Origin: an uncultured Roseobacter sp.
GTDB lineage: Bacteria > Pseudomonadota > Alphaproteobacteria > Rhodobacterales > Rhodobacteraceae
Reading direction: 5' to 3'
Length of the DNA: 64,000 nucleotides
Assembly (NCBI RefSeq): GCF_947499265.1
Contig: NZ_CANMNK010000006.1
Location: forward strand, 372,001 to 436,000
The first letter of the stretch is position 1. Every line of letters begins with the position of its first letter. Shown in pieces: positions 1-64,000 of the stretch. Made by a program: the position numbers and the translations under genes. The notes below the pieces were generated by a model, which worked only from the letters and a program-made list of their open reading frames with translations, was not told the origin of the DNA and did not search any database.

Positions 1-1011
1 CGATTTGGGTTCTTCGTCGTTGATCGTGACGGTGAACGCCCCGGATTTGATTTCCTCGGTGCGCTGGGTCACCAGATCCATGGCTTCCGCCGGTATCTTG
101 CCTTCGAAAGTACCCAGCGGCGCCAGCGAGGTGCCGCCCTGGTTCATGAAGGAATAGATGCCGTAATCCGCCGCGACAAAGGCGCCTGCCTGCACCTCGG
201 CAATGGCCTTGTCCAGCGTCGGCTCGAAATGCCAGATCGCCGAGGCCACAACCGTGTCGGGATAATCCGCCTGCGTGTCGATCACGTTACCAATGGCTAG
301 AATGCCCTTTTCCTTGGCCGCATCAGAAACACCAAAGCGTTCCGCATAGAGCAGGTCCGCGCCGTTTTCGATCATTGCAAAGGCGGTTTCCTTGGCCTTG
401 GGTGGATCGAACCAGCTGCCGATGAAGCTGACCTGGAACGTGATGTCCGGGTTCATCTCCTTGGCGCCAGCCATGAAGGCATGCATCAGCCGGTTCACTT
501 CGGGGATCGGGAAGCCGCCGACCATGCCGATGTTACCGGATTCAGTCATTGATCCCGCAATGATTCCAGATAGGTAGGAGGCGTCCTGAATGTAATTGTC
601 GAACACCGCGAAGTTGGGCAGGGCGGCGTCTTCCTTGAAGCTGGATCCCATCAGGAAGGCAACATCAGGATATTCTGCGGCCACTTCACGGGCTTCCTGT
701 TCGGCGCCGAAAACCTCACCGATGATCAGTTTGTTTCCCGCTTCGGCGTATTCGCGCAGCACCCGGGCGTAATCTGTGTTCGAGACGTTTTCGGAGAAGG
801 TATAGCTGATGTCGCCGCGCTCCTGCGCGGTCAGGGCGGCCTTGTGAATACGGCTGACCCATTGCTGTTCCACGGGGACGGTATAGATGCCTGCCGTCTT
901 GATCGGGTCGGCCGCCAGTGCAGGCGAGATCCCCATGGCACCGGCCATCAGCGATGATGCGGCGGTGGTGGCCAGAAAGCGGCGGCGGTTGATGTAATGT
1001 CTTGTGGTCAT
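1..1011 (-). CDS. BMP-family ABC transporter substrate-binding protein (3' end cut by window)
   Basis: Periplasmic binding protein of the basic membrane protein (BMP/PnrA) family, usually the binding component of nucleoside or purine-type ABC importers. The frame is open from an ATG at 1011 to the window edge (337 codons, no stop), so the C-terminus is missing. The N-terminus carries a twin-arginine-like signal (NRRRFLATTAA, then a hydrophobic stretch ending ALAA). Typical BMP segments follow: NYIQDASYLSG, GGFPIPEVNR and GSWFDPPKAKE. A GGGGGA Shine-Dalgarno lies just upstream. Its permease and ATPase genes would lie beyond the left edge. It differs from the second BMP protein at 47343-48422, which has a Sec-type signal. 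Family is secure; ligand is unknown. Confidence 0.9.
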   Translation of the reverse strand, partial: MTTRHYINRRRFLATTAASSLMAGAMGISPALAADPIKTAGIYTVPVEQQWVSRIHKAALTAQERGDISYTFSENVSNTDYARVLREYAEAGNKLIIGEVFGAEQEAREVAAEYPDVAFLMGSSFKEDAALPNFAVFDNYIQDASYLSGIIAGSMTESGNIGMVGGFPIPEVNRLMHAFMAGAKEMNPDITFQVSFIGSWFDPPKAKETAFAMIENGADLLYAERFGVSDAAKEKGILAIGNVIDTQADYPDTVVASAIWHFEPTLDKAIAEVQAGAFVAADYGIYSFMNQGGTSLAPLGTFEGKIPAEAMDLVTQRTEEIKSGAFTVTINDEEPKS

Positions 1012-1158
1012 ATGGACGTCCCCCAGTTGTTTGAGCAATCAAGCGCAAGAATTTACCAATTGGTCAAGGACCAAAGGGGTGGGGCGGTCCCCTGGCGGGG
1101 GATTGATCCGCGACTGCCGTAATGAAAGGCAACGGACATCAGCGGATTGCAACCGGGG

Positions 1159-2754
1159 CTAGAAGCCCATCGCCGCGCCGTCCTTACGTGGGTCAGAGCC
1201 AGCGATATAGCCGCGACCGGGCAAGCGTGCGATCAACTGCGCACCGCCAAAGCCAAATGCGTTGTCAGGTGCTTCCAGCGACAGCGCGTGCCCCATGCCG
1301 CGCAAGGCCTCAAGCGTTTCTGGCGGCAAAGTGGTCTCGCAGGCAACGCCCAACCCATCGGTCACCCGCCAGCGCGGTGCATCGACAGCCATTTGCGGAT
1401 CCTGTCCGAAAAGCTGCGTCCTGAGCACCATCTGAAGATGGCCCTGGGCCTGCATCGGTCCCCCCATCACGCCAAAACTCATCTGCGGACCATCAGGGCC
1501 CATGAGGAACCCCGGGATGATCGTGTGAAACGGACGTTTTCCTGGCCCTACGCGGTTCCGGTGATCCGGGTCGAGCGAAAAGCCCGCGCCGCGGTTTTGC
1601 AGGGAAACGCCGGTACCAGGCACGACCACGCCAGAGCCGAACCCGGCGTAGTTGGATTGAATGAACGACACCATCATGCCGGATGCATCCGCTGCGGTCA
1701 GGTAAACCGTGCCGCCCTGTTTCGGCGCACCCGCCCCGAAATTGGTTGCGTGGCTTGGATCGATTGCGCGCGCGCGGGACGCCAGATAGCCATCATCCAG
1801 CATATCGGCGACCGTGATGTTCTTCATATGATCGAGGTCCGCGACGTAGCTTTCCGCGTCCCGCAGCGCCAGCTTCATGGCCTCGATCTGCAGATGCAGT
1901 GCGCGCGGATCATCCGCGTCCATGTTGCGAATGTCGGTCTGCCCTAGAATGCCCAGCCCCATGAGAGCCGCGATGCCCTGACCATTTGGCGGAATTTCGT
2001 GCAGGGCAACCTCATCGAAGGATTTCGAGATCGTCCCGCACCAATCCGCTTCATGGGCGGCCATATCCTCCAGCGTAAGGGCGGCGTCATGTTTGCGGGC
2101 ATAGGCTGCGATCTCTTCGGCAATCTCGCCGGTGTAGAAAGCCGCTCCCCTTGTTTCCGCGATCAATCGCAGGGTGCGGGCATGTCCGGGGCTGTAGAAG
2201 TATTCCCCGGCTTTCGGTGCGCGCCCTTCGGGCATGAAAGTTTCCGCAAACCCCGGTTGATCGCCGAGTTGCTCGGCGGCGCGGTGCCAGAGCGTCGCAA
2301 TGATCGGTGAGACCGGAAAACCGCGTTCGGCGTAACCAATGGCCGGCTCAAAAAGGGTCGCGAATTCGAGCTTGCCGAACCTGTCTGAAAGGCTCACCCA
2401 AGCGGAGACAGCCCCCGGTACCGTGACGCTTTCCCAACCACGAAACGGCATCGTTTCGTGCCCCGCGAAGCGCTTTGGTGTCCAGCCCGCAGGGGAGCGG
2501 CCGGAGGCGTTCAACCCGTGTAATTCCTGACCATCCCAAAGAATGGCAAAAGCATCTGACCCGATGCCATTGCCCGTCGGTTCAACCACAGTCAGGGTAA
2601 TGGCTGCTGCCAAAGCTGCATCAACCGCATTGCCGCCCCGTGCCAGCATGGACAGGCCGGCTTGTGCCGCCAGTGGATGCGATGTCGCCACCATGTTGTC
2701 GGCTGCAACGGCCGACCGCCGCGAGGGGTAATGGTGGTTGGAACGTATGTGCAT
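1159..2754 (-). CDS. ggt: gamma-glutamyltransferase
   Basis: Ntn-hydrolase that transfers or hydrolyses gamma-glutamyl groups of glutathione and related compounds, made as a proenzyme that cleaves itself before a threonine. The product has 531 residues. The presumed autocleavage/nucleophile threonine is Thr349 in QGGTVYL; a later GVMGGPMQAQGH stretch matches the small subunit. The start at 2754 is preferred over one 34 codons upstream because GGGAG precedes it and the upstream extension is low-complexity and proline-rich. I see no convincing signal peptide, so it may be a cytoplasmic GGT-like enzyme of the type linked to amide or amino acid catabolism. It is read in the same direction as the BMP protein, 147 bp away, which hints at import and breakdown of a gamma-glutamyl compound (inference). 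Confidence 0.9.
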   Translation of the reverse strand: MHIRSNHHYPSRRSAVAADNMVATSHPLAAQAGLSMLARGGNAVDAALAAAITLTVVEPTGNGIGSDAFAILWDGQELHGLNASGRSPAGWTPKRFAGHETMPFRGWESVTVPGAVSAWVSLSDRFGKLEFATLFEPAIGYAERGFPVSPIIATLWHRAAEQLGDQPGFAETFMPEGRAPKAGEYFYSPGHARTLRLIAETRGAAFYTGEIAEEIAAYARKHDAALTLEDMAAHEADWCGTISKSFDEVALHEIPPNGQGIAALMGLGILGQTDIRNMDADDPRALHLQIEAMKLALRDAESYVADLDHMKNITVADMLDDGYLASRARAIDPSHATNFGAGAPKQGGTVYLTAADASGMMVSFIQSNYAGFGSGVVVPGTGVSLQNRGAGFSLDPDHRNRVGPGKRPFHTIIPGFLMGPDGPQMSFGVMGGPMQAQGHLQMVLRTQLFGQDPQMAVDAPRWRVTDGLGVACETTLPPETLEALRGMGHALSLEAPDNAFGFGGAQLIARLPGRGYIAGSDPRKDGAAMGF

Positions 2755-2873
2755 CGATCTCTCCCGCGGCCAAGCGCCGTGACGCTTGGTGCCTTTTCCG
2801 GAAGAAATACGCAAGAGAAGCGCGGGCGGTGGCCGGGGCGCTGGAAGCGAGGCCAACGCGCTCCGAGGGCATC

Positions 2874-3950
2874 CTAGCCGACCTTGAAACCCCAGAAGCT
2901 GGTTTGATCCGCGAGAAAATACCCGTCGAAGCCGCGCAACCGGCCTTGCAGTTCAACCGTGTCGCCTGCAGCAAGCGAGACCATGCATTGGATCTGCAAC
3001 GAGGTTTGTTCCGACACATGGGGACCGGTGATTTCGCTTAAAGACCCTGTGATCACGCTGGTCCCGTTCAAAATCATTTGAGCGCCCATGCGCGCCTGAT
3101 CCGATGCATTCTGTTTGAATGTCAGCGCCGCCCCAAAGAAATAGCTGCCTGCGACCGGCGCCACAAAATGGTTGGTTCCCGCATCGAAGGCATTCTGGTC
3201 GTTGAATTCGGTCTGGTTGATCGCAATCTTGGTCCAGGCGTCCGCAGCAGTGTAATTGTCGAAGTTGGTTACACCTTTGAACTGCGGCAGGTTGGGCTGA
3301 TCCACGATGCCTGTCGCCGCATCCACAATCAGGCCATCACGAAAGGCGACCCCATCAGCAGACGTGGCCAGCCGCAGATTGTCGCTGCCAAAAAGCCCGA
3401 AGAGCCCGCGCGTGCCAAAATCCTGCTGGAACACAAATCCGGCGTCATTGCTGGTGGCTTCTTTGTTCACGGTGGTGATCAGATTGCCGTCACCGCCATC
3501 ATCCAGATAATGCGCTGTCCACAATGCGGCATTCAGTTTGGCAGAAAACGGGGTGTTGGGCAGGGACATCATACCAAGGCCAAAAGCTTCGATGTCCTGC
3601 AGTTCTGCACTGTCCAGATCGATCCACTCGGTCCCGTCATGCACGACCAGCGCCTCACGGCCCGTCACATAGGCGCGCCACCCGGCATTCGGCGTGAAAT
3701 ACTGCCACACACCGGTTTCATAGAGGGCGACCTGGCCTTCATGACCCGTCCATGCGTCGGTGGCAGCATCACCGACGATGTAGCGATCCCCTTCCGCGGG
3801 CGAGGCAGGTGGTGTGGCCTGATCGTCCGCCAACACGCCAAGCTGGGTAACCACATCCAGAATGCGGAGGGCTTCGTTATGGGTGACGTGTTTCTGGGCC
3901 TGGCTGGGCTGGATGAACGGCAAAGACAGGCTGCTGGAGGTATCGGCCAT
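2874..3950 (-). CDS. DUF2793 protein with C1q/TNF-like C-terminal domain
   Basis: Product of 358 residues. Residues about 1-110 match the DUF2793 pattern of phage and gene-transfer-agent tail-associated proteins: LPFIQPSQAQKHVTHNEAL, a PASPAEGDRYIVG segment, then repeated aromatic GW/GTEWIDL motifs. The last 130 residues or so look like a C1q/TNF-like jelly-roll: FDAGTNHFVAPVAGSYFF, then alternating beta strands ending FWGFKVG. No signal peptide is visible. No other phage or GTA structural gene is present, so it stands alone. Role is unknown; a fibre or adhesin-like part, or a stray GTA accessory gene, are the reasonable guesses. DUF2793 assignment is fairly sure; the C1q-like call rests on pattern only. 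Confidence 0.75.
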   Translation of the reverse strand: MADTSSSLSLPFIQPSQAQKHVTHNEALRILDVVTQLGVLADDQATPPASPAEGDRYIVGDAATDAWTGHEGQVALYETGVWQYFTPNAGWRAYVTGREALVVHDGTEWIDLDSAELQDIEAFGLGMMSLPNTPFSAKLNAALWTAHYLDDGGDGNLITTVNKEATSNDAGFVFQQDFGTRGLFGLFGSDNLRLATSADGVAFRDGLIVDAATGIVDQPNLPQFKGVTNFDNYTAADAWTKIAINQTEFNDQNAFDAGTNHFVAPVAGSYFFGAALTFKQNASDQARMGAQMILNGTSVITGSLSEITGPHVSEQTSLQIQCMVSLAAGDTVELQGRLRGFDGYFLADQTSFWGFKVG

Positions 3951-4366
3951 TGGATTTCCCTGAGAAATTTTGATCAGGCCTGAAGGTGCGCTAATTCCCT
4001 TGCCGCTGGCTTAAGGCAGCGTGCGGTGCGGTTAACGGCGGCTATCCTTGACGACGAGATGTTGTTTTTGACCAGTAGCACCACAATTGCTGACCGCCCC
4101 GGAAACTTGCATCAACGGTGCTGCCCGACTATGCCCTTCGTAAGGATCGGCTACGATTTCTGAAAGCGCGCGATGGAAACTGCGGCGGTTTTGGTTGGTG
4201 GCCAGCGCGTTTTTGCGCTTGGCACAGCATCAACGCCTGTGATGTCTTTAGCGCAGATCGCTTTGGTGCTAAACCAATCATCGGCTGACGAGCTTCAGTG
4301 ACCTTCTGCGCATCCGGGTGGGACCCGCAGGCGCAGGCAAAACCTAGTGTAGAAATGATATTTGTT
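3951..4366. other. Non-coding stretch of about 416 bp between the DUF2793 gene and the fecR-like gene
   Basis: No convincing gene in either strand. Two hairpins can be drawn: 4201-4222 (GCCA-GCGC arms around a T-rich loop), and a two-tier structure at 4306-4336 (CTGCGC/GCGCAG outside, CGGGT/ACCCG inside). The second lies about 30 bp before the fecR-like start and could be a leader structure or operator. No obvious sigma-70 promoter stands out. Confidence 0.4.
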
Positions 4367-4885
4367 ATGAAAACTTTTTGTTACGCCGCAGCACTCTTTG
4401 CGCTTTTTTCCATGGGATTGGTTGTTCCAGCACAAGCGCAGGTACCGCCAAACTGCACAGTTGAACCAGCGACCGATCCGGACCGCGAGGTTTTGAGATG
4501 CGCATTTGGCCTGGTGATCGAGCTCGAGGCCGCTGCCGCGTTGGAAATTACCGGTGAAGTATCGCCTGACGCCCCGACCGCGATGGATCTGAACAGCGGG
4601 GCGGCCTTTATCGAGGTTGAGCCGGGGGCGGCGCGGCCCCAGATCAGGACGCCGCATGCGATCGCTGCAGTGCGTGGCACCGTCTATGTCGTTGACGTGA
4701 CGGAGACGACAACATCCGTCTTTGTGGTTGAGGGCGAAGTGACCGTTTCAAAGGTCGATGATCAGAGCGAGGCAATCGTTCTGGGGCCGGGCGAGGGCGC
4801 TGACGTTGGGGGCGACACCACGCTCGAAGCCAATGTCTGGCCTGCCGAGCGGGCGCGCAGCTTGCTGGCCCGTTTCGGCAGATGA
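4367..4885 (+). CDS. FecR-domain secreted protein
   Basis: Product of about 172 residues from the MKTFCY start, with a clear Sec signal peptide ending VVPAQAQ. The rest is a FecR-type beta domain: the SGAAFIEVEPG, RTPHAIAAVRGTVYVVDV and VVEGEVTVS segments are typical of FecR domains in soluble periplasmic proteins. It lacks the N-terminal cytoplasmic part of true FecR anti-sigma regulators. An alternative start 4 codons upstream is equally possible because neither has a clear ribosome site. The stop overlaps the start of the CHASE2-cyclase gene by 4 bp (ATGA), so the two are translationally coupled. FecR plus CHASE2-cyclase is a recurring pair, and the FecR protein may present a periplasmic signal to the sensor (inference). 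Confidence 0.8.
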   Translation: MKTFCYAAALFALFSMGLVVPAQAQVPPNCTVEPATDPDREVLRCAFGLVIELEAAAALEITGEVSPDAPTAMDLNSGAAFIEVEPGAARPQIRTPHAIAAVRGTVYVVDVTETTTSVFVVEGEVTVSKVDDQSEAIVLGPGEGADVGGDTTLEANVWPAERARSLLARFGR

Positions 4886-6708
4886 CGCCATACCGCTGGA
4901 CGTCGGTTCTGGCCGGCGTCCTCCTGCTCCTTTTGTCAGCGCTGTGGGCGGTGTTTGTCAGCCGCCCGAATGTGGTGGCCATCGCCAGCCCGCTGGATCG
5001 TCTCGAATCCACGCTGCTTGACGCGCGATACACGACATTTGGTCCGGTAGAGCCCGTTTCAGATGTCGTGATCGTCGCCATCGACGATGCGACGCTGGAC
5101 AGCACTCAAGACAATGCGTCAGACAGTCGTCTTTTGCTGGCCAATGTTGTGCATGCCATAGCCGATGCTGACCCAAGAGCGCTGGGCCTTGATATCATTC
5201 TCGCGGATGCGGGGGATCCCGTCACCGACAACCTGCTCGCCACCGCGCTTCAACGCAGTGACACGGTGCTGGCGGCAGCTGGCCGGTTTGCGGAGGATCA
5301 AGAGGCTGCTGATCTGGCCCGGCCCGTCAGCGTCCTGAGACCGCAGGAGGTGTTTCTGAGGTCCGCAAAATCCGGTTTGGTCAACCTCTCCACCGATGCC
5401 ACCGGAACGCCGCGCTACCTCCCGGCGGTGTTCCAGACCCCTCAAGGGGTGGAGCCCGCCTTTGCGCTGCTGATCGCGTCGGCCTTCGCAGAGGTGGAGC
5501 CCACGATGACAACGGACGCGGTAGCGTTGGGGGATAACCGCACGCCGCTGGACATCGGTTTCAACCTGCCGCTACGCCTGGTCGGCCCGACTGCGAGCAT
5601 CCCAACCTTCTCCGCGGTGGATGTTCTGACGGGACAGGTGAGCGACGCGCTTACCGGCAAGGCGGTGTTGCTCGGATATACGGCGACCGCTTTTGGCGAC
5701 CGTTTCCCAAACCCCTTTGACGAAAACGTACCGGGAGTGGAAATCATGGCAACAGCTGTGTCGCAATTGCTGGGGGGGGAAACCCTGCGGCGTGACGCGG
5801 GGACGCGCAGGATCGACACAGCGGCGGCGGTTGTGCTGGCGCTGCTTGTCACGATTCTGATCATTGCCTTGCCCTTATCCAGCGGCGTGCCTTTGGCCAT
5901 TGGGGCGCTTGGACTATGGCTGGCCGCGGTCTGGTTTGCCTTTTCTGCCGGTGTCTGGCTCAGCGCGTCCATACCGCTGGCTTGCGCAAGTGTGCCCATT
6001 CTGGCGGCCTCAAGCCTGCGGTACTTTAACGAAAAGCGCAGTGCGGCACACGGCGCGCGCGCATTGGCGGCCCTGAAACAATTCCAATCCCCGGCGTTGG
6101 CGGAACGGATTGCCGATGACCCGGCCTTTCTCGCTCGCCCCACCGAACAGAGACTGTCGGTTTTCTTTGTGGATCTCAGCGCCTTTACCAATCTGTCGGA
6201 AAAGCTGGGCCCGGCGCGCACGCAGGACCTTCTCAAACAATTCCACCAGATCACCGCGCAGACGGTGGAGGCCAATGGCGGTATTGTGCTGAACTACATG
6301 GGGGATGGGGCCTTGGCGATCTTCGGGATGGCCGAGGGGGATGCAAACGGCCCTGACCAAGCCCTGCGCGCGGGGTTTGACCTCATGCGGGAAATTGAGC
6401 GACTGGGGCCGGAGATGGCAAAGGGGTTGCCTGTCGGATGCCGGATCGGGTTGCATCACGGCGATGTGGTCTTGTCACGGCTCGGCGGCGACCGTCACCA
6501 ACAGGTCTCGGTCGCAGGGGACACGGTCAATCTGGCAAGCCGTCTGTTGGAGATTGCCAAGGACGAAGGTGCGGCACTTGCCGTCACGGACGTTTTGCTG
6601 GGGGCCGCCAAGCATCCGCCGGAGCGTCCGTCTGATGCCATAAAAACCGTGGATGTGAGGGGACGTGAAAGCACCGCGCAGGTGCACTTCTGGCGCGCGT
6701 CGCCCTGA
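4882..6708 (+). CDS. CHASE2-domain adenylate/guanylate cyclase
   Basis: Membrane-bound class III nucleotide cyclase of 608 residues. Order: N-terminal membrane helix (about 8-28), a periplasmic CHASE2 sensor domain (about 35-310), two or three membrane helices (about 312-375), then a cytoplasmic cyclase domain (about 420-600). Metal-binding aspartates are visible at D431 (FFVDLSAFTN) and D475 (GDGALAIFG), and the GDVVLSRLGG and AGDTVNLASRL segments follow as in adenylate cyclases. It likely makes cAMP in response to a periplasmic or FecR-borne signal. Substrate choice (ATP or GTP) cannot be read with certainty. It overlaps the upstream fecR-like gene by 4 bp and ends a few bases from the convergent IclR gene. 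Confidence 0.92.
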   Translation: MTPYRWTSVLAGVLLLLLSALWAVFVSRPNVVAIASPLDRLESTLLDARYTTFGPVEPVSDVVIVAIDDATLDSTQDNASDSRLLLANVVHAIADADPRALGLDIILADAGDPVTDNLLATALQRSDTVLAAAGRFAEDQEAADLARPVSVLRPQEVFLRSAKSGLVNLSTDATGTPRYLPAVFQTPQGVEPAFALLIASAFAEVEPTMTTDAVALGDNRTPLDIGFNLPLRLVGPTASIPTFSAVDVLTGQVSDALTGKAVLLGYTATAFGDRFPNPFDENVPGVEIMATAVSQLLGGETLRRDAGTRRIDTAAAVVLALLVTILIIALPLSSGVPLAIGALGLWLAAVWFAFSAGVWLSASIPLACASVPILAASSLRYFNEKRSAAHGARALAALKQFQSPALAERIADDPAFLARPTEQRLSVFFVDLSAFTNLSEKLGPARTQDLLKQFHQITAQTVEANGGIVLNYMGDGALAIFGMAEGDANGPDQALRAGFDLMREIERLGPEMAKGLPVGCRIGLHHGDVVLSRLGGDRHQQVSVAGDTVNLASRLLEIAKDEGAALAVTDVLLGAAKHPPERPSDAIKTVDVRGRESTAQVHFWRASP

Positions 6709-6714
6709 CACGGC

Positions 6715-7494
6715 TCAGCTGTTGATGAGCGCTGTGAGCTCCTGAGCCGCAGCCTTCAGCGTGTTCACGCTGCGCGACAATCCAGCCAGATCGTGTCTCT
6801 GCAAGGGCGCATGAACCGACAGGGTGGACACCAACCGCTTGCGATTGTCCAGGATCGGCACCGCGATGGCCGCCATGCCCTCCATGAATTCCTGATCATC
6901 GGTGGAATAGCCGCGTTTCCGCGTCGTTTCGATTTCCGTCTTGAGGTCGGCCTTGCTGGTGATTGTGCCGGGCGCCCGGCTGTCCAGCGTCGCCGTCGAG
7001 AGGTAGCGGTCAAAATAGGCTGGCCTGAGGGAGGACAGGTACATCTTGCCACTGGCGGTGCAATAGAACGGCACCTGCGTGCCGACAGGCAGTTGAATGC
7101 GTAGCGGCCAGTGCGTCTCAACCCGGTCCAGATAGATCATGCCGTCGCGATCCGGTGTCGCGATGTTGCAGGTCTCGCCGATTTTCTCCGCCACGCTGCG
7201 CAGAATGGCGAGACGTACGGTGCGCAAACGTTGGGATGAGACCGTATTCAGGGACAACTGGCGCAATCGCGGGCCGGGGCCATAGGATCTGCCATCGATG
7301 TCGCGTTGCAAAAACCCGGCTGCCTCGGCTGTGTTGAACAGGCGGTGCAGCGTGGGTTTTGGCAGGTTCAGGGTATCTTTGAGCGAAGATGGGGTGACTG
7401 GCACACCGGCTTTTGCGACTTCTTCAAGGAGGACCAGCAACCTGAGCGTTGTTGGTATCTGGCCCTCTCTATCCTTTCCAAAATCGTCTGGCAT
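6715..7494 (-). CDS. IclR-family transcriptional regulator
   Basis: Product of 259 residues. An N-terminal winged helix (about 10-75, with LLVLLEEVAKAGVPVTPSSL and a KPTLHRLF recognition helix) is followed by the IclR effector-binding domain (about 85-255: NIATPDRDGMIYLDRVE, PFYCTASGKMYLS, EFMEGMAAIAVPI). The start at 7494 is preferred because it falls just after the DctM stop at 7509; a start 23 codons upstream would overlap dctM. As the last gene of the TRAP operon it probably controls the TRAP genes and the divergent GMC oxidoreductase gene, perhaps through the palindrome at 10999-11009. Effector unknown. Confidence 0.9.
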   Translation of the reverse strand: MPDDFGKDREGQIPTTLRLLVLLEEVAKAGVPVTPSSLKDTLNLPKPTLHRLFNTAEAAGFLQRDIDGRSYGPGPRLRQLSLNTVSSQRLRTVRLAILRSVAEKIGETCNIATPDRDGMIYLDRVETHWPLRIQLPVGTQVPFYCTASGKMYLSSLRPAYFDRYLSTATLDSRAPGTITSKADLKTEIETTRKRGYSTDDQEFMEGMAAIAVPILDNRKRLVSTLSVHAPLQRHDLAGLSRSVNTLKAAAQELTALINS

Positions 7495-7508
7495 GCTCAG
7501 TCGTTCTG

Positions 7509-8864
7509 TTAACTCGGCAGTAACATAAGCGCCAGATTTGGCACCATTGCAACCAGTATCCAAACCGCCAGCAGCGAGAACAGATACATTGTCGAATATC
7601 TGAGCAGGCGGAAGTATGGAACGCCTGTGACACCCGAGGCCACGTAAAGGTTCAAACCATATGGTGGTGTGATGAAGCCGATGGAAGCCCCTACTAGGAA
7701 AATGACCGCGAAGTGGATCGGATCTACGCCAACAGACGCCGCAATGGGTGCGAGGATCGGAGCCATGATGATCGTTACCGGAAGACTTTCAAGGATCATC
7801 CCTGCAATAAACACCATCGCCATGGCCGTAAAGAGCACCGGATAATATCCGCCCATGCTGGTCACAAACCCACCGATGGTTTCCTGTGCGCCCAGAAGCG
7901 ACAGGATTTGCTGCATCACCACGGAGACCGCGATCAGCGGCGCAAGGATGCCGGTGATCTGGGCCGACCGTACGACGATGGAGGGGACCTCCGGCAGGGT
8001 GAACCCTTCGACCACAATCATCGAGCCGAAGGTTTTTTCATCCACGGGAATGCTGGAATCATTGCCCATCAGCTTGTTCAGCGGGTAGCTGATCAGGCCA
8101 ACGATGATACCAAACCCAACGGTGACCCCCGCCGCTTCGGTGGGGGAGAACTTGCCGGTATAGATGCCCCAGAGCACCAGACCGATGGCAAAGAAACCCA
8201 ACCACGCGCCAAGCGCCGTTTTGGTCATGCGGGTGATGCTGAGGTTTGTCAGAATGCCCCACTTGTTGATCGTGCAGACCACAAAGCAGACCGACATCAT
8301 GGCGAGGACCATCAGGACACCGGGGATGATGCCCGCAAGAAACAGCTGGCCCACCTCAAGGTTCATCAGGAAGCCGTAAACGATGAAGATAATCGATGGC
8401 GGAATGATGATCCCGACGGTACCGCCCGCAGCCGCTGTGGCCGCTGAGAAGCGTTCGTCATAGCCGCCCTTGACCATTTCGGGGTGCAACATCGACCCGA
8501 TGGTTGCGGTGGTTGCCGAGTTCGATCCGGAGATCGCTGCAAAGAGGCCACAGGCCCCAATGGAGGCCATCGCCAGACCGCCGCGCAGCCAGCCCAGACA
8601 GGCGTAGGCGTAGTCGGACAGTCGTTTGGCGATCCCTGATTTGTTGATCAGGTCCCCGGTCAGGATGAAGAGCGGCATCGCCAGGAGAGCAAACCCGTCC
8701 TTGAAGACGTTGAGCATCTCCGAGCCAGTATTGTCGAGCGTCAGATCGAGCACGAAGCTACAGCCCACAACCCAGTAGAAGATGATGAGCAAGACAGGGG
8801 TGCCAAGCATGAACAGGAAGGTCACGCCGAGCGAGATAATTGTGATCCATGATCCGTCAGACAT
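7509..8864 (-). CDS. TRAP transporter large permease (DctM family)
   Basis: Large membrane subunit of a tripartite ATP-independent periplasmic transporter, driving uptake with an ion gradient. It has 451 residues and about 12 hydrophobic segments. The DctM signature region is visible in FAAISGSNSATTATIGSMLHPEM and GTVGIIIPPSIIFIVYG; an ITPPYGLNLY segment lies near the C-terminus. Its start overlaps the stop of the small permease gene by one base (TGATG), and the IclR gene follows 14 bp after its stop. Substrate cannot be inferred from the permease. Confidence 0.95.
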   Translation of the reverse strand: MSDGSWITIISLGVTFLFMLGTPVLLIIFYWVVGCSFVLDLTLDNTGSEMLNVFKDGFALLAMPLFILTGDLINKSGIAKRLSDYAYACLGWLRGGLAMASIGACGLFAAISGSNSATTATIGSMLHPEMVKGGYDERFSAATAAAGGTVGIIIPPSIIFIVYGFLMNLEVGQLFLAGIIPGVLMVLAMMSVCFVVCTINKWGILTNLSITRMTKTALGAWLGFFAIGLVLWGIYTGKFSPTEAAGVTVGFGIIVGLISYPLNKLMGNDSSIPVDEKTFGSMIVVEGFTLPEVPSIVVRSAQITGILAPLIAVSVVMQQILSLLGAQETIGGFVTSMGGYYPVLFTAMAMVFIAGMILESLPVTIIMAPILAPIAASVGVDPIHFAVIFLVGASIGFITPPYGLNLYVASGVTGVPYFRLLRYSTMYLFSLLAVWILVAMVPNLALMLLPS

Positions 8865-9535
8865 CAGACATCTCCCCCGATAACGGCTTGTTCAATCAAC
8901 GGCTCGCCGTTGCGGTATTTCTCGAGATCCTCGAACAGGTTCTCCAGAACCCGCCCGGCCATCATGACGAAACAGATGGGCATCGTGACAATGAACCACC
9001 AGCGCATGACGTTGTCGGTGCCCAGGACGATGGCAAAGTTGTCATAGGTATTGACGGTGACGCGTGCGGTTGTCGTGACAACGATGATGCAGAAGACAAA
9101 CCACAGCATATTGTCCAACAGCAGGCAGGTCAGTTGCCCCGTACGCCCCATTTTCGTGCGGAATTCGTTGAAACTGAGGTGGGTGCGCAGTTTGACGTTA
9201 TAAGAACATCCGTACCACGCCATGATCATGAACAGGAGCGGGGGGATGGTCGTTGACCACGGCACCTGCGCCGAGAAAACGAATCGCTGGATCACGCCGA
9301 CAAAAATGATCAGAGCGATGATGATGTAGGTATAGACGATGATCGTGCGTTCCAGATGCCGGTCAAGCCACGGTATTTTCTTGTATAGAAAAAGCACCAG
9401 AAAGGCGCCGACCACGGTGAGTGGTCCGAACACATACCATGCCGCCGGTGACCGATAAGCCTGGACCACTTTGAAATTAATATCGCCACTCAGCGTCGCC
9501 GTGACGATGGTGCCCATATCCGCCAAGATTGACAT
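8864..9535 (-). CDS. TRAP transporter small permease (DctQ family)
   Basis: Small membrane subunit of the same TRAP system: 223 residues, longer than the usual 160-200, with four main membrane helices (about 33-50, 67-90, 98-115, 140-165) and a further hydrophobic segment near 190. A strong ribosome site (GGGAGGGGG) precedes the ATG at 9535. It is separated from dctP by about 200 bp that contain a factor-independent terminator, so the two permeases are probably expressed below the binding protein. Confidence 0.85.
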   Translation of the reverse strand: MSILADMGTIVTATLSGDINFKVVQAYRSPAAWYVFGPLTVVGAFLVLFLYKKIPWLDRHLERTIIVYTYIIIALIIFVGVIQRFVFSAQVPWSTTIPPLLFMIMAWYGCSYNVKLRTHLSFNEFRTKMGRTGQLTCLLLDNMLWFVFCIIVVTTTARVTVNTYDNFAIVLGTDNVMRWWFIVTMPICFVMMAGRVLENLFEDLEKYRNGEPLIEQAVIGGDV

Positions 9536-9683
9536 CTGGCCCCCTCCCTATGTTGTTCTCACCCGATGCTGCCCGAAGAAGCCCATCGGATCAAAGCACT
9601 TTCCGCATCCGTCGGAAGAATATCTAAGGTTTCTCCATCCCGAAAACCCGCGATACCAAGTCCCGAACCATCTGAAAGTGATG

Positions 9684-9714
9684 AAAAAAGCCGGCCCGCG
9701 TTGAACGGACCGGC
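9684..9714 (-). terminator. Factor-independent terminator after dctP
   Basis: Read on the minus strand: a 9-bp stem (GCCGGTCCG / CGGGCCGGC) with a 7-nt loop, followed at once by TTTTTT. One pair is a G-U wobble only when read as minus-strand RNA and is a mismatch on the plus strand, which supports function in the dctP direction. It lies between dctP and dctQM and probably attenuates permease expression. Confidence 0.85.
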
Positions 9715-9737
9715 TCAATTTCAACGCCGAGCCGGAC

Positions 9738-10970
9738 CTAGGCTTTCCACCAGCGACGTGGTTCCACGTTTTCTGGCAGCGTATCTTCGTCGATCTCACG
9801 CGCGATGTCGTAGATCTCCTGATACGTGTCCAGACCACCGGACCAGCCGTTGAGGCGCTCGCGCCAGTCTTCCCACAATTGGGGCTGGAACTCTGGCGAG
9901 CACATTTCTTCGGCCTTGCGACGCTCTTCTTTGGAGAGGAAGGCGTTGCGCACGTTGTTTTGCGCGAAGATTGTGTTTGGCAGTTGTGGATCGGACAGAC
10001 CAACGGTTTTGACCAGCGCTGCTTCGTTTGCCGCCTGGACGTGCACCTGGCTCCAGTAGGAGCTTTCCAGAACCTCGTCCTGCAACTCGCCACCCAGGCT
10101 GTCGAAAACGCCTGCGTTCATCGCTGTGTGCTCTGTGCCGCAGAAGAAGTCGAGGTGCACAGATTGGGACACAACGGGGGACATGTTGGCGTAGGCCACG
10201 GCGGACGCCCATGTTTCCGCACCATCGATCAGGCCCTGCTTCAGACCGTCGAGGGTTTCTTCCCAGGCCACCGGCACCGGGTTCAGGTTCAGCGCGGTCA
10301 TTGCGATACGACCCAGCTGCGTGCCCGTGACGCGGTTTTTCGTGCCGAAAAGCTCTTCGATGCTGGTGACCGTTGGCTTGTCTTCCCACGAAAGACCCAG
10401 CTGGATGCCGCGCAATTCGGCGTGGCTGAAGAGGAACTTCAGGCCGTGACGGCGCTCATAGGGCTCGCGCAGCAGCTCTTGAGATTTCGGGTGATACAGG
10501 AAGTGGTACTGATCGGCCCGGCTGCGGAACATGAACGCATAGTCCAGAACGTTCAGATAGGGCGCGCCACCCGCAGAGTTCTGCGTCGATGCCGCATAGA
10601 TGTCGACAATGCCCTGCTGCGCTTTTTCAACACAGGAAACCTGTCCGCAGATCTGATTGTCGCCGATAAACTCAACGCGAATCTCGCCATCTGTGCGGCT
10701 TTCAAGATCACGCGCAAATTCCAGAGCACCCGCGCGTTCGATCAGCAAGTTGCGTGCGTTGAAGCCCGCAGCGCCAAATTTCAGCGTGAATTTCGGCTCT
10801 TTTGCAAAGCGTTTTTCGTAGGTCGATTCGGCCGCACTTGCCAAGTTTGCAAGGCTCATCGCGCCACCGAAGCTGCCCGCGGCGAGCAATGTCGAGCTCA
10901 TCCCGTAGCGCCCCGCGATCCGGAACAGATCCCGGCGCGAAATGTGGTTTAGTTTATCGTAAATTCCCAT
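9738..10970 (-). CDS. TRAP transporter substrate-binding protein (DctP family)
   Basis: Periplasmic binding protein of the TRAP system, 410 residues from the ATG at 10970, which a GGAGG ribosome site selects over the ATG 7 codons upstream. The N-terminus holds a twin-arginine signal (SRRDLFRIAG plus a hydrophobic region ending ASAAES), implying export of a folded protein. DctP features follow: KFTLKFGAAGFNARN, GEIRVEFIGDNQICG, EETLDGLKQGLIDGAETW. It is longer than the usual 330-370 residues. The gene leads the operon dctP-terminator-dctQ-dctM-iclR and is divergent from the GMC oxidoreductase gene, so its ligand may be an alcohol or related compound oxidised by that enzyme (inference). Confidence 0.92.
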   Translation of the reverse strand: MGIYDKLNHISRRDLFRIAGRYGMSSTLLAAGSFGGAMSLANLASAAESTYEKRFAKEPKFTLKFGAAGFNARNLLIERAGALEFARDLESRTDGEIRVEFIGDNQICGQVSCVEKAQQGIVDIYAASTQNSAGGAPYLNVLDYAFMFRSRADQYHFLYHPKSQELLREPYERRHGLKFLFSHAELRGIQLGLSWEDKPTVTSIEELFGTKNRVTGTQLGRIAMTALNLNPVPVAWEETLDGLKQGLIDGAETWASAVAYANMSPVVSQSVHLDFFCGTEHTAMNAGVFDSLGGELQDEVLESSYWSQVHVQAANEAALVKTVGLSDPQLPNTIFAQNNVRNAFLSKEERRKAEEMCSPEFQPQLWEDWRERLNGWSGGLDTYQEIYDIAREIDEDTLPENVEPRRWWKA

Positions 10971-10998
10971 GACTTCCTCCCTGAATGTCATTTATTGA

Positions 10999-11009
10999 GA
11001 CTATTAGTC
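10999..11009. promoter_or_regulatory. Palindromic candidate operator between dctP and the GMC oxidoreductase gene
   Basis: GACTATTAGTC is a perfect 5+5 palindrome about one base, in the only intergenic space (107 bp) between the divergent genes. An AT-rich CTAGTATAGTA follows at 11020-11030 and could contain a -10 element for either direction. An IclR-family gene in the same cluster makes it a natural candidate binding site. Seen in sequence; function inferred. Confidence 0.4.
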
Positions 11010-11077
11010 CCAAAAAACACTAGTATAGTATTGTCTTTTTGCATAGAGTTTTTTTTAGGTTGGTTTGGGAGGTCGAC

Positions 11078-12673
11078 ATGGAAGCTGATTTTATCGTCGT
11101 CGGGGCAGGATCCGCAGGGTGTGTTTTGGCGAACAGGTTGAGCGCGGATCCCAATGCAAAGGTCATTTTGCTTGAGGCTGGTGGTCGTGATCTTAACCCG
11201 TGGATTCACATTCCGGTGGGTTATTTTAAAACAATTCACAATCCGAACGTGGACTGGTGCTACAAAACGGAGCCTGATCCGGGGTTGAACGGGCGGTCCA
11301 TTGAATGGCCGCGCGGCAAGGTTCTGGGGGGCTCATCCTCGCTGAACGGGCTGCTGTACGTGCGGGGGCAACCGCAGGATTATGACCGCTGGCGCCAGAT
11401 GGGTAACACCGGGTGGGGCTGGGATGATGTGCTGCCGCTTTTCAAACGCGCGGAGAATAACGAACGCGGGGCGGATGAATTCCACGGCGATCAGGGGCCG
11501 CTCTCAGTGTCGAACATGCGCATCCAGCGCCCCATTACCGACGCATGGGTCGCGGCGGCGCAGGCGGCCGGATACAAATTCAACCCCGATTACAACGGCG
11601 CCGATCAGGAAGGGGTGGGCTTTTTCCAGCTGACCTCTCGCAACGGTCGGCGCTGCAGTTCTGCTGTGGCCTATCTCAATCCGATCAAGAAACGCCCGAA
11701 CCTGCAGATTGTCACCCACGCGCAGGTCGACAAGGTTGAAATAGACGGCGGGCGGGCGACCGGCGTCAGCTACACTGATCGGTCTGGTCAAAAACAGACC
11801 GTCACGGCCAACCGCGAGATTGTGTTGTGCGGAGGCGCGATCAATTCACCACAGCTCTTGATGCTGTCCGGGATCGGCGAGGCGGAACAGCTTTCTGAAA
11901 ATGGTATTGAGGTCAAAAAGGACCTCAAAGGCGTTGGTAAGAACATGCAGGATCACCTGCAGGCGCGGCTGGTCTACAAGTGTAATGAACCTACCCTGAA
12001 CGACGAGGTCACAAGCCTATTTGGTCAGGCCAAGATCGGTTTGAAATATGCGCTGTTCCGCGCGGGTCCCATGACGATGGCGGCCAGTCTGGCTACCGGG
12101 TTCCTGAAAACGCGCGAAGACATGGAAACGCCGGATATCCAATTCCACGTGCAACCCCTGTCGGCGGAAAACCCGGGCAAAGGCGCAGACAAGTTCTCGG
12201 CCTTCACCATGTCGGTGTGCCAGCTGCGGCCTGAAAGCAAGGGGGAGATTCGTCTGAATTCTTCCAAGCCGCGGGAATACCCGAAGATCATTCCCAACTA
12301 TCTGTCGACAGAAACGGATTGCCGCACAGTTGTGGCCGGGGTGAACATCGCCCGCAAGATCGCGCGCCACGCGCCTCTGACCTCGAAGATATCCGAGGAA
12401 TTCCGGCCACACGCCAGCTTGGACATGGATGACTATGACGCCACGCTGGATTGGGCGCGCAACAACACCGCTTCCATCTATCACCCGACAGGCACCTGTA
12501 AAATGGGCTCGGGCGAGGACGCAGTTGTCGACGCGCAATTGAAGGTGCACGGGATCGAAGGGCTGCGGGTTGCCGATTGCTCGATCATGCCAGAGATCGT
12601 CTCGGGCAACACCAATGCGCCTGCGATCATGATCGGGGAAAAGGCATCTGACCTGATGCGCGGCATGGGTTAA
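11078..12673 (+). CDS. GMC-family FAD-dependent oxidoreductase (choline dehydrogenase-like)
   Basis: Flavoprotein of 531 residues that oxidises an alcohol or polyol. The N-terminal Rossmann motif is GAGSAG (residues 8-13). GMC signature 1 is in GKVLGGSSSLNGLLYVRG and signature 2 in GAINSPQLLMLSGIG. The C-terminal catalytic histidine is H469 in HPTGTCKMG. The start at 11078 has a GGGAGG ribosome site; an upstream in-frame ATG has none. It resembles BetA-type choline or broad alcohol dehydrogenases, but no betaine aldehyde dehydrogenase or betI gene is nearby, so choline is not supported. It is divergent from the TRAP operon, suggesting the transported substrate is oxidised here. Confidence 0.9.
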   Translation: MEADFIVVGAGSAGCVLANRLSADPNAKVILLEAGGRDLNPWIHIPVGYFKTIHNPNVDWCYKTEPDPGLNGRSIEWPRGKVLGGSSSLNGLLYVRGQPQDYDRWRQMGNTGWGWDDVLPLFKRAENNERGADEFHGDQGPLSVSNMRIQRPITDAWVAAAQAAGYKFNPDYNGADQEGVGFFQLTSRNGRRCSSAVAYLNPIKKRPNLQIVTHAQVDKVEIDGGRATGVSYTDRSGQKQTVTANREIVLCGGAINSPQLLMLSGIGEAEQLSENGIEVKKDLKGVGKNMQDHLQARLVYKCNEPTLNDEVTSLFGQAKIGLKYALFRAGPMTMAASLATGFLKTREDMETPDIQFHVQPLSAENPGKGADKFSAFTMSVCQLRPESKGEIRLNSSKPREYPKIIPNYLSTETDCRTVVAGVNIARKIARHAPLTSKISEEFRPHASLDMDDYDATLDWARNNTASIYHPTGTCKMGSGEDAVVDAQLKVHGIEGLRVADCSIMPEIVSGNTNAPAIMIGEKASDLMRGMG

Positions 12674-12674
12674 G

Positions 12675-12703
12675 AGTTCACAAAACTGATACAAAACTGA
12701 CAT
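12675..12703 (+). promoter_or_regulatory. Pho box-like repeats upstream of the phytase-like gene
   Basis: Three 7-mers spaced by AAAA: AGTTCAC, CTGATAC and CTGACAT (11-bp period). This is the arrangement of PhoB binding sites, whose half-site consensus is close to CTGTCAC/T. They end 56 bp before the ATG at 12760. The 9-bp inverted repeat at 12712-12746 lies directly downstream. PhoB control is inferred; it fits a phosphoesterase-like product and similar boxes at phnC and the PhnM paralog. Confidence 0.6.
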
Positions 12704-12711
12704 CTCCATGT

Positions 12712-12746
12712 GTCTTGAGACTGCGTCCTTGCGCACATCTCAAGAC
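12712..12746 (+). repeat. Inverted repeat in the leader of the phytase-like gene
   Basis: Perfect 9-bp arms GTCTTGAGA (12712-12720) and TCTCAAGAC (12738-12746); the 17-nt interior holds a second small TGCG/CGCA pairing. It lies between the Pho box and the ribosome site. It may be a second operator or, if transcription starts upstream of it, an RNA hairpin. Confidence 0.5.
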
Positions 12747-12759
12747 CATGGAGTTTTCA

Positions 12760-14922
12760 ATGACCAAACACCTGCTGCTGACCAGCACGCTGCTGGCGAC
12801 CGCCGCAATTTCACCCGCGCAGGCGGAGATGAATTTCAATCGCATCGCGTCTTTTCCGGTGACCTCGAATTTCGAGGGGACGGTGCCCGATGAAACATCA
12901 GCGGAAATCATCGACGTAACGGCAGATGGCATGACCCTGGTCTATACCGACAGCCCCGCGGGCGTGATCGGTGCAATCGACATCACCGATCCGGCGGCCC
13001 CGGCACCTATGGGAACACTCGTGGTCGAGGGTGAGCCAACCGCGGTTTCCGTGATCGGCAATACCGCCTTTGTCGGGGTCAATACCTCCCCGAGCTACAC
13101 GGCGCCGTCGGGTTTCATCAAGGCGGTGAACCTCGCGGACATGAGCATCACGGCCTCCTGTGATCTGGGCGGTCAGCCCGACAGCACCGCGCGGGCCAAG
13201 GATGGATCCTTCATCGCGGTGGCCATTGAAAACGAACGGGACGAAGATCTCGGTGACGGTCGCGTGCCACAGATGCCCGCCGGTGATCTCGTGATGATCG
13301 ATGTGGTCGAGGGTACGCTGGACTGCAGTACGCTGCGGCGCGCGAGCCTGACCGGTCTGGCGGATGTGGCGGGCGAGGATCCCGAACCCGAGTTCGTGGA
13401 CATCAACGCATTGGGCGAGGTCGTCGTGACTCTGCAGGAAAACAACCACATCGCCGTTGTGGCCCGCGACGGCAAGGTTCAGTCGCATTTCTCCGCCGGT
13501 GCGGTCGATCTGGAGGGCATCGACACCCGGGACGAACGCGGCGCGCTGATCTTCGATCAGAGCCAGAAGGGGCGCTTGCGCGAACCCGATGGTGTGCAGT
13601 GGATCGATGACGACCATTTCGCCATTGCCAATGAGGGCGACATGGACGGTGGCGCGCGCGGGATGACGATCTTCCACAAGGACGGCACGCTTGTCTGGGA
13701 AAGTGGTGCCACGCTGGAGCATGCGATTGTGCAAATCGGCCACTACCCGGACAAACGCTCCGACAGCAAGGGCGCTGAACCGGAGGGCATGGAATTCGCG
13801 GTCTTTGACGGCACGCCCTATGTGTTTGTCATGGCCGAGCGGGCATCGATTGTTGCCGTCTATGACGTGACCGATCCGACATCGCCGGTGCTGAAACAAC
13901 TGCTGCCCTCGGGGATTTCTCCCGAAGGTGCGGTGGCTATCCCCGAGCGGGGCTTGCTGGCCACGGCCAATGAATTCGACGGGTTGCAGGACGGTGCCGC
14001 GCGGGCGCATGTGATGCTTTACCAATATGGCGATGCGCCCGCGTCCTATCCGCATCTGACCTCGGAAGGCATGGCGGAACTGACCGGCTGGGGGGCAATC
14101 TCCGGCATGGTCGCGGATGCGGAGGGGATGATTTACGCGGTGGCTGACAGCTTTTACGGCTACCAACCCCGCATTTTCAAAATCGACCCCACAACGACGC
14201 CAGCGCAGATCGTCGATGCCATCGATGTGACGCGCAACGGGATGCCTGCGCAAAAGCTGGACATGGAAGGCATCGCTCTGGATGCCGACGGCAACTTTTG
14301 GGTGGCCTCTGAAGGGCGGACGGATCGCGTCATTCCTCACGCGCTCTACCAAGTGAACGCCAAGGGTGAAATCAAGCAGGAAATCGGCCTGCCGGCAGAG
14401 CTGATGGCCGTCGAAAAGCGCTTTGGTTTCGAAGGCATCACACTTGTCGGCAACACACTCTGGATGCCCGTGCAGCGTGAGTGGAAGGACGATCCCAAGG
14501 ACCATGTGAAGCTCGTGGCCTATGATCTGGAGCGTGAAGAATGGGGGGCTGTTCTTTACCCCAAAGCCGCATCCGCCAAGGGGTGGGTAGGTCTGAGCGA
14601 CATGGCTGTGCATGGCGAGCACGTCTACATCATCGAGCGTGATAATCAGCACGGCGCAGAGGCCGTGACCAAGAAAATCTACGCGGTGCCGCTGGCCGAT
14701 ATGACGCCCGCCGCCCTCGGGTCGGAGCTTCCTGTCGTGACCAAGACACTGGTGCGCGACCTGATCCCGGATCTGCTGTCAACCGGTGGGTACGTACTTG
14801 ATAAGGTTGAGGGAATCGCCATCTCCCCGGATGGTGCCGCATGGATTTCCACCGACAATGACGGCGTGGATGATCATTCGGGGGAGACGATGTTCTTCAG
14901 CATTGGCAAGGTCACAAAATAA
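12760..14922 (+). CDS. Secreted phytase-like / esterase-like beta-propeller protein
   Basis: Exported protein of 720 residues. A Sec signal peptide (MTKHLLLTSTLLATAAISPAQA) precedes a first half of beta-propeller or choice-of-anchor-type repeats (ITDPAAPAPMGTLVVEGE, VTDPTSPVLKQL). The second half (about 430-720) resembles the esterase-like activity of phytase family: LDMEGIALDADGNFWVASEG, RFGFEGITLVG, VEGIAISPDG. The start at 12760 is chosen for its GGAG ribosome site, over the ATG 4 codons upstream. The Pho box-like repeats upstream suggest expression under phosphate limitation, so a role in releasing phosphate from organic esters is plausible; no catalytic residues can be assigned. A 13-bp stem-loop follows the gene. 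Confidence 0.8.
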   Translation: MTKHLLLTSTLLATAAISPAQAEMNFNRIASFPVTSNFEGTVPDETSAEIIDVTADGMTLVYTDSPAGVIGAIDITDPAAPAPMGTLVVEGEPTAVSVIGNTAFVGVNTSPSYTAPSGFIKAVNLADMSITASCDLGGQPDSTARAKDGSFIAVAIENERDEDLGDGRVPQMPAGDLVMIDVVEGTLDCSTLRRASLTGLADVAGEDPEPEFVDINALGEVVVTLQENNHIAVVARDGKVQSHFSAGAVDLEGIDTRDERGALIFDQSQKGRLREPDGVQWIDDDHFAIANEGDMDGGARGMTIFHKDGTLVWESGATLEHAIVQIGHYPDKRSDSKGAEPEGMEFAVFDGTPYVFVMAERASIVAVYDVTDPTSPVLKQLLPSGISPEGAVAIPERGLLATANEFDGLQDGAARAHVMLYQYGDAPASYPHLTSEGMAELTGWGAISGMVADAEGMIYAVADSFYGYQPRIFKIDPTTTPAQIVDAIDVTRNGMPAQKLDMEGIALDADGNFWVASEGRTDRVIPHALYQVNAKGEIKQEIGLPAELMAVEKRFGFEGITLVGNTLWMPVQREWKDDPKDHVKLVAYDLEREEWGAVLYPKAASAKGWVGLSDMAVHGEHVYIIERDNQHGAEAVTKKIYAVPLADMTPAALGSELPVVTKTLVRDLIPDLLSTGGYVLDKVEGIAISPDGAAWISTDNDGVDDHSGETMFFSIGKVTK

Positions 14923-14947
14923 TTCCGCCCATTTACAGAGCGTTATC

Positions 14948-14978
14948 TGGCGTTTCGCGCGATAAGCGTGAAACGCCA
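14948..14978 (+). terminator. Strong stem-loop after the phytase-like gene
   Basis: TGGCGTTTC and GAAACGCCA arms pair perfectly; the interior adds a G-U pair and CGC/GCG, for 13 bp with a 5-nt loop (GATAA). No T-run follows on either strand, so it is either a U-poor terminator or a transcript 3'-end stabiliser. Confidence 0.55.
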
Positions 14979-15049
14979 CCAAAGAATCGGTGACACCCGC
15001 CATCGCTCCCCAGTATTTTGCCAGAGAATCGGACGAGTCGGGGGACGCT

Positions 15050-15256
15050 ATGAAACATGAACAAATTGCCGAGACGAAGATGTCTCATTCCGTGTTGGGT
15101 CTCGACGAAGCGGAGATCGGTCCCTTCATTCTGAGATGTGTGAAAGAGCGCTCGCTAAGCAAGCTGGTGGCCAATCTCAACAACGATATTCTAAACGGCA
15201 CGTCGACCGAACGCGACAGCGCGGAGAAGGCATTAGGACGTATGGGCTTTCTCTGA
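15050..15256 (+). CDS. Small protein of unknown function (68 aa)
   Basis: A 68-residue frame beginning MKHEQIAETK with GGGGGA upstream; an in-frame ATG 20 codons earlier has no ribosome site. The product is soluble-looking, with likely helices around EAEIGPFILRCVKERSLSKLVANLNNDI and a C-terminal STERDSAEKALGRMGFL. No signal peptide or membrane segment. I do not recognise the family, although the length and sequence character fit a conserved small protein. It sits between the phytase-like gene and phnC. Confidence 0.6.
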   Translation: MKHEQIAETKMSHSVLGLDEAEIGPFILRCVKERSLSKLVANLNNDILNGTSTERDSAEKALGRMGFL

Positions 15257-15375
15257 AAGCGCAGCATCCTGCCGCCTGTCATACAGGCAAAACCTGCAAA
15301 CAGATGGGTCTGGAAAACGTGGCATCCGGCGTGTCGTTTTGTCGGGCAATCCCGTGGCCAGGGTGATCCACAGGC

Positions 15376-15415
15376 CGTCATAAAACCTTTTTATTTCTGT
15401 CACGGTCGGTTCACA
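15376..15415 (+). promoter_or_regulatory. Pho box-like repeats upstream of phnC
   Basis: Half-sites on an 11-bp register: CCGTCAT (15376), a degenerate CCTTTTT (15387), CTGTCAC (15398) and GGTTCAC (15409), separated by AAAA, ATTT and GGTC. CTGTCAC matches the E. coli PhoB half-site consensus exactly, and GTTCAC recurs in the box at 12675. The array ends 37 bp before the phnC ATG. PhoB control of phosphonate uptake genes is established in other bacteria; here it is inferred. Confidence 0.65.
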
Positions 15416-15431
15416 CCCCGCCCATAATCAG

Positions 15432-15447
15432 CCCCCAACGTCGGGGG
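15432..15447 (+). promoter_or_regulatory. Hairpin covering the phnC ribosome binding site
   Basis: CCCCC (15432-15436) can pair with GGGGG (15443-15447) around a 6-nt loop. The 3' arm is the Shine-Dalgarno sequence of phnC (ATG at 15453). It would lower translation when folded. Confidence 0.4.
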
Positions 15448-15452
15448 ATACG

Positions 15453-16283
15453 ATGCTGGACATAAAAGATCTGACCAAAACATTCGGGCAGAACACAGCG
15501 GTAGATGCCGCCTGCATCGAAGTTTCCAAACCTTCCATGATCGGCATCATTGGTCGGTCCGGTGCGGGAAAATCGACGCTGCTGCGCATGATCAACCGGC
15601 TTACCGAAGTGAGCAGTGGGCAGATCCTCTTTGATGGGCGCGATGTCACCGCCCTGCGCGGCGCAGACAAACGCGCCTGGCAATCCAACTGCGCGATGAT
15701 CTTCCAGCAGTTCAATCTTGTGCTGCGCATGGATGTTGTCTCCAACGTGTTGCATGGCACCCTGAACCGTCGATCAACCCTTGCGACGATGTTCAACCTC
15801 TTTCCCGATGCGGACATTCAGCAGGCGATTGCCATTTTGGACCGTCTGGGCATCGCGGAACATGCGGCGAAGCGGGCCGAAGACCTCTCCGGCGGGCAAC
15901 AGCAGCGGGTCGCCATTGCGCGCGCGCTGATGCAGGACCCAAAGATCATTCTGGCGGATGAACCCATCGCCTCCCTTGACCCGATGAACGCACAGGTGGT
16001 GATGCGTGCCCTGCGGCGCATTCACGAAGAAGACGGGCGTACCGTCATTTCCAATCTGCACACGCTCGATACCGCGCGGCGCTACTGTGACCGTGTCATC
16101 GGCATGCGGGACGGTCGGATCGTCTTTGACGGCACGCCGGAGCAGCTGAGCACGGCGGCGGCCCGGGACATCTACGGCGCCGATGCCGATTTCTCTGAAA
16201 GCGCGACCTCCACGGAGATCGAACAACTGGATCGCTCAGATGCTGCCGAAGCGGCCCGGCTGAGCGCGCTTGCAAACGTTTAA
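15453..16283 (+). CDS. phnC: Phosphonate ABC transporter ATP-binding protein
   Basis: ATPase of the phosphonate importer, 276 residues. Walker [10 protein letters not shown] (about residues 34-42), Q-loop in MIFQQFNLV, signature [15 protein letters not shown], Walker [14 protein letters not shown] and the switch histidine in SNLHTLDTA are all present. First gene of phnC-phnD-phnE1-phnE2-acyltransferase, directly behind a Pho box and a hairpin over its ribosome site. Works with PhnD and the two PhnE permeases at the inner membrane. Confidence 0.97.
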
Positions 16284-16340
16284 CCCCTTCATTCAATGGC
16301 TGGCCTCGCGGGTCGGCACCAACCAAGAGAGACATAATCC

Positions 16341-17249
16341 ATGAAAAAAATCATTTGCGCCCTGGTGGCGACAACGGCCCTGACCACCACTGCCCTTGCC
16401 GATGATCAGGCGATCAGCGAATTCCGCATTGGCATTCTGGGCGGCGAAAACGCCCAGGACCGGCTGAATTCCAACGAGTGCCTGCGCGCCTATACCGAGG
16501 AGGCGCTTGGCGTGCCGACAAAACTCTTTGCACCGGCGGACTATAACGGCGTGATCCAGGGCCTGCTGGGCGGCACGCTGGACATGGCCTGGCTGGGGGC
16601 GTCTTCCTATGCAGCCGTGCACATCCAGAACCCGGAGGCTGTTGAGCCGGTTCTGGTAAAGATCAACCTTGATGGCTCATATGGCTATCACTCCATCGGC
16701 TTTGCCCGCAAAGACAGCGGCATCGCCTCGCTCGACGACATGAAGGGCAAGACCTTTGGCTTTGGGGATCCGAACTCCACCTCCGGCTATCTGATTCCGT
16801 CGATCGAGATCCCCGAGCAGACCGGCGCAACCATGAATTCCGGTGACTATTTTGGAGAAGTGAAATTCACCGGTGGTCACGAGCAGACCATCGTTGCGGT
16901 AAACAACGGTGACGTGAATGGCGGTGTGACTTGGGCCGACGGTCAGGGCAATTGGGAAGATGGGTACAACTCCGGCGCGCTACGCAAGGCGGTTGATGCC
17001 GGTCTTGTCGACATGAACGACTTGGTTGAGATCTGGCGCTCCAAGCCGATCCCGGAAGGTCCGATCGTGTTGCGCAAAGACATGCCGGATGACGTCAAGA
17101 CAACGATGACGGCGCTGGTGGATGGCTTGTATGAGGCCGACGCCGATTGTGCCTACGGGGTGGCGGCGGGTGACAGCCTTGGCTTCGACCCGATCACCCA
17201 TGAGGCCTATGTCTCCATCGTGGAAGCCCGCAAAGCCAAAGCGAATTAA
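16341..17249 (+). CDS. phnD: Phosphonate ABC transporter substrate-binding protein
   Basis: Periplasmic phosphonate-binding protein, 302 residues, with a Sec signal peptide (MKKIICALVATTALTTTALA). Hallmarks of PhnD: FRIGILGGENAQDR, the LGGTLDMAWLGASSYAAV ligand region, FGDPNSTSGYLIP and the VTWADGQGNW segment. Probably binds 2-aminoethylphosphonate or similar alkylphosphonates. A perfect hairpin lies between this gene and phnE1, which would favour higher levels of the binding protein than of the permeases. Confidence 0.97.
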   Translation: MKKIICALVATTALTTTALADDQAISEFRIGILGGENAQDRLNSNECLRAYTEEALGVPTKLFAPADYNGVIQGLLGGTLDMAWLGASSYAAVHIQNPEAVEPVLVKINLDGSYGYHSIGFARKDSGIASLDDMKGKTFGFGDPNSTSGYLIPSIEIPEQTGATMNSGDYFGEVKFTGGHEQTIVAVNNGDVNGGVTWADGQGNWEDGYNSGALRKAVDAGLVDMNDLVEIWRSKPIPEGPIVLRKDMPDDVKTTMTALVDGLYEADADCAYGVAAGDSLGFDPITHEAYVSIVEARKAKAN

Positions 17250-17270
17250 TACAACAATTTTAAAACGAAA

Positions 17271-17298
17271 GAGCGGGCCCCTTTCCCGGGGCCCGCTT
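17271..17298 (+). terminator. Hairpin between phnD and phnE1
   Basis: GCGGGCCCC/GGGGCCCGC arms pair perfectly around TTTCCC, extendable by A-T and G-U pairs to 11 bp. The downstream T-run is only two bases, so it is more likely a partial attenuator or mRNA 3'-end stabiliser protecting the phnCD transcript than a full terminator. Confidence 0.65.
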
Positions 17299-17320
17299 CA
17301 CTGAATGCTGGGGGGGCGGC

Positions 17321-18190
17321 ATGGCGGACACGACGTTTCAGGCGGATGGCCTGTCGCAGGTGCAGGACAGCTACGCGCGGCTGATCCGGACGCGCCGCAT
17401 GTGGAACGCCGCCATGCTGGCGCTTTTCATTGCTTTGCTCATGGCCGGTTTCATGACCGCAGATGCACGCAATGCGGGCGGTTTCTGGGACGGTGTCACC
17501 CATGTTTTTGACTTCCCTGCAGAGGTTATTGGTGAGGCCTGGGAGAAATCTCATCTGCTGCCCGGGCATTTCCTCAAATATTTCCCGTCGCTGATCGAAA
17601 CCATCAACATCGCCGCCGCCGCGACGCTTGTCGGTGTCATTGCGGGGACAGTCCTGTCTTTGTTGTCGACACGCGGGCTGGCACGCTGGCCGTCCCTGGT
17701 GGGCGTCTTTCGCCGCATCAGCGATATCCTGCGGGCCATTCCGGAGATCGTGATTGCCTTGGTGCTGATTTTCGTTCTGGGCGCCGGGCCCGTGCCCGCC
17801 ATGATTGCCATCGCGTTGCACACCGCCGGGGCGATTGGAAAGCTCTATTCGGAGGTGAATGAAAATGCCTCCCTCAAACCGGTGGAAGGCCTCGCCTCCG
17901 TTGGCGCGAACTGGACACAACGCATGTTGCTGGGGATCGTGCCGCAGGTCGCCCCGAACTACCTCAGCTATGCCTTGCTGCGGTTCGAGATCAATATCCG
18001 CGCCTCGGCCATTCTCGGCTTTGTGGGGGCGGGCGGCATTGGCTACGACCTCAAGAACGCCATGAGTTGGGGGCAGGGCAAGTTCGACGAGGCCGGTGCC
18101 ATCTTCATCCTGCTCTTTGCCGCCATCGTCCTTTTTGATCAGCTGTCTTCTTACGCCCGTCACCGTCTGACAACCGGAGCCCGCCCATGA
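17321..18190 (+). CDS. phnE: Phosphonate ABC transporter permease PhnE (first)
   Basis: Inner-membrane permease of 289 residues with about six helices and the BPD_transp_1 fold. The permease-ATPase contact loop is in LKPVEGLASVGANWTQRMLLGIVPQVAPNY, where the EGLASVGA motif is typical of PhnE. An N-terminal cytoplasmic segment of about 30 residues precedes the first helix. The stop overlaps the second permease start by 4 bp (ATGA), so the two are probably made together and form a heterodimeric channel. Confidence 0.95.
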   Translation: MADTTFQADGLSQVQDSYARLIRTRRMWNAAMLALFIALLMAGFMTADARNAGGFWDGVTHVFDFPAEVIGEAWEKSHLLPGHFLKYFPSLIETINIAAAATLVGVIAGTVLSLLSTRGLARWPSLVGVFRRISDILRAIPEIVIALVLIFVLGAGPVPAMIAIALHTAGAIGKLYSEVNENASLKPVEGLASVGANWTQRMLLGIVPQVAPNYLSYALLRFEINIRASAILGFVGAGGIGYDLKNAMSWGQGKFDEAGAIFILLFAAIVLFDQLSSYARHRLTTGARP

Positions 18191-19482
18191 GCGATGCCGC
18201 CATCCTGACCGAAACGCGGGGCCTTTTTCGGCGCAAGCGTCTGATTGCTGCCGCCCTTCCAGCGATCGTTCTGGCCTACCTGATCTACATCTTCTTTGCC
18301 TTTGGCGTGCCAGACATGATCCGCACCGCCGATACTAAAAACGCGCGTATTCTGGTCTCTGACAGCTACAGCCACAAGGTCCACGTGACCCGTGATAATC
18401 GCGACGGCAGCGTTGATGTCGCCATTGAGGGGGAGCGCAAAGGCCGCTACCCGGCAGGTGCGGCACCCGCTTGGGTGACGCTGGGCGATATGACGGAAAT
18501 CGACCTAGAGGATGGGCACCTTATCACCTTCGGCCCGGAACTGATCACCTATGACATCCCCGGATACGGGCGGATCACGGCACAGCCGGGTAACCGCGGG
18601 GTGAATGCGGAACTGCCACCGGGAGATGTGCCGGATTGGATCAACGCCTCGAAAAACCGACTGTCGATTACAACTGGCGCGGGCCGTCTGACGATCACCC
18701 GAAACCGCTCGGAAGTATTCCGCTATTTCAATGGCTGGGAGCTGTTTTTCTTTACCCTCGACAGCCCGTTTCACGGCCTGGGGCCGGGCGAGGTGCTGTC
18801 GCGGGCGATGGCCGGTGATGCCGCTGCGATCTGGCGTGACTTCTGGACCAACAAGATGTGGCGTCATTCCGATGTGGCCTGGGCGATCTTTGAGACCATC
18901 CTGATGGCCTTTTTGGGCACTGTGGGGGCGGCAATCATTGCGCTGCCTTTGGCTTTTCTGGCCGCGCGGAACTTCACCCCTCTGGGGGCGGCACGTTTTG
19001 CCGCGCGACGCCTGTTCGATTTCCTGCGCGGCGTGGATGGGTTGATCTGGACCGTCGTGCTCAGCCGCGCCTTTGGCCCCGGTCCGATGACTGGCGCGCT
19101 GGCGATTTTGCTCACGGATTCCGGAACCTTCGGCAAGATCTTTTCCGAAGCGTTGGAAAACGTGGACGACAGGCAGATCGAAGGCATCCGCTCCACTGGT
19201 GCCAGACCGCTGCAGCGCTACCGTTTTGGCGTGATCCCGCAGGTCACCCCGATCCTGCTCAGCCAGATCCTGTATTATCTGGAATCCAACGTCCGCTCCG
19301 CCACGATCATCGGTGCCATTACCGGCGGCGGGATCGGTCTGTTGCTGACCCAGGCCATCATCACCCAGAAGGATTGGGAAGAGGTCAGCTATTACATCGT
19401 GCTGATCATCCTGATGGTCATGCTGATGGACACACTATCAGGCTGGCTGCGCCGACGTTTGATCCACGGGAAACCGGCATGA
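18187..19482 (+). CDS. phnE: Phosphonate ABC transporter permease PhnE (second, with large periplasmic insert)
   Basis: Permease of 431 residues, about 150 longer than phnE1. After a first helix (about 19-40) comes a soluble stretch of some 140-150 residues (about 45-190; KVHVTRDNRDGSVDVAIEGE, LEDGHLITFGPELITYDIPGYG), predicted periplasmic, then the permease core with the contact motif EGIRSTGARPLQRYRFGVIPQ. The insert looks beta-rich and has no clear family match for me. The gene overlaps phnE1 by 4 bp upstream and the acyltransferase gene by 4 bp downstream. Confidence 0.93.
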   Translation: MSDAAILTETRGLFRRKRLIAAALPAIVLAYLIYIFFAFGVPDMIRTADTKNARILVSDSYSHKVHVTRDNRDGSVDVAIEGERKGRYPAGAAPAWVTLGDMTEIDLEDGHLITFGPELITYDIPGYGRITAQPGNRGVNAELPPGDVPDWINASKNRLSITTGAGRLTITRNRSEVFRYFNGWELFFFTLDSPFHGLGPGEVLSRAMAGDAAAIWRDFWTNKMWRHSDVAWAIFETILMAFLGTVGAAIIALPLAFLAARNFTPLGAARFAARRLFDFLRGVDGLIWTVVLSRAFGPGPMTGALAILLTDSGTFGKIFSEALENVDDRQIEGIRSTGARPLQRYRFGVIPQVTPILLSQILYYLESNVRSATIIGAITGGGIGLLLTQAIITQKDWEEVSYYIVLIILMVMLMDTLSGWLRRRLIHGKPA

Positions 19483-20093
19483 AGCTGGCAGGCGACGCAC
19501 CGGTCCTGCAGGCCGACTGCGATGTGGTGGAGGTGCAATTCGGCCGTTTCGTTGAAATCGGGGCAGGCAGCCGCGTCGCCTACAGCATGATCGGCGATTA
19601 TTCCTATTGTGACCGGGTGTGCGATATCGCGAATGCGGATGTGGGCAAATTTGCAAACATCGCCAGCTTTGTGCGCATCGGGGCGACGGACCACCCTATG
19701 GATCGCGCGTCGCTGCACCACTTCATGTACCGATCCTCTGATTACTGGGACGACGCGGATCATGATGCCGACTGGTTTGCCCATCGCCGCGCACGGCGCG
19801 CGACAATCGGGCATGACACCTGGATCGGACATAATGCGCAGATCAAGCCCGAGGTGACGGTCGGCCATGGCGCCGTGGTTGCCTCGGGGGCCATTGTCAC
19901 CAGATCGGTGGATCCTTACACCATCGTCGCCGGGGTGCCCGCCAAGCCCATCCGAGACAGGCAGCCGGTGGCAATCGCGGACCGCATGGTGGCGCTGGCG
20001 TGGTGGGATTGGGACCATGACCGCTTGCGGGATGCGCTTGAAGATTTCCGCGCCTTGCCTGCCGACGCCTTTCTGGAGAAATACGAACGCTAG
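19479..20093 (+). CDS. Hexapeptide-repeat acyltransferase of the phosphonate operon
   Basis: Left-handed beta-helix acyltransferase (xenobiotic acyltransferase type), 204 residues. Hexapeptide repeats run from about 15 to 60 (GRFVEIGAGSRVAYSMIGDYSY) and 105-155 (ATIGHDTWIGHNAQIKPEVTVGHGAVVASGAIV), ending in the usual VAGVPAKPIRDR. The start at 19479 overlaps the phnE2 stop (ATGA). It occupies the place of phnO in other operons but is unrelated to the GNAT-type PhnO; it may acetylate aminoalkylphosphonates or a detoxification substrate (inference). Only 3 bp separate its end from the convergent PhnM-like gene. Confidence 0.88.
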   Translation: MKLAGDAPVLQADCDVVEVQFGRFVEIGAGSRVAYSMIGDYSYCDRVCDIANADVGKFANIASFVRIGATDHPMDRASLHHFMYRSSDYWDDADHDADWFAHRRARRATIGHDTWIGHNAQIKPEVTVGHGAVVASGAIVTRSVDPYTIVAGVPAKPIRDRQPVAIADRMVALAWWDWDHDRLRDALEDFRALPADAFLEKYER

Positions 20094-20096
20094 CGG

Positions 20097-21272
20097 CTAT
20101 TCCGCCGCATGCGCAAGCGGGCGGGCCTCCGTGATGAACCGTTGGCCCAATTCTCCGCTCAGATGGGCCAATCGCCCCTGAGAGATCGTCGCTGCAATCC
20201 GGTGCGTTGCCTTGTCGACCACCACCAGATCCGCGCGTTTGCCGGGGGTCAGTGTGCCACGATCCGCCAAGCCCAAAATTTCCGCAGGCCGTGCGGAGAT
20301 CAACGCCCAGGCGCGCGCCAAATCCAACGCACCGCTTTGCATTAGGGAAAATGCCGCCTGCGCCAGCGACGGGTAGTGGTAGTCGGAGACAAGAGCGTCG
20401 CAATCGCCCGTTTTGATCAGGTCCAGCGCTGCGATATTGCCGGATTGCGACCCGCCCCGCACCACATTCGGGGCGCCCATCAAGACCGGGTTGCGCAAAG
20501 AGCGTGCGGCCCGCGCAGCTGTCTGCGAGGTCGGGAATTCACAGATGGTTGCACCCATTTCATTGAAATAGCAGCGGGTTTCCGCGGTACTGTCGTCATG
20601 GCTGCCGTATCTGATCCCCTTGGCATCAAAGAAAGAAGCCAGATTGCAGAGATAGCGCGGCACGCGCGGCGATTGTATGTAGGCATCATCGACAATGCGC
20701 ATGTGCTCTTCCGGCGTGCGCCCGGCCTTCTTCGCCCACCCCAAAATCTCCTCGGGCTTGTCCTTGGCCATTTGCCGCGCTTCGGGCAGGTGGTTGTTGA
20801 AGACGGCGTAATCCACCTCGAAATCCGCGATGGTTTTGACCAGCGTCTCGAATGTCTCAACCGTATGGGTCTCGATGCGCAGCTGGATGCGCAAATCGAC
20901 CATGGCGTGGGGGCGATAGTCCTGCAGCGCGTTCAGCAGTCTTATGGTGAAGTCCGGCCCGCGTAGCCCGCCCTCCCAGGACCAGCTTTGCGCCATCCAG
21001 GCCGTTGTGATGCCATGGCAGGCCGCATCGCAGTCGGTTGCGCGCAGCGCCTGATCCAGTGGGAAGACCGCCGAGAAACGGGGGGCGATTTGACGTTCGA
21101 ACGCATCACCATGTAGGTCGATGATCCCAGGCAATACGTAAGCGCCCTGCAGATCGATCTCACGCCCGAGTCGATCAGAAATAACGCCCTCTCGGAACGA
21201 CAGAGGTCGGTCTGCCAATCCATCCGGTCCCAGGACGGTCGCACCTGTAAAGGTGATCGGGGGAAGTGTCAT
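20097..21272 (-). CDS. PhnM-like amidohydrolase paralog (divergent)
   Basis: Amidohydrolase of 391 residues related to PhnM, the enzyme releasing pyrophosphate from ribose 1-methylphosphonate 5-triphosphate. It keeps LPGIIDLHGDAFERQ (metal ligand His54), SHDD (224-227), MGAPNVVRGGS and SDYHYP, but differs from the canonical phnM at 27994 in key places: ELHTDN becomes DLHGDA, DHTPGQRQF becomes NNHLPEARQM, and GGSHSGN becomes GGSQSGN. These changes suggest a different substrate or step. A Pho box-like repeat lies about 50 bp upstream and phnF lies just beyond it on the same strand. Annotation pipelines would probably also call it phnM. Confidence 0.85.
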   Translation of the reverse strand: MTLPPITFTGATVLGPDGLADRPLSFREGVISDRLGREIDLQGAYVLPGIIDLHGDAFERQIAPRFSAVFPLDQALRATDCDAACHGITTAWMAQSWSWEGGLRGPDFTIRLLNALQDYRPHAMVDLRIQLRIETHTVETFETLVKTIADFEVDYAVFNNHLPEARQMAKDKPEEILGWAKKAGRTPEEHMRIVDDAYIQSPRVPRYLCNLASFFDAKGIRYGSHDDSTAETRCYFNEMGATICEFPTSQTAARAARSLRNPVLMGAPNVVRGGSQSGNIAALDLIKTGDCDALVSDYHYPSLAQAAFSLMQSGALDLARAWALISARPAEILGLADRGTLTPGKRADLVVVDKATHRIAATISQGRLAHLSGELGQRFITEARPLAHAAE

Positions 21273-21320
21273 TTGCGGTCGCTGCTCAGAGGGTCGTTTT
21301 TGCCTTCATGGCAGAAAACA

Positions 21321-21338
21321 GCGACAGCTTTGTGACAA
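21321..21338 (-). promoter_or_regulatory. Pho box-like repeat upstream of the PhnM-like paralog
   Basis: On the minus strand: TTGTCAC-AAAG-CTGTCGC, two 7-mers separated by 4 bp, in the 71-bp gap between phnF and the PhnM-like gene and pointing at the latter (start 21272). It implies that this gene has its own phosphate-responsive promoter. Confidence 0.5.
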
Positions 21339-21343
21339 GGGTG

Positions 21344-22069
21344 TCAGGGATCGTTCAGCGTCAGCGTCACCCGGTCGCCGACAAACCACGTGCGCCCGTA
21401 TTCGACAGGTGCGCCCGCCAGATCGACGTTGACACTGACGGACCGCAAGATCGGCGCGCCTTCTTCAATGCGCAGTAGGCCAGCTTGCGTCGCTGTAGCG
21501 CGTTTGGCGGTGAGGCGGGTCCAGGCGCGCGTGTAATCGGTCACGCCATCGGCGCGCATGGCCTGCGTCACGGAGCCTGCTTCGGTCAGGGCCTGCGGCA
21601 GATTGGCGAAACGACCTGCCGGAAACACGCTTTGGAAAAGCGCCAGCGGCATCCCGTCTGCCAGCGACAGCCCCTCGTAGCAATGCACCATCTCTTGTGG
21701 TTCCAGGTCCAGCGCCTCGGCTTCGGCCGCCGCGGCCCGGCGCGTGGTGACGTCCAGCACCTCTTTGGCCGGGGTGCGCCCGGCGGCTGTGATGTTCTGG
21801 TGAAACCGCACCCGTTTGCCGATGGGATAATCGGTGGGCGTGCCGGTCACGAAAACACCGGCGCCCCGACGCGAGACCACCAGCCCCTGCGTTGCCATTT
21901 CGGCCAGAGCGTGGCGGACCGTGTGGCGGTTCACCCCAAACCGTCGCGACAGCGCAGCCTCGGTCGGCAGTTTATCCCCGGTGGCGTAGATGCCTTCGGA
22001 GATTTCACCGCTGAGGGCTGTAAAGATCGCCCGCCAGATCGGTGTTTTCGAGGAGGTGTAGTGGTTCAT
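21344..22069 (-). CDS. phnF: GntR-family phosphonate regulator
   Basis: HutC-subfamily GntR regulator of 241 residues. The N-terminal winged helix (about 8-75) shows GEISEGIYATGDKLPTEAALSRRFGVNRHTVRHAL; the C-terminal UTRA ligand domain runs from about 90 to 238 (EEGAPILRSVSVNVDLAGAPVEYG). It is divergent from phnG, and the 92-bp gap contains three TTGTCTAG-like boxes, the likely operators. It probably represses phnGHIJKLN and itself until a phosphonate or a pathway intermediate binds. Confidence 0.93.
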   Translation of the reverse strand: MNHYTSSKTPIWRAIFTALSGEISEGIYATGDKLPTEAALSRRFGVNRHTVRHALAEMATQGLVVSRRGAGVFVTGTPTDYPIGKRVRFHQNITAAGRTPAKEVLDVTTRRAAAAEAEALDLEPQEMVHCYEGLSLADGMPLALFQSVFPAGRFANLPQALTEAGSVTQAMRADGVTDYTRAWTRLTAKRATATQAGLLRIEEGAPILRSVSVNVDLAGAPVEYGRTWFVGDRVTLTLNDP

Positions 22070-22124
22070 GTCATCAAATCTTCATGCTGGTCGGGATTGC
22101 GTAAAACATCGCGCTGGGCTATAT

Positions 22125-22161
22125 TTGTCTAGTTGTATAGTAAATCTCAAGAGTTGTCTAC
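22125..22161 (+). promoter_or_regulatory. Tandem TTGTCTAG-like boxes in the phnF-phnG gap
   Basis: TTGTCTAG (22125-22132) abuts TTGTATAG (22133-22140), and TTGTCTAC (22154-22161) ends at the base before the phnG ATG. GntR/HutC regulators bind GT- and TA-rich sites of this size. The first two also overlap TA-rich sequence suited to a -10 element. Confidence 0.5.
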
Positions 22162-22626
22162 ATGGCGCAGGCGATCAAACAGACCGAAGAAAAGCTGGAC
22201 CGAAAAGAATGGATGAGCCTGCTGGCGAAAGCGCCAGCAGATCGTCTTGCAGAGCTATGGGCTGCCGCAGATTCTGCGCCGGAGCACGTGTTTCTGCGGG
22301 CACCGGAGCAGGGGGCCGTGATGGTGCGCGGCCGCACCGGGGCCACGGGCGCGCCCTTCAATCTGGGCGAAATGACCGTGACGCGCTGCACCGCTAGGCT
22401 TTCGGATGGCACGGTGGGGCATGGGTACGTGCAGGGCCGCGACAAGACCAAGGCGGTGACTGCCGCGCTGATCGATGCGCTGATGCAGACCGACCAGGCG
22501 CACGTCATCCACGATGCCATTCTGATGCCGCTCCGGGAAAATGCGGAGGCCGCCGCCCAGGCCAAAGCGGCCAAGGCGGCAGCCACTAAAGTGGAGTTTT
22601 TCACACTCGTGCGAGGAGAAGACTGA
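22162..22626 (+). CDS. phnG: C-P lyase core subunit PhnG
   Basis: Subunit of the PhnGHIJ carbon-phosphorus lyase core complex, 154 residues. Family features: DRKEWMSLLAKA at the N-terminus, the VMVRGRTGATGAPFNLGEMTVTRC segment and GHGYVQGRDKTKA. With PhnI and PhnH/PhnL it takes part in transferring the phosphonate to the ribose C1 of ATP. First gene of phnGHIJKLN; its stop overlaps phnH by one base (TGATG). Confidence 0.97.
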   Translation: MAQAIKQTEEKLDRKEWMSLLAKAPADRLAELWAAADSAPEHVFLRAPEQGAVMVRGRTGATGAPFNLGEMTVTRCTARLSDGTVGHGYVQGRDKTKAVTAALIDALMQTDQAHVIHDAILMPLRENAEAAAQAKAAKAAATKVEFFTLVRGED

Positions 22627-23189
22627 TGGCGTCCGAGGCTCTGACCGGGGGCTTTGCCAATGCGCCCCATGCTGCCGCAATCGCCTTTCGCGGTGCGATG
22701 CGGGCCATGGCGATGCCAGGTGTCATCGAACATATCGAGGGCGCGGCGGGACCCGCGCCGCTCTCCCCTGCCGCCTCGGCCTTGCTCTTGACGCTCTGTG
22801 ATCCGGAAACGCCGATCTATCTGGCGGGCATACATGACACGGCTGCGGTGCGTGACTGGATTACCTTTCATACCGGCGCGCCGCTCACCGACCGGGCGCG
22901 GGCGATGTTTGCTCTTGGCACATGGGATGCACTGGCCCCGCATGACGCCTATGCGATTGGCACGTCGGAATATCCGGATCGGGCCGCCACGCTCATTGTC
23001 GAGATGCCTGCGCTGACAGCAGAAGGCGCGCGCCTGACAGGGCCGGGCATCGAAAAGGAGGCCGCTTTGAACCTGCCCGACATTCCGTTCTGCCAGGCCA
23101 ATGCGGCGCTCTACCCGCTGGGCGTTGATCTATTTCTCACCCATGGCAACGCGGTGGCGGCCTTGCCCAGATCGACAAAGGTGCGCTGA
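22626..23189 (+). CDS. phnH: C-P lyase core subunit PhnH
   Basis: Core subunit of the C-P lyase complex, 187 residues, required for the phosphonate-ribosyl transfer step. Recognisable parts: GGFANAPHAAAIAFRGAMRAMAMPG, GTSEYPDRAATLI and LTGPGIEKEAALN. Overlaps phnG and phnI by one base at each end, a tight translational chain. Confidence 0.96.
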   Translation: MASEALTGGFANAPHAAAIAFRGAMRAMAMPGVIEHIEGAAGPAPLSPAASALLLTLCDPETPIYLAGIHDTAAVRDWITFHTGAPLTDRARAMFALGTWDALAPHDAYAIGTSEYPDRAATLIVEMPALTAEGARLTGPGIEKEAALNLPDIPFCQANAALYPLGVDLFLTHGNAVAALPRSTKVR

Positions 23190-24274
23190 TGTATGTTGCA
23201 GTAAAAGGCGGCGAGCGGGCCATCGACAATGCGCACGCGCTGCTCGCCGAGAAACGCCGGGGCGATACCGCCATCGCCGAATTGAGCATCGCGCAAATTC
23301 GCGAACAGCTCAGCCTCGCGGTCAACCGAGTGATGGCCGAAGGATCCCTTTATGACCCTGACCTTGCGGCATTGGCGATCAAGCAGGCGCAGGGCGATCT
23401 GATCGAGGCGATCTTTCTGATCCGGGCCTATCGCACGACATTGCCACGATTTGGCGCCTCTGAACCCATGGATACGGGCAAGATGGCCTGTACCCGCCGC
23501 GTTTCGGCGACGTTCAAGGATGCGCCCGGGGGCCAGGTTCTGGGGCCGACCTTTGACTACACCCATCGATTGCTGGACTTCAAACTGATGGCAGAGGGTG
23601 ACGTGGCGGAGGCGGAGACGGGCACACCACGCAGGGAGCCCACGCCCCACATCACCGAATTTCTCAATGCCGAAGGGCTGATCCAGCAAGAGGCCCCATC
23701 GGATGAAACGCCCGGCGATCTGACGCGCGAACCGCTGGAATTGCCAGCTGCCCGACCCTTGCGATTGCAATCGCTGACACGGGGCGATGAAGGGTTTATT
23801 CTGGGTATGGCCTATTCCACGCAACGCGGCTACGCGCGCAATCACGCCTTTGTCGGGGAGCTGCGCATCGGTTCGGTGCCTGTGGAAATGGACATCCCCG
23901 AGCTTGGGTTTTCAATCGAGATTGGCGAGATAGAGGTCAGCGAATGCGAGACCGTGAACCAGTTCAAGGGCTCCAAGTCTGAGCCGCCGCAATTCACCCG
24001 CGGGTATGGTCTGATTTTTGGCCAATCGGAGCGCAAAGCGATTTCAATGGCTTTGGTGGACCGTGCCCTGCGCTGGAAGGAATTGGGCGAGGACGACATG
24101 GGCGCCCCGGCACAGGACGAGGAATTTGTTCTCTACCACGCGGATAACATCCAGGCGACGGGGTTTCTGGAGCATATCAAGCTGCCGCACTACGTGGATT
24201 TTCAGGCAGAGCTGGAGTTGGTGCGAAAAATGCGTGCCGAAGCACAGACCGGGCTACAGGAGGCTGCGGAGTGA
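23189..24274 (+). CDS. phnI: C-P lyase core subunit PhnI
   Basis: Core subunit with nucleosidase-type activity that, with PhnG, PhnH and PhnL, makes ribose 1-phosphonate 5-triphosphate. 361 residues. Signature parts: MYVAVKGGERAIDNAH, RRVSATFKDAPGGQVLGPTFDYTHRLLDF, GYARNHAFVGELR and the C-terminal EEFVLYHADNIQATGFLEHIKLPHYVDF. Its stop TGA lies inside a GTGA that could start the next small frame (24271-24426). Confidence 0.97.
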   Translation: MYVAVKGGERAIDNAHALLAEKRRGDTAIAELSIAQIREQLSLAVNRVMAEGSLYDPDLAALAIKQAQGDLIEAIFLIRAYRTTLPRFGASEPMDTGKMACTRRVSATFKDAPGGQVLGPTFDYTHRLLDFKLMAEGDVAEAETGTPRREPTPHITEFLNAEGLIQQEAPSDETPGDLTREPLELPAARPLRLQSLTRGDEGFILGMAYSTQRGYARNHAFVGELRIGSVPVEMDIPELGFSIEIGEIEVSECETVNQFKGSKSEPPQFTRGYGLIFGQSERKAISMALVDRALRWKELGEDDMGAPAQDEEFVLYHADNIQATGFLEHIKLPHYVDFQAELELVRKMRAEAQTGLQEAAE

Positions 24275-24426
24275 GCTTACTGGCCGTTCTTGTCGTTTTT
24301 GTCGCGCGGGTCGCTCCGCCTGCGTTTTCTGTCGAGAATGTAGAGAGCGCAAATCCCAATAACGAAGGCGCAAAATATGGCGGTATCCAAGGCAATAACT
24401 CTGTTTTTATAGGGTCGCAAAAATGA
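24271..24426 (+). CDS. Candidate 51-aa coupled frame between phnI and phnJ
   Basis: A GTG at 24271 overlaps the phnI stop (GTGA), has AGGAGG at 24258-24263 with 7-nt spacing, and opens a 51-codon frame whose TGA overlaps the phnJ ATG (ATGA). The predicted product starts hydrophobic (VSLLAVLVVFVARVAPP) and ends in a polar, Asn/Gly-rich tail. Against it: only about 45% of third positions are G or C by my count, low for this genome, and the opposite strand carries a more protein-like frame. It may be a translational bridge rather than a functional peptide. Confidence 0.35.
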   Translation: MSLLAVLVVFVARVAPPAFSVENVESANPNNEGAKYGGIQGNNSVFIGSQK

Positions 24427-24429
24427 ATA
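24286..24429 (-). CDS. Candidate antisense small membrane protein (47 aa) in the phnI-phnJ gap
   Basis: On the minus strand a TTG near 24415-24429 opens a frame with a clear membrane helix (VIALDTAIFCAFVIGICALYIL), a basic stop-transfer cluster (DRKRRR) and a charged tail (SDPRDKNDKNGQ). About 64% of its third positions are G or C by my count, nearer to neighbouring genes than the plus-strand frame. It lacks an ATG and a clear ribosome site, and lies antisense inside the phn operon; the exact start is uncertain. The topology is what one expects of a real single-pass small protein, so I list it as a candidate. Confidence 0.35.
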
Positions 24430-25277
24430 GTTACAACTTCGCATACTTGGACGAACAAACCAAGCGAATGATCCGGCGGGCGATTTTGAAAGGACTTGCC
24501 GTGCCCGGATACCAGGTGCCCTTCGCCAGCCGCGAAATGCCGATGCCTTACGGGTGGGGCACCGGCGGCGTGCAGGTATCGGCCGCCATCATGACCCCCG
24601 CAGATCGTTTCAAGGTCATCGACCAGGGCTCGGATGACACCACCAATGCGGTCTCGATCCGCCGCTTCTTTGAACGCACTGCCGGTGTGGAGGTGACCGA
24701 AACCACCACAGAGGCCACGGTCATTCAGACGCGACACCGCATTCCGGAAATGCCGCTAACCTCGGGGCAGATCCTTGTCTATCAGGTGCCGATCCCGGAA
24801 CCTCTGCGCTTTCTGGAGCCCTCAGAGGTGGAAACGCGCAAGATGCACAGCCTCGAAGAATACGGGCTGATGCATGTGAAGCTCTACGAAGACATCAGCC
24901 AGCACGGCGCGATTGCCACCGCCTACGCCTATCCGGTCAAGGTGGAGGGGCGGTATGTGATGGATCCATCGCCCATTCCGAAATTCGACAACCCCAAGCT
25001 GGAAAGCCCGGCCATCCAGCTTTTTGGCGCAGGTCGGGAGCAACGGATTTATGCGCTGCCGCCCCATACCAGGGTGGTCAGCCTGGATTTTGAGGATTTC
25101 CCGTTTGAGGCCAACAAGGCCGATGCCGCCTGCGAGCTATGCGCTGCCGATACCAGCTACCTCGACGAGGTGATCATGGATGATGCAGGCCACCGCATGT
25201 TCGTCTGCTCGGACACCGATTTTTGCGCAAGCAGGCGCGCGGCAGGGCACGCTGGTATCCAGGAGGCGGCGATATGA
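24423..25277 (+). CDS. phnJ: Alpha-D-ribose 1-methylphosphonate 5-phosphate C-P lyase
   Basis: Radical SAM enzyme that cuts the carbon-phosphorus bond, giving 5-phosphoribosyl 1,2-cyclic phosphate and the alkane. 284 residues, nearly collinear with E. coli PhnJ. The four cysteines equivalent to the E. coli set are C237, C240, C262 and C268 (CELC, FVCSDTDFC), and the glycyl-radical glycine is G29 in VPGYQVPF. The N-terminus YNFAYLDEQTKRMIRRAILK is strongly conserved. Its stop overlaps phnK (ATGA). An active enzyme is expected. Confidence 0.98.
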   Translation: MNSYNFAYLDEQTKRMIRRAILKGLAVPGYQVPFASREMPMPYGWGTGGVQVSAAIMTPADRFKVIDQGSDDTTNAVSIRRFFERTAGVEVTETTTEATVIQTRHRIPEMPLTSGQILVYQVPIPEPLRFLEPSEVETRKMHSLEEYGLMHVKLYEDISQHGAIATAYAYPVKVEGRYVMDPSPIPKFDNPKLESPAIQLFGAGREQRIYALPPHTRVVSLDFEDFPFEANKADAACELCAADTSYLDEVIMDDAGHRMFVCSDTDFCASRRAAGHAGIQEAAI

Positions 25278-26065
25278 AGGACATGGCGCCGGACACGGGC
25301 GTGCTGCTCTCGGTGCGCGGCCTCTCCAAATTCTACGGGCCTCGAATTGGCTGCAAGGATGTCAGCTTTGACCTCTATCCCGGCGAGGTCATGGGCATCG
25401 TCGGCGAGAGCGGGTCGGGTAAATCGACCTTGCTGAATTGTCTGGCGGGGCATTTGCCGACGGATCATGGCGAGGTGCTGTTTTCGGGCCGTGACGGCGG
25501 CTTGCGCGACACATTGCAAATGTCGGAACCGGAGCGTCGCATGCTGGGGCGCACCGATTGGGCCTTCGTGCATCAGCACGCGCGCGATGGTCTGCGCATG
25601 AATGTGTCGGCGGGCGGCAATGTCGGTGAAAGGCAGATGGCCGTTGGTGCGCGTCACTATGGGGCGATCCGGGACAGCGCCATCGATTGGTTGGGCCGGG
25701 TCGAGATCGCGGAGGATCGCATTGATGATCGGCCAACGGCCTTTTCGGGCGGCATGCAGCAACGGCTGCAAATCGCGCGCAATCTGATCACCGGGCCGCG
25801 GCTGGTCTTCATGGATGAACCCACCGGCGGGCTGGATGTCTCCGTGCAGGCGCGGCTGCTGGATTTGCTGCGCGGTCTGGTGCGGGAAATGGGTCTGTCT
25901 GCGGTGATTGTCACTCATGACCTTGCGGTGGTGCGGCTGCTGGCGGACCGGCTGATGGTGATGAAAGACGGCCATGTGGTCGAAACCGGCCTGACCGATC
26001 AGGTGCTGGACGACCCGCAACATGGCTATACGCAGCTGCTGGTCAGCTCGGTTTTGCAGGTGTGA
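25274..26065 (+). CDS. phnK: C-P lyase complex ATP-binding protein PhnK
   Basis: ABC-type ATPase of 263 residues that binds the PhnGHIJ core at PhnJ rather than serving a transporter. Walker A GESGSGKST, signature FSGGMQQRLQIARNL, Walker B LVFMDEPTGGLDV and the switch histidine in VIVTHDLAVV are present. The start at 25274 is set by the ATGA overlap with phnJ. Precedes phnL by 7 bp. Confidence 0.96.
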   Translation: MKDMAPDTGVLLSVRGLSKFYGPRIGCKDVSFDLYPGEVMGIVGESGSGKSTLLNCLAGHLPTDHGEVLFSGRDGGLRDTLQMSEPERRMLGRTDWAFVHQHARDGLRMNVSAGGNVGERQMAVGARHYGAIRDSAIDWLGRVEIAEDRIDDRPTAFSGGMQQRLQIARNLITGPRLVFMDEPTGGLDVSVQARLLDLLRGLVREMGLSAVIVTHDLAVVRLLADRLMVMKDGHVVETGLTDQVLDDPQHGYTQLLVSSVLQV

Positions 26066-26072
26066 GGCAGCT

Positions 26073-26753
26073 ATGATTGAACTTCGCAATGTGTCCAAGG
26101 AATTCGTGCTGCACAATCAGGACAGCGCGGTCATCCCCGTCATGCAGGGGGCCGAGTTGCAGGTACACCCGGGCGAATGTGTGGCACTGACCGGCAATTC
26201 AGGCGCTGGGAAATCCACCCTGATGCGTATGGTTTATGGCAACTACCTGGCTGATGACGGGGCTATCGTCGTGGATGGCGTGGACCTGGTGCAGGCGGAA
26301 CCGCGCGCCATTCTGAGCTTGCGGCGCCAGTCGCTTGGCTACGTCAGCCAGTTTTTGCGTGTGGTCCCCCGGGTGCCCACCTTGGAGGTTGTGGCCGAGC
26401 CACTGCTACGGCTCCGGGTCGAGCGGGATGCGGCGATAGCCCGGGCGGAGGAGCTGCTGATGCTGCTGAACCTGCCGCAACGGCTATGGTCGCTCAGCCC
26501 CATCACCTTTTCCGGTGGTGAGCAGCAGCGCGTCAACATTGCCCGCGGGTTTGCTCATAGCTATCCGGCATTGTTGCTGGATGAACCGACCGCGAGCCTT
26601 GATCCGCTGAACCGGGCCGTCGTCCTGTCGCTGATCGAAGCAGCCAAGGCACGCGGTGCGGCCATTCTGGGCATTTTCCATGACGCCGAGGCGCGCGCAC
26701 AGGTCTGCGATCGTAGCATCGACGTGTCGCAATTCACCCCAAGGGCCGCGTAG
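26073..26753 (+). CDS. phnL: C-P lyase complex ATP-binding protein PhnL
   Basis: Second ABC-type ATPase of the C-P lyase system, 226 residues. Starts MIELRNVSKEFVLHNQ; Walker A GNSGAGKST, signature FSGGEQQRVNIARGF, Walker B LLLDEPTASLDP. With PhnK it forms a double ATPase layer on the core complex. An upstream in-frame ATG would overlap phnK by 44 bp and has no ribosome site. Its stop directly abuts phnN. Confidence 0.96.
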   Translation: MIELRNVSKEFVLHNQDSAVIPVMQGAELQVHPGECVALTGNSGAGKSTLMRMVYGNYLADDGAIVVDGVDLVQAEPRAILSLRRQSLGYVSQFLRVVPRVPTLEVVAEPLLRLRVERDAAIARAEELLMLLNLPQRLWSLSPITFSGGEQQRVNIARGFAHSYPALLLDEPTASLDPLNRAVVLSLIEAAKARGAAILGIFHDAEARAQVCDRSIDVSQFTPRAA

Positions 26754-27296
26754 ATGGCGGGGCGGCTCATCGGTGTTGTCGGCCCCTCAGGGGTGGGCAA
26801 GGATTCCGTGATGGAAGGCCTGTGTGCCATGCGCCCCGATCTGCATCGGGTGCGGCGCTGTATCACCCGGGCCGCGGATGCCGGGGGAGAGGATTTCCAG
26901 GCCGTAACCCCGGAGCAATTCGCGCGCATGCAGGCGCGGGGGGATTTCACCCTGTGGTGGGGTGCCCATGATCTGCGCTACGGGATACCCGCCGCGGTGC
27001 ATGATGTGCTGACGCGCGGGCAGGATGCGATTGTGAATCTGTCGCGCGGCGTGTTGCGGGAGGCTCAGGCGAGGTTCGCGCATTTCCATGTGATTTCCCT
27101 GACCGCCGCCCCAGAGGTTCTGGCCGAGCGTCTGGCCCGGCGCGGGCGTGAGACCCCGGGCGACATTGCCAACCGGCTGGCGCGCGAGGCGCTGGACTTG
27201 CCCAAAACGCTCGACATCGTCGAGATCCGCAATGACCGCCCGTTGGAGGCCACGCTGGCCGAGATCGCCGCGCTCTATTTTCCGGCCAATGTGTAG
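26754..27296 (+). CDS. phnN: Ribose 1,5-bisphosphate phosphokinase
   Basis: Kinase of 180 residues converting ribose 1,5-bisphosphate to PRPP with ATP, salvaging the ribose left by C-P lyase. Guanylate kinase-like fold: P-loop GPSGVGKDSV (about 8-17), RRCITRAADAGGEDF and FTLWWGAHDLRYGIP. Begins immediately after the phnL stop. Its 3' end overlaps the convergent DUF1045 gene by 22 bp. Confidence 0.95.
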   Translation: MAGRLIGVVGPSGVGKDSVMEGLCAMRPDLHRVRRCITRAADAGGEDFQAVTPEQFARMQARGDFTLWWGAHDLRYGIPAAVHDVLTRGQDAIVNLSRGVLREAQARFAHFHVISLTAAPEVLAERLARRGRETPGDIANRLAREALDLPKTLDIVEIRNDRPLEATLAEIAALYFPANV

Positions 27297-27940
27297 CGGT
27301 GGATTTCGTGAAACATCCCCGCCTCCCCTTCGCCCACAAGTGTGAGGCTATCGACCCTGAAAGGCCGCGGCGGCAGATCGCCGAAATGCGCATTGGCGTC
27401 CGCCATCACCTTGCCTCTGAGTTCGCGGGGCAGGGGGCCGGTCAAGGTCATGTGAAATTTGAAGGCCTCCATCACATAGGGATAGCCCCATTGGCGCAGG
27501 TTTTCCTCTTGCAACTCGGTCAATCTGGATTGCTTCCGCCGCGCCAGCTCCGCATCGGTGGGGGGCGCGCGAAATGCATCGAGATCGCGCACCACACAGG
27601 CCGCCATGCCCGCCAAGGCGCGCGTATCGCCCACCGGGGTCAGCGCAAGGAACGACCCGAGCTGTGTCAGCGTCAGCCCATCCAGCGCAACGGGGCGCAA
27701 CGCCTGGCTCAACTGATCCAGTGCCGACATCAGGGCCTCGACGCTTTGGCCCTGCGCAAGTCGAAACGGTGGCTTGAGCGTGCCATGAAACCCGTATTTG
27801 CGGGGCCGCGCGGTGATCTCGTCCGCCGACGCGCCGATGGTGCGTCCGCGCGCAATGTCCCACCCCAGCCAAGCGGCGCCAGCATCCGCAAAAGCCCCTG
27901 GGCGGGGCGTGAAATAGATGCCATAGCGGGTGAATTCCAT
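27275..27940 (-). CDS. DUF1045 phosphonate-metabolism protein (2H phosphoesterase-like)
   Basis: Protein of 221 residues of the DUF1045 family found in phosphonate operons. It carries the two HxT motifs of 2H phosphoesterases: HGTLKPPF (about residue 48) and HMTLTGPL (about residue 165). The start at 27940 (MEFTRYGIYFTPRPG) is preferred to one 12 codons upstream; AAGGA precedes it. No phnP gene is visible here, and PhnP opens the cyclic phosphate made by PhnJ; a 2H enzyme could in principle do the same or act on its product (inference). It overlaps phnN tail to tail and is divergent from phnM. Confidence 0.88.
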   Translation of the reverse strand: MEFTRYGIYFTPRPGAFADAGAAWLGWDIARGRTIGASADEITARPRKYGFHGTLKPPFRLAQGQSVEALMSALDQLSQALRPVALDGLTLTQLGSFLALTPVGDTRALAGMAACVVRDLDAFRAPPTDAELARRKQSRLTELQEENLRQWGYPYVMEAFKFHMTLTGPLPRELRGKVMADANAHFGDLPPRPFRVDSLTLVGEGEAGMFHEIHRYTLAGK

Positions 27941-27993
27941 CGGTCTTTGTCCTTCGTCTTCCCAACTTCCTTGCACGTCAGGTTAACACGCCC

Positions 27994-29139
27994 ATGACAT
28001 CTCAGACCATCTTCGCCAATGCCAAAATCGTGCTGCCCGACGAGGTGGTTCATGGCGCTGTGACCATTGAGGATACGCTGATCACGGCGATTGATCCGGG
28101 CGCGACGGTGCCCGCAGGTGCGATTGATTGCGAGGGCGATTTCCTCAGCCCGGGTCTGATCGAGTTGCACACCGACAACCTTGAGCGTCATCTGATGCCA
28201 CGGCCCAAAGTGGACTGGCCCCATGACGCGGCGATTGTCGCCCATGATACGGAGCTTGCCGGGGTGGGCATTACAACCGTGTTTGATGCGCTGCGTGTCG
28301 GGTCGATTCTGTCCAAGTCCCCCAGCCGCTATCCGCGCTATGCCCGTAAGCTGGCGGATGAGATCGAAAACATGCGCGTCCGGGGTGCCCTGCGCATCTC
28401 TCATCATCTGCACCTGCGCGCGGAGGTCTGCTCCGAAACGCTGCCCGATGAACTCAGTGAATTTGGCCCTGACGACCGGGTTGGCATCGTGTCCCTGATG
28501 GATCACACACCCGGCCAGCGGCAGTTTCGCGACATGGAAAAGTTCGAGGCCTATATCCGCGGCAAACGCGGCATGAGCGCGGATGATTTCCAGACCCATG
28601 TGGCGCATTTGACGGATCTGCGCGCCAGATTGGGCACCCTGCACGAAGAGGCCACGGTTTCTGCCACCGCTCGGCTCGGGGCCACCCTTGCCAGCCACGA
28701 CGACACCACGGCGGCGCAAGTCACCACATCTGCCGGGTTCGGCGTCAGCGTCGCCGAATTTCCGACAACGCTGGAGGCGGCGCAGGCCTGTCGCGACCGG
28801 CATATTCAGATCATCATGGGCGCGCCCAATCTCGTGCGTGGCGGATCGCATTCCGGCAATATCGCCGCCCGGTCGCTCGCTGAAGAAAGTCTGCTTGATG
28901 TCCTGTCGTCTGACTACGTGCCTGCCGCGCTGCTCAAGGGGGCGGTGAAACTGGGCGCGATCTGGGGTGATATGGCGCGCGGCCTGGCCACGGTCACCTG
29001 CAACCCTGCGGCGGGCATTCATCTGGAGGATCGTGGCAGGATTGCGCCGGGGTTACGCGCGGATCTCACGCGGTTCTGCGTGATCGGCGACGCGCCGATT
29101 GTGCGCGGCGTGTGGTCAAACGGGCGCAGGGTCAGTTGA
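27994..29139 (+). CDS. phnM: Alpha-D-ribose 1-methylphosphonate 5-triphosphate diphosphatase
   Basis: Amidohydrolase of 381 residues that removes pyrophosphate from ribose 1-alkylphosphonate 5-triphosphate, giving the PhnJ substrate. Canonical motifs: ELHTDNLERH (57-66), DHTPGQRQF (170-178), SHDD (234-237), VRGGSHSGN (281-289), SSDYVP. Compared with E. coli PhnM all these are kept, so this is the housekeeping copy; the gene at 20097 is the divergent one. It starts 53 bp from the divergent DUF1045 gene. Confidence 0.97.
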   Translation: MTSQTIFANAKIVLPDEVVHGAVTIEDTLITAIDPGATVPAGAIDCEGDFLSPGLIELHTDNLERHLMPRPKVDWPHDAAIVAHDTELAGVGITTVFDALRVGSILSKSPSRYPRYARKLADEIENMRVRGALRISHHLHLRAEVCSETLPDELSEFGPDDRVGIVSLMDHTPGQRQFRDMEKFEAYIRGKRGMSADDFQTHVAHLTDLRARLGTLHEEATVSATARLGATLASHDDTTAAQVTTSAGFGVSVAEFPTTLEAAQACRDRHIQIIMGAPNLVRGGSHSGNIAARSLAEESLLDVLSSDYVPAALLKGAVKLGAIWGDMARGLATVTCNPAAGIHLEDRGRIAPGLRADLTRFCVIGDAPIVRGVWSNGRRVS

Positions 29140-29226
29140 CAGCAACGCGCGTCTGAATGCCTCTTGCCAATCTGGTCCGGCTCTGGCCTGATCCGCGCAA
29201 TTCAGGTCGCTTGGAAGGATCACAGA

Positions 29227-30189
29227 ATGCGCGCGATGCAAGTCACCGAACTCGGTCAACCGCTAAGCCTGCAGGACATTCCAAAACCCGCGCCAGCGGC
29301 AGAGCAGGTGCAGGTCAAAGTGCACACCTGCGGGCTGAACTTTGGCGATCTGCTGATCATCAAGGGCACCTATCAGGAAAAGCCGGAATTGCCGTTCACG
29401 CTTGGCATGGAGCTTTGCGGCACGGTGACGGAGGTTGGTGAAGGTGTCACCGATTTGCGGGTCGGACAGCGTGTCGCGGCCTATTGTGGCTTTAATGCTC
29501 TGGCGGATTTCGCCGCCATTCCCGCCAACATTTGCGTGCCGATCCCGGATGAGATGACCGACGAGGATGCGGCCGCCTTTCTGATTGCCTATGGCACCAG
29601 CCATGTCGCGCTCGACTACAAGGCGCATTTGCAGCCGGGGGAGCGGCTCCTGGTTCTGGGCGCGTCGGGTGGCGTGGGGCTGACGGCGGTTGAACTTGGC
29701 AAACTGATGGGGGCCGAGGTCATTGCGGTTGCGCGTGGCGAGGACAAGCTGGCCGTTGCCAAATCCATGGGGGCCGATCACCTGATCAATTCAGAAACCG
29801 ATGACATTCGGGAGGTGGTCAAGTCGCTGGGCGGGGCTGATGTGGTCTATGATCCGATCGGTGGCGACCAGTTCAAGGCCGCCCTGCGCGCCTGCAACCC
29901 CGAAGCGCGGTTGATTCCGCTTGGCTTTGCCTCCGGCGAGGTGCCGCAAATACCCGCCAATCATCTGCTGGTCAAAAACCTGACAGTCATTGGGTTCTAC
30001 TGGGGCGGATACACACGCGTGAACCCAAAGGTGCTGACTGACAGTTTTGCAGAACTGACACGGTGGTATGTCGCGGGCAAGATCAAGCCACATGTCAGCA
30101 ATGTGCTGCCGTTGGAGCAATCGAACGAAGCTTTGGATTTACTTAAAACCCGCAAGGCGACAGGGAAGGTCGTGGTTCGGGTGGACTGA
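29227..30189 (+). CDS. NADPH:quinone oxidoreductase-type (zeta-crystallin) dehydrogenase
   Basis: Medium-chain dehydrogenase/reductase of 320 residues, zinc-independent quinone oxidoreductase subgroup. N-terminal GroES-like domain (CGLNFGDLLIIKGTYQEKP) and a Rossmann domain with LGASGGVGLTAVELGKLMGA for NADPH. The catalytic zinc ligands of alcohol dehydrogenases are absent. The ATG at 29227 fits the family start; an upstream frame of 21 codons has no homology look. Substrate unknown. Convergent with the DMT transporter gene. Confidence 0.9.
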   Translation: MRAMQVTELGQPLSLQDIPKPAPAAEQVQVKVHTCGLNFGDLLIIKGTYQEKPELPFTLGMELCGTVTEVGEGVTDLRVGQRVAAYCGFNALADFAAIPANICVPIPDEMTDEDAAAFLIAYGTSHVALDYKAHLQPGERLLVLGASGGVGLTAVELGKLMGAEVIAVARGEDKLAVAKSMGADHLINSETDDIREVVKSLGGADVVYDPIGGDQFKAALRACNPEARLIPLGFASGEVPQIPANHLLVKNLTVIGFYWGGYTRVNPKVLTDSFAELTRWYVAGKIKPHVSNVLPLEQSNEALDLLKTRKATGKVVVRVD

Positions 30190-30236
30190 CGGCGGGGTGT
30201 TTTGCCTGCCCGCTGTGTAAGACATTTCCCTTGGGA

Positions 30237-31214
30237 TCACCGGCGCCGAACCGGCGCCCGCGCGACGATCCGTGTTTTCTGGCGCTCGCGGAGGAAGACG
30301 AACAGTCCCGATCCCAGGATCAACGCGATGCCTGCCCAGACCTCCCACACCGGCAGTTCCGCAAAGATTGCCCAGCCCCAGAACACCGCCAAGGGCAGCC
30401 CGACATACTCGAAGGGCGCCACCGTGGCAGCATCTGCCAAGCGGTAGGCCTGGCTCAGGCAATAGCCGACGACGGCCGCATTGGCGCCCATGCCAATCAT
30501 CCACCACCAATCCTGCGGCGTGGGCCAGACCCAGGCGCGCAGCAGAAACTGCCAGGACGGGTTATCGACACCTTCGGCAAAGCGGCCATCGCCCGCCACG
30601 ACGAAAAAGCCCAGTGAGACCACAATAAACGTGGCCTGAATATAGACCGAAAGCGCGGAGGCCTTGCTTTCCACGCCCAGCTTTCGGGTCATCAGCTGGT
30701 TCAGCGCATAGGTCAGCGCGGCGAGCACCGGCAGCAGCAGCACCAGCCGCGAGGCCTGCAGGCTGTCCGCGTCCACCCAGGGGCGCTGCATGATCACGAC
30801 GCCCGCAAATCCAACGAGCACGGCGCTCATGCGGATGATCCCGACCTTCTCGCCCAGGATCGGGATCGACAGCATGGTGATAAAAAGGGGGGCCGCAAAA
30901 AACAGCGCCGTGGCATCGGCGAGTGGGATCGCGGCCAGCGCTACGAAATAGCTCATATTGGCAACGACGATCAGCAAGCCGCGCAGAATGTGCAGAAACG
31001 GTCTGCGGGTTTTCAGGATGTGCCACCCGCCCTCCATCTGCACCATGATCAGGGAAAACAAGATCCCGATCCCGGAGCGCAGAAAGACGATTTCATGCAG
31101 GGGATAGCCGCCAGATAACTGCTTGATCAGCATATCGTTGATCGAAATCGCAGTGACCCCTGCCAGAACAAACAGGATCGCGAGGCCTGCGCGATTTTGG
31201 GGTTGAGCTGTCAT
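30237..31214 (-). CDS. DMT-superfamily (EamA) transporter
   Basis: Ten-helix drug/metabolite transporter of 325 residues with two EamA repeats (about 10-150 and 160-305). The first repeat shows LFVLAGVTAISINDMLIKQLSGGYPLHEIVFLRS, typical of RhaT/EamA exporters; the tail is basic (RERQKTR). The ATG at 31214 is taken; a TTG two codons earlier is possible. Stands alone between convergent and divergent neighbours. Substrate unknown. Confidence 0.9.
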   Translation of the reverse strand: MTAQPQNRAGLAILFVLAGVTAISINDMLIKQLSGGYPLHEIVFLRSGIGILFSLIMVQMEGGWHILKTRRPFLHILRGLLIVVANMSYFVALAAIPLADATALFFAAPLFITMLSIPILGEKVGIIRMSAVLVGFAGVVIMQRPWVDADSLQASRLVLLLPVLAALTYALNQLMTRKLGVESKASALSVYIQATFIVVSLGFFVVAGDGRFAEGVDNPSWQFLLRAWVWPTPQDWWWMIGMGANAAVVGYCLSQAYRLADAATVAPFEYVGLPLAVFWGWAIFAELPVWEVWAGIALILGSGLFVFLRERQKTRIVARAPVRRR

Positions 31215-31337
31215 GCGCAAGACCTATCAGGCCTGCGGGTGCTGTCGAGCGAAGAAACGACATTGCCGAAATCGCGTTGGCGCATCTGAAAGCTCTGGGC
31301 TAGAACAGTCCAAACGCCCCTTGAGAGGAGACAGCCC

Positions 31338-31862
31338 ATGCAGATGTCCGATACCCGCCAGATTGCCGCAACCCCGGCAGAGGTCTATGCCGCGCTGCTC
31401 TCGCCCGAGGTGTTGGAGGCCTGTGTGCCCGGTGCCCAAGACGTCACAGGATCGCCCGAGGAAGGCTTTGAGGCGACAGTTGTGCAGAAAGTCGGACCCG
31501 TGAAAGCGACATTCAAGGGCGCGGTGACGCTATCGGATATGATACCAAACGAAACCTTGACCATTTCTGGCGAAGGCAAGGGCGGGGCTGCAGGTTTTGC
31601 CAAGGGCGGGGCGGAGGTGCGCATGGTGGCCAAGGATGGCGGCACCGAACTGTCCTATGATGTCGAGGCGAAAGTCGGCGGCAAGCTGGCTCAGCTCGGC
31701 AGCCGGATCATCGATGGCTTTGCCAAAAAGATGGCGGATCAGTTTTTCTCCAACCTGCAAAGCACCCTCGAAGGGCCTGCAGCGGAAGGTGAGGCGCTGG
31801 CCGAAGATGCCTCCGAAGAGGAGAAAAAGGGTTGGTTGAAGCGGCTGACCGGCAAGTCCTGA
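31338..31862 (+). CDS. CoxG-like SRPBCC protein
   Basis: SRPBCC/CoxG family protein of 174 residues. Residues 1-145 carry the lipid-binding-type fold (IAATPAEVYAALLSPEVLEACVPG, DGGTELSYDVEAKVGGKLAQLGSRIIDG); the last 25 residues are acidic then basic (SEEEKKGWLKRL). CoxG proteins are linked to membrane recruitment of carbon monoxide dehydrogenase-type molybdenum enzymes, but no cox genes are adjacent. GGAG ribosome site. Function here is uncertain. Confidence 0.85.
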   Translation: MQMSDTRQIAATPAEVYAALLSPEVLEACVPGAQDVTGSPEEGFEATVVQKVGPVKATFKGAVTLSDMIPNETLTISGEGKGGAAGFAKGGAEVRMVAKDGGTELSYDVEAKVGGKLAQLGSRIIDGFAKKMADQFFSNLQSTLEGPAAEGEALAEDASEEEKKGWLKRLTGKS

Positions 31863-31978
31863 GCATCGTATCAGTGCGCAGAAGCGCAATGACGCCGCGT
31901 TGTCTGTGCATCGTTGCGCTGTTGTTTCGGTGGGGCGCGCATTAAGTTCCCGCGGAACAGGTAGAGGATCAATCCAGC

Positions 31979-32917
31979 ATGGCGCCCATTCTCAATATTT
32001 CTGACCTGCGCAAATCCTACGCTGATGGGTTTGAGGCGCTCAAAGGTGTCAGTCTGCAGATCGAGACCGGTGAAATCATCGCCCTTCTGGGCCCCAATGG
32101 TGCGGGAAAGACAACGCTGATTTCCACCATTTGCGGCATCACCACGGCGACCTCCGGGTCGGTGACTGTGGGCGGTCACGATATTCTGAGCGAGTATCGC
32201 GCGGCGCGTGCGATGATCGGGCTGGTCCCGCAGGAGATCAACCTTGAACCTTTCGAGAAAGTGATCAACACGGTGCGGTTTTCCCGCGGGCTGTTTGGCA
32301 AGCCATCTGACGATGCGGCGTTGGAGCGTATCTTGCGGCAGCTGTCGCTCTGGGACAAGCGCGACAACCAGATCCGCGAGCTGTCGGGCGGGATGAAACG
32401 CCGGGTGCTGATCGCCAAGGCGCTCAGCCATGAGCCGCGGCTGCTGTTCCTCGATGAGCCCACCGCCGGGGTCGATGTGGAGTTGCGCAAGGACATGTGG
32501 GAGATTGTCGAGGGGCTGAAGGCCGATGGTGTGACGATCGTACTGACCACGCATTACATCGAGGAGGCCGAAGCGATTGCCGACCGCGTGGGGGTGATTG
32601 CCAAGGGTGAATTGCTGCTAGTCGAAGACAAGGCCAGCCTGATGGCTCGCATGGGGCAAAAACAGCTCGATGTGCAACTGTCGGAGCCCTTGGATGAGGT
32701 GCCCGCAGCCCTGGCCAAGTACAACCTGACCCTCTGCGACAACAACCGCACGCTGACCTACAGCTACGATACGCGGGCAGAACGTACTGGCATCACCAAA
32801 CTGCTGTCGGATGTCTCTGCTGCCGGTCTGGTCCTGCGCGATGTGGTCACACGGCAGAGCAGCCTGGAGGATATCTTCGTAGGTCTGGTACATGATGAAG
32901 AGGAGGCGGCGTTATGA
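31979..32917 (+). CDS. ABC-2 type transporter ATP-binding protein
   Basis: ATPase of 312 residues of the ABC-2 exporter class. Walker [10 protein letters not shown], signature [15 protein letters not shown], Walker [13 protein letters not shown], switch histidine in [11 protein letters not shown]-terminal extension of about 85 residues follows. Its stop overlaps the permease gene by 4 bp. Resembles the E. coli YadG/YadH pair; cargo unknown. Confidence 0.94.
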
Positions 32918-33675
32918 ACTGGACAGCGATCAAGGCAATATATCTTTTTGAAATGGCACGTTTCTTCCGCACCCTGGCGCAGAGTTTCATTTCGCCGGTG
33001 CTGTCGACCTGCCTGTACTTCGTGGTCTTTGGCGCTGCCATCGGCAGCCGCATTCAGGAGGTGGATGGCGTCAGCTATGGGGCCTTCATCGTTCCGGGTC
33101 TGATCATGCTCTCGGTGATCACACAGGCGATTTCGAACGCCTCCTTCGGCATCTATTTCCCGAAGTTCATCGGCACGATTTACGAGTTGCTTTCCGCCCC
33201 GGTGAGCTTTCTGGAGATCGTCGCCGGCTATGTCGGCGCCGCCGCCACCAAGGCGCTGTTCATCGGGGTCATTATCCTGATCACGGCATTCTTTTTTGTC
33301 GACGTGAACATCGCGCACCCTGTCGCCATGATCGCATTCCTGGTGCTGACCTGTCTCAGCTTTGCGCTTCTGGGCTTTATCATCGGCATCTGGGCGGGGA
33401 ATTTCGAACAGCTGCAACTTGTCCCGCTGCTCATTGTCACACCTCTGGTTTTCCTCGGCGGGTCCTTCTATTCGATCTCGATGCTGCCCCCGATCTGGCA
33501 GACGATTTCGTTCTTTAATCCCGTCGTTTACCTCATTTCCGGCTTTCGCTGGTCGTTTTTTGGGGCGGCTGACGTGCCGATTGCGCTATCGCTCTGCGCG
33601 ATCGCCGGGTTCACGACGCTGTGCCTTCTGATCATATGGTGGATTTTCAAAACCGGCTGGCGCATTCGACAATAA
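32914..33675 (+). CDS. ABC-2 type transporter permease
   Basis: Six-helix ABC-2 membrane protein of 253 residues, partner of the ATPase just upstream (ATGA overlap). The [47 protein letters not shown] and [19 protein letters not shown] segments are typical of the family. Exports an unknown substrate, possibly a lipid or polysaccharide precursor (inference). Confidence 0.93.
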
Positions 33676-33744
33676 AGACGCAGGATCAAACTCAATGGGG
33701 TCGCCACCTTGTTTGACAGGGGGTGCCATTCTACATGGGGTCAC

Positions 33745-34542
33745 ATGAAACGCTGGATACCCTTTTTGAAATCGGACCCCGTGGTCGCTGTCATCCGCCT
33801 GTCCGGGGTGATCAGCGCGTCGGGTCGTGGTGCTTTGAATGATACAAGTCTTGCGCCCGTCGTCGAAAAAGCCTTTTCGCGCGGCAAGCCTTCGGCGGTT
33901 GTGCTGGAGGTTAATTCTCCGGGGGGCAGCCCGGTACAGTCGTCGCTTATTGGCGCGCGCATCCGGCGGCTGGCGGAGGAAAAAGAGATCCCCGTGATCG
34001 CCTTTGTCGAGGACGTTGCGGCATCCGGGGGCTATTGGCTGGCCGCCGCAGCGGATGAGATTTACGCGGATGACAGCTCCGTGGTTGGTTCCATCGGCGT
34101 GATTTCCGCCTCATTTGGCGCGCATGAGTTGCTGGCACGGCAAGGGATCGAGCGCCGGGTGTATACTGCAGGCAAATCCAAATCCATGTTGGACCCCTTC
34201 CGACCGGAAAACCCCGAGGACGTTGAGCGCCTGAAAGGGTTGCTCGAAGATATCCACACCAACTTCAAGGATCACGTCAGCGCCCGCCGCAAGGGAAAGC
34301 TGCCCGAGGACCGTGACCTCTTCACCGGCGAAGTCTGGCTGGGTCGCCGCGCGATTGAGCTGGGGCTCATCGATGGCATCGGGCATCTGAAACCGATGAT
34401 GCAGGACCGCTTCGGCGAAAAGGTCAAATTCCGGCGCTATGGGGTGCGCAAACCCTTCCTGTCGCGCTTCGGCGCCCGCATGGTCGGTGACGCGCTGCAC
34501 GGGCTGGAAGAACGCAGCGCCTTCGCGCAGTTCGGTCTGTAG
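33745..34542 (+). CDS. S49-family signal peptide peptidase-like protease
   Basis: SppA/SohB-type serine protease of 265 residues acting at the membrane on signal peptides or membrane proteins. Ser-Lys dyad candidates: Ser94 in VAASGGYW and a lysine in TAGKSK (144-146). The ClpP-like core includes LEVNSPGGSPVQS and VGSIGVISASFG. It has no strong N-terminal membrane helix, so it may be peripheral. It precedes a small membrane gene and a CaCA antiporter gene on the same strand. Confidence 0.92.
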   Translation: MKRWIPFLKSDPVVAVIRLSGVISASGRGALNDTSLAPVVEKAFSRGKPSAVVLEVNSPGGSPVQSSLIGARIRRLAEEKEIPVIAFVEDVAASGGYWLAAAADEIYADDSSVVGSIGVISASFGAHELLARQGIERRVYTAGKSKSMLDPFRPENPEDVERLKGLLEDIHTNFKDHVSARRKGKLPEDRDLFTGEVWLGRRAIELGLIDGIGHLKPMMQDRFGEKVKFRRYGVRKPFLSRFGARMVGDALHGLEERSAFAQFGL

Positions 34543-34547
34543 CCTTT

Positions 34548-34718
34548 ATGATTTTCAAGATTGTCACCCTTTTCCTCGTCGTCATGGGCGTTCTGGCCAT
34601 GTTTGGCAAAATGCATTGGCTTGGCGGGAAAAGACTGGCGAATGCCAAATGCCGCCATTGCGGGCGCTACCGTATCGGGCGTGGGCCATGCGGCTGCGGC
34701 AAGGGTGATAACGCATGA
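34548..34718 (+). CDS. Small membrane protein with cysteine-rich (zinc ribbon-like) tail, 56 aa
   Basis: ATG 5 bp after the S49 stop; the TGA overlaps the antiporter start (ATGA at 34715). A single membrane helix (IFKIVTLFLVVMGVLAMF) is followed by KMHWLGGKRL and a cysteine tail: CRHCGRYRIGRGPCGCG, a CxxC-x8-CxC pattern able to bind zinc. The precise fit between two genes and the sensible topology support a real gene. Function unknown. Confidence 0.75.
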   Translation: MIFKIVTLFLVVMGVLAMFGKMHWLGGKRLANAKCRHCGRYRIGRGPCGCGKGDNA

Positions 34719-35665
34719 TCATGCCGTGGTTTCTCTGCGGTTTTGGTTTGGTGCTTCTCCTGCTTGCAGGGGATGCGCTGGTCAAAGGCGCGGTTAACCT
34801 CAGCCTGCGCTTGGGCGTGCCCGCGCTGATTGTCAGCCTGACCATCGTGGCCTTTGGCACCTCGGCGCCGGAACTGCTGATTTCCATTCAGGCCATCAAG
34901 GACAATGCGCCTGGTCTTGCCTTGGGCAATGTGGTGGGGTCCAATACGGCCAATATTCTGCTGGTCCTGGGCGTGCCTGCCTTGCTGGCGACCATGCATA
35001 CCGCCGAGTGTAACACCCGCAAAACCTATAACTTCATGATCCTCGCAAGTGTGCTCTTCATCGGGCTGGCCTTTCGCGGGGTGTTTGACTGGATCGCAGG
35101 CCTTGTGCTGCTGACCGGGCTGGCGCTGATGCTGGGGGATGCCTTTCGCGATGCGCATCAGCACCGTCAGGCCTGCAAGGATGACCCGGAAGAAGAGCCG
35201 GAAGGCGCCGACCCGGACATGCCCTGGTGGCGCATCTTTGTGTTTCTGGTATTGGGCCTCATTGGCCTGCCGCTGGGGGCGGATCTGCTGGTGGATAACG
35301 CCACGATCATCGCCAAGACCTACGGCGTCTCGGACACCGTTATCGGGCTGACCCTCGTCGCCATCGGGACGTCGCTGCCGGAGCTGGCAACGACGGTCAT
35401 GGCCGCACTCCGCCGTCAGGCCGATGTGGCTCTGGGCAATGTCATCGGGTCGAACATGTTCAACCTGCTGGCCATCATCGGCATCGCCAGTTTCGTGGGA
35501 CCCATCCCCGTGGATCCGGGATTTTTGACCTTTGATCTCTGGGTCATGCTGGGCGCCTCTGTCCTTTTGTTCCCTTTCGTCTATCTGTGCTGGAACATCA
35601 CGCGGTTTTGGGGTGTGATCCTGACGGCCCTCTATGTGGCCTATCTGGTGATCGTCCTCAGCTGA
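34715..35665 (+). CDS. Calcium/sodium antiporter (CaCA family)
   Basis: Cation antiporter of 316 residues with ten helices in two inverted repeats. The alpha repeats are VAFGTSAPELLISIQA with GNVVGSNTANILLVLG (about 48-90) and VAIGTSLPELATTVMAAL with GNVIGSNMFNLLAIIG (about 215-258). An acidic loop (DDPEEEPEGADPD) joins the halves in the cytoplasm. YrbG-like; exports calcium or exchanges it for sodium. Coupled to the upstream small gene by ATGA. Confidence 0.94.
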   Translation: MIMPWFLCGFGLVLLLLAGDALVKGAVNLSLRLGVPALIVSLTIVAFGTSAPELLISIQAIKDNAPGLALGNVVGSNTANILLVLGVPALLATMHTAECNTRKTYNFMILASVLFIGLAFRGVFDWIAGLVLLTGLALMLGDAFRDAHQHRQACKDDPEEEPEGADPDMPWWRIFVFLVLGLIGLPLGADLLVDNATIIAKTYGVSDTVIGLTLVAIGTSLPELATTVMAALRRQADVALGNVIGSNMFNLLAIIGIASFVGPIPVDPGFLTFDLWVMLGASVLLFPFVYLCWNITRFWGVILTALYVAYLVIVLS

Positions 35666-35687
35666 CACATCAAAGGGAGTATTCGGT

Positions 35688-36467
35688 ATGGCCACAGCGC
35701 TTGTTACCGGGGCAGGCCACCGCATTGGCCGCGCCATGGCACTTTATCTGGCGGATCGGGGGTACGACGTGGGCGTGCATTACGCCTCATCCGACAAGGG
35801 TGCGCGCGAAACCGTTGCACTGATCGAGGCTCAAGGGCGCCGCGCCGTGGCCCTTCAGGCCGATCTGCTGGAGGATGCCCAGACGGAGGCATTGTTTGCC
35901 AAGACGGTTGAGCATCTGGGGGGGCCGGTCACTTGTCTGATCAATAACGCTTCGATCTTTGAATATGACACCGTGGAAAGCGCGACCCGCGCGACCTGGG
36001 ACAAGCACATGCAAAGTAATCTGCGCGCGCCTTTCGTGCTGACGCAGGCGATGGCCACACAGGGGCTGAAACCGGCCGTGGATGACGCGGGAGAGCCCGT
36101 AGCGACAGGATTGGTCATCAACATGGTCGATCAGCGCGTGCGCAAGCTGACACCAGAATTCATGACCTATACGCTGGCCAAGATGGGGCTTTGGGCGATG
36201 ACGCGGACAACGGCGCAGGCGCTAGCACCTGCCATACGGGTGAACGGCATCGGACCGGGCCCGACGCTGCAGGGCGGACGCCAGTCAGCGGAACATTTTG
36301 CCCAACAACGGGCGAATACAACCCTGGAACGAGGCTCAAATCCGCAGGATATGACCGCCGCATTGGGCTACTTTCTGGATGCGCCCGCAGTGACCGGGCA
36401 ATTGCTCTGTGTCGACGGCGGCCAGCACCTTGCGTGGCAGACCCCGGACGTTCTGGGCGTGGAGTAG
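35688..36467 (+). CDS. SDR-family oxidoreductase (pteridine reductase-like)
   Basis: Short-chain dehydrogenase of 259 residues. The cofactor motif TGAGHRIGRAMA with arginine after H resembles pteridine reductase/FolM enzymes; NNAS and the catalytic YTLAK follow, and the PGPTLQG segment near 188 is also FolM-like. GGGAG ribosome site. A role in dihydromonapterin or folate reduction is plausible but not proven. Confidence 0.85.
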   Translation: MATALVTGAGHRIGRAMALYLADRGYDVGVHYASSDKGARETVALIEAQGRRAVALQADLLEDAQTEALFAKTVEHLGGPVTCLINNASIFEYDTVESATRATWDKHMQSNLRAPFVLTQAMATQGLKPAVDDAGEPVATGLVINMVDQRVRKLTPEFMTYTLAKMGLWAMTRTTAQALAPAIRVNGIGPGPTLQGGRQSAEHFAQQRANTTLERGSNPQDMTAALGYFLDAPAVTGQLLCVDGGQHLAWQTPDVLGVE

Positions 36468-36759
36468 GGGTGGGTTGCCGTGCAAGTTTTGCACCGTCTT
36501 AACAGGTGTTACAAAACCGTTACCAAAATGTCTTTGTTTTCAAAAACTTGCGCTGGGGAAAAGAAAATACTCAATGAAAACAGAGTGTTGAATATGTGCC
36601 TATTTTTTAGGCAAATCGCAGAAATGCCCAAATTAAAACGAAAATTTCCAAATGGCGGGAAGTTATCGCCAGAGTTATCCACACGAATAGTGGACAGCTT
36701 ATCGCTTGCAGTTGGCTGCGCTACAGTGCAGCGAAAGCCCAGAATCACCACAGGTTTAC
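36468..36759. other. AT-rich intergenic region before uvrC with a DnaA box
   Basis: About 290 bp, markedly AT-rich from about 36500 to 36680 against high-GC surroundings, with no credible gene. It holds a perfect DnaA box TTATCCACA at 36675-36683 and two more TTATC elements at 36663 and 36699, so all three are offset by multiples of 12 bp. It may be a DnaA-regulated uvrC promoter or a DnaA-binding locus; a replication origin is not supported by flanking genes. Confidence 0.5.
36675..36683 (+). promoter_or_regulatory. Consensus DnaA box
   Basis: TTATCCACA, identical to the E. coli R1-type box, 77 bp upstream of the uvrC ATG and within the AT-rich region. TTATCGCCA and TTATCGCTT nearby are weaker matches. 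Confidence 0.55.
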
Positions 36760-38637
36760 ATGACAGAGTCGCGTGACACACAGCCCAAGGATGTGCCGAC
36801 CGGCCACGAGGTAATTCAGGGTTATCTCAAGACCCTCGATACTTCACCGGGTGTCTACCGCATGCTGGATGCTGAAAGCCGCGTTTTATACGTCGGCAAG
36901 GCGCGCAATCTGCGCGCGCGGGTCAGCAATTATGCGCGCCCTGCAGGCCATTCGGGTCGCATCGCGCGGATGATCGCCAATACCGCATCGATGATGTTTC
37001 TGACCACGCGCACGGAAACCGAAGCCCTGCTGCTGGAGCAGAACCTGATCAAGCAGCTCAAGCCGAAGTTCAACGTGCTGCTGCGCGACGACAAGAGCTT
37101 TCCCAACATCCTTGTCACGGCGGATCACGATTTCCCTCAGATTAAAAAGCACCGCGGGGCCAAGAAGGAGAAAGGCAGCTACTACGGACCGTTCGCCTCC
37201 GCAGGAGCGGTAAACCGGACGCTCAACCAATTGCAGCGGGTGTTCCTGCTGCGCGATTGTTCCAACGCAATGTTTGAGAGCCGGACACGGCCCTGTTTGC
37301 AATATCAGATCAAACGATGCTCCGCCCCCTGCGTGGGCAAGATTAGCCCGAAAGACTATCAGCAGACCGTGCGCGATGCGGAAAAGTTTCTGACCGGCAA
37401 GACCACCGATATTCAGGCGCGGCTGGCCGCTGAGATGGGGGCGGCATCGGAGGCCATGGCGTTCGAACGGGCAGCGGCCCTGCGCGATCGGATCAAGGCG
37501 CTGACGCAGGTGCAGACAGCCCAGGGCATCAACCCCAAGGGCGTCACCGAGGCGGATATCATCGCCCTGCACATGGATGGCGGGCAGGCCTGCGTGCAGG
37601 TGTTTTTCATTCGCGCCAATCAGAATTGGGGGAACCGCGACTATTATCCGCGGGTTGGTGCGGATGTCGATGCGGCCGAAGCGTTGGAGGCATTCATCGG
37701 TCAGTTTTACGACACCAAAGAGCCGCCGCGGCAATTGATCCTGAGCAATGATATTGAAAACCCGGATCTGATGGCCGAAGCCCTGAGCGGCAAACTGGGT
37801 CGCAAGGTCGAGTTGGTGGTGCCCAAGCGAGGCGAAAAAGCGGAACTCATCGACGGTGCCTTGCGCAACGCACGCGAATCCCTAGCGCGCAAGATGGCGG
37901 AGACCGCAACGCAGGCCCGCCTGATGAAAGGCATTGCCGAGGCCTTTGACCTCAGCGCGCCGCCGGAGCGGATCGAGGTCTATGACAACTCGCACATCCA
38001 GGGCGCATTCGCGGTGGGTGCAATGATTGTGGCGGGACCTGAGGGGTTCATGAAGAACCAGTACCGCAAGTTCAATATCCGCGGCGACGATCTGACGCCG
38101 GGGGACGATTTCGGCATGATGAAAGAGGTGCTGACCCGGCGGTTCAAACGCCTGATCAAGGAAGATCCGGATCGCAAGGAGGGGCATTGGCCTGATCTGC
38201 TGCTGATCGATGGGGGCGCAGGTCAGGTAAGCGCGGTGCGCGCAATCATGCGAGAATACGGGGTGGAGGACATCCCGATGGTGGGTGTGGCAAAGGGGAT
38301 CGACCGGGATGCGGGTAAAGAGGAATTCTACCGGACCGGCAAGCCAGCCTTTGCCCTGCGCCACAATGATCCGGTGCTCTATTTCGTGCAGCGCTTGCGG
38401 GACGAGGCGCATCGGTTTGCGATTGGCACCCATCGCGCCAAACGATCAAAAGCGGTTGGGGCAACACCACTTGATGATGTGCCCGGCGTGGGGGCGGCGC
38501 GCAAACGCGCGCTGCTCGCGCACTTTGGATCTGCCAAGGCAGTGGCACGCGCCAACCTGAGCGACCTGAAAGCGGTGGAGGGGGTGTCCGGGGCGCTCGC
38601 GGAAAAAATATACGACTTCTTTCATGAGCGCGGTTGA
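36760..38637 (+). CDS. uvrC: Excinuclease ABC subunit C
   Basis: Nucleotide excision repair nuclease of 625 residues that makes both cuts around UvrB-bound damage. Order: GIY-YIG domain ([23 protein letters not shown], about 26-50), a cysteine cluster with [15 protein letters not shown], the UVR motif ([14 protein letters not shown], about 225-240), the RNase H-like endonuclease ([20 protein letters not shown]), and C-terminal helix-hairpin-helix repeats ([28 protein letters not shown]). The start at 36760 gives the usual length; the frame is open 18 codons further upstream. Confidence 0.97.
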
Positions 38638-38774
38638 TCCGAAGGCCGCGTGTGCCACGCGACACGATGTTTGATTTTGGCGCGAGCTGGAACGGCGCGG
38701 GTCCTGTCGCAGAATTGCGCCGGGCTGTACCGTTGTCGCTTTCACCCCCATTTGTGGCACTGTAAGGTGGTCGC

Positions 38775-39440
38775 ATGACTTTGACGTTGCCGAACCTGCT
38801 GACCATTATCCGCCTGATTGCAGCCCCCATGGTTGCGGTTATGTTTTTATATTTCACAAGACCTTATGCGGATTGGTTCGCACTGGTGCTTTTCGTCTCA
38901 GCCGCGATCACCGACTGGTTTGACGGCTATCTTGCGCGGGCCTGGAAACAGGAGACAAAACTCGGCGCGATGCTGGATCCGATTGCTGACAAGGCGATGG
39001 TGGTAATCGCCTTGATGGTCATTATCGGGTTTTCCAGTTGGTCACCCTGGCTGGTGCTGCCCGCGACGGTGATCCTCTTTCGTGAGGTCTTTGTCTCCGG
39101 GTTGCGTGAATTCTTGGGCGACACCGCGGGCACGCTGAAGGTCACCAAACTGGCGAAGTGGAAGACCACCTGTCAGATGGTCGCAATTGCTGTGCTGTTT
39201 TCACATGGTGTTTTCGAGCATTATCTGGGGATGTCGGCCTATGGCATGGATCAGACCATGGTAAATGCGATCTTTGCGGGCACGGAGCCGGACCTGCAAG
39301 GACTGCGCTGGAAACATGCTGCGATGGAATGGGCGGGCAGTTCTGGGCTGGTGCTCTTGTGGGTCGCCGCGGCGTTGACGCTGATTACGGGCTTGGATTA
39401 CTTTGCGAAGTCACTGCCTTATCTGAAGGATGATCGTTGA
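38775..39440 (+). CDS. pgsA: CDP-diacylglycerol-glycerol-3-phosphate 3-phosphatidyltransferase
   Basis: Inner-membrane enzyme of phosphatidylglycerol synthesis, 221 residues. The CDP-alcohol phosphotransferase signature D-x2-D-G-x2-A-R-x8-G-x3-D-x3-D is complete: D47, D50, D68 and D72 (DWFDGYLAR, LGAMLDPIAD). About six helices. A segment of some 35 residues at 150-190 (YGMDQTMVNAIFAGTEPD) is longer than in many PgsA. The stop overlaps moaD by one base. Confidence 0.95.
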   Translation: MTLTLPNLLTIIRLIAAPMVAVMFLYFTRPYADWFALVLFVSAAITDWFDGYLARAWKQETKLGAMLDPIADKAMVVIALMVIIGFSSWSPWLVLPATVILFREVFVSGLREFLGDTAGTLKVTKLAKWKTTCQMVAIAVLFSHGVFEHYLGMSAYGMDQTMVNAIFAGTEPDLQGLRWKHAAMEWAGSSGLVLLWVAAALTLITGLDYFAKSLPYLKDDR

Positions 39441-39685
39441 TGGATGTACTGTATTTTGCCTGGGTGCGCGAACGCATCGGGCTGCCCCGCGAGAAGCTGA
39501 ACACCTCGGCGCAAACTGTCTCTGATCTGGTGGATGAACTGGTTGCGCGGGAGGATCGCTATGCGGTGGCCTTTGCAGATCGGTCCGCCTTGCGCGTGGC
39601 ACTTGATCAGGAGTTGAGCGATTTTGACGCCAGGCTGGACGGTGTGCGAGAGGTTGCGTTTTTCCCGCCGATGACAGGGGGCTAG
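39440..39685 (+). CDS. moaD: Molybdopterin synthase sulfur carrier subunit
   Basis: Ubiquitin-like sulfur carrier of 81 residues ending in the required Gly-Gly (FFPPMTGG). MoaD supplies the thiocarboxylate for converting precursor Z to molybdopterin. The ATG at 39440 overlaps the pgsA stop (TGATG). Next to moaE; serves molybdenum enzymes such as the xanthine dehydrogenase at 52996-56669. Confidence 0.95.
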   Translation: MDVLYFAWVRERIGLPREKLNTSAQTVSDLVDELVAREDRYAVAFADRSALRVALDQELSDFDARLDGVREVAFFPPMTGG

Positions 39686-39688
39686 GGC

Positions 39689-40132
39689 ATGCGCGTTTCG
39701 GTTCAGGAAGCGCCGTTTGATCCCGGGCAGGAGGTCAACACCTTTGCAAAGGGGCGCAAGGACGTCGGCGCCGTGGTCAGCTTCACCGGGGTGGTGCGTG
39801 ATACCGGGGACGAAGCCCTGCACGCCATGGAGATCGAGCACTATCCGGGCATGACCGAAGCGGCACTGACCGACATTGCCAAAGAGGCGCAGGCGCGGTG
39901 GTCATTGGCCGATACATTGGTCATCCACAGATACGGTCGATTGGAGCCGGGGGAGATGATCATGATGGTCGCAACCGCCGCCCGGCACCGAAAGGACGCC
40001 TTTGAAGCCGCGGAATTCCTGATGGATTACCTGAAGTCCCGCGCGCCTTTCTGGAAACGGGAGGTGACCGAGAAAGGCGCCTCCTGGGTCGCGGCACGTG
40101 ACGAGGATGAGGACGCGCTGAGCCGTTGGTGA
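39689..40132 (+). CDS. moaE: Molybdopterin synthase catalytic subunit
   Basis: Large subunit of molybdopterin synthase, 147 residues. Conserved parts: GAVVSFTGVVRD, MEIEHYPGMTE, HRYGRLEPGE and the active-site lysines in YLKSRAPFWKREV. Forms a heterotetramer with MoaD. Starts 3 bp after the moaD stop. Confidence 0.96.
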   Translation: MRVSVQEAPFDPGQEVNTFAKGRKDVGAVVSFTGVVRDTGDEALHAMEIEHYPGMTEAALTDIAKEAQARWSLADTLVIHRYGRLEPGEMIMMVATAARHRKDAFEAAEFLMDYLKSRAPFWKREVTEKGASWVAARDEDEDALSRW

Positions 40133-40227
40133 CGGGCGGCAACGCGGCCTATTGACGTGTATCAAGGCGGTGATCGGGTGCGATTGCTACTCTGAAGTCA
40201 TCAAATGACAACAGAGGAGACAGTTGA

Positions 40228-40674
40228 ATGTTCAAGACAATTACAGTCGGTTTCGATGGATCTGGTCCGTCGGAAAATGCACTGCGCCTGGCGTGTGATC
40301 TTGCCGCAAATTATGATTCCGAAATCCATATTGTGCACACGCCAAAGCCTGAAACGGTGGCTTTCGCGATGGGGGCCGTGGCGGGGTATCACGTGGCGAC
40401 AACCATGCCGTCGCACGAAGAAGTGGCTGAAAGTGCACAGAAACTGCTGGATCAGGCCAAGAAAATCACCGCTGAGGCCGGCCAGACGAAGGTCACCACC
40501 GAAGTTGGCGAAGGCGATCCCGCGCAATCCCTCTTGGATCACGCAAATAAGGCCGGGTCAGACCTAATCGTGACCGGACGGCGGGGCCTGGGCAATCTGA
40601 CTGCGATGGTTTTGGGCAGCACATCCCAACGTGTCGGTCATCTGGCGCAATGCGCGCATCTTACCGTGATGTAG
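40228..40674 (+). CDS. Universal stress protein (UspA family)
   Basis: Single Usp domain of 148 residues. N-terminal TITVGFDGSGPSENALRLACDLA and the C-terminal nucleotide-binding stretch TGRRGLGNLTAMVLGSTSQRVGHLA, matching the ATP-binding G-x2-G-x9-G-S/T type. A GGAG ribosome site precedes the ATG. The stop abuts the stop of the convergent coiled-coil gene with no spacer. Confidence 0.94.
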   Translation: MFKTITVGFDGSGPSENALRLACDLAANYDSEIHIVHTPKPETVAFAMGAVAGYHVATTMPSHEEVAESAQKLLDQAKKITAEAGQTKVTTEVGEGDPAQSLLDHANKAGSDLIVTGRRGLGNLTAMVLGSTSQRVGHLAQCAHLTVM

Positions 40675-41001
40675 CTAGCCTGCGCGCTGCCGATCAATGT
40701 GCGCGCGCAGTTCTTCGGCCTCGTGGCGCGCGTCGCGCAGCCCGTCCATCGCGGCCCTTAGCTCGGCCTCGGTCTGCGCGAGCTGGTTTGTAAGTTCCGC
40801 TTCGCGTTGTTGCAGGTAGGTGATCGCCTGATCCCGTGTCTCCTCGGCCTCGTGCAACTCCTGGCTCATCCGGTCCAGTTGTGCGACGTCATCTGCAGCA
40901 ACGCGGGTGAACCGGTGCACGATCCAGTTTGCGAACCATCCCAGACAGAAGGCGACAAACAGGATGATCGCGGTCGCAATGACAAACTCTGTCCTACTCA
41001 T
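40675..41001 (-). CDS. Small membrane-anchored coiled-coil protein (108 aa)
   Basis: One N-terminal membrane helix (FVIATAIILFVAFCLGWFANWI, residues 5-26) followed by a long coiled coil (about 40-105, QLDRMSQELHEAEETRDQAIT, AELTNQLAQTEAELRAAMDGL). Its ATG overlaps the end of the OmpA-BON gene by 8 bp, so it is the second gene of that operon. Probably an envelope protein; function unknown. Confidence 0.8.
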   Translation of the reverse strand: MSRTEFVIATAIILFVAFCLGWFANWIVHRFTRVAADDVAQLDRMSQELHEAEETRDQAITYLQQREAELTNQLAQTEAELRAAMDGLRDARHEAEELRAHIDRQRAG

Positions 41002-42907
41002 CGCTGTTTCCTTCCACCTCGGCATCGGCGCCGTCACCCTGCGTCCCTATATCACTGGATTCTGCAACGCTTTCCAGTGCTGATTCACCTTCGGGGATAG
41101 ATGGTTCCGGCCGGATCAGGCGGAATTCGATGCGCCGGTTGGCTTCGCGCCCGTCTTCGCTGTCGTTTTCCGCGATGGGCCGGGCTTCGCCGTAGCCCTT
41201 CGCAACGAAGGATCCGGTCAAAACCCGCCGCGCGCGCAATTCATTAAGCACCGATTCAGCCCGCGCCTGGCTGAGGGCGAGGTTCATCTCCTCGCGGCCC
41301 TGGCTATCCGTATGGCCTTGCACTTCGAGCCGCATGTCGCCGCACTCCTGCAATACCTCGGCGATACTGTCCATTGTGGACAGCGCCGTGGCATCGATGG
41401 TGGCGCTTCCCGGCTCGAATATGATCTTGGCCTGCGAGATAATATCGGCAATGGCGACTTCGCACTCTTCCGGTGTCGGTATTGAGGCGACGGGATCCAG
41501 CTCTTCGACGTAGCGGATGTCGATCTCGAAGGTGCTGTCCTGACCCAGTTTGCTGGCCATCAACTGGGCGACAATCGCACTGGCATTCTGATTACCCGAC
41601 TTGCCATTCAACGTAATGGCATCCGGGGTCACCGTCACGGCGCCGTTGTTGAGGAAAGCCAGCGCCTGAATGCCTGTCAGCACACGGGCGGACCAATCGG
41701 CGGGCAAATCAGGGACAACACGCGCGGCGGTATAGACGTTTTCAGAACCAAACTTTGCCCGTGCGAAACTGTCCGCGACCTCACGCATCTTCTCATCCGA
41801 AATCCGACCGCGCAATTGCACCTGACCTTCTGGGCTCAGCGTTGCAACGAATTCGGGTGGGCCAATGGCAGGGTCCGGCGTTTCCGGCAGGATCGGAAAG
41901 AGCGCAAAGACATCCGGCAAACCGGTCTCTAACTCTCCGGTCACGCGGTCAAACAGGCGTTGGTCGGTGCCTTCCGCAGCCACAAGGGTTACATCCGCGT
42001 TTGAAAAGGTGATGCTGCCTGCGCCCAATTCGGCCAGCGCGGCGATGGCCCGTTCGACGGCTTCTGCCCAGTTCGCCGATGGCACGCCCATGCCGATCGT
42101 GCAGCGACCGGGGCCGGTCAATCCGGCCTCGAAGGCGGCAGTGAGAATGCGTCGCTGGCTGGCATCGGTATCCGCCGAGCAGGCATCGAAACGCGCACCT
42201 GTCTCGTCCATGACAAAGCGCAGGGTAAAGGGCGTGATCACCGGGCGCGGTGCCGTGATATTGAGCGAGAGGCGCAACGCTGGCGGGGCGGAGCGGATAA
42301 GGGTTTGTTCCATCTCAGCCTTGGCCTCGGCGCTGTCGGCGATGGCGGTGATTTCCACGCGTCCCGCGGTGACGGACACCTTTGCACGCGGCAAATCTTC
42401 AATCGCGCCGATGGCAAAGGCCAGCGCATCTTCCCAGCCGCTTGGGGGAGGATAGTCGGCGGTTTCCAGCAGGTCAGTGACCGGCAGATCGCTCATCGCG
42501 CTGAAGCCTTCCACTAGCGCCTCCCGATCCGTCGCTTCGGGGATCAGGCCAATGATCGACAGCCCGGCGGTGTTGCGCAGCACCTCTGCGGAAAACCTCG
42601 GCGGGGGAATGGCCGCAACCGCCTCGACCTCCATCAGGTCAATCACGCGCGCGGCATCCACAACCGAGCCCGCCACACTTAGCGCCTGAAAGCGCAGCGC
42701 CTCGGTTGGCGCAGTTCCGGCCAGGGCGACACGCAGCCCATCCGCCTCGACCTCGGCCCAGATCAGGCTGTTTTCATCCAGGGCGGTCCGCACGCCGATT
42801 TCGGAGGAATCCTCGATCAGCTGTACAGAAGAATTTGCTGCAACCAGAGATACCGCAGCGGCGGCAACAAAGGCAGAAGCGATCATTGTGTAGTAGGACA
42901 GGCGCAT
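40994..42907 (-). CDS. OmpA-family protein with BON-like repeats
   Basis: Envelope protein of 637 residues. N-terminal signal or anchor (MIASAFVAAAAVSLVAANSS), then repeated BON-like segments (GLRVALAGTAPTEALRF, KVSVTAGRVEITAIADSAEAK, GQVQLRGRISDEKMREV), and a C-terminal OmpA peptidoglycan-binding domain (about 510-625: IIFEPGSATIDATALSTM, LEVQGHTDSQGREEMNLALSQARAE, RRIEFRL). Probably links the outer membrane or periplasm to the cell wall. The start at 42907 is chosen for its signal sequence. Confidence 0.9.
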   Translation of the reverse strand: MRLSYYTMIASAFVAAAAVSLVAANSSVQLIEDSSEIGVRTALDENSLIWAEVEADGLRVALAGTAPTEALRFQALSVAGSVVDAARVIDLMEVEAVAAIPPPRFSAEVLRNTAGLSIIGLIPEATDREALVEGFSAMSDLPVTDLLETADYPPPSGWEDALAFAIGAIEDLPRAKVSVTAGRVEITAIADSAEAKAEMEQTLIRSAPPALRLSLNITAPRPVITPFTLRFVMDETGARFDACSADTDASQRRILTAAFEAGLTGPGRCTIGMGVPSANWAEAVERAIAALAELGAGSITFSNADVTLVAAEGTDQRLFDRVTGELETGLPDVFALFPILPETPDPAIGPPEFVATLSPEGQVQLRGRISDEKMREVADSFARAKFGSENVYTAARVVPDLPADWSARVLTGIQALAFLNNGAVTVTPDAITLNGKSGNQNASAIVAQLMASKLGQDSTFEIDIRYVEELDPVASIPTPEECEVAIADIISQAKIIFEPGSATIDATALSTMDSIAEVLQECGDMRLEVQGHTDSQGREEMNLALSQARAESVLNELRARRVLTGSFVAKGYGEARPIAENDSEDGREANRRIEFRLIRPEPSIPEGESALESVAESSDIGTQGDGADAEVEGNSDE

Positions 42908-42967
42908 GTCACCCTGTGGCTGAAACCGAGTCCCCCACGTGATACGCCCCCTGAGGTGTGGATTCAA

Positions 42968-43930
42968 TCACACCAAAAGCGCTGCCACAAAAAAGAACAG
43001 CGGGATCATGCCTGTATCCCGGTTGGCGCGGAAAAGCTGCAGCAGTTTCGCACTGTCTTCGATGTCCAGACCGCGCAGCTGCCAGGCCATGTGCCAGCCC
43101 ATGGCCCAGGGACCGGCCAGCACCAGCACCATGGCCATGACGTTCGCCTGCGGCAGGGCGGTGAAGATGACTGCTAGCCCCATCAGCCCCACAGTGGCCA
43201 TCAGAAAACGCCGCAGCCACGCCGGGCTCTTGTCGCCAAAGAGGCGCGCGGTAGACTTTATGCCGATCAATGCGTCGTCTTCGGTGTCCTGATGCGCATA
43301 GATCGTGTCGTAAAAAAGCGTCCATGCGATCCCCGCGAGATAGAGCACAACAGCCGGCGCTTGCAATGTGCCGCTATGGGCGGTCCAGGCCAGCAATGCG
43401 CCCCAGTTGAAGGCCAGGCCCAGAAACACCTGCGGCCACCACGTGAATCGCTTGGCAAAAGGGTAGATCGCCACCGGCAGCAGGGCCAGAATGCCCAGGG
43501 CAATAGCGGCCAGATTGAAGGTCAGCAGAATGCCGAAGGCCAGCAGCGATTGTAGGCACATCCAGATCACGGCCCCGCGCATACTCACCTGACCGGAGGG
43601 GATGGGGCGTGAGCGCGTCCGGTCCACGCTGCCGTCGAAGTCGCGGTCGGTGATGTCATTCCAGGTGCATCCGGCGCCACGCATCAGCCACGCGCCGAAC
43701 CCGCAGCCCACCGCAATCCACAGGTCATGCCAGCTCGCCTGCTGGTCGTGCAGCATCGCAAGCGTCAGACCCCACCAGCAGGGCAGCAGCAGCAGCCAGG
43801 TGCCAATCGGTCGGTCCGCCCGGCTGAGCCGCAGATAGGGGCGTGTCCACGCGGGCGCCGTCGTATCGACCCAATTGTCTTTTACCGCATCTGCAACCTG
43901 ACCATCTGGTGCTGCCTTGAGGTCTTGCAT
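42968..43930 (-). CDS. ubiA: 4-hydroxybenzoate polyprenyltransferase
   Basis: Membrane prenyltransferase of ubiquinone synthesis, 320 residues with eight or nine helices. The two Asp-rich motifs are NDITDRDFDGSVDRTRSRP (about 98-116) and YDTIYAHQDTEDD (about 215-227). The ATG at 43930 abuts, back to back, the ATG of rsmE at 43931 within CATATG; GGAGAG lies upstream inside rsmE. A longer reading frame upstream lies antisense to rsmE and is spurious. Confidence 0.94.
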   Translation of the reverse strand: MQDLKAAPDGQVADAVKDNWVDTTAPAWTRPYLRLSRADRPIGTWLLLLPCWWGLTLAMLHDQQASWHDLWIAVGCGFGAWLMRGAGCTWNDITDRDFDGSVDRTRSRPIPSGQVSMRGAVIWMCLQSLLAFGILLTFNLAAIALGILALLPVAIYPFAKRFTWWPQVFLGLAFNWGALLAWTAHSGTLQAPAVVLYLAGIAWTLFYDTIYAHQDTEDDALIGIKSTARLFGDKSPAWLRRFLMATVGLMGLAVIFTALPQANVMAMVLVLAGPWAMGWHMAWQLRGLDIEDSAKLLQLFRANRDTGMIPLFFFVAALLV

Positions 43931-44674
43931 ATGTATCTCTCCATGGACCGTAACGTGATCGCCAAAATCAGGCTTTATGTAGAGCACGCCTTGGGGCAGG
44001 GGCAATCTGTTCCAGTGTCGCGGGAGCAGGCGCATTATCTCTTTGGCGTGATGCGGCTTGGCGTCGGCGCACAGGTGTTGTTGTTCGACGGGCAAAATGG
44101 CGAGTGGCGGGCGGAGGTCGTAGAGGCCGGAAAACGCGGCGGCACATTGGTGGTTTCGGAGCAGACCAAGCCGCTGCAGATGCCGCCCGATCTGTGGCTG
44201 ATCTTTGCGCCGATCAAGAAGGCACGCACTGATTTCATTGTGGAAAAATCTGTCGAAATGGGTGTGTCGCGTATTCTGCCGGTGCAGACCGATTTCACCA
44301 ACGCGGGCCGCATCCAGCGGGACCGGTTGCAGGCCCATGCGGTGGAGGCTGCGGAGCAATGCGGGGCCAGCTATGTGCCCGATGTTGCGGAGATGGTGCG
44401 CCTTGATCGGTTGCTGGCGGATTGGGACAAATCCCGCCAGATCATGTTTTGCGACGAAGCAAAGGTGGCCTCAAAGCCCACCTTACCGGCGTTGGCGAGC
44501 CCCTGGGCGGTTCTGATTGGGCCCGAAGGCGGGTTTTCTCCGGCGGAGCGTGACCGGTTGCAACGATTGACGCATGCTCATCCCGTATCATTGGGCCCCA
44601 GGATTCTACGCGCCGATACGGCGGCGGTGGCGGCGCTGACACTCTGGCAACATCAGTTGGGGGACTGGCAGTGA
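43931..44674 (+). CDS. rsmE: 16S rRNA (uracil1498-N3)-methyltransferase
   Basis: SPOUT-family RNA methyltransferase of 247 residues. N-terminal PUA-like part (KIRLYVEHALGQG, SREQAHYLFGVMR), then the trefoil-knot domain with IFAPIKKARTDFIVEKSVEMGVSRILPV, the SAM-binding IGPEGGFSPAERD and LGPRILRADTAAVAAL. The ATG at 43931 has GAGG upstream; ATG 43943 is an alternative start. Its stop overlaps the next gene (GTGA). Confidence 0.95.
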   Translation: MYLSMDRNVIAKIRLYVEHALGQGQSVPVSREQAHYLFGVMRLGVGAQVLLFDGQNGEWRAEVVEAGKRGGTLVVSEQTKPLQMPPDLWLIFAPIKKARTDFIVEKSVEMGVSRILPVQTDFTNAGRIQRDRLQAHAVEAAEQCGASYVPDVAEMVRLDRLLADWDKSRQIMFCDEAKVASKPTLPALASPWAVLIGPEGGFSPAERDRLQRLTHAHPVSLGPRILRADTAAVAALTLWQHQLGDWQ

Positions 44675-45192
44675 TACGCCCGGAGGCCAAAGCGCAGCTT
44701 TTGCGCTGGCGAGAAGCCCTGGCGGGCTTAGGTCTGGCCGGGCTCGGGACATGGTGGCTCATAGGCCCCGGGCGGTTGTTGATCCTGCCTGCCATCGGGT
44801 TGGTGATCGCGGGACTGGGGCTGATTTGGGTGGGCGTCCAACGCGCACGGTTCAGAAGCAGCGGCGATGGTCCGGGCGTAGTGCGCGTCGATGAGGGGCA
44901 GATCACCTATTTCGGTCCGCTCACAGGCGGCGCTGTCGCGCTGCGAGAGATGTCACAGCTCACGCTCGACAAGGCGCTTTACCCGGCCCATTGGCGTTTG
45001 CAGCAGCCCGGTCAGCCGGAATTGCTGATCCCGGTGACCGCAGAAGGGGCCGACGCCCTTTTTGATGCCTTTGCGACGCTTGCGGGCTTGCGCACGGAAC
45101 GGATGCTGCACGCGTTGCACGAGGAGGGCAAACACCAGATCGTGATCTGGCAGCGCGCCTCCGCGAAAAATGCACACCTTTCTCTGCATTGA
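44671..45192 (+). CDS. Conserved membrane protein of unknown function (173 aa)
   Basis: GTG start overlapping the rsmE stop. Two adjacent hydrophobic helices (about 17-32 and 37-56: GLGLAGLGTWWLIGPGRL, LPAIGLVIAGLGLIWVGV) are followed by a PH-like soluble domain (about 65-165: VVRVDEGQITYFGPLTGGAVAL, ALYPAHWRLQQPGQPELLIPVTAEG). No catalytic motif. Position between rsmE and gshA is typical of roseobacters as I recall. Function unknown. Confidence 0.75.
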   Translation: MIRPEAKAQLLRWREALAGLGLAGLGTWWLIGPGRLLILPAIGLVIAGLGLIWVGVQRARFRSSGDGPGVVRVDEGQITYFGPLTGGAVALREMSQLTLDKALYPAHWRLQQPGQPELLIPVTAEGADALFDAFATLAGLRTERMLHALHEEGKHQIVIWQRASAKNAHLSLH

Positions 45193-45259
45193 CACCCTGG
45201 AAAAATCATCCCATCCCTGACGGTTCAAACGCATCAGTTGAACGAACGGAGCCTCCGAT

Positions 45260-46630
45260 ATGTCCATTCCCCAGTCCGGCGGCGGTCCGATCACATCCCA
45301 TGACCAGCTGGCGCAATATCTCGCCGACGGATGCAAGCCGAAAGACCAATGGCGTATTGGCACGGAGCACGAGAAATTCGGATATTGCAAAGACACCCTG
45401 AAACCGCTGCCCTATGAGGGGGAGCGCTCCATCCGGGTGATGCTCGAAGGGCTGCGGGACATGCACGGCTGGTCGCCGGTGACCGAGGGCGGGCTGCTGA
45501 TCGGGCTGGAAAAGGATGGTGCCAACATCAGCCTGGAACCGGGCGGGCAGCTGGAACTCAGCGGTGGGCCGCTGGAGACGATCCACGAGACCTGCGACGA
45601 GGTGAACACCCATCTGCGCGAAGTTCAGGACGTGGCCGACAAGATCGGGGCGGGGTTCATCGGGCTGGGGGCCGCGCCGATCTGGACCCATGACGACATG
45701 GATTTGATGCCCAAGGGCCGCTACAAGCTGATGAACGAATACATGACCAAAGTGGGCACGATGGGCCGGGTCATGATGCGCCGCACCTGCACGGTTCAGG
45801 TCAACCTCGATTTCGCCTCCGAGGCGGATATGGTCAAGAAGATGCGCGTGGCGCTCGCCCTGCAACCCATCGCCACCGCGCTTTTTGCGAATTCTCCCTT
45901 CTTTGAGGGCAAGGTGAATGGCCACAAATCCTGGCGGTCCCGCGTCTGGCGCGATCTTGATGCAGCCCGCACGGGCACGTTGCCTTTCGTCTTCAAAGAC
46001 GGCATGGGGTTCGAGGCCTGGGTCCAATACGCGCTGGATGTGCCGATGTATTTTGTCTATCGCGATGGCAAATACATTGACGCGCTGGGCATGTCGTTTC
46101 GAGACTTCCTCAAGGGCCAGTTGCCCGCGCTGCCCGGGGAAATCCCGACCCTTTCGGACTGGGCGGACCATCTCACCACCGCTTTCCCCGAGGCGCGCAC
46201 CAAGAAATACATCGAAATGCGCGGGGCCGATGGTGGTCCGTGGCGCAGGCTTTGTGCGCTGCCCGCCTTCTGGGTGGGCATGATGTATGATGAAACTGCG
46301 CTTGATGCCGCCTGGGACATCGCCAAGACCTGGGATGCTGAGACCCGCGAAGGGCTGCGCGTGGCCGCCTCTGTGGACGGGCTGCAAGCGGAAGTGAACG
46401 GCATCAAGATGCACGACATTGCGCGCGAAGCCGTGGCGATCAGTCACGCAGGCCTCAAGGCGCGCGCCCGTCCCGGCGCGGGCGGCATGGTGCCTGACGA
46501 GACGCATTTCCTGAACGCGCTGCATGAGAGCATCGAGACCGGTAAAGCGCCCGCAGATGAGCTGCTCGACCACTACCACGGCGACTGGAACGGTGATCTC
46601 ACACGGATTTACGCGGAATACTCGTATTGA
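45260..46630 (+). CDS. gshA: Glutamate-cysteine ligase (plant/alphaproteobacterial type)
   Basis: First enzyme of glutathione synthesis, 456 residues, joining glutamate and cysteine with ATP. Class-2-like GshA markers: RIGTEHEKFGY (about 33-43), LEKDGANISLEPGGQLELSGGPLETIHETC, MRRTCTVQVNLDF and FEAWVQYALDVPMYF. GGAG ribosome site. The glutathione it makes is a potential substrate for the GGT at 1159-2754. Confidence 0.95.
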   Translation: MSIPQSGGGPITSHDQLAQYLADGCKPKDQWRIGTEHEKFGYCKDTLKPLPYEGERSIRVMLEGLRDMHGWSPVTEGGLLIGLEKDGANISLEPGGQLELSGGPLETIHETCDEVNTHLREVQDVADKIGAGFIGLGAAPIWTHDDMDLMPKGRYKLMNEYMTKVGTMGRVMMRRTCTVQVNLDFASEADMVKKMRVALALQPIATALFANSPFFEGKVNGHKSWRSRVWRDLDAARTGTLPFVFKDGMGFEAWVQYALDVPMYFVYRDGKYIDALGMSFRDFLKGQLPALPGEIPTLSDWADHLTTAFPEARTKKYIEMRGADGGPWRRLCALPAFWVGMMYDETALDAAWDIAKTWDAETREGLRVAASVDGLQAEVNGIKMHDIAREAVAISHAGLKARARPGAGGMVPDETHFLNALHESIETGKAPADELLDHYHGDWNGDLTRIYAEYSY

Positions 46631-46682
46631 TGTCTCGCAGGCGGCCTGTGACCACCTTTAGCAACGCTGACCTTGCTGCTGT

Positions 46683-47147
46683 CTAGAATTTACCGACAAG
46701 CGGCGATCCGTCAGTCCGCGTGAAGGTTGCCCCGTGTTTGTCATGCCGTTTGATCACATCGTGATCGGGATAATGGACCGCGCCTGCTTCGGCCCGCGTG
46801 CCCAGAACCAGCATCACTGCGTCCCCTGCCGAACGGTTTTCCAGACAATGGGCTGTCGGTTCACCGGCCTTCCATCCTGCAGCGTCCCCCGCGTTGAGGA
46901 TGGTTTCCTCATCTTCAATCAGCACGAGTTCTCCCGATATCAAATAGATCAACTCGTCTTCGGTCTCGTGCCAATGGCGATGCGATGATCGCGAACCGGG
47001 AGGAAGCCGCTCCAGCCGTACACCGACCTGGGTCAATCCCACAGCATCGCCCAGATGAATTTCTGCATAAGGGCCATCATCCTGCCCGGAGATCGGATTT
47101 GGCGCGCCGTCGTGCTCGGACCATTCACGGCCAGTGATCTTCGGCAT
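46683..47147 (-). CDS. Cupin-domain protein
   Basis: Single-domain cupin of 154 residues. Motif 1 is GSRSSHRHWHETEDELIYLISGELVLIEDEE (metal ligands in HRHWHETEDE) and motif 2 is in GWKAGEPTAHCLEN. C-terminal YPDHDVIKRHDKHG resembles cupins often annotated as transcriptional regulator or mannose-6-phosphate isomerase-like. No DNA-binding domain. Function unknown. Confidence 0.85.
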   Translation of the reverse strand: MPKITGREWSEHDGAPNPISGQDDGPYAEIHLGDAVGLTQVGVRLERLPPGSRSSHRHWHETEDELIYLISGELVLIEDEETILNAGDAAGWKAGEPTAHCLENRSAGDAVMLVLGTRAEAGAVHYPDHDVIKRHDKHGATFTRTDGSPLVGKF

Positions 47148-47287
47148 AGCGTCATTTGCTCCACATATGATTTGTGAACATAGCTTACCAAACACCGCCT
47201 GCGTGGTCATCAAGGCGCAGAACGGATCGGCGCCTGCCCGCAGAGATATTGGGGCGATGGCAGTATTGTTGAGACTGTTCACAGGAA

Positions 47288-47320
47288 CGAAAAAGCCCCG
47301 GAAGGTACTCCGGGGCTTTC
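47288..47320 (-). terminator. Factor-independent terminator after the BMP binding protein gene
   Basis: Arms AGCCCCGGA and TCCGGGGCT pair perfectly around a short loop. Read on the minus strand it is followed by TTTTT, so it ends the BMP transporter transcript; read on the plus strand it has only TTTCC after it. Confidence 0.85.
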
Positions 47321-47342
47321 CTATTTTCGCTGTGGTGGCAGT

Positions 47343-48422
47343 TTACTGCGGGATTTCGCCCGTCAGACCTTCGACGTAGAAGTTCATGCCCGCGAGCGTG
47401 CCGTCATCGGCCACCTCACCATCTGCCAGCCAGTCGCTGCCGTCCTGCTTTTTCAGCGGGCCGGTGAAGGGATGATAGGAGCCATCGGCAATCGCGGCCT
47501 TCATCGCCAGCGCTTCCTCTTTCACATCCGCTGGCACCGCGTCGGAAATCTCGCCAATGGCTACCATGCCAGCGCCGATGCCGTCCCAGGTGTCGGTGCT
47601 TTCCCAGGTGCCGTCGATCACCGCCTGCGTGCGCGCGATGTAGTAGGGCGCCCAGTCATCGATGATCGAGGAGACGCGCGGGAAAGGCGCGTATTGGCCC
47701 ATGTCGGAGGCCTGACCGAATGTCACCACATTGCCCGCTTCCTGAGCAGCGGCCTGTGGCGCAGTGGAATCAGTGTGCTGCAACACCACGTCGGCACCTT
47801 GTTCGATCAACGCGCGGGCCGCATCAGCTTCTTTGGCCGGATCGAACCAAGTGTAGGCCCAAATGATCTTGAACTCGACATCTGGGTTGACCTTGGCCGC
47901 GTGGATATAGGCGGCGTTGATCCCCCGGATCACTTCCGGGATCGGGTAGGAGGCGATGTAGCCGATGATGTTGGACTTGGTCATCTTGCCCGCGATGTGG
48001 CCCTGAATGGCGCGTCCCTCATAGAAGCGTGCCGAATAGGTCGAGACATTGTCGGAGCGCTTGTAGCCCGTCGCGTGTTCGAATTTCACATCCGGGAATT
48101 TCGCGGCGATGTTGATCGTCGGGTCCATGTAGCCAAAGGAGGTGGTGAAGATCAGGTCGGCCCCATCGAGCGCCATCTGAGTCATCACGCGCTCGCTGTC
48201 CGGGCCTTCGGCGACGTTCTCGACGTAGACGGTTTCGACCGCATCGCCCAAGGCTTCTTCAACCGCCAGACGGCCCTTGTTGTGTTCATATGTCCAGCCG
48301 CCGTCGCCGATTGGGCCGACAAAGACGAAGCCGACTTTGGTCTTCTCATGGCCATCCGCATAGGCGCCAGCGGCCAAGCCGAGTGCCACCGCGGCACTGG
48401 CCAGAAGGGTTTTGATTTTCAT
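47343..48422 (-). CDS. BMP-family ABC transporter substrate-binding protein
   Basis: Periplasmic binding protein of 359 residues, PnrA-like, with a Sec signal peptide (MKIKTLLASAAVALGLAAGAYA). Family segments: GFVFVGPIGDGGWTYEHNKG, FTTSFGYMDPTINIA, SYPIPEVIRGINAAYIHA, WFDPAKEADAARALIEQGADVVLQHTDSTAP. The start at 48422 gives a standard signal; the frame extends upstream without a signal sequence. Together with two permeases and a double ATPase it forms an importer, probably for purines or nucleosides given the adjacent xdhABC. Confidence 0.94.
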   Translation of the reverse strand: MKIKTLLASAAVALGLAAGAYADGHEKTKVGFVFVGPIGDGGWTYEHNKGRLAVEEALGDAVETVYVENVAEGPDSERVMTQMALDGADLIFTTSFGYMDPTINIAAKFPDVKFEHATGYKRSDNVSTYSARFYEGRAIQGHIAGKMTKSNIIGYIASYPIPEVIRGINAAYIHAAKVNPDVEFKIIWAYTWFDPAKEADAARALIEQGADVVLQHTDSTAPQAAAQEAGNVVTFGQASDMGQYAPFPRVSSIIDDWAPYYIARTQAVIDGTWESTDTWDGIGAGMVAIGEISDAVPADVKEEALAMKAAIADGSYHPFTGPLKKQDGSDWLADGEVADDGTLAGMNFYVEGLTGEIPQ

Positions 48423-48474
48423 TTCAGGTCTTCCCCATGTTGAGCCGCCCCTTAACTGAGGCGTTGATTGGCCC

Positions 48475-49395
48475 CTAGTGAGAGGCGTGGAACGTTCGGC
48501 CCAGAGAGCCGGGTGCAGCACTCTTGTCTGCAGATAAGACGACGAGCACAATGATCGTTATGACATACGGCGACATTGCCAGATATTCCACCGGAATGGC
48601 AACGCCAGCGCCTTGCAGATTCAGTTGCAATTGTGTGATCCCGCCAAAAAGATAGGCACCCAGCAGCACGCGCCAGGGCTTCCAACTGGCGAAAACCACC
48701 AGTGCGAGAGCAATCCAGCCGACACCTGCGGTCATCCCTTCGGTCCATTGCGGGACGCGAATGAGGCTGATGTAGGCACCGCCCATGCCCGCACAGGCCC
48801 CACCAAACATGATCGCCAGCGTCCGGATGCGCACAACCTTGTATCCCAACGCATGGGCCGCATCGTGATTTTCACCCACCGCGCGCAGGACCAGACCGGC
48901 GCGGGTGAATTTCAGGACCGCCCAGACCATGGCGACCAGCAGCAGGCCGAAATACAAAATGGGATCATGCGAAAACAGGATGGGGCCGATCACGGGAATA
49001 TCCGCCAAGGGACCGAAATTGAAATCGGCCATGCGCGGGGGTTTGATCCCCACATACCCCTGGCCCAGAAGGGCGGACAGTCCCAGCCCAAAAAGAGTGA
49101 GCGCAAGCCCTGACGCGACCTGATTGGCCAGTGTGATCTGCGTGAGAAAGGCGAAAAGCAGGCTCAGCACGGCACCGCCCAGGGCGGCAGCGATAAAGCC
49201 CGTGAGCGGCGAGCCGGTTTCCACCGCAATCGCAAAGCCGCAAATGGCGCCGAGGATCATCATCCCCTCGACCCCAAGGTTCAGCACGCCCGCGCGTTCC
49301 ACTACCAATTCGCCGGTCGCCGCCAACAGAATGGGCGTGGCCGCGCTCATCAAAGCAGCGATCAGCAGGATCGGATTGATCACGGACAGATCCAT
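48475..49395 (-). CDS. BMP-type ABC transporter permease (second subunit)
   Basis: Membrane subunit of 306 residues in the BPD_transp_2 family, eight or nine helices. The ATPase-interaction region is in GLVLRAVGENHDAAHALGYKVVRIR, and AVRA/VGE-type EAA motif residues are kept. Paralog of the other permease gene, which it overlaps by one base. Belongs with the BMP binding protein and the ATPase. Confidence 0.93.
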   Translation of the reverse strand: MDLSVINPILLIAALMSAATPILLAATGELVVERAGVLNLGVEGMMILGAICGFAIAVETGSPLTGFIAAALGGAVLSLLFAFLTQITLANQVASGLALTLFGLGLSALLGQGYVGIKPPRMADFNFGPLADIPVIGPILFSHDPILYFGLLLVAMVWAVLKFTRAGLVLRAVGENHDAAHALGYKVVRIRTLAIMFGGACAGMGGAYISLIRVPQWTEGMTAGVGWIALALVVFASWKPWRVLLGAYLFGGITQLQLNLQGAGVAIPVEYLAMSPYVITIIVLVVLSADKSAAPGSLGRTFHASH

Positions 49396-50477
49396 TACGC
49401 TGCCTCCGTCCGGCCGAACTGCAGCCGGTAGTTGGTAAAAAGATCGAGCGCCAGAAGAAAAAACAACAGCATGCCCTGAAACACCTGAATGGCGGCGGCG
49501 GGCAGGCCAAGCTGGCTCTGTGCGATGTCGCCGCCAATGTAGGTCAGCGCCATCAGCAACCCGGCCAGCACGATGCCAATGGGATGCAACCGACCCAGAA
49601 AGGCTACGATGATCGCGGTAAAACCATATCCGACATTGAAATCGATGCTGACCTGACCCGCCGGACCTGAAACCTCAAACAGCCCGGCAAGACCTGCAAG
49701 CATGCCCGAGGTGCCCAGACAAAAGAGCAGCAGGCGACTGGGGTTCACACCGGAAAAACGCGCGGCGCGTGGCGCTTCTCCGGTGACGCGAACCGCGAAC
49801 CCAAGCCGGTGCCGCGCCAGGAGGACATAAGCGAAAATCACGGCGATCAGGGCGGCCACCACCCCCCAATGCATGCCCGATCCAGCGATGATCTCGGCAT
49901 TATGCGCGGACGCATATTGTTGCAGGTTGCGACTGCCGGGAAACCCAAAACCTTCGGGGTTTTTCAATAACCCCAATGACATGGAGGCCAGAAACTGCTC
50001 CGCCACATAGACCAGCATCAGGGAGACCAGGATTTCGTTGGTGCCGAATTTAACCTTCAGAAGCGCCGGGATCATCGCCCAGGCCCACCCGCCAAAGGCG
50101 CCTGCCAGAACCATCGCAGGAAAGATCAGCACGCTTTCCGTTGGATAAAACGCCAGCCCCATGCCCGCACCGAAAAGCGCGCCCATGATATATTGTCCTT
50201 CGGCCCCGATGTTCCAGATGCCCGCTTTGAACCCAAGGCTCAGCCCAATCGCAATCAACACCAGCGGCGCCCCTTTGATCAGCAATTGGGGGCGGTAATA
50301 AAACGCAAACTCACCAAACAGGGGCTCCCAGAAAATCGTCATGATCGACTGCACCGGGTCCTTGCCGAGCGCCGCAAACAACAGCCCGCCAAACAGAAAT
50401 GTCGCCAAAACCGCCAGCAGAGGCGTGACATACGCAAAAAACCGGCTCGGCTGCGGCCGCTTCTCCAACCGGATCAT
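49395..50477 (-). CDS. BMP-type ABC transporter permease (first subunit)
   Basis: Membrane subunit of 360 residues. Contact region HRLGFAVRVTGEAPRAARFSGVNPSRLLL, typical of nucleoside-type permeases; GFKAGIWNIGAEGQYIMGALFGAG is a family hallmark. The gap to the ATPase gene upstream holds a copy of the 37-bp repeat (50489-50525), and no clear ribosome site is left in front of this ATG. Confidence 0.93.
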   Translation of the reverse strand: MIRLEKRPQPSRFFAYVTPLLAVLATFLFGGLLFAALGKDPVQSIMTIFWEPLFGEFAFYYRPQLLIKGAPLVLIAIGLSLGFKAGIWNIGAEGQYIMGALFGAGMGLAFYPTESVLIFPAMVLAGAFGGWAWAMIPALLKVKFGTNEILVSLMLVYVAEQFLASMSLGLLKNPEGFGFPGSRNLQQYASAHNAEIIAGSGMHWGVVAALIAVIFAYVLLARHRLGFAVRVTGEAPRAARFSGVNPSRLLLFCLGTSGMLAGLAGLFEVSGPAGQVSIDFNVGYGFTAIIVAFLGRLHPIGIVLAGLLMALTYIGGDIAQSQLGLPAAAIQVFQGMLLFFLLALDLFTNYRLQFGRTEAA

Positions 50478-50488
50478 GAGATTGGCCC

Positions 50489-50525
50489 GCGTTTCTTCTG
50501 GCCGGAAATATCCTCGCCGAAGGCA
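50489..50525. repeat. 37-bp exact repeat, intergenic copy
   Basis: Identical over 37 bp to 54130-54166 inside xdhB, in the same orientation relative to transcription. Core on the minus strand: GGCGAGGATATTTCCGGCCA. It occupies most of the 72-bp gap between the ATPase and permease genes. Similar GC-box/ATATTT/GGCCAGAA extragenic motifs are, to my recollection, common in roseobacter genomes. Confidence 0.9.
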
Positions 50526-50549
50526 AGAAAACTCTTTTGGTGCAACAGG

Positions 50550-52064
50550 CTACACATGCGCCACCTCCATCCCATGTGCGCCCCCCATCAGCAGGCCAAT
50601 CTCTTCCACCGTAAGCCCATCCGTGCTGCGAGGTTCCGACAACCGCCCTTCGTTGAGCGCAGCAAAGCGGTCGGAGATTTCCATCAACTCGTCGAGATCC
50701 TGACTGATCACGATCACCGCGGCCCCATCGGTCGCCAGATCCAGCAGCGCCTGACGAATGGCCGCAGCAGCAGACGCATCCACCCCCCAGGTCGGTTGGT
50801 TGACCACCAGCACCTCCGGGCGCTGCAACACTTCCCGCCCGATCACGAATTTCTGCAGGTTACCGCCGGACAGCGAACGCGCCGCATTCCCCGCGCCGGG
50901 CGTGCGCACATCGAAGGTTTCGATGATCCTCTCGGCAAACCCGCGCGCGGCGGGCCAATTGAGAAACCCTTTCTTTTCAAGCTGCTCGCGCGCGGCACCG
51001 GTCAGCATTGCGTTTTCGGTCAACGACATGTCAGGGGCCGCAGCGTGTCCCAACCGCTCCTCTGGCGCAGCCAGCAGACCGGCAATTCGGCGCGCATTGG
51101 GACCCAAAGCGCCGATGTCCACGCCCTTCAGATGAACCATACCTTCAGGCGCGCGCATTTCGCCCGACAGGGCGGCAAGCAATTCATCTTGACCATTGCC
51201 CGCAACCCCGCCGATGCCCAGCACCTCGCCCTTGCGCAGGGACACGGAGATATCGCGCAACGGCATGCCGAAGGCCGAGGGCGAAGGCCGGGACAACCCG
51301 CGCAATTCCAGCAGCGTGTCGCCCAGAGTGACGCTGGGGCGGGAAGGTGTGCTCAGCACCTTGCCCACCATCATCTCGGCCATTTCCCGTGCCGTCGTGT
51401 CGCGCGGAATACATTCCCCAACAACCTTTCCCAATCGCAGAATGGTCGCGGCATCGCAGAGCGCACGGATTTCCTCAAGCTTATGAGAAATATACAGAAT
51501 TGCGGTGCCCTCTGCACTGAGCTTGCGCAGTGTTTCAAACAGAATTTCCACCTCCTGCGGGGTCAGAACGGAGGTTGGTTCATCCATGATCAACAGCTTG
51601 GGATCCTGCAGCAGACACCGAATGATCTCGACCCGCTGGCGCTCACCCGCGGACAGATCGCCGACGATCCGGTCGGGCGCAAGCGGCAGCCCGTAAGTGT
51701 CGGACACCTTTCTGATCTGTTCGGAGAGGGCGCGCAGTTTCGGCGCATTCTCCATGCCCAGGGCGATGTTTTCCGCAACACTCAGGGCGTCAAAGAGCGA
51801 AAAATGCTGAAACACCATGCCGACACCGGCAGCCCGCGCGGCGCGGGGCTCGAGCGGTGCATAGGGCGCGCCGTGCATCTGCATCGTCCCCTGGTCCGGT
51901 TTCACCAACCCGTAGATCATTTTCACCAGGGTCGATTTCCCCGCGCCATTTTCACCCAGCAGGGCGTGGACTTCCCCCGGTGCAATCGAGAGCGACACGG
52001 TGTCATTGGCCACGACGCCCGGGTAGGCTTTGGTCAGCCCATCCAGAGCCAGTAGGGCAGTCAT
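50550..52064 (-). CDS. BMP-type ABC transporter ATP-binding protein (two nucleotide-binding domains)
   Basis: Sugar/nucleoside-type double ATPase of 504 residues. First domain: Walker A GENGAGKST, signature LSAGERQRVEIIRCL, Walker B LLIMDEPTSVLTP. Second domain: degenerate Walker A GVAGNGQDELL, signature LSGGNLQKFVIGREV and VLVVNQPTWGVD, in which the Walker B glutamate region is altered as usual for this family. Starts at 52064 with an ATGA overlap to xdhC, linking transporter and xanthine dehydrogenase expression. Confidence 0.94.
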   Translation of the reverse strand: MTALLALDGLTKAYPGVVANDTVSLSIAPGEVHALLGENGAGKSTLVKMIYGLVKPDQGTMQMHGAPYAPLEPRAARAAGVGMVFQHFSLFDALSVAENIALGMENAPKLRALSEQIRKVSDTYGLPLAPDRIVGDLSAGERQRVEIIRCLLQDPKLLIMDEPTSVLTPQEVEILFETLRKLSAEGTAILYISHKLEEIRALCDAATILRLGKVVGECIPRDTTAREMAEMMVGKVLSTPSRPSVTLGDTLLELRGLSRPSPSAFGMPLRDISVSLRKGEVLGIGGVAGNGQDELLAALSGEMRAPEGMVHLKGVDIGALGPNARRIAGLLAAPEERLGHAAAPDMSLTENAMLTGAAREQLEKKGFLNWPAARGFAERIIETFDVRTPGAGNAARSLSGGNLQKFVIGREVLQRPEVLVVNQPTWGVDASAAAAIRQALLDLATDGAAVIVISQDLDELMEISDRFAALNEGRLSEPRSTDGLTVEEIGLLMGGAHGMEVAHV

Positions 52065-52996
52065 GCGCGCGTCTCCCATGCGGTGGTTTTTGCTTGCCGG
52101 GCCGCTATTAGCTCGGAGGCGACGCCAATGGCAATCGCATGCGGATGCTTACCCAACTCCGGTCGTCCGATCGGGCAGGTGATCCGGGCGATCTGGTCAG
52201 GCCCATGCCCCAGGTCGCGCAGTCGATTGCGAAACCGCGCCCACTTCGTCGCAGACCCTATCAGGCCTGCAAAGGCGAACCCATGCCCCAGCAATCGGTG
52301 GCACAGCTCCAGATCCAGCGCATGTGAAAACGTAACAATCAAATGCTCCGCATCATGTGGTGCATAGGGTATCAGATCTGCGGGTTGTCGGGCGCAAAGC
52401 TGCGTCACGCCATCGGGCATGTCGGCTGGAAACCGTTCGGATTGCGTGTCCACCCAGGTGATCTGAACATCCGGAAGCGGGTGCAAAACAGCAATCAATG
52501 CCCGCCCCACATGCCCCGCTCCCCAAATCCAGATCGCGCGCGTGGGCTGGCTGATGGGCTCCACCACCCAACCATCGCGATATGTCGGTACGGGTCGCTG
52601 GCCCCTGTTGCGCAACTGGCTGCGTGCCCGTGTGACGCTGAGCGGTTCCGGCCCCTTGCCGCGGGCGATCATGTCCTGCGGCAGCGCCTGCGCGCGCGTC
52701 AAATCATAGTACTCCGTCAGCATTTCCACCGCACCCCCGCAACATTGACCCATGTCAGGGCCAAGTGCGTGGCGTGTTACCGCATCCGCGCCGGTTTCCA
52801 GCTGCCTGCGCGCTGCCTGCGTCAAGGCGTGCTCCAATGCACCTCCGCCAACTGTGCCGGATTGTCCATCGCGCCACACCAGCATGGACGCCCCCACCTC
52901 GCGCGGCGCGGAGCCTTTGACGCTGGCGACCACCACACGCGCCACCCTGCCATGCGCCCGGCAGGCCTCGATCAATGCAGCGCGGTCAAAAGACAT
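52061..52996 (-). CDS. xdhC: Xanthine dehydrogenase accessory protein XdhC
   Basis: Cofactor-insertion chaperone of 311 residues that binds and sulfurates the molybdenum cofactor for XdhB. N-terminal XdhC/CoxI domain (GRVARVVVASVKGSAPREVGASMLVW, GPDMGQCCGGAVEML) and a C-terminal Rossmann domain (IWIWGAGHVGRALI, FAGLIGSATKWARF). Overlaps xdhB by one base and the ATPase gene by four. Confidence 0.95.
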   Translation of the reverse strand: MSFDRAALIEACRAHGRVARVVVASVKGSAPREVGASMLVWRDGQSGTVGGGALEHALTQAARRQLETGADAVTRHALGPDMGQCCGGAVEMLTEYYDLTRAQALPQDMIARGKGPEPLSVTRARSQLRNRGQRPVPTYRDGWVVEPISQPTRAIWIWGAGHVGRALIAVLHPLPDVQITWVDTQSERFPADMPDGVTQLCARQPADLIPYAPHDAEHLIVTFSHALDLELCHRLLGHGFAFAGLIGSATKWARFRNRLRDLGHGPDQIARITCPIGRPELGKHPHAIAIGVASELIAARQAKTTAWETRA

Positions 52997-55299
52997 CAGA
53001 TGCCTCCCCGTGCCCGCTCAACGCCGGCCAGAACAGCCTCAGCGGTCGCGGGTGTCTGCAGATCGGCGTAGTGTGGGCCACAGGATTGCACCGCATCACA
53101 TAGGGCCGAATAAGCGGAGATGCCCAGCATCAACGGCGGCTCGCCCACCGCCTTGGATCGGTAAACGGTTTCCTCGCGGTTTTCGCCGTCCCAGAGCGCG
53201 ACGTTGAAAATATCAGGGCGATCGGAACAGGCCGGGATCTTGTAGGTCGAGGGCGCATGCGTGCGCAAACGTCCGGCGTCGTCCCAGACAAGTTCCTCGG
53301 TTGTGAGCCAGCCTGCGCCCTGCACATACCCGCCTTCGATCTGGCCAATATCAATGCCGGGGTTCAGCGATGCGCCCGCGTCATGCAGGATATCAGCGCG
53401 CAGGATGCGGTTTTCCCCGGTCAGCGTGTCGACCACCACTTCGGTGACCGCGGCGCCATAGGCGAAGTAGAAAAATGGGCGACCTTCGCCCTTGATCCGG
53501 TCCCATTCCAGCTTGGGTGTCTTGTAAAACCCGGTCGCCGACAGGCTCACACGCGCGAAATAGGCCATCTGGGCAACTTCGGCGAAACTGTACGTGGCTC
53601 CCGCCACCAGCACCTCGCCGCCCACGAACCGGACGTCCATGGCCTCGCACTGATGCCGTTCGGCCAGCAGATCGGCCATGCGCGCGCGGATCGTGTCGCA
53701 GGCGGCCTGCACCGCCATCCCATTGAGATCGCTGCCGGAAGAGGCCGCCGTGGCGGAGGTGTTGGGCACCTTGCCTGTATCCGTCGCTGTGATCTTCACC
53801 TGCCCCACATCGACACCAAACCTCGCGGCGGCGACCTGGGCAACCTTCTGAAACAGGCCTTGCCCCATTTCGGTGCCACCGTGGTTCAGATGGATGGAGC
53901 CGTCCTGATAGACATGCACCAGCGCACCCGCCTGATTGAGATGTGTCAGCGTAAATGAAATGCCGAATTTCACGGGCGTCAGCGCGATACCTTTTTTCAA
54001 CACAGGGTTTTGCGCGTTCCAGTCCAAGACCGATGCGCGCCGCGCCGCGTAGTCGCTGCTGTCAACAAGGCGCTCGATCATCTTGGGCAGGACGAAATCC
54101 TCGACCTCCTGACCGTAAGGCGTGGTGTTGCGTTTCTTCTGGCCGGAAATATCCTCGCCGAAGGCATAGAAGTTTTTCTGCCGCACCGCCAAGGGATCCA
54201 ACCCCAGATGTGTGGCGATATGGTCCATGACCCGCTCGATCCCCAACATCCCCTGCGGCCCGCCAAACCCGCGAAAGGCCGTGGCACTTTGCGTATTGGT
54301 TTTTAGCCGGTGACTGGTGATGCGCACGGCGGGCAGGAAATAGGCATTGTCGGCGTGCAGCATGGCCCGGTCCGCCACTGGCAGCGACAGATCCTGCGCC
54401 CAGCCGCACCGTGCATAATGGGTGAAATCAATGCCTTCGATCCTGCCATCGACATCAAAGCCCACGGTGTAATCGATGCGAAAATCATGGCGCTTGCCGG
54501 TGATGATCATGTCGTCATCCCGATCATATCGCATCCGGCAGGGGCGTCCCGTTTGCGCGGCCACCACGGCGCAGGCCACGGCCAGCGCATTGCCCTGACT
54601 TTCCTTGCCGCCAAACCCGCCGCCCATGCGCCGGGTTTCCACGCGGACGGCGTGCATGGGTTTGCCCAGGGCCTCTGCCACCTTGTGCTGGATTTCTGTG
54701 GGGTGCTGGGTGGAGCTCATCACGACCATATCGCCCCCCTCCTGGGGCAGCGCGAGCGCGGCCTGGCCTTCGAGGTAGAAATGCTCCTGCCCGCCCACAT
54801 GCAACCGGCCTGTGATGCGGTGGGATGCTTGCGGCAAGGCCGCCTCGACATCGCCGCGGGTGTAGACACGGGGGCCGTCCTCAAAACGGCTGTTTTGCGC
54901 CATCGCATCGTCAATGGTCAGGATCGCGGGTGTCTCGGTGGGGTCGATCTGCCCCAACCGCGCGGCCTGTCTTGCGGCCAGATGCGAGCTTGCGGCCACC
55001 ACAAAGAGCGGCTGCCCCACGTAGTGCACGCGGTTCGTAGCCAGCAGCGGTTCATCGTGGTTCGACGGCGATACGTCATTGTCAAAGGGCAGGTCCGAGG
55101 CGGTCAACACGGCAGCCACACCGGGGGCATCGCGCACCGCAGCCAGATCGATCCCGTTCAACCGTCCCGCTGCCACGTGCGACATCCCAAACGCCAGATG
55201 CAACGCGTCCTTCGGCACAGGGATATCGTCGATATAGCGTGCAGCTCCCGTCACGTGCAAAGCGGCGGCATCATGGGGCAGGGGCTTGGCCACGCTCAT
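52996..55299 (-). CDS. xdhB: Xanthine dehydrogenase molybdenum-binding subunit
   Basis: Catalytic subunit of 767 residues that hydroxylates hypoxanthine and xanthine to urate. Cofactor-binding motifs: [14 protein letters not shown] (about 223-236), [15 protein letters not shown] (337-351) and the catalytic glutamate in KAVGEPPLM near the C-terminus. Residues 379-390 ([12 protein letters not shown]) are encoded exactly by a copy of the 37-bp repeat and appear to interrupt the usual NFY...RNTTPYGQ stretch. Overlaps xdhA by 4 bp and xdhC by 1 bp. Confidence 0.95.
54130..54166. repeat. 37-bp exact repeat, copy inside xdhB
   Basis: Identical to 50489-50525. Read on the minus strand it equals one base plus exactly 12 codons (residues 379-390 of XdhB), leaving the frame intact. 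Confidence 0.9.
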
Positions 55300-56669
55300 G
55301 GCATCACCTCAAGCGCATTTGCTGCAACGCCTTGATCCTCATGCCAATACCTCAGCAGCATGTTCTGCGCCGTTTTCATCCGGTAGGTCGCGCTGGCGCG
55401 CATGTCTGACAGGGGCTCGAAGTCCGATGCCATGGCCCGCATCGCGGCGCGCACGGTCGCCTCAGACCAGGGCGCGCCCATCAGGGCCGCCTCGGCACCA
55501 GCTGCCCGTTTCGGGATGCCAGCCATGCCACCAAATGCAATACGGGCCGCAGTGGCGCGCCCGTTTTCCGTGGCGATCGAAAAGCATCCGCAAACGGCGG
55601 AGATGTCCTGATCATAGCGCTTTGACAGCTTGTAGCACTTCAGGTAGTCCGGGCCGCGCGGGATTGTGATGGCTTCGACGAATTCACCGGGTCGGCGATC
55701 CTGCTTGCCATAATCGATAAAGAAGTCTTCGAGCGGCATATTCCGCCGCTCACTTCCCAACCGCAAGTGCACGCGCGCGGCCAGCGCGATCAGTGCCGGG
55801 GGGCCGTCACCAATCGGCGAGCCATTGGCGATATTCCCGCCGATGGTGGCGGCATTGCGCACCTGAACCGACCCGTAGCGCCGGATCAACTCGGCGAATG
55901 AGGGATGATGCGGGGCAATGGCATCTTCCAGTTCGGTCAACGTCGTCATCGCGCCGATGCGAATGGTGTCGTCCGTCCGCGCGACGCCGCGCAGGTCGGC
56001 ACATCCGTTCAAAAACGCCACAGGGCCAAGTGGACGGAATTCCTTTGTCACCCAAAGACCGACATCCGTTGCACCGGCGATCAGGGTGGCATCGGGATGG
56101 GCCTGATACCAGGTGGCTAGATCATCGCTGGTTTCGGGTTGGAATAGGGCATCGCTACCTTTGTTTTTGGATTTTGCGACCGGCGCATCCCGCATATGAT
56201 CGGGGACGGGTGCTGCCTCTGCCGCCTCCGCGGCGCGCACAATCGGGGCATATCCGGTGCAGCGGCACAGGTTGCCTGCAAGCTGCGTGTCATGATCCTT
56301 GCGATGGTTCAAATGGGCCGTGGCCATGGAGACCACAAATCCCGGGGTGCAAAATCCGCATTGGCTGCCATGATGATCAATCATCGCCTGCTGCACCGGA
56401 TGCAACGCGCCATCTGGCGCGGCGATCCCCTCGATGGTGCGCACCGCTTTGCCGTTCAACTGCGGCAGGAACAAGATACAGGCATTGAATGTCCGAGCAC
56501 CGAGCGCATCCGTGATCATGACCGAACACGCCCCGCAATCACCTTCATTGCAGCCCTCTTTGGTGCCTGTCAGTCCGCGCGCCTCTCTGAGCCAGTCCAG
56601 CAGGGTGGTGGTCGGCGCCACATCTCGCAGCACCACTGTTTCTCCGTTCAGGCGAAACGTTATCTCCAT
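55296..56669 (-). CDS. xdhA: Xanthine dehydrogenase small subunit (FeS and FAD)
   Basis: Electron-transfer subunit of 457 residues. The N-terminal 2Fe-2S ferredoxin domain has CNEGDCGAC with a later NAC; the second 2Fe-2S domain has CGFCTPG and CRCTGY; the FAD domain (about 185-450) includes [16 protein letters not shown] and [18 protein letters not shown]. The start at 56669 ([10 protein letters not shown]) gives the standard N-terminus; the frame is open further upstream. First gene of the xdhABC-transporter operon, 221 bp from the divergent dnaE. Confidence 0.95.
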
Positions 56670-56890
56670 TCGGTCAGATCCGCCGCGGTACCAGGGGCTC
56701 TTGATGCCCGTCGTTCGATGCGGCGTAGAACGACAGACGAGTAGGACGATCCAAAGGCTAAGCGGGTGCGCAGTTGATTTGCAAGGGAAAAGGCGTCCGC
56801 CCGGCGCGCGCAGCAGGCTCAATGTCTAAAATTACGCGTGGCCCATTCTTGGTACTGGCGGGTCGGACATGGCTGATCTAGGTTTGACGC

Positions 56891-59800
56891 ATGAGCACAT
56901 CTCCCCGATTCATTCACCTGCGCAGCCACTCGGAATACTCCCTGCTGGAAGGGGCGCTGCGTCTGAAGAAACTGCCCGGATTATGCGCCGATGCGCAGAT
57001 GCCGGCGCTGGCGTTGACCGATACCAACAACATGTTTGCTGCCCTGGAGTTTTCAGTTGCGATGTCCGGCGCCGGGCTGCAACCCATCCTCGGCTGCCAG
57101 GTGGATGTTGCTTATGTCGAGACCCGCCCGGGCGAGAAGCCCCGCGCGCCTGCCGCACTGGTGTTGCTGGCACAGTCAGAGGCCGGGTACGAGAACCTGA
57201 TGAAGCTTAACTCCTGCCTCTACATCGACAAGGGCGGGGCTTTGCCGCAGGTTTCGCTGGATGAATTGCAGGCCCATGCGGCGGATGTGATCTGCCTGAC
57301 CGGTGGGCCGGAGGGACCCGTAGGCAAGTTGCTGCAAGCCGGGCAACGCCCCGCGGCACAGGATCTGATGGACCGGTTGAAATCCGTCTTTGCCGACAGG
57401 CTCTATGTTGAATTGCAGCGTCATCCGAACGAGGGGGGGCAGCCGGAAGCGGAGCGTCTGACGGAGCGCGGGTTTGTCGAGATGGCCTATGCGATGGATG
57501 TGCCGCTTGTAGCGACAAATGATGTCTATTTCCCCAAATCTGAGATGTATGAGGCACATGACGCGCTGATCTGTATTGCCGAAGGGGCCTATGTCGATCA
57601 GCAGGATGCGCGCCGCCGTCTGACCGCCCAGCACTATTTCAAGTCGCAGACCGAAATGGTGACGCTCTTTGCCGATCTGCCTGAAGCGATCGAGAACACG
57701 GTTGAAATCGCAAAGCGTTGCGCGTTTCAGGCCTATCGGCGCGATCCGATCCTGCCGAAATTTGCGGATAATGAGATTGAGGAGCTGCGCCAGCAATCCC
57801 ATGCGGGCCTCAAGGATCGGCTGGCGGTCATCCCGCATGCGGCTAGCGTTGATGAGTATGAAAAGCGGCTCGATTTCGAGCTGGGGATCATCGAGGGGAT
57901 GGGGTTCCCCGGCTACTTCCTGATCGTTGCGGATTTTATCAAATGGGCCAAGGACAATGACATCCCCGTGGGGCCGGGGCGGGGTTCGGGTGCGGGTTCG
58001 CTGGTGGCCTATGCGCTGACCATCACGGACCTCGATCCGCTGCGCTATAACCTGCTGTTTGAGCGGTTTCTGAACCCCGAACGGGTATCCATGCCTGACT
58101 TCGATATCGACTTCTGCATGGATCGGCGGGAAGAGGTCATTCGGTACGTTCAAGACAAGTATGGCCGCGACAAGGTAGGCCAAATCATCACTTTTGGTGC
58201 GCTTTTGTCAAAGGCTGCGGTGCGTGATATCGGCCGTGTTCTGCAAATGCCCTATGGTCAAGTGGACCGATTGTCCAAAATGATCCCGGTGGAGGGCGTC
58301 AAACCCGTATCCATCGAAAAGGCGCTGGCCGACGAGCCGCGCCTGCGTGAAGAGGCGCGCAACGAAGAGGTTGTTGCGCGGCTTCTGGAATACGGCCAGC
58401 AGGTCGAGGGGCTGCTGCGGAACGCTTCGACCCATGCGGCGGGTGTGGTCATCGGGGACCGGCCGCTGGACGCGCTTGTCCCGCTCTATCAGGACCCGCG
58501 TTCGGACATGCCTGCCACCCAGTTCAACATGAAATGGGTGGAGCAGGCCGGGTTGGTCAAATTCGATTTTCTGGGCCTGAAAACGCTGACCGTGATCCAG
58601 AATGCGGTGGATCAGATCAAGGCCTCGGGCCGGCATCTGCACATCGCTGCAGATGGGACGGAGCTCTTTGAGCCGCCCGAAGGGTTGGAAGACGATATTG
58701 GCACCATCCCACTGGACGATGAAGCCTCTTACAAGCTCTATGCCTCCGCCAAGACGGTTGCGGTGTTTCAGGTGGAAAGTTCGGGCATGATGGATGCGCT
58801 CAAGCGCATGAAACCCACCTGCATCGAGGATATCGTGGCGCTTGTGGCGCTCTACCGGCCCGGCCCGATGGAAAACATCCCGACCTATTGCGAGGTCAAG
58901 AACGGGCTGAAAGAACGCACCTCCATCCACCCGCTGATCGACGATATTCTCGAAGAAACACAAGGCATTATCGTTTATCAGGAACAGGTGATGCAGATCG
59001 CGCAGGTCATGGCGGGCTACAGCCTGGGCGGCGCGGATCTGCTGCGCCGCGCCATGGGCAAGAAGATCGCCGAGGAGATGGCCAAGGAACGCCCGAAATT
59101 CGAAAAGGGCGCGCAGGAAAACGGGGTGGACAAGAAAAAGGCCACCGAAGTGTTCGACCTGTTGGAGAAATTCGCCAACTACGGGTTCAACAAATCGCAT
59201 GCCGCGGCCTATGCGGTCGTCAGCTACCAAACCGCCTGGCTCAAGGCCAACCATCCGGTGGAATTCATGGCCGGGGTGATGAACTGCGATATCCACCTCA
59301 CGGACAAGCTCGCCGTTTACTTCGAAGAGGTGCGCAAGCGGTTGGAACTGCCTTGGGTGCCGCCTTGCGTGAACCGCTCTGATGCCACGTTCAAAGTGGT
59401 CGATGGCGCGCTGGTCTATGCATTGGGCGCGCTCAAGAACGTCGGTGTTGAGGCGATGAAACTGATCACGGACGGCAGGGGGGATAAACCCTTTACCACG
59501 CTCTTTGATCTCGCCCGCCGGGTGGATTTGAAGCGCGTTGGCAAACGCCCGCTGGAGATGCTGGCGCGGTCCGGCGCTTTCGATCAGTTGGATCCAAACC
59601 GCCGCCGCGTGTTCGGCGCACTCGATCCGCTGGTCGGATATTCTGCTGCCATTCACGAGCAGAAAGCCTCCAACCAGGTGTCGCTTTTCGGCGAGGCGGG
59701 CGATGACCTGCCCGAACCGAGGTTGCATCCCGTAGATGATTGGTTGCCCGCCGAACGGCTGAGCGAAGAATTCAAGGCCGTGGGCTTTTACCTCTCCGGC

Positions 59801-60391
59801 CATCCGCTTGATGACTATATGGGGCCGCTCAAACGCAAGGGCATCCTGACGCTGGATGAGGTCATGGCCAAAGCTGAAAGCGGGCCGATGAACGCAAAAC
59901 TGGCGGGTGTTGTTGCCGGACGGCAGGAGCGCAAATCGGCGCGTGGCAACCGGTTCGCATTTTGCCAGATGTCCGACACAACGGGTGCCTATGAGGTCAC
60001 GCTCTTTTCTGAAACGCTTGAGAAATCCCGGGAACATCTGGAAACCGGCGCCAAGGTCGTGGTGGCGGTGGAGGCGACGCTGGAGGCGGATCAGCTGAAG
60101 CTGCTGGCGCGGTCGGTGTCGCCCATTGATGCCGTCGCAGCGGATGCAGGCAGTATGGGGATCAAGGTCTTTGTGGACGCACCGGAAGCGATTTCAGCCG
60201 TGGCCAGTGTGCTTGAAGGCGCGGCCAATGCGGTCAAAACCGCCGGGCGTGGGCCGGTTGAGTTTTGCCTGATGGACCCGACCCTACCGGGCGAGGTCGA
60301 GGTCGCACTGGGGCAGGACTTTGTGGTGAACCCACAAATCAAGGGGGCGATCAAATCCTTGACCGGTGTGCTGGAGGTGGAGGACCTCTAG
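56891..60391 (+). CDS. dnaE: DNA polymerase III alpha subunit
   Basis: Replicative polymerase subunit of 1166 residues. N-terminal PHP domain (IHLRSHSEYSLLEGALRLKKL), polymerase palm with GPGRGSGAGSLVAYAL and the catalytic aspartates in MPDFDIDFCMDRREEV (about 394-409), fingers, a helix-hairpin-helix region, a possible clamp-binding QVSLFG (about 932) and a C-terminal OB-fold. Length and order are those of the chromosomal DnaE1, not the error-prone DnaE2. Its stop overlaps the convergent slyX end by 4 bp. Confidence 0.97.
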   Translation: MSTSPRFIHLRSHSEYSLLEGALRLKKLPGLCADAQMPALALTDTNNMFAALEFSVAMSGAGLQPILGCQVDVAYVETRPGEKPRAPAALVLLAQSEAGYENLMKLNSCLYIDKGGALPQVSLDELQAHAADVICLTGGPEGPVGKLLQAGQRPAAQDLMDRLKSVFADRLYVELQRHPNEGGQPEAERLTERGFVEMAYAMDVPLVATNDVYFPKSEMYEAHDALICIAEGAYVDQQDARRRLTAQHYFKSQTEMVTLFADLPEAIENTVEIAKRCAFQAYRRDPILPKFADNEIEELRQQSHAGLKDRLAVIPHAASVDEYEKRLDFELGIIEGMGFPGYFLIVADFIKWAKDNDIPVGPGRGSGAGSLVAYALTITDLDPLRYNLLFERFLNPERVSMPDFDIDFCMDRREEVIRYVQDKYGRDKVGQIITFGALLSKAAVRDIGRVLQMPYGQVDRLSKMIPVEGVKPVSIEKALADEPRLREEARNEEVVARLLEYGQQVEGLLRNASTHAAGVVIGDRPLDALVPLYQDPRSDMPATQFNMKWVEQAGLVKFDFLGLKTLTVIQNAVDQIKASGRHLHIAADGTELFEPPEGLEDDIGTIPLDDEASYKLYASAKTVAVFQVESSGMMDALKRMKPTCIEDIVALVALYRPGPMENIPTYCEVKNGLKERTSIHPLIDDILEETQGIIVYQEQVMQIAQVMAGYSLGGADLLRRAMGKKIAEEMAKERPKFEKGAQENGVDKKKATEVFDLLEKFANYGFNKSHAAAYAVVSYQTAWLKANHPVEFMAGVMNCDIHLTDKLAVYFEEVRKRLELPWVPPCVNRSDATFKVVDGALVYALGALKNVGVEAMKLITDGRGDKPFTTLFDLARRVDLKRVGKRPLEMLARSGAFDQLDPNRRRVFGALDPLVGYSAAIHEQKASNQVSLFGEAGDDLPEPRLHPVDDWLPAERLSEEFKAVGFYLSGHPLDDYMGPLKRKGILTLDEVMAKAESGPMNAKLAGVVAGRQERKSARGNRFAFCQMSDTTGAYEVTLFSETLEKSREHLETGAKVVVAVEATLEADQLKLLARSVSPIDAVAADAGSMGIKVFVDAPEAISAVASVLEGAANAVKTAGRGPVEFCLMDPTLPGEVEVALGQDFVVNPQIKGAIKSLTGVLEVEDL

Positions 60392-60582
60392 TAATGCGGC
60401 GGGCGCTCATCGCCCACCACGATGCCCCCTGAGGATTGCGCCTCGCGCTCTCCTTCGCGCTGCATCAGCATGTGGACACGGCGTGTCAGGGTCGCAATCT
60501 CCGCTTCCTGTCTGGCAACCACATCGGAGAGGTCATCGACGGTCCGCGTCAAATGCGCAATCTGTTCTTCGAGCTTTTCCAT
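60388..60582 (-). CDS. slyX: SlyX family protein
   Basis: Small coiled-coil protein of 64 residues: LEEQIAHLTRTVDDLSDVVARQEAEIATLTRRVHML followed by a C-terminal DERPPHY. The PPHY ending is the SlyX signature. Function is unknown in general. Tail-to-tail overlap with dnaE by 4 bp. Confidence 0.9.
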   Translation of the reverse strand: MEKLEEQIAHLTRTVDDLSDVVARQEAEIATLTRRVHMLMQREGEREAQSSGGIVVGDERPPHY

Positions 60583-60712
60583 GGCGATGTCCTTTTTGAC
60601 GCCCTGCGCCTACCACGCGGTGTGGATGCGATAAAGAGGTCGCATCGCCGCCTTGTCTGTACCAGCCCCATCCGCTAGACCGCGCGCGAACCCAAAAGCC
60701 AAAGGTAGATCC

Positions 60713-62371
60713 ATGGCCAAGCCCAAGAAGACCCCGCGCCCCAAGGCAGAGACGCCCAAGGGTTTCCGTGATTATTTCGGTGCTGAAGTGACACAGCGCA
60801 CCGAAATGCTGCGCGCGATTGCGGGGGTCTATCATCGCTACGGGTTTGATGCCTTTGAAAGCTCCGGGGTGGAAACCGTCGAGGCTCTGGGCAAGTTCCT
60901 GCCCGATGTGGACCGCCCCAACGAAGGTGTGTTCGCCTGGCAGGAGGACGCGGAAGGCGACAAACCCGGTGATTGGCTGGCGCTGCGTTATGATCTGACG
61001 GCGCCTTTGGCGCGGGTCTATGCGCAACATCAGAACGACCTGCCCAAGCCTTATCGTCGCTATGCCATGGGCCCTGTCTGGCGCAATGAAAAGCCGGGCC
61101 CTGGCCGTTTTCGTCAATTTTATCAGTGTGATGCGGATACCGTAGGGGCTCCGTCAGTGGCCGCAGATGCAGAGATTTGCGCCATGCTCGCCGATTGCCT
61201 CGAAGAGGTCGGCATCCCGCGCGGCGACTACGTGATCCGCGTGAACAACCGCAAGGTGCTGAACGGCGTGCTCGAAGTCGCTGGCCTCTCCGGCGACGAC
61301 AAAGAACGCGAGCGTGGCATCGTGCTGCGCGCCATCGACAAACTGGACCGGTTGGGTCCCGAGGGTGTACGCGCCCTGCTGGGTCAAGGCCGCAAAGACG
61401 AGAGCGGGGATTTCACCAAAGGCGCTTGTCTTGAACGGCACCAAATCGAGAAAATCATGGCTTTCGCAACGGCATCTGAAACCGTGAAAAACAGGTTGCG
61501 AGACCTAGGGCAGGACCTAAAAACAGAGACCGGCACCACACTACGATTTGCCGCCATCGCGGGTGAGCGTCCCTTTGATTCATTTCTAGGGACGAATTCC
61601 GATCCTGAAGAGTACGAGCTATGGAATCGTGCAGCGCTGAGTCATCTGCGCGAACTCGTATCTGAAAGCTCAGAAGGTAAGACCGGCGTTTATGAACTGG
61701 ACCAAATTGCCCAGCTTCTTGCAGCAGGCGGCTATGGCCCCGACCGGATCATCATCGACCCTTCGGTGGTCCGGGGTCTCGGCTACTACACCGGTCCGGT
61801 CTACGAGGCCGAACTGACTTTCGACATTCAGGACGAGAAAGGCCGCACGCGCAACTTTGGCTCTGTCGCGGGTGGCGGGCGTTACGACGATCTCGTTAAA
61901 CGCTTTACCGGGCAGGAAGTGCCCGCGACGGGTATCTCCATCGGTGTCGACCGTCTTCTCGCGGCCCTGCATGCCAAAGGCCGGATGCAGGTGTCTGAGC
62001 CTGGGCCGGTGGTCGTGACGGTCATGGACCGCGACCGGATGGCGGATTACCAGGCGATGGTGGCAGAACTGCGCGGCGCGGGCATCCGGGCGGAGGTTTA
62101 CCTCGGAAATCCGAAAAACTTCGGCAATCAGCTGAAATACGCGGACCGTCGAGGCAGCCCCGCGGCGGTGATCGAGGGCGGCGATGAAAAAGCCAAAGGT
62201 GTCGTTCAGATCAAGGATCTGATCTTGGGCGCAAAAATTGCCGAAAGCGCGACATTGGAGGAATGGAAAGACCGCCCCAGCCAGTTTGAGGCGCCACGCG
62301 ATCAGCTGATCGCGAAAGTCCGTGAGATTCTGGCGCAACATGATCAGGCGGCGGGCGACGCGGGGCCATGA
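60713..62371 (+). CDS. hisS: Histidyl-tRNA synthetase with apparent internal insertion
   Basis: Class II aminoacyl-tRNA synthetase of 552 residues. Motif 2 region [28 protein letters not shown], the histidine-binding [20 protein letters not shown] and motif 3 near [14 protein letters not shown] are present, with a C-terminal anticodon-binding domain. The start at 60713 has AGGTAG upstream. Residues about 262-311 look like an extra segment between IEKI and the LRELV helix: it contains five CTA codons in about 50 and is AT-richer than its surroundings. From memory, related HisRS are near 495 residues, so this copy is about 50 longer. Overlaps hisZ by 4 bp. Confidence 0.95.
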
Positions 62372-63450
62372 TCACCCGGGCCGAGACCCTTGCACGGGCG
62401 GCTGAACTGCGCCGGTATTTCGAAGATGCCGGGGCGCAGCCGGTGGAAACACCGATCCTTCAGCCAGCACGCACCCTGCTTGACCTCTATGGCGAGGACA
62501 TTCGCGCGCGCGCCTATGTGACCTCGGATGCGTTGCGGGGTGAGCAGATGTTGCGCCCGGATTTCACCGTGCCGGTTGTGCAGATGCATATGGCGCATGG
62601 GGCCGAGCCTGCGCGCTACACCTACGCTGGCGAGGTTTTCCGGCGGCAGGAGCATGATCCCGACCGGGCCAACGAGTTCGTTCAAGTGGGCTATGAGGTG
62701 TTTGATCGCGCCGATCCAGCGGCAGCGGATGCCGAGGTCTTTGCCCTGATGTCGGATGTGACCGCGCCGTTGAACCTGCGCGCTGCCACCGGTGACATTG
62801 GCGTCTTGATGGCAGCGGTGCAGGGGTTGCGCACGACCGAAGCGCGTAAGGCAGCGCTTTTGCGTCACATCTGGCGGCCGCGCCGGTTCCGGGCGTTGCT
62901 GGACCGATATGCAGGCCGCGTGCCCGTGTCGCAAGAACGTCAGGATTTGCTGGCAAAAGCCGATGTTCGGATCGAGGCACCTTTGATCGGGAAACGCTCC
63001 GCCAGTGAAATCTTGGCGCGGGTCGAGAGGCTGCGGTCAGATGCCAGGGCACCATCGCTCAGTTCAGGGGAAGTCGACCTGCTGGACGCCCTGCTGAATG
63101 TCCGGGAAACCATTCCCTTTGCGTTGGAGCATCTGCGCGACATCGCGGTTGATCTGGCGTCGATTGCCAGCGCGGTGGAGCGTATTTCCAGACGGGCCGA
63201 CGCCCTTGCTTCGCGGGGCGTGGACATCGAAAGCCTGCCATTCGAGGCTAATTTCGGGCGGACATCCATGGAATATTACGACGGGTTTGTCTTTGGTTTC
63301 TTCAACCCGGCGCGTCCCGACCAACCCGCCATTGCTACCGGCGGCCGGTATGACGCGCTGACCCGGCGTCTGGGGCAGGGGACGGAAATTCCCGCTGTTG
63401 GCGGTGTGCTGCGGCCTGGCTTGATGTTGGAACTGGAGGCGCGGCCATGA
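62368..63450 (+). CDS. hisZ: ATP phosphoribosyltransferase regulatory subunit
   Basis: HisRS-like regulatory partner of short-form HisG, 360 residues. Class II core ([66 protein letters not shown]) without tRNA-charging residues or an anticodon domain. ATGA overlap with hisS and with hisG forms a histidine operon start. Confers histidine feedback on HisG. Confidence 0.95.
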
Positions 63451-64000
63451 CGATCAAACTGGCTGTCCCGTCCAAGGGCAGGTTGATGGAAAAGACATTC
63501 GACTGGTTTGGCGAGCGCGGGATTGTGCTGACGCGCACCGGGTCGGATCGGGAGTATGCCGGGGCCGTTGAAGGGATCGAGGGTGTGTCGCTGGTCTTGC
63601 TTTCAGCAGGCGAGGTGCCGCGGGAATTAGCGGCGGGGCGCATCCATTTCGGCGTCACGGGCACCGATCTGGTGCAGGAAAAGTTGCCCCTGTGGGAGCA
63701 GCAAATCGAATCCATGACGGAATTGGGGTTCGGGCAGGCAGATCTCGTTCTGGCGGTGCCGCAGGCCTGGGTGGATGTGGATACACTCGATGATCTGGAT
63801 GCGGCGGCAACGGCATTTCGGGCCGTGCACAACATGCGGCTGCGGATTGCGACCAAATACCACCGCCTCGTGCGTGAATACCTGCGTCATGGCGGGGTGG
63901 CGGATTACGCGTTAGTCGATAGTCAGGGCGCGACCGAAGGCACGGTGGCCAATGAAACCGCAGAGGCCATCGCCGATATCACCTCCAGCGGTGAGACGTT
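63447..64000 (+). CDS. hisG: ATP phosphoribosyltransferase catalytic subunit (partial, right edge)
   Basis: First enzyme of histidine synthesis, joining ATP and PRPP. 184 codons are visible; the C-terminus lies beyond the window. Begins [20 protein letters not shown]; phosphate-binding loops in GVTGTDLVQE and DSQGATEGTVANE. The short form that depends on HisZ, consistent with the adjacent hisZ (ATGA overlap). Confidence 0.95.
   Translation, partial: MTIKLAVPSKGRLMEKTFDWFGERGIVLTRTGSDREYAGAVEGIEGVSLVLLSAGEVPRELAAGRIHFGVTGTDLVQEKLPLWEQQIESMTELGFGQADLVLAVPQAWVDVDTLDDLDAAATAFRAVHNMRLRIATKYHRLVREYLRHGGVADYALVDSQGATEGTVANETAEAIADITSSGET

Follow-up and report, generated by a model that had tools for sequence, protein, structure and literature searches.

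Why does xdhB, the gene for the molybdopterin-binding subunit of xanthine dehydrogenase in an uncultured Roseobacter sp., carry within its reading frame a 37-bp sequence that is also found between two transporter genes nearby? The window, that is, the whole stretch of DNA that was analysed, is 64,000 nucleotides long. Direct sequence comparison bears out what a preliminary description of this DNA had reported: the two 37-bp sequences are identical. Both lie on the minus strand, spaced by 3641 bases (Table 1). Ungapped extension of the pair leads to 56 nt with 84% identity. The 36-base motif did not occur, at up to three mismatches, in any of 100 dinucleotide shuffles of the window. One copy is located inside the 72-bp interval that separates the genes for an ABC ATPase and a permease, and the other is in frame in xdhB, where, as already described, 36 of its 37 bases form codons 379-390. 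The preliminary description viewed these codons as a 12-codon insert with respect to shorter relatives. Many relatives do have shorter or different loops at this position. However, the repeat substitutes in part for loop residues, with a net gain of about 7 residues and no clean addition of 12 codons, because the NFY-to-TPY distance is 14 residues in the XdhB of the window versus 7 in short-loop relatives, such as G036 (NLYGATERNVTPYHQ).

Table 1. Repeat copies and surrounding genes, in positions of the window
Feature	Positions	Strand	Basis or remark
In-frame repeat copy in xdhB (residues 379-390)	54130..54166	-	sequence match, translation
xdhB copy, stem GCCTTCGGC	54165-54157	-	
xdhB copy, block GAGGATATTT	54156-54147	-	
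xdhB copy, spacer CCG	54146-54144	-	
xdhB copy, tag GCCAGAAGAA	54143-54134	-	
Intergenic copy, ATPase/permease gap	50489..50525	-	identical to xdhB copy
Gap copy, stem	50524-50516	-	
Gap copy, block	50515-50506	-	
Gap copy, spacer	50505-50503	-	
Gap copy, tag	50502-50493	-	
xdhB, xanthine dehydrogenase molybdopterin-binding subunit	52996..55299	-	TIGR02965, 1244 bits (cut-off 849.5)
xdhA, xanthine dehydrogenase small subunit	55296..56669	-	TIGR02963 above cut-off; context
xdhC, XDH accessory protein	52061..52996	-	TIGR02964 above cut-off; context
ABC transporter ATPase, upstream of gap copy	50550..52079	-	PF00005
ABC permease, downstream of gap copy	49395..50477	-	PF02653

The transporter located beside xdhABC (window positions 47346-50477) comprises a Bmp/PnrA-type binding protein and BPD_transp_2 permeases, and would fit a role in purine nucleoside uptake. 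For the ATPase gene, none of 25 models among the NCBIfam matches listed was above its cut-off. An Rfam scan of the window gave no match at the gathering score.

The preliminary description had proposed to search for the motif in this and related genomes and to align XdhB loops. Both were done and revealed a dispersed repeat and variable loops. In the genome of the window (hereafter the own genome), the core GAGGATATTTNNGGCCAGAAGAA gave 54 matches at up to three mismatches, and the reversed pattern gave one. Fifty of these 54 copies were taken with their gene context. Forty-seven are intergenic, the rest being the xdhB copy, L110, where the gene start is uncertain, and L125, in purH. The consensus of 49 own copies (without purH) is composed of a mini-stem GCCTCCGGC, a block GGGGATATTT, about three weakly constrained bases and a tag GCCAGAAGAA. 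From the third base of the block onward, most positions of block and tag do not vary. Pairing of the mini-stem is kept at the strict position in 33 of the 49 copies, as GCC/GGC, CGC/GCG, CCC/GGG or ACC/GGT, and many of the other copies have a longer GC-rich hairpin. A degenerate form of the pattern was found in 84 of 149 family genomes and in none of the controls, with about 50-140 matches in each repeat-rich genome. In general, a mini-stem of 9 nt, replaced in some copies by a longer GC-rich hairpin, precedes a block GGG[AG][AG]TATTT, which is followed by 2-3 free bases and a 10-base tag. On this evidence, the 37-bp sequence can be assigned to a bipartite DNA repeat of Rhodobacteraceae. The idea of an extragenic repeat of roseobacter type that also sits in frame in xdhB, put forward in the preliminary description, thus stands.

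A scan of named genomes matched at least 108 stretches, 80 of which are listed and were classified. These 80 contain 85 matches, of which 72 are intergenic, 8 are too close to an edge to be judged and 5 overlap a predicted gene, including xdhB of Roseobacter cerasinus. The titles of the listed records correspond to genera that we take to be Rhodobacteraceae, or to unplaced Alphaproteobacteria. The 72 listed intergenic copies are distributed between convergent gene pairs (28), co-directional pairs (24 in sense and 15 in antisense) and divergent pairs (5). Copies of the repeat are mostly found near the 3' ends of genes. Among the records searched, three plasmid records and no phage record matched.

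Gene calls for the context of the copies were made with a simple codon-usage script. Among about 188 copies placed in this way (50 own copies plus 27, 34 and 77 others, duplicates not removed), xdhB is the only mid-gene home (L041, L091 and L287). In one set of 38 loci, four without a motif position were left unclassified. Six copies are at uncertain gene edges, L296 and five others (L110, L137, L267, L274 and L281) that are close to predicted starts of uncertain position. At L296, a predicted 734-aa gene seems to run into an antisense copy, giving a C-terminal tail that contains VLLARNIPAGG ahead of the stop. Three apparent in-gene copies were rejected. The residues at L125 align to solved PurH chains without insertion and therefore belong to native PurH, the three-mismatch match being a coincidence. 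L163 and L185 match only the loose pattern, by inspection, and were also considered as coincidences.

In XdhB, the repeat site is the loop from NFY or NYY to TPY. Thirty-four of 85 loops contain the block, always in frame 0, compared to a mean of 0.6 and a maximum of 4 with shuffled loops. Short-stem and long-stem forms are both represented. The preliminary description had also named a pattern that would speak against such a repeat, namely a loop universal in XdhB homologs with diverse DNA, and a motif present nowhere else in the genome. This is not what was found.

The XdhB loop is largely written in the spelling of the genome that carries it. Its tag is identical to a listed tag of the same genome in 16 of 28 lineages, and the number increases to 20 with up to one mismatch and to 25 with up to two. 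Permuting the genomes gave a mean of 1.2 exact matches, and 16 were reached in 0 of 100000 permutations. Five of the 28 tags (G144, G145, G160, G171 and G175) are nearer to some other genome than to their own among the matches listed, which are partial for many genomes and few for G145 and G171. The test covers 28 of the 33 lineages having a repeat-like loop, own-genus genomes beyond the own one not being counted separately; G098, G132 and G041, with few or no copies listed, and G108 and G142, with no pattern match, were left out.

Some repeat-rich genomes have no repeat in XdhB (G049 with 45 matches, G176 with 78, G163 with 38 and G158 with 20), and repeat-type XdhB loops are present in two genomes without a pattern match (G108 and G142). 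Thus, the genic copy is dispensable. In G010 and G012, which have no copies, the XdhB loops look decayed. The presence of the repeat in XdhB is patchy: a FastTree gene tree requires 25 changes or more, with 31 of 86 inner branches open and the loop types being our own labels, including five without the strict block (G041, G080, G087, G142 and G171). Such a tree leaves room for early entry followed by many losses as well as for repeated entry. Early entry is favoured because of the common frame and of the shared neighbouring residues described below.

Codon positions behave unusually in the insert. When the own sequence is compared with those of five relatives, third-position differences amount to 0.079 in the insert versus 0.430 for the gene mean, with only 3 of 757 windows along the gene as low, and amino-acid change is near average (0.109 versus 0.121). 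With the five relatives alone, the third-position value is 0.091 versus 0.399, as low as this in 4 of 757 windows, and the protein changes less than average (0.036 versus 0.113). Silent sites are therefore unusually held in both sets, whereas average protein change is seen only in the set with the own copy.

A second type of XdhB loop, GPGTG.RFGG.HSP, is found at the same site with a patchy distribution (G066, G068, G071, G106, G113, G151 and G155). The codons of these loops, from seven genera, are varied and we consider them as an ordinary protein loop, not as the repeat. G113 has a weak match to the block and is counted among the 34 block-bearing loops. At L200 (G116), a lysine run (SGKKKKKKKAKAL) occupies the same site.

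Among the matches listed, block and tag hardly vary inside one genome, or inside each of the few subfamilies that it contains, and they differ across lineages. We refer to these spellings as dialects. In G018, GACCAAAGAA is found in nearly all of 49 matches. The dialect of G020 is GACAGAAGAA. G050 has two linked subfamilies, GATATTT with GCAAAATGAA and GAGTATTT with GCTCGATGAA. Mixed-dialect genomes also exist, for example G021 and G069, and four genomes of the same genus have at most one match to the repeat pattern used there (none in G010, G012 and G013, one in G011).

Own copies were compared with 29 copies of G004, G009, G016, G018 and G021. This gave 16 orthologous intergenic pairs in which both flanking genes match, and in 15 of them the relative's copy has the spelling listed for the relative's own genome. 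The exception, L169 in G009, combines GAGTATTT with GCCAGAAGAA, unlike the other copies of G009. On the own side, the tags of the copies L051 and L126 depart from the usual one by one or two bases. From one dialect to another, block and tag mostly switch at shared sites. In 8 same-site pairs of the same dialect, differences were counted at 14/24 spacer, 85/160 downstream flank, 1/72 stem, 3/80 block and 0/80 tag positions. The search patterns themselves account for part of the conservation of block and tag; the stem is absent from the pattern that retrieved the relatives' copies. With four cross-dialect pairs added (n=12, both neighbours matching, a single-neighbour pair left out and two own loci used twice), the counts are 22/36 for the spacer, 139/240 downstream, 3/108 for the stem, 9/120 for the block and 6/120 for the tag. 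That the spacer varies freely between two conserved parts favours recognition of the element over recent copying of whole units.

In the five closest repeat-bearing relatives, the xdhB codons are TCC GGC GGG. The own genome has TTC GGC GAG both in xdhB and in the gap copy. Furthermore, among the 50 own copies examined, only the gap copy has the stem and block with spacer CC that match xdhB. Because both codon differences from the relatives match the gap copy, the simplest account of the 37-bp identity would be that the gap copy recently converted the one in xdhB. This event, acting over 3.6 kb, would have produced the identity and changed ASGGD to AFGED. Since conversion seems to happen here, local conversion might also explain part of the uniformity of the repeat without any factor.

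Taken together, we consider it rather probable that a DNA element, putatively recognised by a factor, entered the XdhB loop long ago and has since tracked the dialect of the genome, the conversion from gap to xdhB being recent. In this scheme, a putative trans-acting factor would read the element at the DNA level, and its specificity would drift. One copy would have entered a tolerant loop of XdhB early in Rhodobacteraceae, and would since then have been kept, lost or rewritten. The nucleic-acid dialect would thus largely determine the loop residues, and the function of the enzyme would have a smaller part in it. We put forward more tentatively, as a possibility short of an even chance, that a family-wide DNA recognition element dictates part of the sequence of a housekeeping enzyme, the dispersed copies and the XdhB loop changing dialect together as the putative factor drifts. 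If true, the copy in xdhB would be an old genic site of a DNA recognition system. The XdhB loop is a case of protein residues tracking the nucleic-acid dialect of a repeat over many genera. It draws attention to a plentiful motif in two parts, with a free spacer between them and a tag that drifts, and raises the questions of which factor, if any, reads this motif and how its dozens of scattered copies switch their spelling together. The repeat also provides an explanation of the odd XdhB loop, probably including that of the crystallised Rhodobacter capsulatus enzyme (PDB 1jro chain B, with 760 residues in the chain for a sequence of 777).

The patchy presence, with its at least 25 tree changes, the mixture of short- and long-stem forms and the use of the local dialect in XdhB could also result from a mobile or copy-prone repeat inserted many times independently, from the local dialect, into one permissive loop. 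The common frame would then be the only one yielding a tolerated hydrophilic peptide. We regard such recurrent entry as unlikely, though it deserves attention. All 34 block-bearing loops are in one frame although the other sense frames are largely stop-free, by inspection. Moreover, distant genera share residues adjoining the repeat (AE[AM]..GG..AP in several, DLASRGA in G020 and G171, SRGAVGE in G105 and G171), which suggests descent. Intergenic copies at orthologous sites and an own genome devoid of a Y1_Tnp gene also argue against it. A slightly less likely proposal is that of a REP- or terminator-like RNA element. Intergenic copies would act in the transcript past stop codons, in 3' end stabilisation or in termination, and the xdhB copy would be a passenger. 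Consistent with this, 67 of the 72 listed intergenic copies have at least one neighbouring gene ending towards them, only the 5 divergent cases departing from the rule, and mini-stem pairing is kept through its four variants. However, both orientations are found between co-directional genes, and some copies stop within about 15 nt of the following start codon, which is ill-suited to a strong terminator. In addition, folding of the 49 own copies showed no excess stability over shuffles (mean z of 0.05 in sense and -0.57 in antisense).

The preliminary description had also considered the copying of an xdhB fragment into the interval between the ATPase and permease genes. The identity of both copies in the own genome would agree with this, but the gap copy is also present in six relatives of the same genus (G002, G006, G008, G014, G015 and G018), which contradicts the proposal. 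The upstream bases of the gap copy, CCAAAAGAG, also resemble those of other intergenic copies, and it is the xdhB copy that departs from relatives, at two codons where it equals the gap copy. Copying outward from xdhB is therefore very improbable. Hardly any weight can be given to an ordinary conserved loop, in which the function of the enzyme would maintain the XdhB residues and the match at the DNA level would be incidental. XdhB is an intact, conserved enzyme and such coincidences do happen, as exemplified by purH, but the residues of the loop vary with the dialect while third positions are held, and further copies of the motif occur in non-coding DNA. The DNA element read by a putative factor remains our preferred reading.

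The preliminary description drew a parallel with Rickettsia palindromic elements (RPEs). The two systems have in common a usually extragenic repeat that also occurs in frame in protein genes. RPEs are palindromic and enter several genes, whereas here one gene is concerned and the common, short form has only a 3-bp stem and is mostly non-palindromic, although long-hairpin forms exist. Many genes per genome and a stable palindromic hairpin were thus not found. Two RPE families end in CGTC; the present repeat has no such end, shows lineage dialects and follows the dialect of its genome. The xdhB repeat is not a Rickettsia-type element and the parallel is supported only loosely.

According to one report, REPs and RPEs occur inside genes, and in two Xanthomonas species recB carries different REPs at about one site (PMC3733652). 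The same report describes REP/BIME elements as intergenic repeats of 20-40 bp with many copies, inverted pairs and some intragenic cases (PMC3733652). The present repeat is likewise short, numerous, extragenic and near 3' ends. Unlike them, the consensus of 49 own copies lacks a GTAG/CGTC tetranucleotide at the foot of the stem, and no folding excess was found. Mobilisation by a RAYT was rejected, since the search for a Y1_Tnp gene gave none in eight repeat-bearing genomes including the own one (G000, G002, G006, G008, G015, G018, G020 and G021), though G004 had 10 matches and G014 had a partial one. An intrinsic terminator would have a stable GC hairpin with a T run in one orientation; here there is no folding excess, and both orientations are used.

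DNA uptake sequences have thousands of copies per genome. The present repeat differs from them by its bipartite structure with a free spacer, its rarity in genes and its about 50-140 matches. It has in common with them a short motif in lineage dialects, largely uniform per genome among the matches listed and at times two per genome, with inverted pairs and protein-level variation in coding sequence, as reported for the dialects of Neisseriaceae (PMC3630211). In-gene REPs and RPEs together with uptake-sequence dialects are precedents of the present case. A literature search by motif letters and by family repeats, over titles and the beginnings of abstracts, found no description of this repeat; we make no claim of a wider absence.

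Copies of the repeat are frequently arranged in tail-to-tail pairs with starts 29-60 bases apart, as seen in G014, G018, G020, G050, G054 and G147 (for example G014:C3:359522/359556 and G050:C1:423884/423913). In G050, the two members of each of the five pairs listed differ in dialect. A head-to-head pair is found at L175 in G021, where it forms the palindrome AAATATCCCCGCCGGAGGC...GCCTCCGGCGGGGATATTT.
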